A DNA stretch of 64,000 bases from Actinomycetes bacterium (lineage in GTDB: Bacteria; Actinomycetota; Thermoleophilia; BMS3ABIN01). The translations under genes were made by a program, and so were the position numbers. Location of the stretch: the NCBI GenBank assembly GCA_021791195.1, contig JAJYXB010000008.1, forward strand, positions 74,921 to 138,920. Direction: 5' to 3'. Of the stretch, positions 1 through 64,000 are shown in pieces (the stretch's first letter is position 1; each line of letters begins with the position of its first letter). Below the pieces are notes generated by a model. That model saw only the letters and a list, made by a program, of their open reading frames with translations. It was not told where the DNA came from and ran no database searches.

Positions 1-536
1 GATTTAAAATGGTTATAGACCAGGTGGACGCGGTCGACCTCGCCGGATGTATAGAGCGTGGCCACACGGTGGGCGATGTCCTCGGCGTCGGTGAACTTGG
101 GCCGGTCGGTGATGCCGATGATCGCTTCCTTGACGTCATAGCCGCGGAAGCGCATGGTGCCCACACCCTTGCGGCCGATGATCACCCAGACAACCTCCTT
201 GCCCTCTGCCCGCGCCTGATCATGGATGGCCAGTGAATGGCGGATGATGTTGGCATTGAAAGCGCCGGCCAGGCCGCGGTCGCCGGTGAGCATGACGATG
301 GCGACCCGCTTCTCCTCGTCGTGCACCTTCAGCAGCGGGTACTGCTCGCCGCCCTCGGTATGCTTGGCGACCTCCTGCATCAGCTCCATCATCCGCTCGG
401 CGTACGGCCTGAGCGACTCGATCCGCGACTGGGCGCGCCGCAGCCGCGCCGCGGCCACCATCTCCATCGCCTTGGTGGTCTTGCGCGTGTTTTTAATCGA
501 GCTGATGCGCCGTGCTATGTCCCTGAATGCAGCCAT
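1..536 (-). CDS. atpG: ATP synthase F1 subunit gamma (3' end outside window)
   Basis: Reverse-strand translation from 536 reads MAAFRDIARRISSIKNTRKTTKAMEMVAAARLRRAQ..., typical gamma N-terminus; directly downstream of atpA. Confidence 0.93.
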   Translation of the reverse strand, partial: MAAFRDIARRISSIKNTRKTTKAMEMVAAARLRRAQSRIESLRPYAERMMELMQEVAKHTEGGEQYPLLKVHDEEKRVAIVMLTGDRGLAGAFNANIIRHSLAIHDQARAEGKEVVWVIIGRKGVGTMRFRGYDVKEAIIGITDRPKFTDAEDIAHRVATLYTSGEVDRVHLVYNHFK

Positions 537-579
537 GCTATCTGTCTAGCCCTCGGTTTCCTTTCCGCCGGATCCGCGC

Positions 580-2142
<1,563 letters not shown>

Positions 2143-2185
2143 TTCCGGTTTGTCCGGGGATGCTGTTAGCCATCTCCCCGAAATA

Positions 2186-2722
2186 TTACGCTTGGACGAG
2201 CCTGTTGCGCAGCTGACCCAGCTTTGCCTTGAGGCTCCCATCCACGATTACGTCGCCGATCCTGAGGATCAACCCGCCGATGATGTCCTCGCGGACAGTT
2301 TCCTTGATCTCAATCTTCTTGCGGGTTGCTTCCTCGATCCGGGTCCTTATCTTTGCCTTGGTCTCTTCAGGCAGTTCCACCGCCGTGGTGATCTCCACTT
2401 CCATGATCTGCTGCTCTTCACGCAGCAGGCGCTGGAAGGAGTCATGCACGTCGGCGATGAGGCCTGCGTGGCGCTTGTCGATCAGCAGGTCGAGTCCATT
2501 GACGAACATGCGGTCGCCGCCAGCGGTCAGCTCCGCCACGATCTGCTTCTTCTGGACGGAACTGATCTGGGGATTGTAAAGGACCGCCGTCAACTCGCGC
2601 GAGCCGCGCATCGCCTCCACGAACGCCGAAAGGTCGGCGCCGGTGGCCGCAAGCGTGCCCGCGTCCCTGGCCGCCTCGAAGAGAGCCCGGGCATATACGT
2701 TCGCTGTAGCCAGCTCACCCAA
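2186..2722 (-). CDS. atpH: ATP synthase F1 subunit delta
   Basis: ORF 178 aa, OSCP/delta-like; position between b and alpha. Confidence 0.92.
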
Positions 2723-2725
2723 GCG

Positions 2726-3247
2726 TTACATCCCTCCGGCGCCCAGCTGGTCGAAATCGACCTCGGACAGCGCCTCGTCAACCAGCCGCAGATGATCTTC
2801 CCTGGTGATGGCCTTGCCCGCGACCTTGCCGGCGGCCAGCACGGTCAGGTCAGCGACCTGATCCTTGATCTCCTGCAGGGCTTTCCTGGTCTCCCGCTGG
2901 ATCTGATCGCGCGCGCTCTCAACCTCTTTCTGCGCCTGTGCCTTGGCATCGCCGACTATCTCGGCTTTCTGGTCCTCGCCGACTTTCTTGGCGCGGTCCA
3001 CGATCTGCTCCGCCTCCGCCTTGGCGTTTGCGACAGATTCGCGGTACTCAGCCAGGAGGCGTTCGGCATTCCGGTTCATTTCCTCAGCATGCCTGATGCT
3101 CTCGTTGATGGCTTCGCGGCGCTTGTCGATAACCGCCTGCAGCGGACCGAATGCATATCTCTTCAGCACGAAGAGCAGTACCCCGAAGGTGATCAGGGTA
3201 TATATCATTAGTCCAGGTTGAATATTAAGCATAGTGCTTGTGAGCAC
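2726..3247 (-). CDS. atpF: ATP synthase F0 subunit b
   Basis: N-terminal TM helix plus long charged coiled coil; operon position. Confidence 0.93.
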   Translation of the reverse strand: MLTSTMLNIQPGLMIYTLITFGVLLFVLKRYAFGPLQAVIDKRREAINESIRHAEEMNRNAERLLAEYRESVANAKAEAEQIVDRAKKVGEDQKAEIVGDAKAQAQKEVESARDQIQRETRKALQEIKDQVADLTVLAAGKVAGKAITREDHLRLVDEALSEVDFDQLGAGGM

Positions 3248-3307
3248 CTCCTAAAATCCGTCAGGGCCGGGCGCCCGCCAGCTTACGCGCAAGCGCCCGC
3301 TCGATCT

Positions 3308-3544
<237 letters not shown>

Positions 3545-3633
3545 TCAACCTCCTCTCAAAAATAGGGCTTTAAATGCCGGCCGCCGCATGCCCGGACATG
3601 AAGTCCGGCTCCGCGCGGCCCGCATCCGCCTTG

Positions 3634-4458
3634 CTAGTGCTCCTGGTGGATCGCTCCACCGATGTAAACCGCCGACAGAATGGCGAAGATATAAGCTTGG
3701 ATCAGCGCAACGAAAATCTCAAACAGGCTGACGACAACGACGCCCAGCTCCAGCGGAGCGATCAGCACCGATAGCGCCCAGCTCTGGATCATCAGGATCA
3801 TGGCGTAAAAGACCAGCAGCACCAGGTGGCCCGCCGCCAGGTTGGCGAAGAGTCGCACGGAGAGCGACACCAGCCGGAAGATCTCGCTGATGCCGTGCAG
3901 CACCAGCAGCACCTGCTTGAGCACCGGCGGCGCCGTTGCCGGCGCCCATCCCTTGAAGTAGCCGATGGGGCCGTTGGCCTTGATGCCGGAATAATGCGTG
4001 GCGACAAAGGTGATGGCCGCCAGGGCGATGGTCACATTGATGTTGGCCGTCGCCGCATAGGTCTTGAACTCGGGGATATCGTGGAAGCCCTCGGCCAGAT
4101 TGAACGGCAGCGGGATCAGTCCGATGATGTTGCTGATCAGGATGAACAGGAACAGGCTGGCGATGTAGGGGAACCAGGTCACCGCGGCGCCCGCCGGCAT
4201 GACCGCCCCGACCAGCGTGTCGCGCACATATTCGTAGAGCCCTTCAAACGCGGTCTGCTTGCGGTCCGGCAGCATCCGCGCCGCTTTGGAGATGCCGATG
4301 CAGATCAGCGCCGTGATGATCGCGCCGATCCAGAGGTAGACTACGGCCTTGCTGATCGACATGTCGAGCGCACCGATGTGGAACTCGAGGCTGTGGCCGG
4401 CGATGCTGAGCGGCTTTGTCGCGTCTGTGAATTCGTCGGCGGGATTGAGCTGGCTCAT
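3634..4458 (-). CDS. atpB: ATP synthase F0 subunit a
   Basis: SLSVRLFANLAAGHLVL motif, multi-TM, operon position. Confidence 0.95.
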   Translation of the reverse strand: MSQLNPADEFTDATKPLSIAGHSLEFHIGALDMSISKAVVYLWIGAIITALICIGISKAARMLPDRKQTAFEGLYEYVRDTLVGAVMPAGAAVTWFPYIASLFLFILISNIIGLIPLPFNLAEGFHDIPEFKTYAATANINVTIALAAITFVATHYSGIKANGPIGYFKGWAPATAPPVLKQVLLVLHGISEIFRLVSLSVRLFANLAAGHLVLLVFYAMILMIQSWALSVLIAPLELGVVVVSLFEIFVALIQAYIFAILSAVYIGGAIHQEH

Positions 4459-4832
4459 ACCCCCACCTCCCGCTTGACATCCGCGCGGCCTTTAAGACTC
4501 ACGAAAATCTCCAGGAAGAGGAAGGCGGAGTAGACCGCCAGAAAGCAGAGGGCCGTCGCCAGGAAATACTGCGGCAGCGCCAGCGCCACCAGCAGCAGGC
4601 CCAGCCCGATGAGGCCGAAGCGGATCAGGAAGCTGAGCACCGCCACCCCCGCAGCCGCGCCAGCCTGCAGCCGCGCCATCGGCGCCAGAAACAGCAGCGA
4701 CAGCGCGTAATTGACGACGAAGATTGCCGATGACAGCAGCCAGGGCAGCAGCAGCGCATGGACCAGCAGGCCCACGAGCATGCCCGCGGCAATCACAATC
4801 GTCATCATGGTAGCCAGCTTGCCAGCCATCAA
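4455..4832 (-). CDS. AtpI-like ATP synthase subunit I family membrane protein
   Basis: Four-TM 125 aa protein directly upstream of atpB with 4-nt overlap. Confidence 0.65.
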   Translation of the reverse strand: MMAGKLATMMTIVIAAGMLVGLLVHALLLPWLLSSAIFVVNYALSLLFLAPMARLQAGAAAGVAVLSFLIRFGLIGLGLLLVALALPQYFLATALCFLAVYSAFLFLEIFVSLKGRADVKREVGV

Positions 4833-4993
4833 TCAGTGCCTTCCTTCCGGATGCGCAAGAGTATTCAACGCGGGGGCTAAAGTGCAGACTTCAAAAGAAG
4901 CTTCCAGTGATGCCCGGGGCCCCCGGACAGACGCCAGCGGCGCCGCGCCAACCATCACTCAAGACCGCCGGTGTGTTTGCCCGCCGGCGATAG

Positions 4994-5206
4994 CTACAGG
5001 ACCGATTTGTAGATCCCATAGAGCCCGGCGGCAAACCCACCAAAAATGCCCAGAATCAGAAATAGCGGAATGGTGTGCAGGAGATAATCCAAACCCAGTC
5101 CGCTCGCGGCGCCTAGCAGAACTCCGCCCAGCAGGTAGAACGCAATCCATTCCACACTGGCGGAACCGGCCCGGCGGCCGTTTGGTTTTGCCTTCTTAGG
5201 AGGCAA
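4994..5206 (-). CDS. AtpZ/AtpI family small membrane protein
   Basis: 70 aa, two TM helices, LGLDYLLHTIPLFLILGIFGGFAAGLYGIYK typical AtpZ pattern. Confidence 0.7.
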   Translation of the reverse strand: MPPKKAKPNGRRAGSASVEWIAFYLLGGVLLGAASGLGLDYLLHTIPLFLILGIFGGFAAGLYGIYKSVL

Positions 5207-5273
5207 ATCAAAACCGCGTCAGTATACCATTAGCGAATACATCGCTACAACAGTAACTATCGTAGGGGATATA

Positions 5274-6344
5274 TTACCTCAAACGCGGGCTGCGTCTAGT
5301 CCTTATTTTTAATATTTCTAATAAGTAAACGAGATAGACGCTTACGGCAATGGCCACAGCTGCTAATATCACCGTCACGAAACCGGGCGCAAAGCGCATG
5401 GAAAGCGCCAGCGAACTCATCAGCGTGCACCAGGCATAAAGGATCAGCACAGCCTTGCGCTGCGAGAAACCGATGTTAAACAATCGGTGGTGCAGATGCC
5501 CCCGGTCCGGCCGGAAGATGGAACGCCTGTTCTTCAGCCGCCGGAGGATGGCGAACGAGAGGTCGAAGATCGGCACGCCCAGGATCAGCAGCGGGATCAC
5601 CAGGGTCACGGCCGCCACGCTCTTGAGCACGCCGTTGACCGTCACCGCCGCCAGGATGAACCCGAGCAGCATCGAGCCGGAGTCGCCCATGAAGATCGAG
5701 GCCGGGAAGAAGTTGTGCCTGAGGAATCCCAGCGTGGTGCCGGCGAGGATCGCCGCCAGGATGCCGGCGCCGGGCCGGCCCAGCGAGATGGCGATCACGG
5801 CGAAGGTGCCGGCGGCGATGGTGCAGACGCCGGCGGCAAGGCCGTCCATGCCGTCGATGAAATTGACGATGTTGACCAGCGATACCACCCATAGCAGCGT
5901 CAGCGGTATCGCCAGCTGCGTGGCGATGTTGATGGTGCCGATGTAGGGCAGCGAGAAGTAATCGATCCGCATGCCGTAGTAGACGAGGCAGCCGGCAGCC
6001 AGGAACTGGCCGGCGAACTTGACCAGCGGTGAAGTGCCGTGCAGGTCGTCGACGGCTCCGAAGAGAGTGATGATCGATGCTCCCACCAGCACGCCCTTCA
6101 TCTGCGTGTTGAGGTCAAGGAAGAAAAGTGCCGGAATGATGAAACCGAAGAAGATCGCCAGGCCGCCGAGCCGCGGAATCGGATCCTCGTGGATCTTGCG
6201 GGCGTTGGGCTCGTCCATGGCGCCGACCAGCCGGGCGATCGAGCCTACCGTGGGCGTGATGATAAAGACGATCGCCGCAGCGACGGCAAAAGCGACCAGC
6301 GCCGCCTTTGCGCCGACGATCGGATTCTGAATGAAGTCGTCCAC
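5274..6344 (-). CDS. MraY/WecA-family undecaprenyl-phosphate glycosyl-1-phosphate transferase
   Basis: NARKIHEDPIPRLGG, NIVNFIDGMDGLAAG, FMGDSGSMLLGF, GHLHHRL motifs. Confidence 0.93.
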   Translation of the reverse strand: MDDFIQNPIVGAKAALVAFAVAAAIVFIITPTVGSIARLVGAMDEPNARKIHEDPIPRLGGLAIFFGFIIPALFFLDLNTQMKGVLVGASIITLFGAVDDLHGTSPLVKFAGQFLAAGCLVYYGMRIDYFSLPYIGTINIATQLAIPLTLLWVVSLVNIVNFIDGMDGLAAGVCTIAAGTFAVIAISLGRPGAGILAAILAGTTLGFLRHNFFPASIFMGDSGSMLLGFILAAVTVNGVLKSVAAVTLVIPLLILGVPIFDLSFAILRRLKNRRSIFRPDRGHLHHRLFNIGFSQRKAVLILYAWCTLMSSLALSMRFAPGFVTVILAAVAIAVSVYLVYLLEILKIRTRRSPRLR

Positions 6345-6851
6345 TTACCCGCCCATCCGGTGCAGCCTGACGCCCGCCTCGGCAAAGAAGCCGGCGGCCA
6401 GCTCGTCGGGATACCCCTTGTCAAAATAGACTTCCACGATGCCGGAATTGATAATCATCTTGGCGCACAGCGAGCAGGGCTGATGCGTGCAGTAAAGCGT
6501 GGCGCCTTCGATCTTGACCCCGTGCAGCGCCGCCTGCGCGATCGCGTTCTGCTCCGCGTGCAACGCCCGGCAAAGCTCGTGGCGCTCGCCGGAGGGGACA
6601 TTCAGCTCTTCCCGCAGGCACCCTGCCTGGGTGCAATGGCTGATGCCACGCGGCGCGCCATTGTATCCCGTCGAAAGGATGCGCCTGTCCTTGACCAGCA
6701 CCGCTCCCACCTGCCGGCGCATGCACGTGGAACGCGTAGCAACCTGTTCGGCGATCTGGAAAAAGTACTCGTCCCAGGAAGGGCGCGCTCCGGTCCGGCG
6801 GGGAAGCGGAACCGGGGAAAGTCCTTCTTCTTTTTGTTTCCTGGCGTCCAT
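6345..6851 (-). CDS. dCMP deaminase family protein (ComEB-like)
   Basis: HAEQNAI and [18 protein letters not shown] zinc deaminase motifs. Confidence 0.92.
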
Positions 6852-6969
6852 TTCTCCCTCGGTTCCCTCTGATGGACTCGATGTCCTAGGTTATCGGGAA
6901 GCCACCGCTTTTGCAAATATCCGCTCGCCGGCAGCTAATTTGCAGGAAGTTTTCCCGCCGGCAACGTAA

Positions 6970-6993
6970 AGGGGCGCGGCTAGCCGCGCCCCT
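6970..6993. repeat. Perfect 24-bp palindrome AGGGGCGCGGCTAGCCGCGCCCCT
   Basis: Sequence equals its own reverse complement; lies between stop of the 1192-aa gene and the deaminase. Confidence 0.9.
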
Positions 6994-7022
6994 ACAACTT
7001 CGGTTTGCGTGTCCCGGTTCCT

Positions 7023-10000
7023 CTAATTCAGATTGGTGCCCAGGGTCTCGTTGAAGTAGCCCTGCCAGAGAACACGCTGGGAGGCCATGACATTGGCCGG
7101 CGTGCGTCTGGAGCTGTCGGTCCAGGCGCTCACATTCACCGGCCCTCCCTGGACGCCGTTAAATTGCGGCTGGGTCGTCTGGCCCGGATTGAGCGTCCCG
7201 TGAGCCCTGGAATCTGCCGCAGTGTCGACCCCCGGCATCGAGATCTCATAGTAGATCGGCGCGGCGGTGGGGTTTGCCACCAGCACCCAGTTGCTCACTG
7301 CCGGTCCCTCCTTCTGATCGTACCAGGTCCAGTAATAGCTGCTGGTCAGCCCCGCCCGCGGGGACCCCGGCACCTCTTCGAACGACGGTCCGAAGACGCT
7401 GCGCTGCGAGGCGATGACGTTCTCAGGCGCGCCGCCGCAGTTGCCATTGGCGTCCAGGGCCGCCGAACATGCCTTCACCTCCACCGGACCGCCATTGATT
7501 CCGGGAAACTGCGGATTAACATGCGCGCCAGAGGCCAGCTGCCCGGAGCTGCATCTTTGGACGTCCTTCACCGCACACCCCCCCGCTATGCTGATCTGAT
7601 AATAAACGCTGGCGGCGTTCGGGTTCGCCACCAGCACCCAGTTCTGGGCGTTGGCTGATCTTTGGTCATACCAGGTCCAGAGATAATCGCTGGAGAGGTC
7701 GCGCGCCGCCGTGCCGGGCACCTCGTTAAAGGCGGAGCCGTTATTGGAAAGTACCCGCTGGGATGCCATGATGCTTGCCGGCGCCGTCTTGCCGCTGGTG
7801 GTCCAGGCCTGCACCTCCACGGGGCCACCCATGGCGGCGCCGGGAAAGGTCGGCGTGACGTTTCCCCCCGCCGGCACCGTAAAGTAGGCGTTCGCGGGAT
7901 GGCTGGGATCGTGCATCTTCGTTCCCGCGATGGTGATTTCGCAGTAGACATCGTAAGGATTGGGGTTGGCGACCAGGATCCAGTTGGTCTGCGACTGGTC
8001 GTCATACCACGTCCAGTAGTAATGATCGGACAGCTTGTCGATATCCTGGCCCAGCACCTCCTCCAGAGAGTTGTTGCCCCAAAGAATCCGCTGGCTGGTG
8101 ATCGCCTTGGCGGAGGTCAGCGAAGCCGCGTTGACAGGGCCACCCATCACGCCGGGGTAGATCCCGTTGATCGACTGGCCGGGCAAGATGGTCCCGCCAC
8201 CCGGCAGACTACGGGCCGCGCCGCCGATAAACAGGCTGAAACTGAGGTTCTGCCCGGAGCCTGAAGGGTTGGCCATCAGCACCCAGTCGCTGGCGCCGGG
8301 GCTCTTGTTGTCGTACCACGTGAAGTAGTACGGCCGGTTGGACTTCAGTACGGAGCCGTTCGAGCCGGCTGCGAACGCCTTGCGGTCGCCCAGCGCCGAC
8401 ACGGTATAGAATCCGATATTGGTGCCCGGATTCTCGGCATACCAGGTGGCGCCGCCGTCGGTGGTGTGGATCACACGCCCCTGGTCTCCGACGACAAAAC
8501 CGTCCGTGGGGCTGGAGAAGGAGACCGACGCCAGCAGCTTGCTGGTGCCGGATACCTGCGGCGACCACGTGGCGCCGCCATCGGTGGTCTTGTAGACATT
8601 GGCTCCGTAACAGCCACTGCCACAGCCACCCACGGTATAGCCTGTACTGGCATTGACCATGTCGATCGAGGAGAAGAAATCGACACTCGTCTTGCTCGTA
8701 GACGTCCAGCTGCCACCGCTGTATTTGAAGATGACGCCGCCGCCGTTGTCGCACTGGTTGGAGGCCACGCTGCAGCCCACCGCCCAGGCATTGCCGGCGG
8801 CGGTGGTATAGACCGAGTTCAGATCGTCGGTCGCCGGCATGCCATTGGCGGCCGCGACCCAGTTGGAGCCGTCGGATGTCTGTAGCGCGATGCCCGCCTT
8901 GCCGACCGCCCAGCCGTGAGTGGCGTCAGACATGTGCACCGATTTGAGACTGGTGGAGCCCGAGGTGCCGCCCATCGCCGTCCAGGTGCCACTCGAATAT
9001 TTGTATGCGACACCGGCCCCGGTACCGGAGGTTATACAGTCAGAGCCCGAGCAGCCCACCGCGAAGCCCGTGTTGCTGTCCAGGAACTGGACCCCCTGCA
9101 ATGTGACGCCGGTGGGGATGCCTGAGGCGTCGCTGGTCCAGCTGGCGCCACCGTCGGTGGTCCTGACCACCGTGCCGCTGCTGCCGACCATCCATCCCGT
9201 GTTGCTGTCGATAAAGCTGGAACCGTAGATGGAAGCGGAGCCGGCCCCGCCCGCCTTGAGCGTCCAGGTGGCGCCTGAATCGGTGCTGGCGGTGACCGCG
9301 CCGGACTCACCGGCGGCAAACCCGGCGCTGCCGTTGCCGGGGAACACGACCGCCATCAGCTTGCTGGTGGTGCCGGAAGTGACAGTAGCACCGTCAAGAC
9401 CGGCCGCCAGCGCATTTGTATCACCGGTCCAGCTGACGTTGCTGTTCTGCTGAATGACCCCGTTATCGCCCACCACGATCACCGAATGGGCGCCGCTGCC
9501 CCCGGCCACGGCTACTCCCTGGAGCGGCGTGTGCAGCGAACCGCCGCCGCCGCCGGCAAATGTGACCGTGGGCGCGCTGGTGTAGCCCGAACCCGGGTTG
9601 GTGATCGTTACCCCGGTGACGGCGCCGCCGGATATGTTTGCCGTGCCCGTGGCGGTGACGCAGCCCGCGCCGGCACAGGCAGAGAATGCGACCGTCGGCG
9701 GCGTATCGTAAAGCGAACCGCCATTGGTCATCGTCACCCCGTTGACGGCGCCGCCGGACAAGTTGGCCGTGCCAGCCGCCCCGCCGGCATTGGTGTTGTA
9801 ATGCCAGCTGGCGCCGCCGTCGCTGGTCTGGGCGATGCGGCCATAGGTGTAATTATAACCGGTGCCGACGGCATAACCGTGGTTGGCATCGATAAAGACG
9901 ACCGAGCGGAAGTCGGTGCCGGTAATCTCACCCGCGGCGGAACCGGCGCCATTATACTTGGTCCAGGTTTTGCCTCCATCGATGGTCTTGTAAATGGCGC

Positions 10001-10601
10001 CGTAGCCGACGGCATAACCGACCCCATTACTCACCAGCTGGACCGAATTGACATAGCTGCCGAGTCCGCTGGCATTCGTCCAAGTGGCGCCGCCATTGGT
10101 CGTGTAGCAGGCATAGCCCGAAGTACTGGTCGTACCCACGGCAACGCCATTGTTTCCATCCGAGAAAGAAACGGAGCTGAGAAAGTTGGCTGGAGACGGG
10201 AAAGACTGCGGCGTCCAGGTAGTGCCGCCGTCAGATGTGTGCAGGATGACGCCGCCGGTCTTGTAGAGAGTGTCAGCGCCGACAGCCCAGCCGCTGCTGG
10301 CGTCGACGAATTTCACGCCCTCCAGGTTGAAGGAGGTGCCGGAAACCTGTGCCGCCCAGGTGTTGCCGCCATCAGTGGTTTTCAGGATGGTGCCGCCGAT
10401 GCCGACGGCCCAGCCGGTGCTGGAATTGACGAAGGAGACAGCGTTGATGCTGCTGCCCTGGACCGGCGGATTCACCCACTCCCAGGGGCCGCCGCCCGTA
10501 TTGAGGTTCTGGACGGCGCCGGCGCCAGCGGCGCCGACCGTCATCACGGCCAGAATGGATAGAAACAGCAGTAGCCCAAGGATAGCGGATTTCTTCATCA
10601 T
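7023..10601 (-). CDS. Secreted YCF48/BNR-like beta-propeller protein with C-terminal WYD/SQR repeats
   Basis: Signal peptide MMKKSAILGLLLFLSILAVMTVGAAGAGA; many copies of GWAVG...G.ILKTTDGG.TW; four C-terminal ~100-aa repeats (YYWTWYDQ...NWVLVANP...GGPV...ASQRV). Confidence 0.85.
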   Translation of the reverse strand: MMKKSAILGLLLFLSILAVMTVGAAGAGAVQNLNTGGGPWEWVNPPVQGSSINAVSFVNSSTGWAVGIGGTILKTTDGGNTWAAQVSGTSFNLEGVKFVDASSGWAVGADTLYKTGGVILHTSDGGTTWTPQSFPSPANFLSSVSFSDGNNGVAVGTTSTSGYACYTTNGGATWTNASGLGSYVNSVQLVSNGVGYAVGYGAIYKTIDGGKTWTKYNGAGSAAGEITGTDFRSVVFIDANHGYAVGTGYNYTYGRIAQTSDGGASWHYNTNAGGAAGTANLSGGAVNGVTMTNGGSLYDTPPTVAFSACAGAGCVTATGTANISGGAVTGVTITNPGSGYTSAPTVTFAGGGGGSLHTPLQGVAVAGGSGAHSVIVVGDNGVIQQNSNVSWTGDTNALAAGLDGATVTSGTTSKLMAVVFPGNGSAGFAAGESGAVTASTDSGATWTLKAGGAGSASIYGSSFIDSNTGWMVGSSGTVVRTTDGGASWTSDASGIPTGVTLQGVQFLDSNTGFAVGCSGSDCITSGTGAGVAYKYSSGTWTAMGGTSGSTSLKSVHMSDATHGWAVGKAGIALQTSDGSNWVAAANGMPATDDLNSVYTTAAGNAWAVGCSVASNQCDNGGGVIFKYSGGSWTSTSKTSVDFFSSIDMVNASTGYTVGGCGSGCYGANVYKTTDGGATWSPQVSGTSKLLASVSFSSPTDGFVVGDQGRVIHTTDGGATWYAENPGTNIGFYTVSALGDRKAFAAGSNGSVLKSNRPYYFTWYDNKSPGASDWVLMANPSGSGQNLSFSLFIGGAARSLPGGGTILPGQSINGIYPGVMGGPVNAASLTSAKAITSQRILWGNNSLEEVLGQDIDKLSDHYYWTWYDDQSQTNWILVANPNPYDVYCEITIAGTKMHDPSHPANAYFTVPAGGNVTPTFPGAAMGGPVEVQAWTTSGKTAPASIMASQRVLSNNGSAFNEVPGTAARDLSSDYLWTWYDQRSANAQNWVLVANPNAASVYYQISIAGGCAVKDVQRCSSGQLASGAHVNPQFPGINGGPVEVKACSAALDANGNCGGAPENVIASQRSVFGPSFEEVPGSPRAGLTSSYYWTWYDQKEGPAVSNWVLVANPTAAPIYYEISMPGVDTAADSRAHGTLNPGQTTQPQFNGVQGGPVNVSAWTDSSRRTPANVMASQRVLWQGYFNETLGTNLN

Positions 10602-10823
10602 CGTCTCCTAGTGGATCGGTCTCCTGGTGGAAAAATATCGAACTGGTTAACAGGAGGAGTTTGCCCTGCCAGTAATTTCATCGGAAGGCAAAGAACTATT
10701 TTTGCCTTCTAAAAAAAATCTGGAACTGCCTCGCTGACTCGGGGGGAAAACAACTGGAGAGTTTTTTAAAATTACTATTTGGCTCAGTTTATGTCAAGTC
10801 TGACCAGAGACGAAAATTACGGC

Positions 10824-10855
10824 CGGCTGCGCAGGGGCGTCCCGCTGCGCAGCCG
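10824..10855 (-). terminator. Hairpin with 11-bp perfect stem downstream of the 560-aa gene
   Basis: CGGCTGCGCAG / CTGCGCAGCCG with 10-nt loop, just after the stop at 10872; short T run follows on minus strand. Confidence 0.55.
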
Positions 10856-10871
10856 CCGCTGAAACTACTTT

Positions 10872-12554
10872 CTACCCTGGCGCCTTGGGATAATAATAAT
10901 CGGCGCCGCTGCTGTCTTTGCAATGAGCAAAGATCGTGGTTTTAAACGACTGCAGCCCTCGGGATACGTTGTAGTCGATCGTGAAGTCCGCGTAGCCGCC
11001 CCGTCCCGCGATGTCACCCAGGTTCAGCGGCAGGGCCGTTTTTTCATTGACACCACTGTCCGCGTGCACCGAGGTTACGGATGTGCCCAACGCCTTCCCC
11101 GTGCCCTGATTGACGATTCTGAACCGGGAAGCCAGCACGCCATTATTGTAGTCGGCCCAGGCCGAATCCACATAAACCAGCTGCAGCTCAGGCGTCTGCG
11201 GCAGCAGCTGTCCGGTGGATTTGCGCGGCAGGCCGACAAGCTCGCAGAAGCTGTCATTATAAAGTGTCCGCTCGCTGGCGAGCAGCGGCTTGCGGTCACC
11301 GAGCACGCGCACCGGGCCGTCCTTGAGACCGGGATAGCTGGGTGTCTCGCGGCCGCTTTGACTGATATTGAAGCTGTCCTTGGGTTGAAGCGAATTGCCG
11401 ATATAGACGTTCGCCGCGGCGTTGCCGACGCCCTGGTTGGAGATCAGAAGCCAGCTGTTGAAGCCCTCCAATGGCCTGTTATTGTAGATGCTGAAATCCA
11501 TCTCGCTGTCAAGGCCGGAGGGCGGCGTACCCAGAACCTCTTCGAACGACTGTTTGTACAGCGAGCGCTGGCTGACCATGATCTTCTCGGTCTTGGTGCA
11601 GTCCGTGCACACCACCCTGACCGGTCCGTTCATCAGGCCGGCATACGTCGGTGTCACGTCCTGGTGCGGCGCGATCGGGTAGGTGCCCACGGGATTGGAG
11701 CTGTCGCCAACATACACGCTGGCATGCACCTCTGAATTGTTCAGGTTGGAGATCAGGATCCAGTCGCCAGGGCTGAAATTACCGGTCATGTCATACCAGG
11801 TGAAGAAATAAACGTTGTCCAGGAGGCTCGCGGGATAACCCATAACTTCGCTGAAGCTGCCGTGATAGATAACCCGCTGCGAGACCATCAGTTTCATGCC
11901 GTTGGTGCTGACTACGCGCACTGGCCCACCGATCATCTCCGGATAAACCGGCGTCACATCCTTGCCGGGATCGATGGTATACGTGCCCATCTTTTTGTCG
12001 CCGATGAAAACATCCACCGTGGCCTGCTTGCTGTCTTCGTTGGCGATGAGGAGCCAGTTGCCGTTCATACCATCGGCGGTCTTGGAGTCATACCAGGTGA
12101 AGTAGTAAGAGGAATCGAGGTTGTCTCCCTCGATGGCCGCCACCTCGTGGAAGCTGTTATTGTAAAAGACCCGCTGGGTGACCATGAGCGCGTCACCGCC
12201 GGTTGAGACCACCCGCACAGGTCCGCCCATGAAGCCGGGCCTGGTAACCTGCTGGCTGGAATGGGCGGGGATGTCAATCGTGGCATATGGAGTGGGCTCT
12301 TTGGCGAAATAGACCTTGGCATGGGCGGTGTGATCCTGAAGGTTGCCGATCACGATCTGGTCGCCGGTCATCCCGTGAGCGGGCATGGAATCATACCAGG
12401 CGAAGTAATAGGTCTGAGGATTGGGAGGCGGCGTGCTCGCCCCCGCCGTAGCGGTCACGATGCCTGCCAGGAGCAGAGTCGCCAGCAGAAGCGCCAGAGC
12501 GGCCGATGCTTTCAGCACGTAAGAGGTTGACACGATTTTTTTCATCTCCTGCAC
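10872..12554 (-). CDS. Secreted protein made of tandem WYD/SQR repeats
   Basis: Signal peptide; repeated YYFTWYDS...NWLLIAN...GGPVRVVST...MVSQRV.Y..SF.EV.G units. Confidence 0.8.
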   Translation of the reverse strand: MQEMKKIVSTSYVLKASAALALLLATLLLAGIVTATAGASTPPPNPQTYYFAWYDSMPAHGMTGDQIVIGNLQDHTAHAKVYFAKEPTPYATIDIPAHSSQQVTRPGFMGGPVRVVSTGGDALMVTQRVFYNNSFHEVAAIEGDNLDSSYYFTWYDSKTADGMNGNWLLIANEDSKQATVDVFIGDKKMGTYTIDPGKDVTPVYPEMIGGPVRVVSTNGMKLMVSQRVIYHGSFSEVMGYPASLLDNVYFFTWYDMTGNFSPGDWILISNLNNSEVHASVYVGDSSNPVGTYPIAPHQDVTPTYAGLMNGPVRVVCTDCTKTEKIMVSQRSLYKQSFEEVLGTPPSGLDSEMDFSIYNNRPLEGFNSWLLISNQGVGNAAANVYIGNSLQPKDSFNISQSGRETPSYPGLKDGPVRVLGDRKPLLASERTLYNDSFCELVGLPRKSTGQLLPQTPELQLVYVDSAWADYNNGVLASRFRIVNQGTGKALGTSVTSVHADSGVNEKTALPLNLGDIAGRGGYADFTIDYNVSRGLQSFKTTIFAHCKDSSGADYYYPKAPG

Positions 12555-12966
12555 CCTTCATCCAGAGCGGCCGCTAGCGCCGCTACGCTTTAGACGGACG
12601 TAAGCCCCCGTCTTAACCGACCAACAATTATTGTCTTGCCTTCGAGGGGAGCCTGTTTCAGCATAGATCCATCAACGTTCCACGCCCCCCGCCTGCATAA
12701 AAAGGGTGCACGGATCTATGATCACAAGGAATCACAAACGTGAAAAAAACCGGCCCCACTCCCCTGGAAAATACGGCTCCGGTGCCTGCAACAACAGGTG
12801 CCGACACCGAGCAGCCCACCAATATAATTCACAATTATACAGATTATGAGAAATTTTACAACAGCGAAATGTATTTCAGTACATGCGTCCTGCCAACATC
12901 ACAAAACAACGTCAGCGCAAAAACGCGGCATCGGGGGATATGCTGGAGCAGGAGACTCCGGCTGGT

Positions 12967-14250
12967 TTAAAGATGCGGGTAGAGCGGAAAGCCGGCCAAC
13001 AGCTCTTCCACGCGGCGGCGCAGCCGCTGCCTGTCCGCCTCGGTGGTGTGCGGCCTGAGCGCCGTCAGGATGATGCCGGCCACTTCTTCCATCTCCGGCT
13101 CCCTGAAACCGCGACTGGTCACCGCCGGGGTGCCGATGCGGATGCCGCTGGTCACCGTGGGCGGCAGCTGGTCGTACGGCACAGCATTCTTGTTGACGGT
13201 GATGCCGACCTCCTCCAGACGGCTCTCCGCCTCGATGCCGGTGATGCCCAAATCGGTGAGGTCGGCCAGCATCAGATGGTTGTCGGTGCCGCCGGAAACC
13301 AGCTTGATACCACCTTCCTGCAGCCGCTGGGCCAGAAGCGCGGCGTTGGCGATCGTCTGCTGCTGCCGCCGCCTGAACTCCTCCGTTGCCGCCAGCTTGA
13401 AGCAGACCGCCTTGGCGGCGATGATGTGCATCAGCGGCCCTCCCTGCAGACCAGGGAAGATGGCCTTGTCGATGCCTTTGCCCAGTTCCTGCCGGCAGAT
13501 GATGACGCCGGAGCGCGGCCCCGCCAGGGTCTTGTGGGTAGTGGTGGTCACATAGTCGGCGACCGCGACCGGATCGGGATGCAGTCCCGCCGCCACCAGG
13601 CCGGCGATGTGGGCCATGTCCACCATCAGCCGGGCGCCGACGATGCGGGCGATCTCGGCGAAACGGGCGAAGTCGATGCTCCGCGGATAAGCGCTGGCGC
13701 CAGCGACGATCAGCTTCGGCTGGTGCTCGCGCGCCAGTTCTTCGATCTCATCGTAATCGAGCCGGCCGGTCTCGCGGTTAAGGCCGTAGCTGTGCACGTG
13801 GTAGAGACGGCCGGAGAAGTTGATTTTCATCCCGTGGGTGAGGTGGCCGCCGTGAGTCAGCTTCATCGCCAGGATAGCGTCGCCCATGGCCAGCTCGGCG
13901 AAATATACCGCCTGGTTGGCGGTGGAGCCGCTGTGCGGCTGGACGTTGACATGCTCGGCGCCGAAGAGCGCCTTGCAGCGCTCGATGGCAAGCGTCTCCA
14001 CTTCGTCAACAAACTCGCAGCCACCGTAATAGCGCGCGCCCGGATAGCCTTCAGCGTATTTGTTGGTCAGCACCGACGCTGCCGCCTCCAGCACGGCGCG
14101 GCTGGTGAAATTCTCCGAGGCGATCAGCTCGATGGTCTGCCGCTGGCGCGCCAGCTCCTTTCCTAGCAACTGCGCCAGCTCGCCGTCAGCCTCCGGAAGC
14201 GGCTGCCGGAACTCGGACTGTGTCCGCGGCTCTACTCCGCCGCCGGCCAA
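12967..14250 (-). CDS. glyA: Serine hydroxymethyltransferase
   Basis: [39 protein letters not shown]-lysine motif; TTG start at 14250 with upstream GGAG overlapping the rpiB end proposed. Confidence 0.93.
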
Positions 14251-14687
14251 CTCTGCTCCAGTTCGCTGATCATGCCGATGCGGCGCGAGTGCCGGCCGCC
14301 TTCGAAGCCGGTGCTGAGCCAGGTGTCGAGGATGTCGAGCGCCGTGCTGTCTTCCATCATCCGCTGCCCCAGGCAGAGGACGTTGGCGTCGTTGTGGCGC
14401 CGGCTCATCTCCGCCTGCTCCACGCTGCAGGGGCCGACGGCCCTGATCCCGGCGATCTTGTTGGCGGTGATGCACATCCCCAGGCCGGTGCCACAGACGA
14501 GAATGCCACGGTCGACCCGGCCCGCCGCGACCGCGCCGGCCACGCCGATGGCGTAAGCCGGATAGTCGACGCTCTGGTCGGAATCGGTCCCCATATCAAC
14601 CACCTCATGACCGGCGGCCTCGAGATGCCGGATGGTCATCTGCTTGAGTTCATAACCGGCGTGATCAGCCGCCAGCGCCAATCTCAT
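14232..14687 (-). CDS. rpiB: Ribose 5-phosphate isomerase B
   Basis: [15 protein letters not shown]...[14 protein letters not shown]...[14 protein letters not shown]. Confidence 0.95.
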
Positions 14688-14688
14688 C

Positions 14689-15228
14689 TTATTCCTCCTG
14701 GCTTTCTTCCTGCCTGAAATCCGCTGTCCCCGCCCATGCCAGCGCGGCCTCCAGGACCGCGGAGAGCGTCGGCTTTAGCATGCCCAGTACCTCGAGATAA
14801 TGCTCGACACTCTCCCCGACGGGATCGGGGATGTCAGTCTGTGACGGCGGTTCGGCGCCCAGCGGGCGCGGAAACAGCAACGCCAAGTATACAGTATTTT
14901 TTTTCTCCGGGAAGCGGCGCCGAAGCCAGTCATGATGGCGCCTGGTGGCGGCGAGGATGACGTCGGCGGAGGCGGCGATGCCGGCGGTGACCTCGCGCGC
15001 CCGGTGAGCAGAGAGGTCCAGTTCCCAGCGGCGGCCGGCCTCCTGCGCCTCCGGCGTGGCGGGGTAGCCGGTGAGGCCGTGCGTGCCCGCCGAGCTTACC
15101 CGCAAACGGGCACTGGCGCCCTGGCGGCGGGCGTAATCCTTAAGCAGCGCCTCGGCCAGCGGACTGCGGCAGATGTTGCCGGTGCAGACGTAAAGGATGG
15201 AGACGGGACGCGGCGCGCTGTCATCCAT
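14689..15228 (-). CDS. Low-molecular-weight protein-tyrosine phosphatase / arginine phosphatase family
   Basis: ILYVCTGNICRSPLAEALL P-loop. Confidence 0.92.
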   Translation of the reverse strand: MDDSAPRPVSILYVCTGNICRSPLAEALLKDYARRQGASARLRVSSAGTHGLTGYPATPEAQEAGRRWELDLSAHRAREVTAGIAASADVILAATRRHHDWLRRRFPEKKNTVYLALLFPRPLGAEPPSQTDIPDPVGESVEHYLEVLGMLKPTLSAVLEAALAWAGTADFRQEESQEE

Positions 15229-15273
15229 TGCTGTACCGCTGGTTGGATTTTATTAGTTGCCGGATGGGAAAAT

Positions 15274-16014
15274 TCATGCGCCGAGCAGACCGATCTCCCG
15301 GATGATCTCGTCCCTGCCCACCGCTCCCTCCCTCAGGATGACGGCCGGCTGGCCGGCCGCCAGCGGCCGCAGGTCGACGACGGTCGAGGGCCGGCAGGGA
15401 TCGATCGGCCCGGCGTCCAGCACGTATTCACAGGCCTGGCGGATTCCTTCCGGAATTTCGTCTGCCGAGCAGGGATCGGCGGCGCCGGCCAGGTTGGCGC
15501 TGGTCAGCGCCAGCGGCGACGGCAGCCGCTCAAACAGCGCCGCCGCCGGCTGCGGCAGCGCCCGCACGCCCACGCCGCCGCCGGTAGCTGTCCGGGCGAT
15601 TGCGGACCACGCCGCGCGCTGGGGCTCCTGGCGTCCGGCAGCTGGCCCCGCCGCGCGCTGGGGCTCCTGGCGCTCCGCGTCTCCGCAAGCCCCGCCCTCA
15701 GCTTTCTCCCCGAAAGGCACCACCAGTGTCACCGGCCCGGGCAGCAGCGCCTCTACGGCGTTGGTGACCGCCGCCGGCAGCGGCGGGAAGTCATAGAAGA
15801 CCTGCTGCGCGTCGGGGAATACCAGAGCCACCGGCTTTTCCGCAGCCCTTCCCTTGGCGGCGAACAGCCGCGCCAGCGCCTCAGGCTCGGGTTTGCAGGC
15901 GATGCCGTAAACCGTGTCGGTGGGCAGCGCCACCAGCCGTCCGCGCTCCAGCGCCGCGGCCACGCCGGTCCAGTCGAAGCGGGTCATGGATCTGTACTGA
16001 AGGATTTCTGTCAC
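15274..16014 (-). CDS. tsaC: L-threonylcarbamoyladenylate synthase (Sua5/YwlC/YrdC family)
   Basis: GRLVALPTDTVYGIACKP...LPGPVTLVVP...SPLALTSANLAG. Confidence 0.92.
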   Translation of the reverse strand: MTEILQYRSMTRFDWTGVAAALERGRLVALPTDTVYGIACKPEPEALARLFAAKGRAAEKPVALVFPDAQQVFYDFPPLPAAVTNAVEALLPGPVTLVVPFGEKAEGGACGDAERQEPQRAAGPAAGRQEPQRAAWSAIARTATGGGVGVRALPQPAAALFERLPSPLALTSANLAGAADPCSADEIPEGIRQACEYVLDAGPIDPCRPSTVVDLRPLAAGQPAVILREGAVGRDEIIREIGLLGA

Positions 16015-16022
16015 TTAAAATT

Positions 16023-16127
16023 TCATCTTCCATCGCCTCTGGAAACAAGCGAACCGGAAACCACGTAGCCAATGCCGGCCTCGTCGAGCGCCCGGATTAC
16101 CTTGGCTAATAATTCCTGTTGTGACAT
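16023..16127 (-). pseudogene. N-terminal remnant of a small nucleotidyltransferase-like protein
   Basis: MSQQELLAKVIRALDEAGIGYVVSGSLVSRGDGR* resembles the N-terminus of nucleotidyltransferase partners but stops after 34 aa, before the catalytic motif. Confidence 0.5.
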
Positions 16128-16321
16128 TTTCCCAGGCGCTGCAGATAGAGCTTTTGAATGTCGTCTTCGGATATATCGGGGAAGCGTGCCCTCAGGCCAT
16201 GACGAAAAAGTTCCCGGGAGAAATCCGTCAGCTCGAAAGCCTTCAGCAGCCGTTGCTCCGGGGTCATCCGGCGCAGGGCTTCTATATACAGCTTGTGATT
16301 TGGGCGCGGTTTGACATCCAT
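16106..16321 (-). CDS. Small conserved hypothetical protein (71 aa)
   Basis: MDVKPRPNHKLYIEALRRMTPEQRLLKAFELTDFSRELFRHGLRARFP...LYLQRLGKCHNRNY, familiar small family paired with nucleotidyltransferases; overlaps the remnant. Confidence 0.65.
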   Translation of the reverse strand: MDVKPRPNHKLYIEALRRMTPEQRLLKAFELTDFSRELFRHGLRARFPDISEDDIQKLYLQRLGKCHNRNY

Positions 16322-16578
16322 GCCTTGAAACTACATTCAAAGCCCACCTTCAGTCAAGGCGCCTTTCGATGTTTATGGAACAGCCTCCCGGCAAGTGAAG
16401 ACATGTGACGGCTGGCGCCTGTTTTCATCCCGAGCGTGGCGATCACCGGCGCCGTCAAAACAGATTTGCAAGGGCATGATAGCGATGCGCGTGATGGTGC
16501 TGATCCGGCATTTCCTGGCATTTTCAAAGCCCTGCCGGGCAGACCCGCGGGCAGGCAGATCGATTTCGCAATCATACC

Positions 16579-16608
16579 TTGACGGGCGTACGTTCGTACG
16601 CCTATAAT
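16579..16608 (+). promoter_or_regulatory. lexA promoter with palindromic operator occupying the spacer
   Basis: TTGACG - GGCGTACGTTCGTACGCC (18 bp, palindromic except central TT) - TATAAT. Confidence 0.8.
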
Positions 16609-16669
16609 GTTTTTCCCCACAAGGAAGGGGCAGCCGCCGGAGCCGAAGACGGCGCGAACCACTCTCACC

Positions 16670-17245
16670 ATGAACAGCAGGACGCCAAAACATTTCGACA
16701 GGATAGTCGCCTTCTACCGGGCCAACCGGCGCATGCCCAGCCACGCCGAGATCGCCGAGATCGCCGGGCTGCGCTCCAAGGGGACCACTTACAAGCTGGT
16801 CAACCGGCTGGTTTCACTGGGCCTGGTGGAGCGCGACGGAAAGGGGAAGCTGCTGCCAGGGCGCCGGTTTTTGAGCCTGCCGCAGCTGGGCACGGTCGAG
16901 GCCGGCTGGCCCTCGCCCGCCGAGGAGGAGCTGCTGGACACGATGAGCCTGGAGGAGTTCCTCATCGAGCGGCCGGACAACACCTTCATCCTCAAGGTGC
17001 AGGGCGACTCGATGATCGAAGCCGGGATCATGCCGGGCGACATGGTCCTGGTGGAGCGGGGCGTGCGCGAGAAGGACGGCGACATCATCATTGCCGAGGT
17101 CGACCGCGAGTGGACCATGAAGTACTACCGCAAGAAGAACGGCAAGGTCTGGCTGGAGGCGGCCAACAGCAGGTATGAACCCATATATCCGCGGGAAGAG
17201 CTGCGCGCCGCCGCCGTGGTCAAGGCGGTCATCAGGAAGTACTGA
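16670..17245 (+). CDS. lexA: LexA-family SOS repressor / self-cleaving S24 peptidase
   Basis: EAG cleavage site, GDSMIEAGIMPGDMVLVERG with catalytic Ser/Lys region; start at MNSRTPKHFDRIV preferred. Confidence 0.88.
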   Translation: MNSRTPKHFDRIVAFYRANRRMPSHAEIAEIAGLRSKGTTYKLVNRLVSLGLVERDGKGKLLPGRRFLSLPQLGTVEAGWPSPAEEELLDTMSLEEFLIERPDNTFILKVQGDSMIEAGIMPGDMVLVERGVREKDGDIIIAEVDREWTMKYYRKKNGKVWLEAANSRYEPIYPREELRAAAVVKAVIRKY

Positions 17246-17355
17246 TGCGGAAATGTATTTTGACATCTTGCCCGTATTGCGGGAAACCGGCCGGCCCGGC
17301 GTTTTCATCGCCGGTGGCCGGCGTACGCGGCGCGCACTAAGACAGGGAGCGTTGG

Positions 17356-18681
17356 TTGGCCAGCGGCAGACAGGGCAATCTCACCATCTCTACGTTCCCC
17401 CGGGCGATCATCCACATTGACGCCGACGCCTTCTTCGCCGCCTGCGAACAGGCGCGCGACCCGCGGCTGAGAGGCAGGCCGGTGATCACCGGCAAGGAAC
17501 GCAACATCGTCGCCTCGATGAGCTACGAGGCCAAGGCCCGCGGCGTGGTGCGCGCCATGCGGCTGTCGGAGGTGAAAAAGCTCTGCCCGGACGCGGTCTT
17601 CCTGCCATCCGACTACGAGACATATAGTCTTTTGTCAAAACGGTTCTTCGCCATCGTCCGGCGCTTCACGCCGGACGTGGAGGAGTACGGTATCGACGAG
17701 TGCTTCGCTGACATCACCGGCATGCGCCGGCCGCTGAAGATGAGCTACCCGCGCATCGCCGCGGCGATCAAGGAGGAGCTGGGCCGTTCCTTCGGCCTCA
17801 CCTTCTCCTGCGGCCTGGCGCCGAACAAGACGATCGCCAAGATCGCGTCGAAGTGGAAGAAGCCATCGGGGCTGACGATCATCCCTGGCCGCGACATCCA
17901 GGACTTCATCGCCGGCATGCCGGTGGAGAAGGTGTGGGGCATCGGCCCGCAGACGACCGCATACCTGAACAAGCTGGGCGTCCGGACGGCGCTCGGGTTC
18001 GCCCGCAAGGACGAGGACTGGGTAAAGGCGCGCTTCAGCAAGCCGTTCTACAATACCTGGCAGGAGCTCAACGGCCACATGGTCCATGAGCTGGAGCTGG
18101 AGGAAAAAGACACCTGTGCATCGATCCAAAAGGTAAAGACGTTCACGCCGCCCTCGAGCGACCCGGAGTTCGTCTTCGCGCAGCTCTCCAAGAACGTGGA
18201 GAATGCCACGATGAAGGCGCGGCGCTACAAGCTGGCGGCCGGGCGCGCCGTCCTGTTTTTAAAGACACAGGATTTCCGCGGCGCCGGCGTCGAGGTGAGG
18301 TTCTCGCGCGCCACGCCCTTTCCTCACGAGATCATCGCGGTGATGCAGCCGGCGTTCAAGCGGCTGTTCAATCCGAAAAAGCTGTACCGCTCAACCGGGG
18401 TGGTGCTGTTCAAGCTCACCGAGGACCGTATCGTCCAGCCAGACCTCTTTGGCGTGACCGCGCAGCACGAGCGGCTGGGCAGGGTCTACGACGTCGTCGA
18501 CGGCATGCGGATCAAATACGGCAAGCACACGCTATTTCTGGGCTCGAGCTATTACGCCCACAAATTCGGCCAGCACCTGGGCGAGCGCGGCGACGCCCCC
18601 AGGCGGAAGGAAGAGCTGTTCAAGGGCGAGACGACGCGGCAGCGGCTGGGGATACCGATGTTCATGGGAGAGGTCAAGTAG
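17356..18681 (+). CDS. dinB: Y-family DNA polymerase (Pol IV-like)
   Basis: IIHIDADAFFAACEQ, SYEAKARGV, YGIDECFADITG, GLAPNKTIAKIAS; TTG start. Confidence 0.93.
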   Translation: MASGRQGNLTISTFPRAIIHIDADAFFAACEQARDPRLRGRPVITGKERNIVASMSYEAKARGVVRAMRLSEVKKLCPDAVFLPSDYETYSLLSKRFFAIVRRFTPDVEEYGIDECFADITGMRRPLKMSYPRIAAAIKEELGRSFGLTFSCGLAPNKTIAKIASKWKKPSGLTIIPGRDIQDFIAGMPVEKVWGIGPQTTAYLNKLGVRTALGFARKDEDWVKARFSKPFYNTWQELNGHMVHELELEEKDTCASIQKVKTFTPPSSDPEFVFAQLSKNVENATMKARRYKLAAGRAVLFLKTQDFRGAGVEVRFSRATPFPHEIIAVMQPAFKRLFNPKKLYRSTGVVLFKLTEDRIVQPDLFGVTAQHERLGRVYDVVDGMRIKYGKHTLFLGSSYYAHKFGQHLGERGDAPRRKEELFKGETTRQRLGIPMFMGEVK

Positions 18682-18729
18682 GGGCGCGGTAAAGAAGCGC
18701 TCAACCGCTGCTCCGCAAGTGGCCAACAG

Positions 18730-21700
18730 TCAGATCCGGTTCAGCTCCGTGAGGCTGACACCCTTGTTGCTCCAGGCAGCGGCATCCTGCGGATCCAGTT
18801 CGATCGCCCGCTCGAAGCAGACGATGGCGTCGCTGAAGCGGCCCATGCTCTGCAGGCTGACACCCTTGCCATTCCAGGCTTTTTCATTGGCGGGATCGAT
18901 TTCCAGCTGCTTGTCGAAGCTGCGGACCGCCTCCGGGAACAGCTGCAGCTGGTGGAGGCATTCGCCCCGGCGGTACCAGGCCTGGACGTGCCGCGGCTCG
19001 GCCTTGATGGCGCGGTCAAAACATTCCACAGCCTTGGAAAACATCCCGAGGCTCTGAAGACTCTCGCCCTTGCCGAACCAGGCCGGAGCGCTATCGGGCT
19101 CCAGTTTGAGCGCCTTGTCGAAACAGTCCAGAGCTTCGCGGTCGCGCCCGAGGTGGTGCAGGGCCACCCCCTGGCTCGTCCAGGCTTCCGCCTGCATCGG
19201 CTCGAGCGCCAGCGCCTTCCCGAAACTGTTGATCGCAGCAAGGTAACAGCCGCGCGCCAGCAGGCTCTCGCCCTTGCCCGCGGCAGCCGCGGCATTTTCG
19301 CCGTCGATTTTCAGGGCCCGGTCATATGCCGCGCAGGCTTTTTCATGCCGGCCGAGGCCGCGCAGACTCTCCGCCTTGCCGAACCAGGCAGCGGCATTGC
19401 CGGCATCGGTCTTAAGAGTGCGCTCATAGGCATTGACTGCCTTTTCGTCACGGCCGAGTCCGCGCAGACTCTCCGCCTTGCCGAACCAGGCTTCGGCCCC
19501 GAAACCGTATTTGATCGCTTTTTCGTAACTCTTGAGCGATTCGTCCAGCTGCCCCTGACGGCGCAGGCTGTCAGCCTGGCCGAACCAGCCAGCCACATTC
19601 GTTTGATCCAGCGCCAAAGACTTGTCATACCAGGAAACGGCTTCAGCGAAATGTTCCAGGCTGCGATGGCTTTCGCCGCCGCCAAACCAGCTGGCGGCGC
19701 TGTCCGGGACCAGCTCCAGCGCCCTGCCGTAGCAACGCAGCGCCTCATCGAACCGGCCGAGGGCTCGCAGGCTCTCGCCGCGGGAATGCCAGGCAGCCGC
19801 GTCACCCGGATCGATCTCCACCGCTTTCTCAAAAAAGGTCAGTGCATCGCCAGGCATGCCCAGCTCGCGCAGGCTTTCGCCCCTGCCATACCAGGAGCGG
19901 CCGTTGCCTGGCTCCACCGCAAGCGCTTTCTCGTAGGCGGCAGCCGCCTCGTCGAACCGGGCCAGAGCACGCAGGCTCTCTGCCTTGCCGAACCAGGCCG
20001 GCTCGCTTTCAGCATCAACCGCGAGCACGGCTTCGAAGCTGGGGACTGCCTGCTGAAACTTTCCCAGCGAGCGCAGGCTTTCCGCCTGGCCCAGCCAGGC
20101 CGAAAGTTCCCCGCTGCCCCGCTTCAGCGCTGCCGCATATGCGGCAACCGCCTTGTCGTGCCGGCCCAGCAATCGCAGGCATTCACCTTTGCCAAGCCAG
20201 GCCGCCGCGCTGGCAGAGTTCTGCCTGAGCGCGCGGTTATAACTCGACAGGGCAGCGTCAAGGCGTCCAAGACTGCGCTGGCATTCGGCTTTCCCGAACC
20301 AGCCGTCAGCGTTCCCCGCGGCCAGCTTCAGCGACCGCTCATAGCTGGCGACCGCGGCCTGAAGCTGCCCCAGGCAACGCAGGCTCTCCGCCTTGCCGAA
20401 CCAGGCGGCCGGCTGCCTGATATCAAATTCAAGACTTGTATCAAAAGCGGCGACCGCTTCGATGTGACGTTGCAGGCTCCGCAGGCTCTCCGCCTTGCCG
20501 TGCCATGAGGCAGCTGCGCCAGGCTCCAGCGCCAGCGCCTGCTCGTAAGCACTGATGGCTGCTTCATGCTCGCCGAGCCCGCGGAGGCTCTCCGCCTTGC
20601 CGAACCAGGCGGCCTCGAGCTTCGCGTCCTGCGCCAGCGCCAGGTCAAAAGCCGCAACAGCGTCTGTGCCGCGGCCCAGGGCACGCAGGCTTTCGGCCTT
20701 GCCAAGCCAGGCCGGCGCAAGCCTTGGCTCCAGCTTGGTCAGAGCAATGAAGTGTTTTAGGGCCTCCTCGTTACGATTAAGCTGCCGGAGGCTCTCGGCC
20801 TTGCCGCACAGGGCCTGGGCATGCTTGGGCTGCGCCGCCAGCGCGCGGTCGTAGCCCTCGATCGCCCTGGCGAACCTGCCCAGAGCAAACCGGCTTTCAC
20901 CCAGGCCGAACCAGGCGGCGGCGTTCGCGGCGTCCAGCTTCAACGCTTTTTCATAAGCGGCGATCGCTTTTTCGTGCTGCCCCAGACCCCGCAGACTTTC
21001 GGCCTTGCCGAACCAGGCGGCCGCGTTCTTCGCGTCAAGCTTCAATGCCTTGTCGAAGGAAGCCACGGCGGCCTTGTAGTTGCCCAGATGGCGCAGGCTT
21101 TCCGCCTTGCCGAAACAGGCGGCCGCGTTCTTTGCATCAAACTTAAGAGCTTTGTCAAACCCGGTTACCGCCGCCTTGTAATGACCGAGGTGCAACTGGC
21201 AATCAGCCTTGCCGGTCAAGGAAGAGACCCGGCGGGGATCGATGGCCAGCGCCTTGTCGAATGATTTGACCGCCTTGCTGAAAAGCACCTGGGCCCGCAG
21301 GCTCTGACCCATCCCGCTCCAGGCTCCGGGGTGGCGCTGGTCCAGCTCCACTACCCGCTGGTAGGAAGCGACGGCCAGCTTGTGGCGGCCAAGCCTGCGC
21401 AGACTCTCTGCCTTGCCGAACCATGCGGGCGCCGACCGGGAGTCGAGCCGGGTTGCGCGTTCAAAGCTGCGCAACGCTTCAGCTTCCCGGTTCAGTTCCA
21501 GCAGCGAAAGTCCCTTGCCCAGCCAGACAGCGATGTTCTTGCTGTCTATTTTGAGCGCTTTATCAAATGAATCCACCGTAGCGGCCAGATCGCCCAGCGC
21601 GCGCCGGCTCTCGCCCAGGCCGTACCAGTATGGCGCCTGGGCGTCATCGAGCTGGATGGCCCGCTCGTAGGCGGTTGCGGCGTCGGCGTGACGTCCGAGC

Positions 21701-24700
21701 TGGCGCCGGCTCTCGCCCAGGCCGTACCAGTATGGCGCCTGGGCGTCATCGAGCTGGATGGCCCGCTCGTAGGCGGTTGCGGCGTCAGCGTGACGTCCGA
21801 GCTGGCGCCGGCTCTCGCCCAGGCCGTACCAGTATGGCGCCTGGGCGTCATCGAGCTGGATGGCCCGCTCGTAGGCGGTTGCGGCGTCCCGGAAGCGGCC
21901 GATGTCATGAAGGTTGAGCCCCCGGTGATACCAGGCAGCAGTGTTTTCGGGGTCAAATTTAAGCAGTTTATCAAGCGACTTCACTGCATCCGGGAAACGT
22001 CCCAGGCTTCTGAGACTGCCTGCTTTCTCAAACCAGGCAGCAGCATGACGGGGGACGAGTTCGAGGTGGCGCTCAAAACTTGATAGGGATTCTTCGAAAC
22101 GCCCGAGCGTTTTCAGTGCCAGCGCCTTCTCATACGCTGCATCCGCCAGCTGTGGATCAAACTCAAGCGCCCGGTCGCACGCCGATATGACCTCGTCATA
22201 CCGCTGAAGCCGCTTGAGGCTCATCGCCTTGCCGAACCAGCCGGAAACCGAACCCGGTTCGAGCTCGAGCAGCCTTTCATAGGCGGCGACAGCGCGTTCC
22301 TGATCGTCAGCCGCCGCCAGACTGCCTGCCTTTCCCAGCCAGGCCGCCAGATTATTGCCATCAAGAGACAACGCCTTGTCAAAGCTGGCAACTGCATCAG
22401 CGTGTCTTTCCAGGGCCTGCAACACCTGTCCGCGATTGATCCAGGTGATCAGGTCACGGGGATTGATCGCCAGGGCCTTGTCAAAACAGGCGATGGCTTC
22501 TTCGGCGGAGGTGCGCACGGGCCCTGCCTCGGCTTCTGCCGGTTCTGCGGGTGGTGCCGCTTCCGGTTCTGCGGATTCCGGTTCCGCTGGTTCCGGTTCC
22601 AAGGCAGGCTCGAGCACCTCGGGTTCTTCCGCGGCCAGCTCAGCTTCCAGAGCCAATTCGACTTCGGGAGCCGCTTCGGGTTCGGTCGCTTCCTCGACGT
22701 CGGCCGGCTCGGCGAGCACCTCGGGTTCTTCCGCGGCCACCTCAGCTTCCGCAGCCAATTCGACTTCGGGAGCTGTCTCGGGTTCTTCCGCTTCCTCGAC
22801 GTCGGCCGGCCCAGCGGGCACCTCGGATTCGTCCGCTTCCTCGACGTCGGCCGGCCCAGCGAGCACCTCGGGTTCTTCCGCGGCCACCTCAGCTTCCGCA
22901 GCCAATTCGACTTCGAGAGCTGTCTCGGGTTCTTCCGCTTCCTCGACGTCGGCCGGAGCATCGACTTCTCCCCCGGCTTCTACATGGCTCTCCGCGCCGA
23001 CGGATTCTGTGCTTTCGGAATCGGCGCCTGCCATCTCTTCCACAGGTACGGCGGCAGCCATGTCCACCGGTTCTTTCTCTTCAGATCCGGCCTCATGGAC
23101 CTCATCGGTCCCGGCGGCATTTTCTTCCGTTTCGTCAAGTAAAGCTCCATCCGCCGGCTCGTCAGGCAATGCCTCGTCCTCTTCAGCCGCAGACATACCA
23201 TCGCTCCCGGCAGACATGGCGACTTCAGATCCGGCAACCGGCGCCTCTTCAAGCTCCGGTTCAGCCGCGTTGGCAGAGGCAGGTTCGACGGTCAGCGTCT
23301 CTGTCGCGGCATCCCGGACCGGCTCATCCAAATCTCCCGCAGCGGTAGCGCCAGCCAGACCCAAAGCCGCCTGCGCTTCATCCCTGCCGCGCGCCGCCGC
23401 AGCATTGGCTGGGTCGAGCTCCAGGGCCCTGTCAAAGCTTTCCCTGGCAGCGCCGACGTCACCCGCACCCAGCAGCGCCGCGCCCCTGCCGGCCCACGCA
23501 GCCGCGGCGCGGCTGTCCTGCTCGATGGCGCGGTCGAAGGAACTGACCGCTTCTGCAAATCGCTGCTGGCGGCAAAGCGCCTCGCCTCGCGCCAGCCACG
23601 CGGCCCCGTTCCACGGATCGAGTTCGGTGATCTTGTCCAGCGTCGCAACCGCGTCTTCGAATCGTTCCGCGGCTATCAGCCCGCCAGCCAGGGCGATCTG
23701 CACGGGGACATCGAGCGGATCATATTGTCTGGCTTTGGTAAAACTGTCAACCGCGTCATCAATTCTGCCGATCCCCTGCAGGCAAAGCCCGCGCTCGAGC
23801 CAGACACGGGCGTTTCCTTCCTGGATTTCAATCGCCTTGTCAAACGAGTCGACCGCCTCGCGCAGCCGGTCGACTTTCCGCAGACAGGAGCCGCGGCCAA
23901 ACCAGATACGGGCCTCACCCTGTTCGAACTGAACTGCTTTATCAAAACTTTTCACAGCCTCGTGCAGGCGGCCGAGTTCCTCCAGCAGCTTGCCGTTCGC
24001 AAACCAGATCTCGCCGCTTTCCTGATCACGCGCGAGCGCCTCTTCGAAGGCCGCCAGTGCCGCTTCGGAGCGGCCGAGACTTTTGAGGATGATCCCCTTG
24101 TGGTACCAGACGGCGGGGTCGAGCAAAGAGGGGCCTTCCAGCTGCTCCAGCGAGGCCAGCGCGTCCTCATGACGCCCCAGGCTTTCCAGGCTCAGGCTCT
24201 TGTTGAACAGGGATTCCTGGTCGAACTGGTCAAGCTCCCGGGCCTGGTCATAACAGACAATCGCTTCCTCGAACCGGCCCAGATCCTGCAGCGCCAGCCC
24301 TTTGTTGAACCAGGCGGCCACGTTGCCCGCGTCGAGGTCGAGAGCCTTCTCGTAACAAAGCAGAGCTTCGTCGAACTTGCCAAGAGTGTGGAGGGCGCCG
24401 CCCTTGCGCGACCAGGCGCCGGAATCGTGGGCGTCGAGCTGGATGACCTCCTCGAAAGCCTTGACCGCTTCTTCGGGCCGGTTCAGTTCGAGCAGATTGG
24501 TCCCTATCGCCGTCCATGTCAACCTGTTCCAGGGGTCGAACTTGAGACTTTTCCTGAGGCTTTCGGTGGATTCGTCCAACTGGCCCATCCCGCGCAGGCA
24601 CATGCCGCGCGACAGCCAGATCTCGGAATCGCGCTCCTCGATCTCACGCACCTTGCCGAAGACCCTGACTGCTTTTTCGGGACGGCCCGCCCGCCGCAGC

Positions 24701-24867
24701 TTCTCGCCCTTGCGGATCAGCTCCCTGGCTTCATCGGCGTCATTTTTAAGCGCCTGATTGAACAGCTGCAGCGCTTCCTCGAAGGAGCGCTGTTGCTGGA
24801 GTTTGACACCTCTGTTGTAAATGGCTTTTGAGGGCCTGCCGCTCATGAGTTCATCTAGAATCGTCAT
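18730..24867 (-). CDS. Giant tetratricopeptide-repeat protein (2045 aa)
   Basis: Dozens of 34-aa TPRs (AWFGKAESLRGLGRHEKAIAAYEKALKLD) interrupted by an acidic low-complexity linker. Confidence 0.92.
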   Translation of the reverse strand: MTILDELMSGRPSKAIYNRGVKLQQQRSFEEALQLFNQALKNDADEARELIRKGEKLRRAGRPEKAVRVFGKVREIEERDSEIWLSRGMCLRGMGQLDESTESLRKSLKFDPWNRLTWTAIGTNLLELNRPEEAVKAFEEVIQLDAHDSGAWSRKGGALHTLGKFDEALLCYEKALDLDAGNVAAWFNKGLALQDLGRFEEAIVCYDQARELDQFDQESLFNKSLSLESLGRHEDALASLEQLEGPSLLDPAVWYHKGIILKSLGRSEAALAAFEEALARDQESGEIWFANGKLLEELGRLHEAVKSFDKAVQFEQGEARIWFGRGSCLRKVDRLREAVDSFDKAIEIQEGNARVWLERGLCLQGIGRIDDAVDSFTKARQYDPLDVPVQIALAGGLIAAERFEDAVATLDKITELDPWNGAAWLARGEALCRQQRFAEAVSSFDRAIEQDSRAAAAWAGRGAALLGAGDVGAARESFDRALELDPANAAAARGRDEAQAALGLAGATAAGDLDEPVRDAATETLTVEPASANAAEPELEEAPVAGSEVAMSAGSDGMSAAEEDEALPDEPADGALLDETEENAAGTDEVHEAGSEEKEPVDMAAAVPVEEMAGADSESTESVGAESHVEAGGEVDAPADVEEAEEPETALEVELAAEAEVAAEEPEVLAGPADVEEADESEVPAGPADVEEAEEPETAPEVELAAEAEVAAEEPEVLAEPADVEEATEPEAAPEVELALEAELAAEEPEVLEPALEPEPAEPESAEPEAAPPAEPAEAEAGPVRTSAEEAIACFDKALAINPRDLITWINRGQVLQALERHADAVASFDKALSLDGNNLAAWLGKAGSLAAADDQERAVAAYERLLELEPGSVSGWFGKAMSLKRLQRYDEVISACDRALEFDPQLADAAYEKALALKTLGRFEESLSSFERHLELVPRHAAAWFEKAGSLRSLGRFPDAVKSLDKLLKFDPENTAAWYHRGLNLHDIGRFRDAATAYERAIQLDDAQAPYWYGLGESRRQLGRHADAATAYERAIQLDDAQAPYWYGLGESRRQLGRHADAATAYERAIQLDDAQAPYWYGLGESRRALGDLAATVDSFDKALKIDSKNIAVWLGKGLSLLELNREAEALRSFERATRLDSRSAPAWFGKAESLRRLGRHKLAVASYQRVVELDQRHPGAWSGMGQSLRAQVLFSKAVKSFDKALAIDPRRVSSLTGKADCQLHLGHYKAAVTGFDKALKFDAKNAAACFGKAESLRHLGNYKAAVASFDKALKLDAKNAAAWFGKAESLRGLGQHEKAIAAYEKALKLDAANAAAWFGLGESRFALGRFARAIEGYDRALAAQPKHAQALCGKAESLRQLNRNEEALKHFIALTKLEPRLAPAWLGKAESLRALGRGTDAVAAFDLALAQDAKLEAAWFGKAESLRGLGEHEAAISAYEQALALEPGAAASWHGKAESLRSLQRHIEAVAAFDTSLEFDIRQPAAWFGKAESLRCLGQLQAAVASYERSLKLAAGNADGWFGKAECQRSLGRLDAALSSYNRALRQNSASAAAWLGKGECLRLLGRHDKAVAAYAAALKRGSGELSAWLGQAESLRSLGKFQQAVPSFEAVLAVDAESEPAWFGKAESLRALARFDEAAAAYEKALAVEPGNGRSWYGRGESLRELGMPGDALTFFEKAVEIDPGDAAAWHSRGESLRALGRFDEALRCYGRALELVPDSAASWFGGGESHRSLEHFAEAVSWYDKSLALDQTNVAGWFGQADSLRRQGQLDESLKSYEKAIKYGFGAEAWFGKAESLRGLGRDEKAVNAYERTLKTDAGNAAAWFGKAESLRGLGRHEKACAAYDRALKIDGENAAAAAGKGESLLARGCYLAAINSFGKALALEPMQAEAWTSQGVALHHLGRDREALDCFDKALKLEPDSAPAWFGKGESLQSLGMFSKAVECFDRAIKAEPRHVQAWYRRGECLHQLQLFPEAVRSFDKQLEIDPANEKAWNGKGVSLQSMGRFSDAIVCFERAIELDPQDAAAWSNKGVSLTELNRI
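21600..21890 (-). repeat. 102-bp near-identical tandem repeat, 3 copies, inside the TPR gene
   Basis: gccgtaccagtatggcgcctgg recurs at 21619, 21721 and 21823; encodes APYWYGLGESRRQLGRHADAATAYERAIQLDDAQ. Confidence 0.95.
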
Positions 24868-24975
24868 CTGTTGGAATTCTAGGTCCCCCGAATCGGTTTT
24901 CCGGACCGTACTGATATATCACATTCTACATGGTTCGGACAATTTGTGTTTACCTGTGCCCCGCCAGGCGGCGCA

Positions 24976-25866
24976 CTAAATCCTCTGCGCCGTCACCACG
25001 CGGTCATGACCGGCGTAGTCCTGGATGACGGCGATATCGCTGAACATGCCGGACGCACCCAGCAGCTCCCGCACCGCCTCCGCCTGGCTGTAACCGATTT
25101 CGAGGATCAGGCCGCCACGCGGCTTGAGGAACTGGGGTGCTTCGACCGCCAGGCGGCGGTAGAAGTCCAGCCCGTCGGCGCCACCATACAGTGCCTCGCG
25201 CGGCTCGAAGCCGCTGACATCCCGGGGAAGGTCGGGCCATTCGGTTTCCGAAACGTACGGCGGATTGGAAACGATCAGATCGAAAGTCTCCAGCGGCTCA
25301 AGACCGTCAAACAGATCCGAACGGACAAAGGCAATCCGCTCCGCCACCCCTGTCGTGCGGGCGTTCTCCGCCGCGAGCGCCAGCGCTTCGGCACTGTCAT
25401 CACTGGCGGCAACCCGCGCCTCCGGGAAAGCGGCCGCGAGGCTGATGGCGATGGCCCCGCTGCCGGTGCCGACATCGAGCACCCGCGGCGGCTCGGACCA
25501 GTCCCGCTCCATGAGGAAAAAAAGCGCTGCGTCGACCACATGTTCGGTCTCGGGACGGGGGATGAGCACGGCGCCGCTTACTGCCAGCGTCAGGTTGCGG
25601 AAATATGCCCGGCCGAGGATATATGCCACCGGTTCGCCGCGGCCGCGACGCCTGATCAGCTCGCGGTAGCGGTCTACTTCGGCGACGGTCAGTGGCTGCT
25701 CAAAGTTGGTGTAAAGCTCGATGCGGCTCAGGCCCATGACCTCCGCCAGCAACAGTTCGGCGTCCAGCCGCGGACTGGCGGAGCCTTTGCCCTTCAAAAA
25801 CTGCGCTGATTTGATCAGAAGCCCGGATATGGTAGGTAAGGCGGCCTGCTGTTTCGGCAAAATCAT
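24976..25866 (-). CDS. prmC: Peptide chain release factor N5-glutamine methyltransferase
   Basis: VLDVGTGSGAIAISLA and FDLIVSNPPYV motifs. Confidence 0.95.
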   Translation of the reverse strand: MILPKQQAALPTISGLLIKSAQFLKGKGSASPRLDAELLLAEVMGLSRIELYTNFEQPLTVAEVDRYRELIRRRGRGEPVAYILGRAYFRNLTLAVSGAVLIPRPETEHVVDAALFFLMERDWSEPPRVLDVGTGSGAIAISLAAAFPEARVAASDDSAEALALAAENARTTGVAERIAFVRSDLFDGLEPLETFDLIVSNPPYVSETEWPDLPRDVSGFEPREALYGGADGLDFYRRLAVEAPQFLKPRGGLILEIGYSQAEAVRELLGASGMFSDIAVIQDYAGHDRVVTAQRI

Positions 25867-25931
25867 TCCCCTCCGCTTACGATTCCCTTGACCGGCAAGC
25901 CTACTATCGGAAAGCTGCGCGCCGGGTTTAA

Positions 25932-27011
25932 TCAGACCCCCGAAGCCTGCAGCTGCTCGGCGCGGTCCTTGGCGGCCAGCGCATCGGTGAAGTCATCGAG
26001 GTCGCCCTGGAGGATGGCGTCCAGCTTGTGCAGCGTCAGGCCGACACGGTGGTCGGTAACCCGTCCCTGGGGAAAATTGTAGGTGCGGATCTTCTGGCTG
26101 CGGTCGCCGGTCCCCACCATCGATTTGCGGGCGTCTGCCAGCTCCTTCTGCTGCTCGGCTATCTTCATCTCGTAAAGCCGGGCCCGCAGGACTTTCATCG
26201 CCGCCACCTTGTTCTGCAGCTGCGATTTCTCGTCCTGCATCGAGACCACGAGGCCGGTGGGCACATGCGTCAGCCGCACCGCGGAATCGGTCGTGTTGAC
26301 CGACTGGCCGCCGGGGCCGCTGGAACGAAAGATGTCGACGCGCACATCCGCCGGGTCGATCTCGACCTCGACGTCCTCGGCTTCCGGCATCACCGCGACG
26401 GTCGCCGTCGACGTGTGGATGCGGCCGCCGGACTCCGTCACCGGGATGCGCTGCACGCGGTGCACGCCCCCCTCGTACTTGAAGATGCTGTATGCGCCCT
26501 TGCCCTGCACCTCGAGGATGACCTCCTTGAAGCCGCCCATTCCGGTGGGGCTGGAAGAGAGGATGCCCGCCTTCAGCCTTTTCTGCTCGGCGTGACGGGT
26601 GTACATCCGCAGCAGGTCGCCGGCGAACAGCGACGCTTCATCACCGCCGGCGCCGGCGCGGATCTCGATGATGATGTCCTTCTCATCGTTGGGGTCCGGC
26701 TCGAGCATCGCCGCCCGGATCTCCTCGGTGAGCTCCTCCATCGCCGTCCTGGAGCCGGTGATCTCCTCACGCAGGAACTCGCGCATCTCCGGCTCGGCGT
26801 GGCCGTCGCCCGAAAGCAGCTCCTCCGCCTCCGCCAGGCTCTGCTCGGCGTCACGGTAGCGCCGCACCAGATCGTAAGCCGGCTGCAGATCCGAGTGGGC
26901 TTTGGCCAGCTCGGCGTAGCGCCGCCGGTCGTTCATCACTTCGGGGTCGCTCAGTTCCCGGTTGAGCCGGTCATATTTCTCTTCGATTTCGTTGATGAGT
27001 TTCTCGATCAT
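25932..27011 (-). CDS. prfA: Peptide chain release factor 1
   Basis: GAGGDEASLFAGDL and RSSGPGGQSVNTTDSAVRLTH. Confidence 0.97.
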   Translation of the reverse strand: MIEKLINEIEEKYDRLNRELSDPEVMNDRRRYAELAKAHSDLQPAYDLVRRYRDAEQSLAEAEELLSGDGHAEPEMREFLREEITGSRTAMEELTEEIRAAMLEPDPNDEKDIIIEIRAGAGGDEASLFAGDLLRMYTRHAEQKRLKAGILSSSPTGMGGFKEVILEVQGKGAYSIFKYEGGVHRVQRIPVTESGGRIHTSTATVAVMPEAEDVEVEIDPADVRVDIFRSSGPGGQSVNTTDSAVRLTHVPTGLVVSMQDEKSQLQNKVAAMKVLRARLYEMKIAEQQKELADARKSMVGTGDRSQKIRTYNFPQGRVTDHRVGLTLHKLDAILQGDLDDFTDALAAKDRAEQLQASGV

Positions 27012-27077
27012 GATCTTATCCCGATGCCGCCACGGCGCCCGCGAACAGAGCAGCCAGAGCGCGTCCCCGGCGGAGCC

Positions 27078-28031
27078 TCAGGCCATTACCTCCACGTCCG
27101 CCTTGCCGTCATGGTCCATCTCGATCGGCTCCACGGCCGCCACAGCCTCGAGGGCGGCGATCGCGACTTCGATCTGGGGGATGTCCGGCTCGCGGGTGGT
27201 CAGCTTCTGCAGCAGAAGCCCGGGGTAGGTGACGACATGCATTATCCTGCTGTCTTTATGCTTCCCTGCATATTTTATCACTTCATAGGAAAGGCCAATA
27301 ATCAGCGGGATGCCCAAAAGCCGCGATATTATCAACCACAGCAGTCCCGGCACGCCGACGAAGGTGAATACCACGATCGCCAGCACCATGACGATCAGCA
27401 GGAAGCTGGTGCCGCAGCGCGGATGCAGCGGCGAGAACCGTCTGACATTGTCCGGAGTCAGGTCCAGGCCGGCTTCGAGCGCATGGATCGTCTTGTGCTC
27501 GGCGCCGTGATACTCGAACACCCGCCGCAGCTGTTTTACCTGCGAAACGACCCAGATGTACGCCACCAGGATGAAGATTCTGAGAATGCCCTCCACCAGC
27601 ACGAACAGAGATGAGTTGGGCAGCCAGGCGCGCACCGAACGCACCGCGAACAGCGGCAGCACCACGAACAGGGCGATGGCGAGCACGGTGCCGATGGCGA
27701 TGCTCAGGCCCATCTCCTTGCCGGAGATCTTCTCCCCTTCCTCTCCCATCGATTCGCTGGCTGACATCGACAGCGCCCGCATGCCGAGCGCCAGCGATTC
27801 CCACAGGCCGACGATGCCCCGCAGCACCGGCAGCTTGTAGATGCTGTGCCGGTCCGCGAGCGGCTTCAGCGGCTCGGAGTGGACGCCGACGGTGCCGTCG
27901 GGCCGGCGCACGGCCAGCGACCAGTGCCGTTTGCCGCGCATCATCACGCCCTCGATGACTGCCTGGCCCCCGACCGCGGCCGCCGGGCGCGCGTGGCTAT
28001 GGCCTTTATTCTCTCCCGTGCCGTTAGCCAA
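27078..28031 (-). CDS. DUF1385 membrane protein (YqhQ-like)
   Basis: GGQAVIEGVMMRGKRHWSLAVRRPDG, EYHGAEHKTIHALEAG, HPRCGTSFL; TTG start at 28031 overlapping thyX proposed. Confidence 0.88.
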   Translation of the reverse strand: MANGTGENKGHSHARPAAAVGGQAVIEGVMMRGKRHWSLAVRRPDGTVGVHSEPLKPLADRHSIYKLPVLRGIVGLWESLALGMRALSMSASESMGEEGEKISGKEMGLSIAIGTVLAIALFVVLPLFAVRSVRAWLPNSSLFVLVEGILRIFILVAYIWVVSQVKQLRRVFEYHGAEHKTIHALEAGLDLTPDNVRRFSPLHPRCGTSFLLIVMVLAIVVFTFVGVPGLLWLIISRLLGIPLIIGLSYEVIKYAGKHKDSRIMHVVTYPGLLLQKLTTREPDIPQIEVAIAALEAVAAVEPIEMDHDGKADVEVMA

Positions 28032-28773
28032 CCGCGGGGCTCCAGGCCTTTTCCATTTCCTCGACTTCCGCCGGGGTGTATTCCTCGCCGCAGTACATCT
28101 TGCCTTCGCGGCAGCGGCGGAAGAGGCAGTCCGGGCCGGTCTTGTGGAAGAGGCGTGGCGCCGCCCCAAGCACCAGATGGCGCATCCACCAGGCCAGCGC
28201 ATTGATCTCCCACTGTGCGCGGCGGCAGCAGCGGACCTGGAAGAAGTGTCTCAGTTCGCGGGCGTTCATCGTCACCACGATGCGGGTCTCGGCAGCGTTG
28301 GGCAGCACAAAGCGAGCGTCCTCCTGGATCGTCTCCCGCCCCATGCCGCGCTCCTCGCCGAGGCTGACCAGACGTTCATAGGCCGCCAGCGCGCCGCGCA
28401 TCGCATCGTTGAAGACCGCCAGCGATTCCGCGTCCCCAGCGATCAGCGGCGGCACGACGAAGCCCTCTTCACCGGAGAAGCGCACGTAGCGCTGTGACTG
28501 CTGGCTGTAGGAGGCCAGCCGGTGGCGCACCAGCTGATGGGAACAGGCGCGCGAGATGCCGTCGACGCCGAAGGTGAAAGAGGCATGCTCCAGGGTGCTG
28601 TGATGCCCGGAGTTGACAAGGATTTTGATCAGCCGCGCCACCTCTTCCTCCGGCATGCTTTCCTTCAGCTCGGCGGCGGTGGAGGCTGAGTAGCAGAGGC
28701 GGCCGGCAGCCGCGACGGCGCGCTCCGGGTCCGGAGTGTGAGCCAGCAGGGTTACGTTGAGGCGGGCGGTCAC
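28024..28773 (-). CDS. thyX: FAD-dependent thymidylate synthase
   Basis: RHRLASYSQQSQRYV (RHR-x7-S) motif. Confidence 0.95.
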   Translation of the reverse strand: MTARLNVTLLAHTPDPERAVAAAGRLCYSASTAAELKESMPEEEVARLIKILVNSGHHSTLEHASFTFGVDGISRACSHQLVRHRLASYSQQSQRYVRFSGEEGFVVPPLIAGDAESLAVFNDAMRGALAAYERLVSLGEERGMGRETIQEDARFVLPNAAETRIVVTMNARELRHFFQVRCCRRAQWEINALAWWMRHLVLGAAPRLFHKTGPDCLFRRCREGKMYCGEEYTPAEVEEMEKAWSPAVG

Positions 28774-28794
28774 GGGCTGATGCCGCGGCCGCGG

Positions 28795-29007
28795 CTATTT
28801 GGAGGTTTGTCTCTTGGCGTACTTGCGCTTGAAGCGCTCGACGCGGCCGCCCGTATCCACCAGCTTGCGCTTGCCGGTGTAAAACGGATGACATTTGGAG
28901 CAGATCTCCACGTGGATCTCCGGCACGGTCGAACGGGTGGTGAACTCGTCGCCGCAGGAGCAGCGTACCTTGGTTTCCATATATTCAGGATGGATGTCCT
29001 TCTTCAT
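28795..29007 (-). CDS. rpmE: 50S ribosomal protein L31 (zinc-binding form)
   Basis: [22 protein letters not shown]...[28 protein letters not shown]. Confidence 0.96.
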
Positions 29008-29199
29008 GATTGTCCTCACATGTCTATTCCAGAGGGATTCGATCAAGAACAAGAAATGATAGCATAATCAGGCGGCGGATTCCCTGCCGGGAAAACTTCT
29101 TGCCTTGCCGCCCACCCACCCCTAAAATAACAGGCGGGTCGTAACGGGGCCCGGTTTCCCGGCGGGATCGAGCCGGGACTCATCCCCGGCCCGGTCCAT

Positions 29200-29276
29200 G
29201 GGCGATTAGCTCAGCTGGTTAGAGTGCTGCCCTCACATGGCAGAGGTCACTGGTTCGAGTCCAGTATCGCCCACCA
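29200..29276 (+). tRNA. tRNA-Val(CAC)
   Basis: Cloverleaf, anticodon loop CTCACAT, TTCGAGT, encoded CCA. Confidence 0.93.
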
Positions 29277-29346
29277 TATATCTGCCGCCACGCCAGGCCA
29301 CAAGGGCCGCAGCCCCGGAAGCTGCCGGGGGCATGATGTTTCCCAT

Positions 29347-29422
29347 GGGGGATTAGCTCAGTTGGGAGAGCGCTTGCTTCGCATGCAAGAGGTCACCGGT
29401 TCAAGTCCGGTATCCTCCACCA
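29347..29422 (+). tRNA. tRNA-Ala(CGC)
   Basis: GGGGGAT acceptor, anticodon loop TTCGCAT, encoded CCA. Confidence 0.92.
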
Positions 29423-29519
29423 TGATTTGTCTGGACCTGCCAGCCGGCATCAGGATCTGGCCGGCAACCGCGATCGATAGCCGCCGCGTCCCGTGCCGTG
29501 ACCCGGCGGTTGACTTCCC

Positions 29520-29595
29520 GGGGGATTAGCTCAGTTGGGAGAGCGCCTGCCTTGCACGCAGGAGGTCACCGGTTCGAGTCCGGTATCCTCCACCA
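29520..29595 (+). tRNA. tRNA-Ala(TGC)
   Basis: Anticodon loop CTTGCAC, encoded CCA; body nearly identical to preceding tRNA. Confidence 0.93.
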
Positions 29596-29842
29596 CCTCC
29601 TGACGCACAGGTATACCTTGTAGGTTTGGATAAAACCTGCCGCACTTTCCCCTAATGTTCATTTCGCCTCCTAAGCCGCACCACATGGAAATGCGCCTCA
29701 TCCTGAGTTCTAATACCATATATATTGACTAAATGTAAGATGAGTATATAGTTGAGTCATACTGCGATGTTTATGCGGTTCGCTTGACTTGACTCGCATC
29801 CGAACAGATACATTAACATTGCCACGGAGGTAGGATCCGGTT

Positions 29843-31936
29843 GTGAACAGCCTGCTGGGGCCGGGCATGTTGGAGCCACTCACTTCCGGCCGCGACAATA
29901 TCGGGGGCCGGGATCCGGGGAGCAGAGGTCTGCTTGCCCGCATCCGCGCCTCGCTGAGAAGTCCGCTGCTGGTGGGCGAACAGGGCGCCCGCACCCGTTA
30001 CCTCAGAGTGCAGTGGTGGGTGGCCTTCTGGCGTTTCATCATCCTCATCCAGATTCCGGAAGTGGCCATCGTGCGCCCCCAGCGCTTCGGCTCCCTGGAA
30101 ACGCCGTTCCTGCTGCTGGGGCTGGCCCTCACCTACGCCATCCTCTATTACCTGCTGGCCACCCGTTCCCGCCTGGGGCGCATGCGAAGACTGCACGTGG
30201 CGGACCTGATCGTCTGCGCCGCGCTGATGCTGCTGGCGCATAACGACAAGCTAATCTTCATCTTCTGTTTCTATTCGTATTCAAGCCTGCTGGCGCGCCC
30301 CACCGTGCTGCTGCGCGAGATGATTGCGGACACGGTGGCGCTCAGTCTCGCATACATGCTGGCTTACGCGCTCATTGGCACCGGTCCACTGACGGTGCTG
30401 TCGAACGTCTATTTGCTGGGGAGTTTCGTCCTTTATTATTTCTGGGGACTGGGCTTTGCCGGCTTCTCAGCCGTGCTTGACCGCGCTTCCTCGCTCGAGC
30501 TCGACGCGCGCCTGGCGGAGCAGCGCCAGAGTTATCGCCGGCGGCTGCACGACGATCTGGGCAACACGCTCTGCGGTCTCCATTTCAAGATCCAGAGCCT
30601 GCGCCATGGCAGCGCCGGCGACCTGCGGCAGTCGCTTGCCTTCCTGGCCCGCGGCTACGAGCGGGCAAACAGCGTCCTCAGGCATCTGCTCAGCGGTCTG
30701 GACGAAGAGATGGCCGGCGGCCTGGCGGGCGCCCTCACCGCGCTGGCTGCAGAGGTTCGCCAGACCGGAGGCCACGAACTCCGCTTCTCGCTGCCGAAAA
30801 CGACCCCGCAGCTGAGCCCCGAAGTCGAGCGGGAGGTCATCGGAATCATCCGCGAAGCGGTCATGAACGCCGTCAAACACAGCGGCGCCGCGGCCATCGC
30901 CGTGACGGCCCGGATGAAAAGGGCAAAACTGGTCATCGTGATCGCCGACCACGGCAGGGGTTTCGACCAGGCAAAGCTTGAGGCTCGTCAGGTTTCGGGG
31001 AGCAAAGGCATCAGGGGGATGCGGGAGCGTGCGGCGCTGCTTAAAGGACAACTGCGGATCGACAGCGATCGGACCGGCACCAGGGTGACGCTCAAGGTCG
31101 CCGGTGGCCGCGGCACAAAAATGCTCAACCGCATCCTGGATTACGATCCGGAGAACTCACTCAGCGGCATCTATCCATTCCTGGTACGGCTGCGCACGTT
31201 CATGTTCGTGTGGACACTGGCGGAGCTATTCCTGCAGCCGGCCGGCAGACATCTGAGCATCGCCCTGATCGTGGTTGTCTCAGCGCTGACGCTGGACAGC
31301 CTAGCCTGGATCGTGCTCCGATCCCCTCTTTTCCGGTTGCTCAGCTGGCAACCGTGGCTACTGGTGCTGGAAAACCTCGGCTTCATCGCCGTGCTGCACG
31401 TCTGCCTCCACGCGGGCATCCCATTCTTCTTCACCCTCTACCTCGGCGTCTCCGTCATCATGAATGGCATGTTCCTCGACGCGCTCAGCAACCTGGCGAT
31501 GACCATGGTGCTCAATGCCGGCATCATCGCCATGTTCGCGTCCGCCCCCGCAGCCTTTGTCGACCTGCCGCCGGCGGGCCGCTACGAGCCGCCGCTGCAG
31601 CACACCACCATTTTTTCGATCCTGGCAGTCTCCGCGGGCCTGGCCGGCGAGTTCGTCAAGAGCCTGGAAGTGCTGCAGTTGAAAGCCGTCTCGCTGGCGC
31701 TCAGCCGGCAGCGGGACCAGCTGAGCCGGGAAACCCACAGGCAGCTGCATTCGCTGGTGAACGGCCTCAGCAGGGAAATCGCTTCGCTGACCGGTTCGCG
31801 GCCGCAGCTGCTGAGCGGCAGTCAACTCAAAGGCATTGAAACACGTTCGACCGATCTGAAAACCAGGCTGCGGACCATTCTCAGATCGCTGGATGAACCG
31901 GCGCCCATGACCACCCCAGACCCAGGAGCCACATGA
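29843..31936 (+). CDS. NarL-type sensor histidine kinase with a second, HATPase-less membrane/DHp-like half
   Basis: RRRLHDDLGNTLCGLHFKIQ (HisKA_3), REAVMNAVKHSGA and DHGRGFD (HATPase), then a second TM block and SRETHRQLHSLVNGLSREI. Confidence 0.85.
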   Translation: MNSLLGPGMLEPLTSGRDNIGGRDPGSRGLLARIRASLRSPLLVGEQGARTRYLRVQWWVAFWRFIILIQIPEVAIVRPQRFGSLETPFLLLGLALTYAILYYLLATRSRLGRMRRLHVADLIVCAALMLLAHNDKLIFIFCFYSYSSLLARPTVLLREMIADTVALSLAYMLAYALIGTGPLTVLSNVYLLGSFVLYYFWGLGFAGFSAVLDRASSLELDARLAEQRQSYRRRLHDDLGNTLCGLHFKIQSLRHGSAGDLRQSLAFLARGYERANSVLRHLLSGLDEEMAGGLAGALTALAAEVRQTGGHELRFSLPKTTPQLSPEVEREVIGIIREAVMNAVKHSGAAAIAVTARMKRAKLVIVIADHGRGFDQAKLEARQVSGSKGIRGMRERAALLKGQLRIDSDRTGTRVTLKVAGGRGTKMLNRILDYDPENSLSGIYPFLVRLRTFMFVWTLAELFLQPAGRHLSIALIVVVSALTLDSLAWIVLRSPLFRLLSWQPWLLVLENLGFIAVLHVCLHAGIPFFFTLYLGVSVIMNGMFLDALSNLAMTMVLNAGIIAMFASAPAAFVDLPPAGRYEPPLQHTTIFSILAVSAGLAGEFVKSLEVLQLKAVSLALSRQRDQLSRETHRQLHSLVNGLSREIASLTGSRPQLLSGSQLKGIETRSTDLKTRLRTILRSLDEPAPMTTPDPGAT

Positions 31937-32586
31937 TGCACAAACCGCCGATCCGGATAATCATCGTCGACGACCACCCGGTGGTGCTGGAGGGACTCTC
32001 CGCCGGTCTCGGCCAGTTCCCCAACATCCATGTGGTTGGCACCGCCGCCAGCGAGGCGGAAGGCAAGGAGGTCATCGCCGCGGGAGGATTTGATCTGCTG
32101 GTGACCGATCTCTACCTGTCCGCTAACCGCGACGGGCTGGAGCTCATGCGCTACGCGCGCGGCCTGTTTCCGGAGCTGAAGGTGATCGTGCTCTCCTATT
32201 CGCATCAGCCCAATGACGTCTTTGATGCCAACCAGGCCGGGGCTGACGCCTACCTCGTCAAGGACAGCGACCTGGAGGAGATCGCCGAAGCGCTGGAGAC
32301 GGTGATGGATGGCGGCCGTCCGTCGCTGAAACCGGAACTGGAGGCAGCGTTGTGGAAGAAGCTCAGAGATGTGCCGCCAGCGGAGCTGCCGCTTAAACTG
32401 ACCGAGCGGGAATGGGAGATCCTGCGCCTGATGACGCTCGGTGGTACAAATGAAGAGATCGCACAAAAACTGTATCTCAGCCCCCGGGTAGTGCGCCGCT
32501 CCAATACGGCCATCTACCAGAAGTTGTCGGTCCGTAACCGTTCCGAAGCCATTGCCCACGCAGCCCGCGAGAAGTGGTTTAAGTAA
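31933..32586 (+). CDS. NarL/LuxR-family response regulator
   Basis: IRIIIVDDHPVVLEGL receiver; C-terminal LTEREWEILRLMTLGGTNEEIAQKLYLS HTH; ATG overlaps the kinase stop. Confidence 0.93.
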   Translation: MMHKPPIRIIIVDDHPVVLEGLSAGLGQFPNIHVVGTAASEAEGKEVIAAGGFDLLVTDLYLSANRDGLELMRYARGLFPELKVIVLSYSHQPNDVFDANQAGADAYLVKDSDLEEIAEALETVMDGGRPSLKPELEAALWKKLRDVPPAELPLKLTEREWEILRLMTLGGTNEEIAQKLYLSPRVVRRSNTAIYQKLSVRNRSEAIAHAAREKWFK

Positions 32587-32733
32587 GGACCGTTCCGCGG
32601 TCTCGGGCTATTGCTACGGCAAGATTGTGCCCTGCTCTGTCCTCTTTTGCCCCCCACAAAGTCCTCTTTTGACCCTCGCGTATTTAAGATACATGAATCA
32701 TAATAAATGTACGTCAGTTACTGCTTTCAACAT

Positions 32734-32752
32734 CGGCCATTCCCGATGGCCG
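32734..32752 (+). terminator. Hairpin CGGCCAT-TCCCG-ATGGCCG followed by T-rich run
   Basis: Perfect 7-bp stem then gaaattttttcctttt. Confidence 0.6.
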
Positions 32753-32800
32753 GAAATTTTTTCCTTTTGGCGCTTGTCCCCGAACGGGTGCCAAGAATAA

Positions 32801-32837
32801 AATCAGCGCGGCTCCTACCCCGCGCTGATTTTTTTCT
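32801..32837 (+). terminator. Rho-independent terminator
   Basis: AATCAGCGCGG / CCGCGCTGATT stem followed by TTTTTT. Confidence 0.85.
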
Positions 32838-32839
32838 TG

Positions 32840-32936
32840 TTTGGGGGACGTTGTTTTCCTAAAGTTCCTACTTGCATTGAACCATCGATCTCAGAAGCTT
32901 CAGTTTAGGAACTTTAGGAAAACAACGTCCCCCAAA
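32840..32936. repeat. Perfect 31-bp inverted repeat with 35-nt spacer
   Basis: tttgggggacgttgttttcctaaagttccta (32840-32870) and its exact reverse complement (32906-32936). Confidence 0.97.
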
Positions 32937-32942
32937 GAGAAA

Positions 32943-32964
32943 GCCCCGACTGAGAAATCGGGGC
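32943..32964. terminator. Hairpin GCCCCGA / TCGGGGC
   Basis: 7-bp stem, 8-nt loop, between convergent genes. Confidence 0.5.
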
Positions 32965-33135
32965 CTTCCAAGGGGGGCGATTAAGCCCATGACACTAAGA
33001 GAATTATGTTAATCAGCATCATAACCTCACATAAATTGCCCGTCTATAGTTCAGTTTCACTAATTGTGTGATGAGAAACCATCATTACGGGGATGCCAAA
33101 ATCATTGATTGTGGAGAGGTTTCCTGCCTGCCGGC

Positions 33136-33891
33136 TTAGCCGACGAAATCGACATAACCGGCACGAACGGCATAGGCCACCGCTTCCAGCTTGCTGTGCA
33201 CTCCGAGCTTGCCCAGAATGTTCTGGATGTGGTTGCGCGTCGTCGTGGGGCTGATGTAGAGCTGCCTGGAGATGACCTCGTTGTTCAGACCGCGCGCCAG
33301 CAGCTGCAGGATCTCCAGTTCGCGCCGGGTAAGCCGGGTGATCGCCTTGCCATCGCCGTCCGCCTGGTCCGCGAAGCCTTCGCCGTCGCTGAGAGGGTTT
33401 GGCTGCTCGTAGTGCTGCATGGCGGCGCGCACATGTTTTGCCAGCGCTTCCAGCTTGCTGTTCTTGTAGCGCAGCCGGTCATATGCCAGCTTGATCCTGA
33501 TCGCGGCACCGATCCGGGCCAGCAGCTCATCGCGGTCGAAAGGCTTGGCCAGAAAGTCATGAGCGCCGATCTCGAAGCCCGCCACCTTGTCCTCGATGCT
33601 CGGCTTTTCATGGATGAAGATCACGGGGACGTGCTTGAGACCGTTGTCGGACTTGAGCGCCTTGCAGATCTCATGACCGCTCATCACGGGCATGTCGACA
33701 TCGAGGATGATAACGTCGGGATGTTCGTCGCGCGCTATCTGTTTTGCGGCAGAGCCGTCTACAGCCGTGTGCACGCGGTAGCCCGCTTTGGTGAGATCCT
33801 CCTTTGTGAGGTGAAGCACCTCAGGATCGTCATCGACGACCAGAACGGTTTCGTTCGGCATCTCTCCCACCCGCATCGTCCGACCTTCCAA
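33136..33891 (-). CDS. Response regulator with LuxR-type HTH output
   Basis: ETVLVVDDDPEVLHLTKEDL...DVIILDVDMPVMSG; LTRRELEILQLLARGLNNEVISRQLYIS. Confidence 0.92.
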   Translation of the reverse strand: MEGRTMRVGEMPNETVLVVDDDPEVLHLTKEDLTKAGYRVHTAVDGSAAKQIARDEHPDVIILDVDMPVMSGHEICKALKSDNGLKHVPVIFIHEKPSIEDKVAGFEIGAHDFLAKPFDRDELLARIGAAIRIKLAYDRLRYKNSKLEALAKHVRAAMQHYEQPNPLSDGEGFADQADGDGKAITRLTRRELEILQLLARGLNNEVISRQLYISPTTTRNHIQNILGKLGVHSKLEAVAYAVRAGYVDFVG

Positions 33892-34101
33892 ACACCGCCG
33901 CTACCCGCCCGCCCGGCCGGCCGGGCCAGGAAGGCGGGAAGGCGACGGTTCCGTTTCAGCTGCAATATCACGACCGCTTCTGTTACAACCGCACAAACAA
34001 CTCTTCAAAAGAAGCCGTTTTAGTATACAAAAATAATCAGGATTTGTCAGTTTGAAAGATAATTTTTTTAGATCAGAAACATGGTGAAACTTCTCCAGCG
34101 G

Positions 34102-34650
34102 TCAACGCCGGTAACGTTCCCGGCCGCTGCGGTAGAGGTCGCCACCGTGGGCGTCGATGATCACGATGGCAGGAAATTTCACCACGTCAAACCGGTAGAC
34201 GGCCTCGGGGCCGAGTTCGGGGTAGACCACCGCCTCGGCCGCGGTCACCCGCTCGGCCAGCAGCGCCCCGGCGCCGCCCACGGCAGCCAGGTAAACAGCA
34301 CCGCATTCGCGGATGGCGGCAGCCACCTCCGGACTTCGCTCCCCCTTGCCGATCAGGGCGCGGACGCCGCGCGAGAGGATGGCGGCGGTGTAGGCATCCA
34401 TGCGGGAGCTCGTCGTCGGCCCCGCGGAACCCACCGCCCGGCCCGGTGAAGCCGGCGTGGGTCCGACGTAGTAGATGATCTGGCCCGCAAGCTCGACCGG
34501 CAGCTCCTCACCGCGTTCGATCAGCGCGGCCAGCCGGCTGTGGGCGGCGTCGCGCGCGGTGTAGATCGTGCCGGTGATGAGCACCTGGTCGCCGGCACTG
34601 AGCGCCCGGGTGTCTTCTTCGGAAAGCGGCGGCTTGAGAGTCACGCCCAT
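34102..34650 (-). CDS. Class I (Fe-S) fumarate hydratase, C-terminal/beta subunit
   Basis: DQVLITGTIYTARDAAH...YYVGPTPASPGRAVGSAGPTTSSRMDAY; ATGA overlap with alpha. Confidence 0.93.
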   Translation of the reverse strand: MGVTLKPPLSEEDTRALSAGDQVLITGTIYTARDAAHSRLAALIERGEELPVELAGQIIYYVGPTPASPGRAVGSAGPTTSSRMDAYTAAILSRGVRALIGKGERSPEVAAAIRECGAVYLAAVGGAGALLAERVTAAEAVVYPELGPEAVYRFDVVKFPAIVIIDAHGGDLYRSGRERYRR

Positions 34651-35495
34651 CAGATGCTCCCCGAGGCGCGCCGGGCGGAGTTGCACTGGATACCGACAGC
34701 CACGGGCAGCGAGGCAATGTGGCAGGGTTCCTCCTCGAGCGCCACGCCGAGGCAGGTTACCCTGCCGCCGAAACCGCCCGGGCCGATGCCGAGATCGTTG
34801 ACCCGGTCCAGGATCTGCTGTTCCAGCCCCGCGAGCGCCGGGTCGGGATTGGCCTCTTTGGCCTGCCGGAGCATCGCTTTCTTGCTGAGCACCGCGGCCC
34901 GGTCCATGGTGCCGCCCACACCGATGCCAAGAAAGATCGGCGGGCAGGGGCTGGCGCCGGCGCGGCTGACCGTGTCGACGGCGAAATCGATCAGCCCCGG
35001 CACGCCATCGGCCGGCTTGAGCATGGCCAGGCGGCTCATGTTCTCGCTGCCGGCGCCCTTTGGCAGGACCGTGATCCGGACCGCATCGCCCTCGACCAGA
35101 TCGAGGTGCAGTACCGCGGGCGTGTTGTCGCCGGTGTTCTGACGCCGGAAGCAGGGTCCGGCAACCATGGAAGCGCGCAGGTATCCTTCCCGCTGCGCGC
35201 GGGCGACACCGGCATCGACAGCCGCGTCCAGTGGACCGCCGCCGATGTGCACGTCGCGGCCCAGCTCGATGAATACGACAGCCAGGCCGGTATCCTGGCA
35301 GAGCGGGACGCGGTTGCGCCCGGCGATGTGGGAATTTTCCAGCAGAGTCTCCAGCACGGCGCGCCCCTGCGGGGATTCCTCGGCGGCGAGCGCCGCCTTA
35401 AGCGCCGCGACCACGTCGGCGGGCAGACTGAAATTGGCTTCCTGGTATAGCTTTGCCACCATGTCGGTGACCGCGGCCGCGCTGACCTCTTTCAT
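34650..35495 (-). CDS. Class I (Fe-S) fumarate hydratase, N-terminal/alpha subunit
   Basis: PLCQDTGLAVVFIELG; NLDLVEG-like region; KGAGSENMS. Confidence 0.93.
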   Translation of the reverse strand: MKEVSAAAVTDMVAKLYQEANFSLPADVVAALKAALAAEESPQGRAVLETLLENSHIAGRNRVPLCQDTGLAVVFIELGRDVHIGGGPLDAAVDAGVARAQREGYLRASMVAGPCFRRQNTGDNTPAVLHLDLVEGDAVRITVLPKGAGSENMSRLAMLKPADGVPGLIDFAVDTVSRAGASPCPPIFLGIGVGGTMDRAAVLSKKAMLRQAKEANPDPALAGLEQQILDRVNDLGIGPGGFGGRVTCLGVALEEEPCHIASLPVAVGIQCNSARRASGSI

Positions 35496-35497
35496 GG

Positions 35498-36745
<1,248 letters not shown>

Positions 36746-36823
36746 GGCTTAATAATATATCCCATCCCCAACCCATCCGCCTCAATGTTGAAGGCTGATG
36801 GGTAATGGGTTAGAGTCCCCTCC

Positions 36824-37684
36824 ATGGAAGAGAGTGACACAGGCGGGCGGACAAAGCGCACCAGAATCGGCGGCATGGCCCTGGAAAACGGCGTTCTGTT
36901 CCAGTCGGAACGCTTCTGGTCCATGGCCGTGCGCCGGGACGGGGGTGGCATCGAAGTCGCATCCGGTGAAAAAAGCGCCTTGCCACGCCGGCTGGGGCTG
37001 AGAAAAATCCCGATGCTGCGGGGGCTGGTCAGCCTGAGCGAATCCGCCGCGGTGCTGCCGGAAGCGCACGCGCACGGCGGCCAGCTGCCGGTATTGATGC
37101 GCTCCCCGGGAGTACTTGCCTCGGTGCTGGCCAGCACGCTCGGCACGCTGGCGCTCAAGAACCCGAAAAAGCGGCTGCCGCCCTTGATAGAGGAAACTGT
37201 GCTCGCGGGACTGGCGCTGCTGCCGTCGCTGGTGGCCCTGCGCCACAGCAACGCCGTTCAGTACCACGCCGCCGAGCATAAGTCGATCAACGCCTATGAG
37301 GCCACGGGCGCCGTGGATGAGGAGGGCGCGCAGCTGGCCCGCGCCGAGCATGCGCGCTGCGGCTCCAACATCGTCGGGCCGGCGCTGGCGCTGATGGCGC
37401 TCGGCAACACCGTTTCCCGCCACGCGCTCGGCCGCCAGAGCCAGCTCGCCCGGCTGGGCGTGGGCCTGCTCAGCCTTTCGGGCGCCATGGAGATGATCCA
37501 GTGGGCCTCACGCAACCCGCGCAGCCTGTGGTCGAAGCTCCTGACCACATCCGGGAACGGACTCCAGACCTTCATCACCACCAGGGAACCAACCGGCGAT
37601 CAGCTCGACGTCGGCCTCGCCGCCCTGCAGGAGCTGTTGCGGCTCGAAACCGCCGTGGCCGGGCCTCCGGCCGCATCCGTTTAG
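36824..37684 (+). CDS. Second, divergent DUF1385 family protein
   Basis: IGGMALENGVLFQSERFWSMAVRRDGG, IPMLRGLVSLSES, YHAAEHKSINAYEA, ARCGSNIVG match the DUF1385 layout at 27078-28031. Confidence 0.8.
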   Translation: MEESDTGGRTKRTRIGGMALENGVLFQSERFWSMAVRRDGGGIEVASGEKSALPRRLGLRKIPMLRGLVSLSESAAVLPEAHAHGGQLPVLMRSPGVLASVLASTLGTLALKNPKKRLPPLIEETVLAGLALLPSLVALRHSNAVQYHAAEHKSINAYEATGAVDEEGAQLARAEHARCGSNIVGPALALMALGNTVSRHALGRQSQLARLGVGLLSLSGAMEMIQWASRNPRSLWSKLLTTSGNGLQTFITTREPTGDQLDVGLAALQELLRLETAVAGPPAASV

Positions 37685-37786
37685 CGCCGCCTTCCTTCCA
37701 CCTCGCGCCGGCCAGGCGTCTCCGGGGGTAAAAACTCTTCAACCCGGGTAACTATTAAGCTCCCGATCAATTCACGGATCACTGAG

Positions 37787-38932
37787 GTGAAGAAACACAT
37801 GTCGACCGCAACCGAGCTGGCCGCACTCCGGGATTACGCCACCCACGAACACCCCGTTGTGACTCTCTACCTGAATGTCAACGGCGTCCGCTATCCCCGC
37901 AAGGGTGATTACGAGACCGAGTACAGCTTCATGGTGCACGAGGCGCGCCGGGCCGCCAATGAGGATCTGGGACTGTCCAGGGATCAGGAGGACAGGCTGG
38001 ACGCCGAGCTGCAGGCGATCGGAGAATTCCTGGCGCTGGAATTCCGCCGCGAGGGCGCCCGCGGCCTGATCGTCTTCTCATGCCGCGACGAAGACCTTTG
38101 GCAGGTGATGCCGTTGAAGCTGCCGGTGGAGAACCGGCTGCTGGTGGACTGGAAGCCGCGGCTGGCGCCTCTGGCCGAATTGCTGGACCGGCACCGCCAC
38201 TTCTGCGTGCTGGTCACAAACAAGGAAACCGCCAGGCTCTTCGAGCAGGACGCCGGGGAGTTCTCCGAGCGCAGTGACGTTTTCGACACGGTGCTGAAGC
38301 ACCACTCGCAGGGAGGCTGGGAACAGGCCAAACTGCAGCGCCGCCACGAACTCCAGGTACGCAACCACCTGAAGAAGGCGGCGGACGCGGCGATGGACTA
38401 TTGCCAGACCCGCTCCGCTGAAAGGCTGGCCGTCGGCGTCGCCGAGGAGTTATGGCCGGAGCTGGAGAAAGTGCTTCATCCCTACCTGAGGGAAAGGCTG
38501 GCCGGACGCTTCAGCGTGGACATCAACTCCGGCGTCAACGAGATTCATGACAGGGTCAGCGCCATCGAGGCCGATCTGCTCGCCGCCGAAGAGACCACCA
38601 TTCTGGAATCCCTGGCCGCCGAACTCGCTGCCGGCAAGACCTATATCGGCGGCCTGGATGACGTGCTGGCGGCTCTGAACGAGCGCCGCGTCGACCTGCT
38701 GCTGACCGAGGACGGGTTCTCCGGGCCGGGCCGCATCTGCAACTCCTGCGGCACGGTAGCCTTCGGCGAGGAGGTCTGCCCCGGCTGCCAGCTGGACATG
38801 CAGCCTATCGCCGATATCGTCAGCGAAGCCAGGGAGCTGGCGGTGCGCCAGGACGCGCGTATCATCACGGTCCCGCCAGGGCATCCGGCCATGTCCCAGG
38901 CGGGCGGGATAGCGGCGCATCTGCGCTACTGA
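37787..38932 (+). CDS. Bacterial archaeo-eukaryotic release-factor-like (baeRF) family protein with zinc ribbon
   Basis: HPVVTLYLNVNGVRYP..., L7Ae-like C-terminal region, CNSCGTVAFGEEVCPGCQ. Confidence 0.7.
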   Translation: MKKHMSTATELAALRDYATHEHPVVTLYLNVNGVRYPRKGDYETEYSFMVHEARRAANEDLGLSRDQEDRLDAELQAIGEFLALEFRREGARGLIVFSCRDEDLWQVMPLKLPVENRLLVDWKPRLAPLAELLDRHRHFCVLVTNKETARLFEQDAGEFSERSDVFDTVLKHHSQGGWEQAKLQRRHELQVRNHLKKAADAAMDYCQTRSAERLAVGVAEELWPELEKVLHPYLRERLAGRFSVDINSGVNEIHDRVSAIEADLLAAEETTILESLAAELAAGKTYIGGLDDVLAALNERRVDLLLTEDGFSGPGRICNSCGTVAFGEEVCPGCQLDMQPIADIVSEARELAVRQDARIITVPPGHPAMSQAGGIAAHLRY

Positions 38933-38984
38933 AGCTGCGTTGGCCGCCGGGCCGCAATGCCGGTCCGGCGACTTCCTGGGCTAC

Positions 38985-39011
38985 TTGAAAACCGGCGCCT
39001 CCTTGTATAAT
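38985..39011 (+). promoter_or_regulatory. Candidate sigma-70 promoter upstream of clpB leader
   Basis: TTGAAA-15 bp-TATAAT; TATAATCTRAGT recurs just downstream. Confidence 0.4.
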
Positions 39012-39159
39012 CTAAGTCTGTAATTGTCAGTTTTTCTATAATCTGAGTTATAAGATATGCGCAATTCAGCGCCTGGCGCCATGACTGGAGAAGAAGCTGA
39101 TGGCGGGCAATATGGTGACTGCGCGGAAGCCGCTTCGGACTTCCTGCCATCGGGCTGCC

Positions 39160-39614
39160 GGTTGAATCCTTTTTACATGGGTCTTAGTCTAAAATTATGG
39201 AAGGGTTTATGGGGTAAGTTAGGTTACCCTATGAAACTGGATGCCAGCAGTATTGGCAAGGCGTCCATGAACTGGCGAAGAGGTGAGCATTATGATTCAG
39301 GTGGCCGTGAGCATGGATTCTTGCCCCGTGGCGGCATCCGGGTGCGGGCGGCTCGCTTGTTCGCGAGTGTGACGGGCTCAGGAGCAAGTCACGGAGCAGG
39401 ATTTAACCCGGGGTCATCCCTGGTTGGCGATTTCCTTCGCGGCGAGAATCCGGGGAGAAGCTTGAGGAAAGCTTCGCCGGATGAATCGCCCCCGGAGGGA
39501 AGGCAGAGCGAACCGCATCCAGATCTGCAGCCGTCAAGAGCTGGTGTGGCAGATAATAAGAGGCATGCGACCGGATCTGTTAAAGCCGTCCAGGGAGGGC
39601 TCCGGTTTTTTTAA
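39160..39614 (+). ncRNA. Candidate structured non-coding RNA or long leader upstream of clpB
   Basis: About 450 nt without convincing ORF, several hairpins (GGGTAA-GTTAGG-TTACCC; CTCGC-ttgttc-GCGAG; GAAGCTT-gagga-AAGCTTC) and terminal U-run. Confidence 0.35.
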
Positions 39615-39644
39615 CAAGGCGTTCCCACCTATCAAGAGGAAAAA

Positions 39645-42269
<2,625 letters not shown>

Positions 42270-42304
42270 GCCGCCGCGCGGCCCCCAGCCATCCCTGTTA
42301 TTTT

Positions 42305-42327
42305 AGCGCCCTCCGGGGCGCTTTTTC
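42305..42327 (+). terminator. Terminator after clpB
   Basis: AGCGCC-CTCCG-GGGCGCT followed by TTTT. Confidence 0.75.
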
Positions 42328-42448
42328 ATCCCGGGCACTACTATAAGTCGCCGGAACTGTCGAAAAAAAAGAGAGTATGGCAGGTTTTGGCTTTTTCCTT
42401 CACGAATAAGTTCCTGCTTTCCCGTCATCCAATTTTTAGGAGCCATGA

Positions 42449-44245
42449 ATGAACAAGTGGGCGAAGATATCAATCGGGGCGGCGGCGGTATTTGCCGTGG
42501 CGTTTTTGGCCTTGCTGCTGGTGGGCCTCCACAGCGCCGGCCAGACACCGCCAGTGGATCCTCCCAGAGTCGCCGACTACAACAAGCCGGGGACCGTTTT
42601 CATCGAGACGCTGTCGGACGCCGATATGACGGTGCCCAACCTCACCATCGATCAGCAGAAACTGATCGACAAGCTGACTCCCATGGTTGTAAGCGGGGCG
42701 ATCGCGAACAACAACGACGCCATCGTCCAGGCGGCCGTCAACGAGCTTTTGACAAATCCTCAGGATTATATTATCCCGGGCGCCGGGAGCCAGACCAAGC
42801 ACGTCCAGACGGGCATGTCGGGCACTGGCTTCATCATCAATCCGGACGGTTATCTGATCACCAACGCGCATGTCGTGAAGCAGACGGATCAGGAGCTGAA
42901 ACAGTCGCTCGCGCAGGTAGGACTCACGGATATCATCAACAATGACATCCATGATGTTGAAAGCAGCCTGAGCATTACGCTGACCGCCGATCAGAAACAG
43001 AAGCTGCAGGCGGCTGAGGCCAACGCTTACGCGCAGAGTCTGACGATGCAAAACGTGACCACGCATAGCCAGATGTTTATGGGCGTTGCCGTGCCCGGTG
43101 TGGGCACAGTGCAGAAGGGACAGCCGCTGGAGATCGTCAAGGCGGGCACTGAGACGCCTGGCAAAGACGTAGCAATCATGAAAGTAAACGCCAACAACCT
43201 TCCTACGGTGCAGCTGGGCAATGACACAGCTATCAAGGACGGCCAGCAGGCGCTGGCGCTGGGCTATCCCGGTGCCGCCACATTCAATCCCGCTATCAAA
43301 CAATCGGATGAAAACGTCAAGCCATCGCTTACCGTGGGCAGCGTCAGTGGACGCAAGACGATGCCGGGCGGATGGGAAGTGCTGCAGATGGACACGGCCA
43401 TCACTCATGGCAGCAGCGGCGGGCCCCTGTTCAACAGCAACGGCGACGTGATCGGCATCACCACCTTCGGCAGCCCGGCGCAGAATGGCGGCGGCGAGGT
43501 TCAAGGCTTCAATTTCGCCGTGCCGACGACGGTAGTCAAGGAATTTCTGACCGAGTCCAACATCAGCGCCACCGAGGGAGACCTGACCAAGACCTATCAT
43601 AAGGCGATAGACCTGGCGGCAGCCGGACATTACAGCGCCGCCAAGGACAAGATGAAGCAGGTCGCGGACGCCAGCGCGTCCTACCCCTACGTCCACGACA
43701 TGATCGCTGACTACACCGCAAAGATAAGCGCCGGACAGGACAGCCCGGTGTTCCCTTATCCGCTTTATCTCATGATCGTTCTGGCGGTCGGCGCCGTGGG
43801 CGCTATCGCCGCCACCGGCTTCTTCCTCCTGCTCCCCCGGTTTGGCAAGGGTGGCGCCGGAGCCGCGACCGGGCCGGCTGCTTCACCATCGGCGAAGAAG
43901 AAAGCAAAAGCTGAGCCGGAGCCCGGCACCATCACCACGGCCACGGCCAAACAGGTCATCACCCCGGCTCCCGAAGCGGGTGGATTGAAACCGGCGGCGA
44001 CGGCCGGGGTGGAAAAGCCGGCAGAGGAAAAGCCGGGTCTGGGATTTGCTCCCGGGTTTGCCCCTCCCCAGAAGGCGGAACCGGAAAAGAAAGCGGAGCC
44101 TGAACCGGGTCCGAAAACAGGTCAAGCCGAAGTGGAATCGGCGCAGGAGGCAGAAGGACAAGCCCGTTTCTGCTCCAGCTGCGGGCACGCAATCACGCCA
44201 GACGATAAATTCTGTCCCAATTGCGCCCATCCGCTGAAGAAGTAA
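42449..44245 (+). CDS. Membrane-anchored trypsin-like serine protease with C-terminal zinc ribbon
   Basis: GTGFIINPDGYLITNAHVV, DVAIMKVNANNLPTVQLG, MDTAITHGSSGGPLFNSNGDVIGI; two TM helices; FCSSCGHAITPDDKFCPNCAHPL. Confidence 0.88.
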   Translation: MNKWAKISIGAAAVFAVAFLALLLVGLHSAGQTPPVDPPRVADYNKPGTVFIETLSDADMTVPNLTIDQQKLIDKLTPMVVSGAIANNNDAIVQAAVNELLTNPQDYIIPGAGSQTKHVQTGMSGTGFIINPDGYLITNAHVVKQTDQELKQSLAQVGLTDIINNDIHDVESSLSITLTADQKQKLQAAEANAYAQSLTMQNVTTHSQMFMGVAVPGVGTVQKGQPLEIVKAGTETPGKDVAIMKVNANNLPTVQLGNDTAIKDGQQALALGYPGAATFNPAIKQSDENVKPSLTVGSVSGRKTMPGGWEVLQMDTAITHGSSGGPLFNSNGDVIGITTFGSPAQNGGGEVQGFNFAVPTTVVKEFLTESNISATEGDLTKTYHKAIDLAAAGHYSAAKDKMKQVADASASYPYVHDMIADYTAKISAGQDSPVFPYPLYLMIVLAVGAVGAIAATGFFLLLPRFGKGGAGAATGPAASPSAKKKAKAEPEPGTITTATAKQVITPAPEAGGLKPAATAGVEKPAEEKPGLGFAPGFAPPQKAEPEKKAEPEPGPKTGQAEVESAQEAEGQARFCSSCGHAITPDDKFCPNCAHPLKK

Positions 44246-44270
44246 CCGGAGCGCCATGGCAGGAGCTGGA

Positions 44271-44306
44271 GACGCCCCCGGATCGATCCGGGGGCGTCTT
44301 TTTTTT
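44271..44306. terminator. Strong terminator with perfect 28-nt palindrome
   Basis: GACGCCCCCGGATCGATCCGGGGGCGTC followed by TTTTTTTT. Confidence 0.9.
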
Positions 44307-44311
44307 CCGTC

Positions 44312-44914
44312 TCATCCCTGGGCTATCCAGCTGACGACGGCCTGGTGAATAAACTCGGCGGCGATGGCCGCCAGCAAAATGCCCATGACGCGCGTCAGCA
44401 GGTCGACACCGGTGCCCCGCAGCAGGCGCACCAGCCGACCTGCCAGCCGCAGCGCCACCCAGACCACCAGCAGCGCCGCCGCGATGCCGGCGGCGACCAG
44501 GAGCTTGTCGGAGGCTGTCTGCGAGCGCTCCATCAGCACCATGGCGGCGACTACGGCTCCCGGCCCGCCCAGCAGGGGCGTCCCCAGCGGCACCAGCGCC
44601 ACGTTGGCGCTGCGCGCCTCCTCGCCGGGACTTACCCTTCCCTTCATCATGTCCAGGGCCACGATTCCCAGCAGGATGCCACCGGCCACCATCAGGCTTT
44701 GCAGCGAAATGCCCAGATACGCCAGGATATAGTTGCCGAACAGGGCAAAGACGAAAATAACGCCGGCGGCGGCCAGCACCGCCTCGCCGGCAAAGCGGCG
44801 CCGGCGGCTGTCAGTGGCATCACCGGTCAGCACCAGGAAAACGGGCGAATTGCCGATCGGGTCGATGATCACCGTCAGGGTGATGAAACTGGTGACCAGC
44901 AGCTTCCAGTTCAA
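44312..44914 (-). CDS. MarC family integral membrane protein
   Basis: FITLTVIIDPIGNSPVFL, six TM; TTG start LNWKLLVTSF preferred. Confidence 0.88.
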   Translation of the reverse strand: MNWKLLVTSFITLTVIIDPIGNSPVFLVLTGDATDSRRRRFAGEAVLAAAGVIFVFALFGNYILAYLGISLQSLMVAGGILLGIVALDMMKGRVSPGEEARSANVALVPLGTPLLGGPGAVVAAMVLMERSQTASDKLLVAAGIAAALLVVWVALRLAGRLVRLLRGTGVDLLTRVMGILLAAIAAEFIHQAVVSWIAQG

Positions 44915-45111
44915 GGCTGCTCCTTTAGCTGAAGAATTTAGCTGATATTTCCCGGGGCGTACCCGATTTTTCCCCGTTCGGCGCGATTTCTCCCAAACCG
45001 GCGCGTTTTGCTCCCGGTCGGACCGGAATCTGGCCCATGACAGGTTAAGCTGATCGCTTTCTTTTTTCCCGCAAAATCCGTCATCTTTCTCATTATTGCG
45101 CCCCCTTCGTC

Positions 45112-45141
45112 TTGACAGCCTTTTCCTGGGGGTGCTATAGT
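45112..45141 (+). promoter_or_regulatory. Sigma-70 promoter
   Basis: TTGACA-18 bp-TATAGT. Confidence 0.75.
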
Positions 45142-45311
45142 CCACACTTCCAGCCGGGGTCCAGAGGCCAGCCAACATAAAAGTGGGGAAAATCGCGGAA
45201 TTTGCGTTATTTTTTGAAGCTTTAAGCCCTTTATCAATGGTTTTTTCAAGTAAAAGTGGGGGCTAACCGAAAAAACCGGGGGTACCTGCAAACCATTTCT
45301 GGAGGTATGTT

Positions 45312-46376
45312 ATTTTAGTTGGTTTCCTGAAAAACGCAGTCAAACAAAAAAAATCCCTGTCAATCCCGATCCTCTTTCTCCTCACTCTCGTCTCAATTCT
45401 CCTGATTTCCACATCCGCTACGGTCGCGTCAGCCGGTGAGCTGGCCGCTACCAATCAGCAGATCGGCGATCTCCAGAACCGCTCCCGGACGCTGGATTCG
45501 GATTATCAGCAGGCGCTTTCAAACCTCGTTTCTGTGGACAGCCAGGTCAATCGCGAAGCGGACCAGCTGAACGCCAACACCAGCAGGCGGGCGCAGATAC
45601 AGGCATCGATCGCCGCGGAGCAGCAACAGCTGCAGAGCTTCAGGCAGCAACTTGCCGACCGCCAGAAGGCGCTGGACAATCGCCTGCGCAGCTCTTACAA
45701 GAGCGACGACGCCGATTACCTGAGTGTGGTGTTCGGCGCGGACAATTTCAGCGATTTCCTCAACAAGGTGGACGCGATCAACACGATCGCCCAGAGCGAC
45801 AAGAATCTGATCGCTTCCTTCTTCAATGCGAAACAGCAGGTGCAGAATGACCTCGACAACCTGAACTCACAGCAGCGGGAGCTCGATTCCCTGATCGGCT
45901 CGCTGAGCACAGAGCAGCAGAATCTGCTCGCGGCCAGGCAGCATCAGCAAAGCGTGGTCGACTCGCTCCGGAGTCAGAAGCAGGCCAATGCCGGCGAACT
46001 GGCGCAGTTGCAGTCGCAGGCGGCCGGCATCGAGGCCAGAATGAATACAATCCAGCAGCAGGTCGACGCCAGCAGCGATACCGGCGCCAGAGGCGGCGGA
46101 GGCAGCTCATCGGCCGGCGGCACCAACATCACCGTGCTGGCAACGGCATACTGCCTGGCTGGCACCACAGCCACCGGCATGCCTGTCGGGCGCGGCGTCA
46201 TCGCCGTCGATCCCCGGGTGATCCCGCTCGGGTCGCGCGTGCACGTGTCTGGCTACGGCGACGCGATCGCGGCCGACACCGGCGGCGCGATCAAAGGCAA
46301 CCGCATCGATGTCTGGCTGCCCTGCGGTGAGGCATACGCCTGGGGAAGCCGGACCGTGACCGTCACCATCTATTAG
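45312..46376 (+). CDS. Secreted coiled-coil protein with C-terminal 3D (Asp-Asp-Asp) domain, cell-wall associated
   Basis: Signal peptide KNAVKQKKSLSIPILFLLTLVSILLISTSATVASA; C-terminal TATGMPVGRGVIAVDPRVIPLGSRVHVSGYGDAIAADTGGAIKGNRIDVWLP; start codon uncertain (ATT at 45312 behind GGAGG). Confidence 0.85.
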   Translation: MLVGFLKNAVKQKKSLSIPILFLLTLVSILLISTSATVASAGELAATNQQIGDLQNRSRTLDSDYQQALSNLVSVDSQVNREADQLNANTSRRAQIQASIAAEQQQLQSFRQQLADRQKALDNRLRSSYKSDDADYLSVVFGADNFSDFLNKVDAINTIAQSDKNLIASFFNAKQQVQNDLDNLNSQQRELDSLIGSLSTEQQNLLAARQHQQSVVDSLRSQKQANAGELAQLQSQAAGIEARMNTIQQQVDASSDTGARGGGGSSSAGGTNITVLATAYCLAGTTATGMPVGRGVIAVDPRVIPLGSRVHVSGYGDAIAADTGGAIKGNRIDVWLPCGEAYAWGSRTVTVTIY

Positions 46377-46418
46377 CGGGCCGGTGGCGCAGCCCGCGCC
46401 CATAAATAATGAAAAATC

Positions 46419-46446
46419 AAACGCTCCGGTTCCGCCGGAGCGTTTT
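46419..46446 (+). terminator. Rho-independent terminator
   Basis: AACGCTCCGG...CCGGAGCGTT followed by T run. Confidence 0.8.
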
Positions 46447-46545
46447 TCATTGTAAACTAGCAGTTGTAGTATTTGTGGCAGCAAGACGGGCTGCCCCGCC
46501 GGCGAGCAGCCGGAAAGCGGGAGCCCGCCGGCGAAAAATCGGAGG

Positions 46546-47058
46546 GTGGTGAAATTGAGAAACAAGAGCGGAAGGATATTTTTAGGGATCCTGGCCGCCG
46601 GACTGATGGCGGCAGCCGCGACTGTGCTGGCTTCCTGTGGCAGCGGCAGCAGCAGCGGCTCCGGCTCGGATATTGCGAATTACAAGTGGTCATCCACCAC
46701 CGCCGCGATCCAGCTGCCGGCCTTCGTCTACGCCCCCACCGCGCCGAAGAACGCGGTCACGGCGTACAAGTTCGCGCTGGAACATCCGGAACTGCTGAGC
46801 AGGGTTCCTTGCTATTGTGGCTGCGGCCAGGAATCAGGGCACAAGAGTAACCTCGACTGCTTCATCAAGACCCGCAGCGGCCCGGAGGTGACCTTTGACA
46901 ATCACGGCGCCGGCTGAGACATCTGTGTCAATATCGCACTGGACGTGCTCCAGTGGAATCAGCAGGGAATGTCGATCAAGGACATCAGGGCCAAGATCGA
47001 TGACAAGTACGGCAACGGCAAGTTCGGGCCGGGTACGCCGACTCCGCCGGTAACCTGA
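46546..47058 (+). CDS. PCYCGC-domain lipoprotein; candidate selenoprotein with in-frame TGA (Sec124) at 46915-46917
   Basis: GTG start behind GGAGG, lipobox LASC, PCYCGCGQESGHKSNLDCFI...VTFDNHGAG-[TGA]-DICVNIALDVLQWNQQGMSIKDIRAKIDDKYGNGKFGPGTPTPPVT*; SECIS-like hairpin 46937-46955. Confidence 0.85.
46937..46955 (+). promoter_or_regulatory. Candidate bacterial SECIS hairpin
   Basis: CACTGGA-CGTGC-TCCAGTG: perfect 7-bp stem, 5-nt loop with G at position 2, loop begins 27 nt after TGA. Confidence 0.65.
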
Positions 47059-47075
47059 TCCGGCAACGCATCACC

Positions 47076-47100
47076 AGGGCGCCCGCAAGGGCGCCTTTTT
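47076..47100 (+). terminator. Terminator after PCYCGC gene
   Basis: GGCGCCC-GCAA-GGGCGCC then TTTTTT. Confidence 0.8.
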
Positions 47101-49674
<2,574 letters not shown>

Positions 49675-49678
<4 letters not shown>

Positions 49679-50160
49679 GGCCGGCTGCCTTCGCTGGCGG
49701 AGGCGCGCCCGGCAGCCGCGCTGCCGCCCGCCCCGACCACGGAGACGGCATCGCCGGCGGAGACTGTCGCGCCTTCCAGCACCACGGCAAAAACTCCCTC
49801 GCGCGGCATGACGCAATCGCCCGCCTGGCGGAAGATCTCGCAGCGGCCGTGGCATTTCTTGCCGATCTGACTGATGCGCACCAGGGCGTCGCCCAGGCGC
49901 AGCAGCGTTCCCACCGGCAGCGAAACCAGGTCGATTCCTCCGGTGGTGATGTTCTCGGCAAAATCTCCCGGGCCCACGTCCAGTCCCTTCGCCCGGATCT
50001 TTTCAATGCTCTCGGCCGCCAGCAGACTCAGTTGACGGTGCCAGCCGCCGGCGTGGCCGTCGCCGGCGACGCCATGCCCGGGCCGCAGCTCGGCGCTGGC
50101 GGCCGGCGCCTTGCGCGTGCCCTTGGCGGCCGAGATGTTGACGGATATTATCTCAGCCAT
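49675..50160 (-). CDS. MOSC domain protein
   Basis: [36 protein letters not shown], small MOSC linked to moa genes. Confidence 0.88.
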
Positions 50161-50647
50161 TTTTTGTCGTCCTCTTAATGTCGCCCGATCTGCCGCCGCG
50201 CTTCTCCAGCAGCATGACTTCGCCGATCACCATTTCCCTGTCAACCGCCTTGCACATGTCGTATATGGTCAGCGCCGCTACCGCCGCGGCGGTCAGCGCC
50301 TCCATCTCCACCCCGGTCTTGCCGGAAAGACTCACGGTAGCCTCGATATCTACGCCGGTCTCATCCAGCCGGAAATCGACGCCGGCATGCTCGATAGAAA
50401 GCGGGTGGCACATGGGGATCAGCCGCGCCGTCTCCTTGGCCGCCATGATGCCGGCTACCCGCGCCACCGAAAGCACGTCGCCCTTGGGCAACGCCTGTTG
50501 CTTGATCAGCGCCAGCGTCTCCGGAGCCATGCTGATGCGCGCGCTCGCGCGCGCCGTGCGGGCGGTGGCCGGTTTCTCGCCCACATCGACCATGCGGGCA
50601 GCACCGGTTTCGTCCAGATGGGAGAACCTGCCGGAGTCTTCGCTCAT
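50153..50647 (-). CDS. moaC: Cyclic pyranopterin monophosphate synthase
   Basis: [64 protein letters not shown]. Confidence 0.96.
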
Positions 50648-51639
50648 CAGCCTCCGATCCGGGACATCTGCCGCCGCGCGCCGCCATCGGCGCGGCGATC
50701 GTATTTCTTGCGGCTGATCGCGTCGGTGATCGACCGCACCAGCCGGCGGCGGCCGCCGGCGATCAGCGGCCGGATGTCGGTTTCGTCGCTGCTGAAAAGG
50801 CATCCCAGCAGACGGCCGTCGGCGGTAAGACGCAGGCGGTTGCAGCGCGGGCAGAAATGATCGCTCACCGGGCTGATGAAGCCGATGGTGCCGGCGGCGC
50901 CGGCAAAACTGTAGTAGCGCGCCGGACCGGCGCCGGCCGGTGACGCCGCGGGCATCAGCCTGGCATGCTCATGCAGCGCTTCGAGGATGCGACTGCGGGG
51001 CACGAACCGGCCGGCGGCGAAGTGGCCGCGGCCCACCGGCATCAGTTCGATGAATCGCACATGCACCGGATGATCCCGGCACAGGGCGACGAACCGGTCC
51101 AACTCGCGCTCGAGCCCGTCCATGGCGACGACGTTGATCTTCACCGGCTCGAACCCGGCCGCCAGCGCCGCCTTAAGCCCTGCGAGCACCGGTTCCAGGC
51201 GGGCTCCGCCGGTGATCCGGAAGAAGCGGTCCGGGTCCAGGCTGTCGATGCTGATGTTCAGCCGCGCCAGCCCGGCGGCCTTGAGGCCGCCGGCGTGCTC
51301 CGCCAGCAGGGAACCATTGGTCGTCATAGCCAGGTCTTCGATCCCGCGCACACCGGCCAGAGCGCCGATCAGCCCTGTCAGCCCGCGCCGGACCAGCGGT
51401 TCACCGCCGGTGATGCGCACATGTGTGATCCCGGCCTCCACCGCCGCTTCGGCGAAGCTGACTATCTCTTCGTAATTGAGGATATCGGCATGACGCAGCG
51501 GGGGAACGCCTTCGGGCGGCATGCAGTAACGGCAGCGGAAATTGCAGCGGTCGGTTACGGATATGCGCAGATAGTCCACACCGCCCCGGACGCCGGGGCC
51601 ACAGGCTTCCTTTTCGGGGTGGTTGTCCTGTTGCGTCAT
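50647..51639 (-). CDS. moaA: GTP 3',8-cyclase (radical SAM)
   Basis: [22 protein letters not shown]; second cluster [20 protein letters not shown]. Confidence 0.96.
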
Positions 51640-52841
51640 TCCTCTTCCTTCCCCGTTTCCCGGTTTCGGATGCTTCCGGCGAGCCCGTATCTGACCGTCA
51701 GGAAAGCGGCTACGCCGGCGACGTCCTCCCGGTCGAACAGCGGCACCGATGCCGCCGCGCCGGGGCCGCCGATTACCGCGATCAGATCCGATTCACGGCA
51801 GACCAGCCGCCCGCCGCCGGTAACCTCGATCCTGTCGGCCGGTTCGCGCTTGAAGCCTTCGGCTATGATCAGATCCGCCTCGCCTGCCAGGCCGCACAGC
51901 GTCCGCAGGTCCGGCTCCCGCTCCAGCCGCCTGAACGCGGCCACGCCCTCCGGTGCCGAGATCAGCACCGAACGCGCGCCCGCGCGCGACAGCCTCCAGG
52001 TGTCGGTTCCCTCGCGGTCGAGCGAGAGCCCGTGTACGTCGTGTTTGATATATGCTATCCCGCTGCCGCGCGCTGTCAACACCGGGACCAGCTTTTCCAG
52101 GAAAGTCGTCTTGCCGGAATCTTTCCGGCCGACGAAGCAGACCAGCGGTGCGCCCCGGCCGGCGCCGTCCGCCGCGGGCGCTGGACCGGCGGCGCGGGCG
52201 GCCGCCCTGGCCGCGCTCAGCCGCCGCTCTGCCTCAAGCAGGTCGGCCGGAGTATTGACGTTGAAGAACGCGTCCACTTCTCCGGCAAACGCCGGCATGG
52301 CGCCGCTGTCCACGAAGCGCGTCCGGATGTCTCCCAGCAGCGACTGGATGCTCAACTCGCCCCGCTCGATACGGCGTCGCACCAGCGCCAGGCAGCTCTT
52401 GCTGTAAACGGCGCAAAGCGGCTCCGGGCCGCGCCGGCTGCGCGGCACCACGGCATCGGCCTCCCCGGCCATGCCTGCGAGCGCCCTGACCGCCGCCGGC
52501 GGCACGAAAGGCAGGTCGCAGGCGATCACGAAACAGAGGTGATGGCGGGCCGCGGCCAGTGCGGTATAGACGCCGGCCAGCGCCGCGCCGGCGGGAAAAT
52601 GGTCGGCAACGTGCGGCAGCCCGAGCTGCTCGTAGGCGCCCGCGTCGCCGCCGGCGATGAAGATGTCGCCGCTGAGCGGCCGGAGTGCGTCGGCCAGGCG
52701 GACGATGAGCGGCCGGTTATCCAGCCGGGCCAGCGCCTTGTCCATGCCCATGCGCCGGCTTCTGCCGCCAGCGAGGATGGCGATGGAAAACGGCTCAGCC
52801 ATTCCCGCGCCCGGCGCGGGAGCGCCGCTTTTGCGGTCCAC
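51636..52841 (-). CDS. MobA-MobB fusion (molybdenum cofactor guanylyltransferase + GTP-binding adaptor)
   Basis: SIAILAGGRSRRMGMDKAL (MobA) and VCFVGRKDSGKTTFLEKLVPVL (MobB) in one ORF. Confidence 0.9.
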   Translation of the reverse strand: MDRKSGAPAPGAGMAEPFSIAILAGGRSRRMGMDKALARLDNRPLIVRLADALRPLSGDIFIAGGDAGAYEQLGLPHVADHFPAGAALAGVYTALAAARHHLCFVIACDLPFVPPAAVRALAGMAGEADAVVPRSRRGPEPLCAVYSKSCLALVRRRIERGELSIQSLLGDIRTRFVDSGAMPAFAGEVDAFFNVNTPADLLEAERRLSAARAAARAAGPAPAADGAGRGAPLVCFVGRKDSGKTTFLEKLVPVLTARGSGIAYIKHDVHGLSLDREGTDTWRLSRAGARSVLISAPEGVAAFRRLEREPDLRTLCGLAGEADLIIAEGFKREPADRIEVTGGGRLVCRESDLIAVIGGPGAAASVPLFDREDVAGVAAFLTVRYGLAGSIRNRETGKEEE

Positions 52842-53001
52842 TTAACTTAAGTAACTGCTGTGCTATACTTTCCATATCCATTCCGAGAGAAAAAATTCTA
52901 GCACGCTGCCTCTCTGCCGACAAAACAACACCCACTCGAACATTCGACAAAAAGTCATTCCGTCCCCAAATAGCCGTGTAATCGAGGACAAGTAGGGTAA
53001 A

Positions 53002-54600
53002 TTGTCAAATGATGCCGCTCAGGTGAGCGCCGCCGCACCGCAAGCAGATCCGCCCAACCGGCGGCGCTTCGGACTCAGCGCCCGGATCGCCGTGCTGCTG
53101 GCGATCATGTGCATCCCCATCATCGGCGGCATCGTCTACATCTCGGTTTCGACGCTCAAATCCACGGTTAACAATGACTACGAGCAGCGCGCCACCCTGA
53201 TCGCGCAGTTCTTCAGCGCCGACATCATCAACGAGCCGGACAAGATCAGCTACGACCACTTCCAGGGCGAGATCGAGAAGCTTCACGAGCTCAATCGCGA
53301 CATCATGAAGATATCAGTCTATGCTCCCCGCGGCGACCAGGTGGTCAGGATCGCCAGCACCGACCCCAGCCAGATCGGCGAGGTGGCCCAGCCCGAGGAC
53401 CGGGCGCCGCTGGACACCAACCAGGCCACGCTCGCCGAGAGCAACAAGAACGGCCGCCGCATCATCGAGGCGATCGCGCCACTGACGATCGACGGCAAGC
53501 CGGCGGCGACGATCGGCATTTATATGTACCTGGACTCGCGCGACAGCCTGATCCATTCGCAGCAGCTGAAATTCCTGCTGATCGGCGGTTTCGGCATCGC
53601 GGCGCTGCTGGCGCTGCTTTACCTCAGCCTGCATCTCTACCTGATCAAGCCGGTGGCGCGCCTGGCGCGGGTGACCCGTGCGGTCTCGCGCGGTGATTTC
53701 AGCCAGAAAGTAGATTTCCGGTCAAAAAACGAATTGGGCGATCTGGGTAACTCGGTCAACACCATGACCGAGTCGCTGTCAGTGCAGAGCGCCGAGCTTA
53801 AGAACAAGGTGTCGGAGCTGGAGCAGGTCAATACGGACCTGAAAGACAGCGAGCGCGAACTGAGGCTGACCAACAAGCAGCTGGAGACCGCCAACCGGCT
53901 GAAGTCGCAGTTCCTGGCGACCATGAGCCACGAGCTGCGCACGCCGCTGAACTCTATCATCGGCTTCTCCGAGCTGCTGGAGGACGAGACCTACGGCGGC
54001 CTCAACAACAAGCAGATGCGCTATGTGGGAAACATCGTCGTCTCCAGCAAGCACCTGCTGAAACTGATCAATGACATCCTCGATCTGGCCAAGGTGGAAT
54101 CGGGCACGATCGAGATCCATCCGGAACAGCTGTCGCTGCCGGATGCGATGTCGAGCGTCATCAGCATCGTCGAGCCGCTGGCGACCAAGAAGGACATCAA
54201 TCTGGAAACAAATATCATTGATGATGTCAAGTACATCCACGCCGACCCGGCGCGCTTCAAACAGATCCTCTACAACCTGCTCAGCAACGCGATCAAATTC
54301 ACACCGTCGGGCGGCAAGGTTCACGTCGAAGCGCAGCGGAGCCATGATGAGGTCGAGATCTCGGTAACCGATACCGGCATCGGCATCAGCCGCCGCGACC
54401 AGCAGCGCATCTTCTCCGAGTTCCTCCAGGTCGAGGGGACTTATGCGCGCAAGTACGAAGGCACCGGCCTGGGGCTGGCGCTGACGAAGAAACTCGTCGA
54501 GCTGCACGGGGGCAGGATACGGGTCAGGAGCGCACCCGGTCTGGGAAGCCGCTTCTCCTTCGTCATCCCCGATGTCGCGCCCGGCGAGGAAGGCAATTGA
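53002..54600 (+). CDS. Membrane sensor histidine kinase (HAMP, HisKA, HATPase_c)
   Basis: FLATMSHELRTPLNSIIGFSELL; TTG start. Confidence 0.92.
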   Translation: MSNDAAQVSAAAPQADPPNRRRFGLSARIAVLLAIMCIPIIGGIVYISVSTLKSTVNNDYEQRATLIAQFFSADIINEPDKISYDHFQGEIEKLHELNRDIMKISVYAPRGDQVVRIASTDPSQIGEVAQPEDRAPLDTNQATLAESNKNGRRIIEAIAPLTIDGKPAATIGIYMYLDSRDSLIHSQQLKFLLIGGFGIAALLALLYLSLHLYLIKPVARLARVTRAVSRGDFSQKVDFRSKNELGDLGNSVNTMTESLSVQSAELKNKVSELEQVNTDLKDSERELRLTNKQLETANRLKSQFLATMSHELRTPLNSIIGFSELLEDETYGGLNNKQMRYVGNIVVSSKHLLKLINDILDLAKVESGTIEIHPEQLSLPDAMSSVISIVEPLATKKDINLETNIIDDVKYIHADPARFKQILYNLLSNAIKFTPSGGKVHVEAQRSHDEVEISVTDTGIGISRRDQQRIFSEFLQVEGTYARKYEGTGLGLALTKKLVELHGGRIRVRSAPGLGSRFSFVIPDVAPGEEGN

Positions 54601-56579
54601 GAAACCGTTTCAAAAACAACCGCCTGGTCAAGCTCCTCAACAGCCGCCTGGAAATCAAGATCCTCAGCCTGGTGATGATCCTGGTCGTCGTCGGCTTCGG
54701 CGTCTTCGCCATCTTCAATGTGCGGCAGACATCAGTGGCGCTCAGGACGCAGAAAGAGGACAGCAACTCCGTGCTCAGCTCGCAGGTGGTCAGCAGCATC
54801 CAGAACACGATGCTGGCCGGCAAGGGGCCGCAGGCCACCAGCGCCCTGGATAACCTGCGCAACGTCCCCGAGGTGGACCGCATCCAGGTCTTCTCCACCC
54901 GGGGCCAGGAGGTATTCGCCAGCAATCTGGGCGCCAGCAAGCAGCCGGTCAGCCAGGTGTTCAGCGTGCTCAGGAGTGGCCAGCGCACCCGGTTTTACGA
55001 AACGCGCAACGGTGTGCAGTACCTCGTGGACGTGCAGCCGCTGCCGAATGACAGGGCCTGCCAGCAGTGCCACGGCTCCAGCAACCCCTTGCGGGGAGTG
55101 GTGCTGGTCTCCACCTCGATGGCCGATGTCCAGTCGGCGATCGGCCGGGAAGAGATCCTGATGGCCTTCGTCTTCATCGGCGGCCTGGTGGTGCTGCTGG
55201 GCGCCCTGGGGCTGTCGCTGCACGTGGTGGTGCTGGCGCCGCTAAAGAAGGTAATGGGCGGCATCCGCAACCTCTCCGGCGGCGATCTGAACCACCGCGT
55301 CGAGGTCACCTCGGCGGACGAAGTCGGCGAGCTGGCCCGCAGTTTCAACCGGATGGCCGACAGCCTGGGCGAGTCACAGGACAGGCTCCGGCGGGCCAAC
55401 CTCGATCTGCTGGAAGCCAACCGGCTCAAGTCAGAATTCCTGTCGGTGATGAGTCACGAACTGCGCACGCCGCTGAATGCCATCATCGGCTTCTCCGAGG
55501 TGCTCATGGACCAGGATGACAGCAACCTCAGCGAACGCCAGACCAGGTTCCTCACCAACATCGAGACCAGCGGCCGGCACCTGCTCAAGCTGGTCAATGA
55601 TATCCTCGACCTCTCCGCGGTCGGCTCCGACAGCGCCGAGCTGGAAAAGGAAGACATCTCCGTGCCGCAGATGATGGAAGACGTGCGCAACCTGGGTCAT
55701 CCGTTCGCCGCCCAGCGCCGGATATGGCTGGACGTCAAGCCTTCAGAAGCGTTGCCGCTGCTGCACGCCGATGCGGCCAAGATCAAACGGATTCTGTATA
55801 ATCTGGTAAGCAACGCGATCAAATTCACACCCGAGGGCGGCAGGGTCACGATCAGCGCCCGGCTGCGGGATGGCATGGTCGAGATCTCGGTGGCGGACAC
55901 CGGCATCGGCATCAGCGACGAAGATCAGGAAAAGATCTTCGATCACTTCGGACAGGTGGAGAGCAATCATGCCCGCCGGTACGAAGGAGCGGGCGTGGGG
56001 CTGGCGTTGACCAAGAAGCTGGTGGAGCTGCATGGCGGCCGGATCCAGGTGAAAAGCGAACTGGGCAAGGGCAGCACCTTCACCATCGCCCTGCCGGTGA
56101 CAGGCGGGCGGCGCGAGACCGACTGGAAGACGGCCGGGAACACGATTGAGCCCGAAGTCCAGCCGGAGGCAAGCCCGAACCAGCCGCTAGTGCTGGTGAT
56201 CGAGGATGATCCACAGACGAGCGAGCTGATCGGCCTGTGGCTGGAGGAATCCGGCTACCGGGTGGCGCGTGCCTTCGACGGCGAGCAGGGGCTGAAGCTG
56301 GCGAGGGAACTGCGGCCGTTCGCGGTAACGCTGGACATCCTGCTGCCGGAGATGGACGGCTGGGATGTACTGCAGGAATTGAAGCAGGCGCCGGAAACGA
56401 GTGAGATACCGGTGATCATCATCTCCATCCTGGAGCGCAGCCGCCGGGGGCTGGAAATGGGCGCCTTCGATTATTTTGTCAAACCGGTAGAGAAGCGGGA
56501 GCTGATCTGCAGGCTGGAGAGCCATTCGCTTTACCGGCAGCAGCGGCAGTCCGGCAGCAATGGACCGGATGAAAACTGA
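54597..56579 (+). CDS. Hybrid sensor histidine kinase with CxxCH-containing periplasmic sensor and C-terminal receiver
   Basis: DRACQQCHGSSNPLRGVVLVSTSM, HAMP, FLSVMSHELRTPLNAIIGFSEVL, receiver LVLVIEDDPQTSELIGLWL; TTG start overlapping upstream stop. Confidence 0.9.
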   Translation: MRNRFKNNRLVKLLNSRLEIKILSLVMILVVVGFGVFAIFNVRQTSVALRTQKEDSNSVLSSQVVSSIQNTMLAGKGPQATSALDNLRNVPEVDRIQVFSTRGQEVFASNLGASKQPVSQVFSVLRSGQRTRFYETRNGVQYLVDVQPLPNDRACQQCHGSSNPLRGVVLVSTSMADVQSAIGREEILMAFVFIGGLVVLLGALGLSLHVVVLAPLKKVMGGIRNLSGGDLNHRVEVTSADEVGELARSFNRMADSLGESQDRLRRANLDLLEANRLKSEFLSVMSHELRTPLNAIIGFSEVLMDQDDSNLSERQTRFLTNIETSGRHLLKLVNDILDLSAVGSDSAELEKEDISVPQMMEDVRNLGHPFAAQRRIWLDVKPSEALPLLHADAAKIKRILYNLVSNAIKFTPEGGRVTISARLRDGMVEISVADTGIGISDEDQEKIFDHFGQVESNHARRYEGAGVGLALTKKLVELHGGRIQVKSELGKGSTFTIALPVTGGRRETDWKTAGNTIEPEVQPEASPNQPLVLVIEDDPQTSELIGLWLEESGYRVARAFDGEQGLKLARELRPFAVTLDILLPEMDGWDVLQELKQAPETSEIPVIIISILERSRRGLEMGAFDYFVKPVEKRELICRLESHSLYRQQRQSGSNGPDEN

Positions 56580-56636
56580 TTTCCGGTCAGCGCCGCCAGG
56601 GACCTGGAGCCAGACGCGCATGACGGAGCTGAAGCG

Positions 56637-57029
56637 ATGAGCGCAAAGAAAATCCTCGTGGTGGAGGACAACAAGATGAACCTCGAGCTGGTGAGTGACA
56701 TCCTCACCGCCCACGGCTATGAGGTGATCCAGGCCAGCGAGGGCCGTCAGGCGCTGGAACTCGCCCGCACGCACCTGCCCGATCTCATCCTGATGGACAT
56801 CCAGCTGCCGGAGATGGACGGCCTCGAGGTCACCCGCCGGCTGAAAAGCGACGCCGGCACCAGCGGCATCGGGATCGTGGCGCTGACAGCCCACGCGATG
56901 CGCGGCGACAAGGAGCGGGCGCAGGCAGCCGGCTGCGCCGGGTACATCGCCAAGCCGATCGACATCCATGAATTCACCGGCATCATCGAGGGCTATCTGG
57001 AAACGGTATCGAGGGAGCAGACCTCTTGA
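56637..57029 (+). CDS. Single-domain response regulator
   Basis: KKILVVEDNKMNLELVSDIL...LILMDIQLPEMDGLEV. Confidence 0.93.
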   Translation: MSAKKILVVEDNKMNLELVSDILTAHGYEVIQASEGRQALELARTHLPDLILMDIQLPEMDGLEVTRRLKSDAGTSGIGIVALTAHAMRGDKERAQAAGCAGYIAKPIDIHEFTGIIEGYLETVSREQTS

Positions 57030-58051
57030 ACGGCGACAGCAGGGACAGGATCCTCATCGTCGACGACAGCGTCCAGAACGTGCAGCTGCTGGAGGCCTAT
57101 CTCACCGCGGCCGGCTACGAGGTCCTCTGCGCCCACGGGGGCGCCGAAGCGCTGGAGATCGTTGACGGCGACAACGGCGGCGGCAGCCTGCCGGACCTGA
57201 TCATCCTGGACGTGATGATGCCCGGCATCAATGGCTATCAGGTATGCCGCCGGGTCAAACAGAAAGAGGACACCCGCCGCATCCCGGTGATGATGCTGAC
57301 CGCGCTGCAGGATCTCGATGACAAGGTGAAGGGGTTCGAGGCCGGCGCCGATGAATTCCTCTCCAAGCCGATCGACAGGATGGAGCTGCTGATCCGGGCG
57401 AAGTCGCTCCTGAGGACGAAACATCTCAACGAAGACCTGGAGAGCGCCCGCAACGTCATCTACACGCTGGCGCTGGCGATCGAAGCAAACGATCCCTACA
57501 CCAGCGGCCACTCTGAACGCGTCTCCGAATATGGCGTCATGCTGGCCCGATGGCTCGGCCTGACCGTCGACCAGCAGGAGATCGTCCGCAACGCGGGCGT
57601 CCTGCACGATATCGGCAAGATCGGCATCAGCGAGACGATTCTGCAGAAACCGGGACCCTTGTCAACCAAGGAGCTGCTCGCCGTCCAGGACCATCCGGCC
57701 ATCGGTGAGAAGATCTGCAAGCCGCTCAGGTCGGCGAACCTGCTGCTGACGGTGATCCGGCATCACCAGGAACGTTATGACGGCGACGGCTACCCCGACC
57801 ATCTTAGCGGCGGCGACATCCCGATCGAGGCGCGCGTGATCTCGGTAGTTGACGCCTTTGACGCCATGACCTCGCCCCGCCCCTACCGGCCGCCGATGTC
57901 GCAGCCGCAGGCGATCGATACGCTCCGGCGCGAAGCCGGCAAGCAGTGGGATCCGGGGATAGTGACGGCGTTTATCGACATGCTCGCCGCCGATAGCCCG
58001 CCAGATGCGGAAGATCCGGCGGAAACCGCCGTCGAGGCCGATCAGGTCTAG
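57026..58051 (+). CDS. Response regulator with HD-GYP phosphodiesterase-type output
   Basis: LIIDDS-type receiver; HSERVSEYG, LHDIGKIGISETIL, HHQERYDGDGYP. Confidence 0.94.
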   Translation: MNGDSRDRILIVDDSVQNVQLLEAYLTAAGYEVLCAHGGAEALEIVDGDNGGGSLPDLIILDVMMPGINGYQVCRRVKQKEDTRRIPVMMLTALQDLDDKVKGFEAGADEFLSKPIDRMELLIRAKSLLRTKHLNEDLESARNVIYTLALAIEANDPYTSGHSERVSEYGVMLARWLGLTVDQQEIVRNAGVLHDIGKIGISETILQKPGPLSTKELLAVQDHPAIGEKICKPLRSANLLLTVIRHHQERYDGDGYPDHLSGGDIPIEARVISVVDAFDAMTSPRPYRPPMSQPQAIDTLRREAGKQWDPGIVTAFIDMLAADSPPDAEDPAETAVEADQV

Positions 58052-59253
58052 CGGCGCCCGCCTGCCAGGCGCTCGCTGCGGGCGCCGAACCAGTCCGCCA
58101 GCGGCGTATCCGAGGCGCTGTGCAGGATAATCGATGTGAATACCACCAGCGCCGTCAGCTGAAAGACCTCTTCCGCGCCAGTCGCCTTCAGGCTCAGGAC
58201 CAGCAGCGAGTAGGCGATGCAGGCTACCCCCTTCGGCCCGAACCAGGCCATGAACAGCCGTTCGGTCCAGTCCAGACGCGTACCCGCCAGCGACGGCAGC
58301 AGCGCCAGCGTCCTGGCCAGGAAAATGACGAAGGCGGTCAGCAGCACCGCCCGCCATCCCTCCGCCAGCATCCTGTCGAACACGATCATACTACCAAAAA
58401 TCACGAATGTGGCCAATTTAAGAATCTCGCCGAGATCACGGCTGAAACGGGAAAAGTCAGGCACCTGCTGGCGGGCCGCCGCCGCCATGACGATGCCTGC
58501 GAGGTAGACCGTGATAAAGCCATTCCCTCCCACCAGCCTGGCGGCGCCGAACAGGGACAGCGACACCGCGAAGGCATACAGCGTCCGGTAATGCACCGGC
58601 AGCGCGAAGCGCCCCCTGAACAGCCCCAGGAGTCTGACTGCCAGCAGCCCGCCGGCCAGCCCAACCGCCGCACCGGTGGCCAGGTCCTGCCCCAGGAACT
58701 GCCACCAGGCCCGGCCGCCCGCCTGCGTCAGCGCCGTGGCGAAGATGAGCACGGCCGGCAGCGCCAGGCCGTCGTTGAAGCCGGATTCCAGGTTGAGGCT
58801 GTTCCTGATCCTGAGCGGGATCTTGCGGTTGGTGACCACCGATGAGGTCAGCACCGGGTCGGTGGGACTCAGCAGCGCTCCGATCAGCAGCGCCTGCTTC
58901 CATGGCAGCGCGACGATCAGATGCGCGGCGCCGGCGATCAATGCCGCCGTCAGCGGCATGGCGATGATCAGCGACCGGAAGGGGACGTGCCAGCTGCGCT
59001 TCAGCGCCTGCGTCTCGACCTCCAGGCCGTCCACGAAGAGGATGACGATCAGGGTCAGCTGGGTGACGCCGGCCACCAGCGGGGAATCAGGCGCCAGCGA
59101 GATGACGCCGAAGCCCTGGTCGCCGAGCACCACGCCCGAGACGAGGAAGAAAATCGCCAGGGACATGATGCTGCGCCGGGCGATGCCCGACAGCAGCGCC
59201 CCACCGGCCAGCAGCAGCCCGAGCACAAGTATATATATCTCAAAGGTGGTCAA
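58048..59253 (-). CDS. Cation:proton antiporter (CPA1-like)
   Basis: About 12 TM, LSPTDPVLTSSVV, NLESGFNDGLALP motifs. Confidence 0.9.
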   Translation of the reverse strand: MTTFEIYILVLGLLLAGGALLSGIARRSIMSLAIFFLVSGVVLGDQGFGVISLAPDSPLVAGVTQLTLIVILFVDGLEVETQALKRSWHVPFRSLIIAMPLTAALIAGAAHLIVALPWKQALLIGALLSPTDPVLTSSVVTNRKIPLRIRNSLNLESGFNDGLALPAVLIFATALTQAGGRAWWQFLGQDLATGAAVGLAGGLLAVRLLGLFRGRFALPVHYRTLYAFAVSLSLFGAARLVGGNGFITVYLAGIVMAAAARQQVPDFSRFSRDLGEILKLATFVIFGSMIVFDRMLAEGWRAVLLTAFVIFLARTLALLPSLAGTRLDWTERLFMAWFGPKGVACIAYSLLVLSLKATGAEEVFQLTALVVFTSIILHSASDTPLADWFGARSERLAGGRR

Positions 59254-59288
59254 CGGGCCCCGAGCCGGCAGGCCGGCGCGGCGGCCGG

Positions 59289-59474
59289 CTAACGGTCACA
59301 CCATTTTCCTTTGAGGCAGTCTTCGCCTTTCTTGCGGGACAGCTCCGAGAAGCGGTCGTCCTTGGTGCACAGCCAGATCTCGCGGGCGGTCCGGTATTTG
59401 GCGGTGTCCTTGAACAGGTACACGCAGGCGCCCTCTGGCAGGGGTGGAAGTTCTCTGTCGATGCGTTCGGCCAT
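59289..59474 (-). CDS. Small hypothetical protein (61 aa)
   Basis: ORF MAERIDRELPPLPEGACVYLFKDTAKYRTAREIWLCTKDDRFSELSRKKGEDCLKGKWCDR in a minus-strand gene run. Confidence 0.5.
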   Translation of the reverse strand: MAERIDRELPPLPEGACVYLFKDTAKYRTAREIWLCTKDDRFSELSRKKGEDCLKGKWCDR

Positions 59475-59480
59475 CGGTCC

Positions 59481-59948
59481 CTACGATTGCGGCTGATCTG
59501 CGGCCGCGCCGCTCTCCGGGCCGGCTTCGTCCGCGGAGTCAGCCGGAGCGCCGGGGGAAGCCCCGCCCTCAGGACCGGTTTCTCCCTCCGCGGCGAACGT
59601 TTTGACAAACATCAGTTGCATGCTGGCCAGGGCCCCGGCCAGCGAGTTCCTGTCCTGCTCCCGGAGCCGGCCGCCGGCCGCGTCCAGCAGCGCCTTGAAA
59701 CTGTCGATGGCCAGGCGCGACTGGGCCTCGTCCTTTATCTCCCGGGTCTCCTCGGTCAGGCCCATCTTCATGTAGGCGAGATTGCTGAGGCTGATCATGA
59801 ACTGGACGACGACGTCACCGACATCCTGCCGGCGGAACTGCTCCTCGATCCGCGCCCGCAGCTCTTCGCCGCTGAGCGACTCCAGGTCGGACTCCTCCGC
59901 GGAGGCGGAATCCGGTGATGCGGGATTGTCAATTTTTTCTTCAGGCAT
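59481..59948 (-). CDS. DUF1844 domain protein
   Basis: VVQFMISLSNLAYMKMGLTEE...AIDSFKALLDAAGGRL. Confidence 0.8.
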   Translation of the reverse strand: MPEEKIDNPASPDSASAEESDLESLSGEELRARIEEQFRRQDVGDVVVQFMISLSNLAYMKMGLTEETREIKDEAQSRLAIDSFKALLDAAGGRLREQDRNSLAGALASMQLMFVKTFAAEGETGPEGGASPGAPADSADEAGPESGAAADQPQS

Positions 59949-60083
59949 TCTCGTTCACCTCCAGGCTGATTTTAACAGGTTTGCGGCCGTTTTGACCCGG
60001 CCTGGCGTGGCGCGATTCCCCGTTTCTTCCCCCCGGTGATATACTTTTTCCCTGTTCAGGCCACCCGTCCCACAGGAGTCTTC

Positions 60084-60941
60084 ATGGCTGGAAGAATCGG
60101 TGTGATCGGCGGCTCGGGTTTTTACGAGCTGCTGGAAAATCCGCAAGAGATGCAGGTGACCACGCCGTTCGGCGACCCCAGCGACGTCATCGCCCTGGGC
60201 AAGATCGCCGGCCGCGAGGTCTGTTTCCTGCCCCGGCACGGCAAAGGCCACCGCATCATGCCTACCGATCTGCCGTTCCAGGCAAACATCCTGGCGCTGA
60301 AGCAGCTCGGCGTCGAGTGGATCATCTCCGCCAGCGCCGTCGGCAGCATGAAGGAAGAGATCAAACCGGGCGACATCGTCATCCCGGACCAGTTCATCGA
60401 CCGCACCCGGCAGCGCCGCTCCACCTTCTTCGGCGACGGCTGCGTGGCGCACATCTCTTTTGCCGACCCGGTCTGCGGGCGGCTGGCCGCGATCGTGGCC
60501 GAGGCGGGCCGCCATGCCGGCGCCACCATCCACGAGGGCGGCACCTATGTTTGCATGGAGGGGCCGCAGTTCTCCACCCGGGCGGAATCGCTGGTTTACC
60601 GCAGCTGGGGCGTAGACGTGATTGGTATGACAAACCTGCAGGAAGCCAAACTGGCGCGCGAGGCGGAGATCTGCTACGCCACCATGGCGCTGGCCACAGA
60701 CTACGATTGCTGGTACGAAGGCGAGGAGGATGTCACTATCGCCCAGGTGATCGAGACGATGAACAACAACGTTGACATGGCGAAGAAGATTGTGGAAACC
60801 GCGGTGCCGCGCATCCCCGAGACGCGCACCGAGTGTGGCTGCGCTACCGCCATGCAGTACGGCGTCATGACCGATCCGGCAGCGATCCCGGCGGCGACGA
60901 AAGAGAAACTGAAGGACATCATCGGGAAGTACATTCCCTGA
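60084..60941 (+). CDS. mtnP: S-methyl-5'-thioadenosine phosphorylase
   Basis: IGVIGGSGFYELL, LPRHGKGHRIMPTDLPFQANI, CMEGPQFSTRAES, DVIGMTNLQEAKLAREAEICYATMALATDYDCW. Confidence 0.92.
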   Translation: MAGRIGVIGGSGFYELLENPQEMQVTTPFGDPSDVIALGKIAGREVCFLPRHGKGHRIMPTDLPFQANILALKQLGVEWIISASAVGSMKEEIKPGDIVIPDQFIDRTRQRRSTFFGDGCVAHISFADPVCGRLAAIVAEAGRHAGATIHEGGTYVCMEGPQFSTRAESLVYRSWGVDVIGMTNLQEAKLAREAEICYATMALATDYDCWYEGEEDVTIAQVIETMNNNVDMAKKIVETAVPRIPETRTECGCATAMQYGVMTDPAAIPAATKEKLKDIIGKYIP

Positions 60942-61112
60942 TCCGGCCGCCCAGGGCCGATTCATAATCTCGACTTCGCTCTCAACCCCAATGGAAGCGG
61001 AATGCTCCAGGACCGCCGTAAGGCGGGGCGGCAAAGTCCCAGCCCTCATGGAAAGTCTCAAAGATGTGGCCGCTGGGTTCCAGTCTCAGGCTCTTCCTAG
61101 CCCGCCCCTGGT

Positions 61113-61336
61113 TAGAATGAACCAAGAGGTTTGTTGATGAGTCCCATTTGCTGGGCGCAAGGCTGAAGTTTGACCACGTCATCAATCACGAAAATGGCCA
61201 CACGGCGGTAAACATTATCGTGACAATTGGGAGGCCGACGGGCTGGCTTTGGGCAAAAATACTGGGCAAGAACCAGCAGTCCGACCTCGAAAGGTCCACC
61301 AGAAACCTGATTAAGAAGGCCGAGAGAACTTCATGA
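61113..61336 (+). pseudogene. C-terminal fragment of an SRPBCC-fold protein
   Basis: TKRFVDESHLLGARLKFDHVINHENGHTAVNIIVTIGRPTGWLWAKILGKN... preceded by in-frame TGA, no N-terminal part visible. Confidence 0.5.
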
Positions 61337-61749
61337 AGTACTGGCTGGGTGTCGTGTCTAGAGAACATGTTATGCGTGCCGTAAGCCTGGGCATGGCTCA
61401 GATCGGGCACGGCAAACGGGAGCCCCTGGCGAGAATGAAGGCGGGTGACGGTTTTGTCTATTATTCTCCGAAAGAAAGCCTGGGCGGGAGCGAACCACTT
61501 AAGGCTTTTACCGCAATCGGGAAAATTACGGATGACGAGATATGGCAGGTGGACGAGGGCGACTTTAAACCGTGGCGGCGGCGCCTTACATACGTAAAAA
61601 GCACCGAAGCTCCTATTCGCCCCCTACTTGATCAGCTTACGTTTACTTCCGGCAGGACTAATTGGGGCTACATGTTTCGCTATGGCCTGTTTGAGATTAG
61701 CAAGGCGGACTTCAAGACAATTGCCAAAGCCATGCATGCAAAAGTATGA
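61333..61749 (+). CDS. EVE domain protein
   Basis: MKYWLGVVSREHVMRAVSLGMAQIGHGKREPLARMKAGDGFVYYSPKE...WRRRLTYV...WGYMFRYGLFEI. Confidence 0.85.
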   Translation: MKYWLGVVSREHVMRAVSLGMAQIGHGKREPLARMKAGDGFVYYSPKESLGGSEPLKAFTAIGKITDDEIWQVDEGDFKPWRRRLTYVKSTEAPIRPLLDQLTFTSGRTNWGYMFRYGLFEISKADFKTIAKAMHAKV

Positions 61750-62015
61750 CTAGATCAAGACTCGATTGGCGAGGCGATCCTGACGAGGCCTCCCTAGATG
61801 TTTTCGTCATCTCACTGCGAAGCTAAGCGTACGATTTTTTCCTTTTCGTGAGTACACCCCCTCTTTCCCAGCACCATTACCAGCATTCCATGCAAATTTC
61901 GACGTGAAAGAAAGGTAAAAATCATGCCACAAATGAAGCCGCGAGGCCGACAGGTTCAAGGTCAGTGATGCTTTCTAACTTGAAGGGACGGAGTTCGATG
62001 TCGGCGAGGAAGGAG

Positions 62016-62792
62016 CTACCCACGCAGAATTTCTTCCAGGTATGATCCGATGCGATCCTTGTTGGTTCCGAGGCTTGAAAACTGCTTTTCGCAGACATCT
62101 GTGAAGCGGGCCAGATCTTTACGATTAATGTTTTCCTGGTCTTCAAAGATGCCCAGAGAGTGAAACTTTAGACCCCACTTTTCAAACTGCAGCATTGTGA
62201 TAGTTGCCACCTGCGTACGATGGTCGTTCAGGAGAGCAAAAATGTGTAGCGGTCGCTTCATACCATTTATCCGGCAGTCAACAAGGTACTTGGCCTCTGG
62301 GTCGTGTTGTGGATCATTCCAGTCGAAGGATCTTCTTTCTTCTGGTATCAGTTCTGTCATCAATGCGCGGAAATCATCCATGAAAGTTGATTTCACTCTT
62401 TCGCGAGACAGAAATGTGACGTCGCTGATTTTCAGTAAGGCCTGCACAAATGAGTACAGGGCGTCGCCGTACTGTTCATTATCGATGCGAAGAACCAGCT
62501 CGCCCTCCTGGTCTTCAACCCCGAATACCGAAAGTGCGTTACTGATTATTTTTTGACGTGTCCCTTTTTGGAGGTCTTTTTCATCCAGGCTATAAGTGAG
62601 ATGCATGTAAGTATGGCCCTCATCGGAAAGGAGCCAGCGGTTATTTTCCCGCCTGAGAACAATAGCGAGGTGATCTCCATCTTCGAACAGGAATGGCGTA
62701 AAAACCCGGAACCGATTGACCCCCTCCGGAGTCAGTCTGAGTTTTGAGCAGGCTTTTTCGCGGAATTCGCGTTCTATCGTGTCAAGATTCAT
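62016..62792 (-). CDS. DUF1828/DUF1829-like protein
   Basis: [38 protein letters not shown] resembles DUF1828; C-terminal half DUF1829-like; start at [10 protein letters not shown]. Confidence 0.7.
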
Positions 62793-62794
62793 AT

Positions 62795-63277
62795 TTATCC
62801 CTCCTCGAATAGCTGCTGCTGAGGATCGTATGGCAATTCGAAGCCGCATTCTTCAAACATGCACCGAAGTGCACTATGATAGTCATTGAACTTACCCGAA
62901 GTCTCAGCAAATGTGTCTTCTCTGGCACCAAGATCCTGATATCTCTCTGTGGCCATGTGAACATGAAAATCATAAAAAGTATTTTTCTCAATTTCGTTAG
63001 AATGTTCGTGACTCTTGCCGTTGTACCTTCGCAATCGAAACAGCTGATTTGAGTCAGGAATAGCGACGGCAAGAATTATAGAAAAATCCAGGATGTTAAA
63101 CATGCTTTGACGCAGAATCAACCTGAAACTATTACCGTCATCGCCCGCGACATCAAGAAAGCTTTCTTTGTGGCCTCTCTTGTCCCGCAACTTTGTGTAT
63201 GATTTATAATCAGCTGGCAGCTGCTTACGTGCGGCAATCATTTTTGCAATTTCGTAGTCAGAATATTTGGCTGCCAT
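62795..63277 (-). CDS. DUF6978-like hypothetical protein, operon partner
   Basis: 160 aa ORF ending 3 nt before the start of the DUF1828-like gene. Confidence 0.6.
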
Positions 63278-63628
63278 CCTGCAACACTTCTCCTACGTCG
63301 ATCGCGTCCAAATCATGCTTGCAGTGTCAGAAATCCTATCATGCTGAACGGACAGACAATGTTGGAAACCGCAGCCCGTCAAACTAATCATGCTAGTGGA
63401 TTTTACGATAAAGCCTAGGGCCATTTCTTCCTCAATTTGTTTTCCAGCAAGAACCCGGCCGCGTCTTCGCCTCTTAAAGCGTAAAAGCAAACCGCTGGTT
63501 TTGTGTTGTTCAAACTGGGAGCAGTCTTTTTTCGATTTCAGATACGTCGGCTGGCAAATAATAATCGGAGATGACAAAGTCCGTGCCAGTGACTAGAATA
63601 TCGTGGTCAACTTCCCCCTGGAGGCACA

Positions 63629-64000
63629 TTGTCCATTCTGGTAGTCGGTTCCATCGCCCTCGACACCGTCGAGACCCCTTTCGGCCAGGCCGAGGAAGCG
63701 CTCGGCGGCGCCGCGGTGTATTTTTCCTATGCCGCCAGCTTCTTCAACCAGGTGCGGCTGGTGGGCGTCATCGGCGAGGATTTCCCCGAGGAGCACCTGC
63801 GGCTGCTGGAGAACCGCAACATCGATCTGGCCGGCCTGGAGCGCGGCCAGGGTCCCACCTTCCGCTGGAAGGGACGCTACGACTTCGACCTTAACGAGGC
63901 CCACACGCTCGACACGCAGCTGAACGTGTTCGAGACTTTCGCGCCGAAGATCCCCGACGGCTTCAAGGACAGCGAGTTCGTCTTTCTGGCCAACATCCAG
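63629..64000 (+). CDS. PfkB-family carbohydrate kinase (3' end outside window)
   Basis: ILVVGSIALDTVETPFGQAEEALGGAAVYFSYAASFF...VRLVGVIGEDFP; TTG start behind GGAGG. Confidence 0.88.
   Translation, partial: MSILVVGSIALDTVETPFGQAEEALGGAAVYFSYAASFFNQVRLVGVIGEDFPEEHLRLLENRNIDLAGLERGQGPTFRWKGRYDFDLNEAHTLDTQLNVFETFAPKIPDGFKDSEFVFLANIQ

Follow-up and report, generated by a model that had tools for sequence, protein, structure and literature searches.

Does the in-frame TGA at 46915-46917 terminate a short lipoprotein, or does it encode selenocysteine (Sec) in a longer one? The locus lies in a window of 64,000 nucleotides, the whole stretch of DNA that was analyzed, and the sequence confirms the continuity of the reading frame noted in the preliminary description, which remains open from TTG 46555 past the TGA to a second TGA, the stop at 47056-47058. 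Standard annotation would cut such genes off just before their CxxC motif. The gene and its immediate surroundings comprise the following features:

45534..46376, + strand: upstream neighbor, a protein with a PcsB coiled coil and a 3D domain, used as a syntenic marker
46541..46545, + strand: Shine-Dalgarno-like GGAGG, 9 nt before TTG 46555 (sequence)
46555..47058, + strand: predicted PCYCGC-family selenoprotein lipoprotein of 167 residues with Sec121 (PF13798 match and translation)
46624..46638, + strand: lipobox-like VLASC, whose putative lipidated Cys is residue 28 when numbered from the TTG (inferred from sequence)
46810..46824, + strand: CYCGC codons of the PCYCGC motif, Cys86, Cys88, and Cys90 (three Cys invariant in 35 homologues)
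46915..46917, + strand: in-frame TGA, predicted Sec and first residue of UDIC (TGA in 25/35 and TGC in 10/35 homologues)
46924..46926, + strand: TGT, Cys124 of UDIC (13 relatives have TGA here, giving a second Sec)
46937..46955, + strand: predicted bacterial SECIS hairpin with a 7-bp stem and the 5-nt loop CGTGC (pairing and compensatory changes)
47078..47102, + strand: terminator-like hairpin, GGCGCC-CGCAAG-GGCGCC, with a T run after it (read from sequence)
47101..49236, - strand: convergent neighbor, the NAD-dependent DNA ligase LigA, used as a syntenic marker

Translation had been assumed to start at GTG 46546. TTG 46555 is the more likely start, because GGAGG precedes it by 9 nt and homologue L049 carries an in-frame TTG, its GTG GTG being out of frame. 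Sec121 in this TTG numbering corresponds to Sec124 in the earlier GTG numbering. The product is read as a putative exported lipoprotein; VLASC, picked by eye in the translation, follows a hydrophobic stretch. Molybdenum cofactor genes (MoCF_biosynth, Mob_synth_C radical SAM, and NTP_transf_3/MobB; 49166-52841, - strand) adjoin ligA. Elsewhere in the window, a 2045-aa ORF (18730-24867, - strand) spans tandem 102-bp repeats arranged in three arrays (20905-21214, 21601-21888, and 22611-22836), one of which shows 99% matching.

With Sec read as Cys, the protein scores 110.6 bits against PF13798 (PCYCGC; cut-off 25), covering profile positions 7-151 of 153, in agreement with the Pfam family first suggested. 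The same reading scores 85.5 bits against NF041379, which NCBIfam calls 'CYCXC family (seleno)protein', OS_HP4. This is 4.5 bits below the cut-off of 90, so that model would not name the protein, which is therefore filed under PF13798 and not as a formal NF041379 equivalog. The selenoprotein had been presented as undescribed, which is wrong: a 2026 inventory lists PF13798/CYCXC/OS_HP4 as a UxxC selenoprotein family with one Sec (PMC13188914, Table 1), and OS_HP4 with the motif UxxC also appears in PMC9312934. Because the C-terminal CxxC is the only CxxC of the family, PCxCGC being a CxCxC, we infer that the OS_HP4 Sec site is the same as the one described here. With its UDIC, the window protein has the same UxxC motif and is a new member, from an actinobacterium, of this listed Sec family.

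Comparison of 35 PF13798 genes from 19 genomes of the same taxonomic family, read in frame, revealed TGA at the codon in question in 25 genes and TGC in the other 10, with 12 UxxC, 13 UxxU, and 10 CxxC motifs. The 25 TGA genes span six genera, and in all of them the frame runs on to a common C-terminus. Outside the family but within the same phylum, Cys occupies this position in 7/7 readable homologues, near-identical copies within one genome being taken once. The placement of the TGA at the first Cys of a conserved CxxC is thereby supported, and this TGA/TGC pattern identifies the site as an exchangeable Cys/Sec position rather than a stop. Seven positions are invariant in 35/35 homologues (C87, C89, C91, C103, H118, C/U122, and C/U125 in aligned-row numbering). 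A sequencing error in a TGC or TGT codon, one of the objections foreseen at the outset, is refuted, with a vanishingly small residual probability: this TGA recurs in six species of the genus that were assembled separately, and 25 genes carry it in all.

Comparison within the genus gives a dN/dS of 0.11 upstream of the TGA and 0.20 downstream of it; over all 25 Sec members, the values are 0.19 and 0.37, respectively. As judged from these substitution rates, purifying selection acts on both parts of the gene. In the tree, the 25 Sec members form a group that includes just two CxxC rows and has modest support (87/90), and the three label states (UxxC, UxxU, and CxxC) require four changes, for which the simplest reading would be one Sec gain and at least one loss.

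The source genome (2.15 Mb, 97% complete) holds all four components for which a search had been recommended. Matches to selA (589.5 bits), selB (360.4 bits), and selD (361.4 bits) accompany a tRNA-Sec at C9:38100-38191 (70.6 bits), which ARAGORN also calls, as SeC(tca). The selD gene (L056, G000:C10:58012-58944) is itself a selenoprotein gene, with its own in-frame TGA in HGSGUACK. UGA might instead be decoded as a different amino acid, by an altered genetic code or a near-cognate suppressor, but the genome has a complete Sec trait, the Sec column contains only Cys among non-TGA homologues, and the same gene terminates with TGA, making this reading highly improbable.

The hairpin pointed out in the preliminary description is present, with a perfect stem of CACTGGA (46937-46943) and TCCAGTG (46949-46955), the loop CGTGC at 46944-46948, a G in the first two loop positions, and a TGA-to-loop spacer of 26 nt. 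Across 21 Sec members that share one hairpin register, 96.6% of stem cells are paired, and compensatory changes occur in 13 cells against a shuffled mean of 3.9, with 0/500 shuffles reaching as high a count. Almost no compensatory changes appear when the stem register is displaced by 1-3 nt, and this control carries weight because the shuffle test can be inflated when sequences are related. In the remaining four Sec members, a hairpin occurs about as far from the TGA, with its register shifted. Most Cys members are without a comparable hairpin, the exception being L043 at -7.0 kcal/mol.

An ordinary stop would mean either a shorter lipoprotein of 120 residues or a pseudogene in decay, the frame beyond the TGA being a relic. 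A hairpin would then be a matter of chance, and SECIS-like hairpins of equal or higher stability do follow 184/1946 TGAs in the window (9.5%), so that the hairpin by itself was rejected as proof of Sec. Codon-preserving shuffles of individual genes, with p ~0.07 for the window gene alone and p 0.01-0.27 over the Sec members, were likewise taken as suggestive and not as proof. What exceeds chance is conservation, namely the TGA/Cys column, the co-variation of the stem, and dN/dS after the TGA. A stop is at odds with the 25 genes in six genera that keep both the TGA and an open frame to the common C-terminus, with the within-genus dN/dS of 0.20 after the TGA, with Cys paralogues that read on past the TGA position, and with the co-varying stem, and it retains very little probability. 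On this comparative evidence, the product of 46555-47058 is very probably a Sec-containing PCYCGC lipoprotein. Sec would be inserted at UGA 46915 by SelA, SelB, SelD, and tRNA-Sec, directed by the hairpin at 46937-46955.

The relatives of the gene bear on what the Sec residue might do. UxxU, with TGA at both positions and thus two Sec, occurs in 13/25 Sec genes, and no listing of UxxU for the PF13798 family was found in the literature searched. A CDF cation-efflux gene lies directly upstream on the same strand in 12/13 UxxU genes, and the 13th lies one gene further on in the same CDF cluster; in 6/6 operons checked, the CDF genes follow a regulator of the ArsR family. Genome G009 has the order 3D-domain gene, ArsR, CDF, UxxU gene, and convergent ligA; the window has the 3D-domain gene, the PCYCGC gene, and convergent ligA, with no adjoining CDF gene. 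Going by gene order, the window gene occupies the equivalent syntenic position, where the ArsR-CDF-CDF block is missing. An operon of ArsR, a small CDF, and a large CDF is present on contig C25 of the source genome (L106, G000:C25:2500-8000), and no PCYCGC gene was found on that contig. Two loci (L029 and L038; G010:C2 and G014:C153) contain tandem pairs of Sec PCYCGC genes behind CDF genes; the motif of the second copy differs between the two genomes, UTTC against UPTU.

Other members of the family have other neighbors. Some UxxC members adjoin a RelA/SpoT gene, and others sit at the 3D/ligA site. CxxC members adjoin Fer4_5 membrane proteins, five cases having been tested for this class; the Cys-only paralogues L040, L044, L032, L043, and L052 stand beside membrane proteins with two Fer4_5 domains. 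These Fer4_5-linked Cys-only paralogues possibly constitute a second functional class.

The six conserved Cys/Sec residues and one His (PCxCGC, DCF, and H..xU..C) could form an extracytoplasmic site for binding or transfer of a soft metal, probably a substrate of CDF pumps, with the selenolate serving as a metal ligand or as a redox switch that responds to metal. The soft-metal site is proposed because of these candidate ligands and because the nearest Sec relatives are linked to ArsR-CDF genes, and we place the chances of a metal role for the PCYCGC Sec protein at about even. Because UxxC and CxxC relatives have other neighbors, not every member need share this role. More tentatively, and with the odds somewhat against it, PCYCGC selenoproteins may be extracytoplasmic partners of ArsR-controlled CDF exporters that use UxxC or UxxU as soft-metal ligands, the window gene being a single-Sec ortholog whose operon block lies apart from it. 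UxxU relatives with two Sec, found in ArsR-CDF operons, offer a testable hypothesis for an uncharacterized family, namely soft-metal binding beside an efflux pump. With regard to the UxxC redox pair proposed earlier, the replacement of Cys by Sec is supported; a simple thiol-disulfide pair would be one possibility, and the gene context of the nearest Sec relatives points to metal handling.

The strongest alternative to a metal-binding protein is a CcmH-like thiol-disulfide reductant with a mainly redox function. Structure prediction covered four sequences, not all 35 homologues. Helices dominate the AlphaFold2 model (mean pLDDT 74.6; about 90 in the core), which also contains a small hairpin. 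A PDB fold search with the model returned no match to a thioredoxin fold and no significant match of any kind; its two best matches are CcmH domains, in favor of the reductant reading, but at E-values of at least 1.5. A PDB sequence search returned nothing relevant. Alignment to the CcmH profile with hhalign recovers a C-terminal helix motif (G.s.kEI....YG; probability 54.7), and UxxC is a classical redox motif, yet the alignment extends over only 26 C-terminal columns and excludes the CxxC. CcmH homology was rejected, since the last helix alone aligns, and the weak resemblance serves as a lead. No CcmH gene was found in the source genome or in two other family members sampled, and the CDF/ArsR context favors metals, leaving a CcmH-like reductant less likely than a metal-binding protein. 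The window protein and CcmH have in common a predicted extracytoplasmic location, a CxxC, a helical structure, and a similar last helix; they differ in that the CxxC lies outside the aligned part and CcmH is without the PCYCGC cluster.

The predicted Sec-containing lipoprotein can be set beside three further groups. Bacillales PCYCGC lipoproteins share with it the PCYCGC domain, conserved extra Cys, and, putatively, the lipobox, according to the part of PMC13068155 that concerns them; there, Parageobacillus AOT13_14730 adjoins an Fe3+ substrate-binding protein gene, no function is assigned, and Cys, not Sec, is mentioned. NF041115, a 'metal-binding protein' and metal-tied UxxU Sec protein (PMC13188914), resembles the present family in the paired-Sec UxxU of the window gene's relatives, whereas its domain, like those of other metal-handling selenoproteins, is different. 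The third group is CYCXC/OS_HP4, which has the same Pfam family, one Sec, and the UxxC motif. The window gene differs in being actinobacterial and 4.5 bits under the NCBI cut-off, and its relatives carry UxxU, for which PMC13188914 gives no instance in the family. The listed Sec family now reaches an uncultured actinobacterial lineage.
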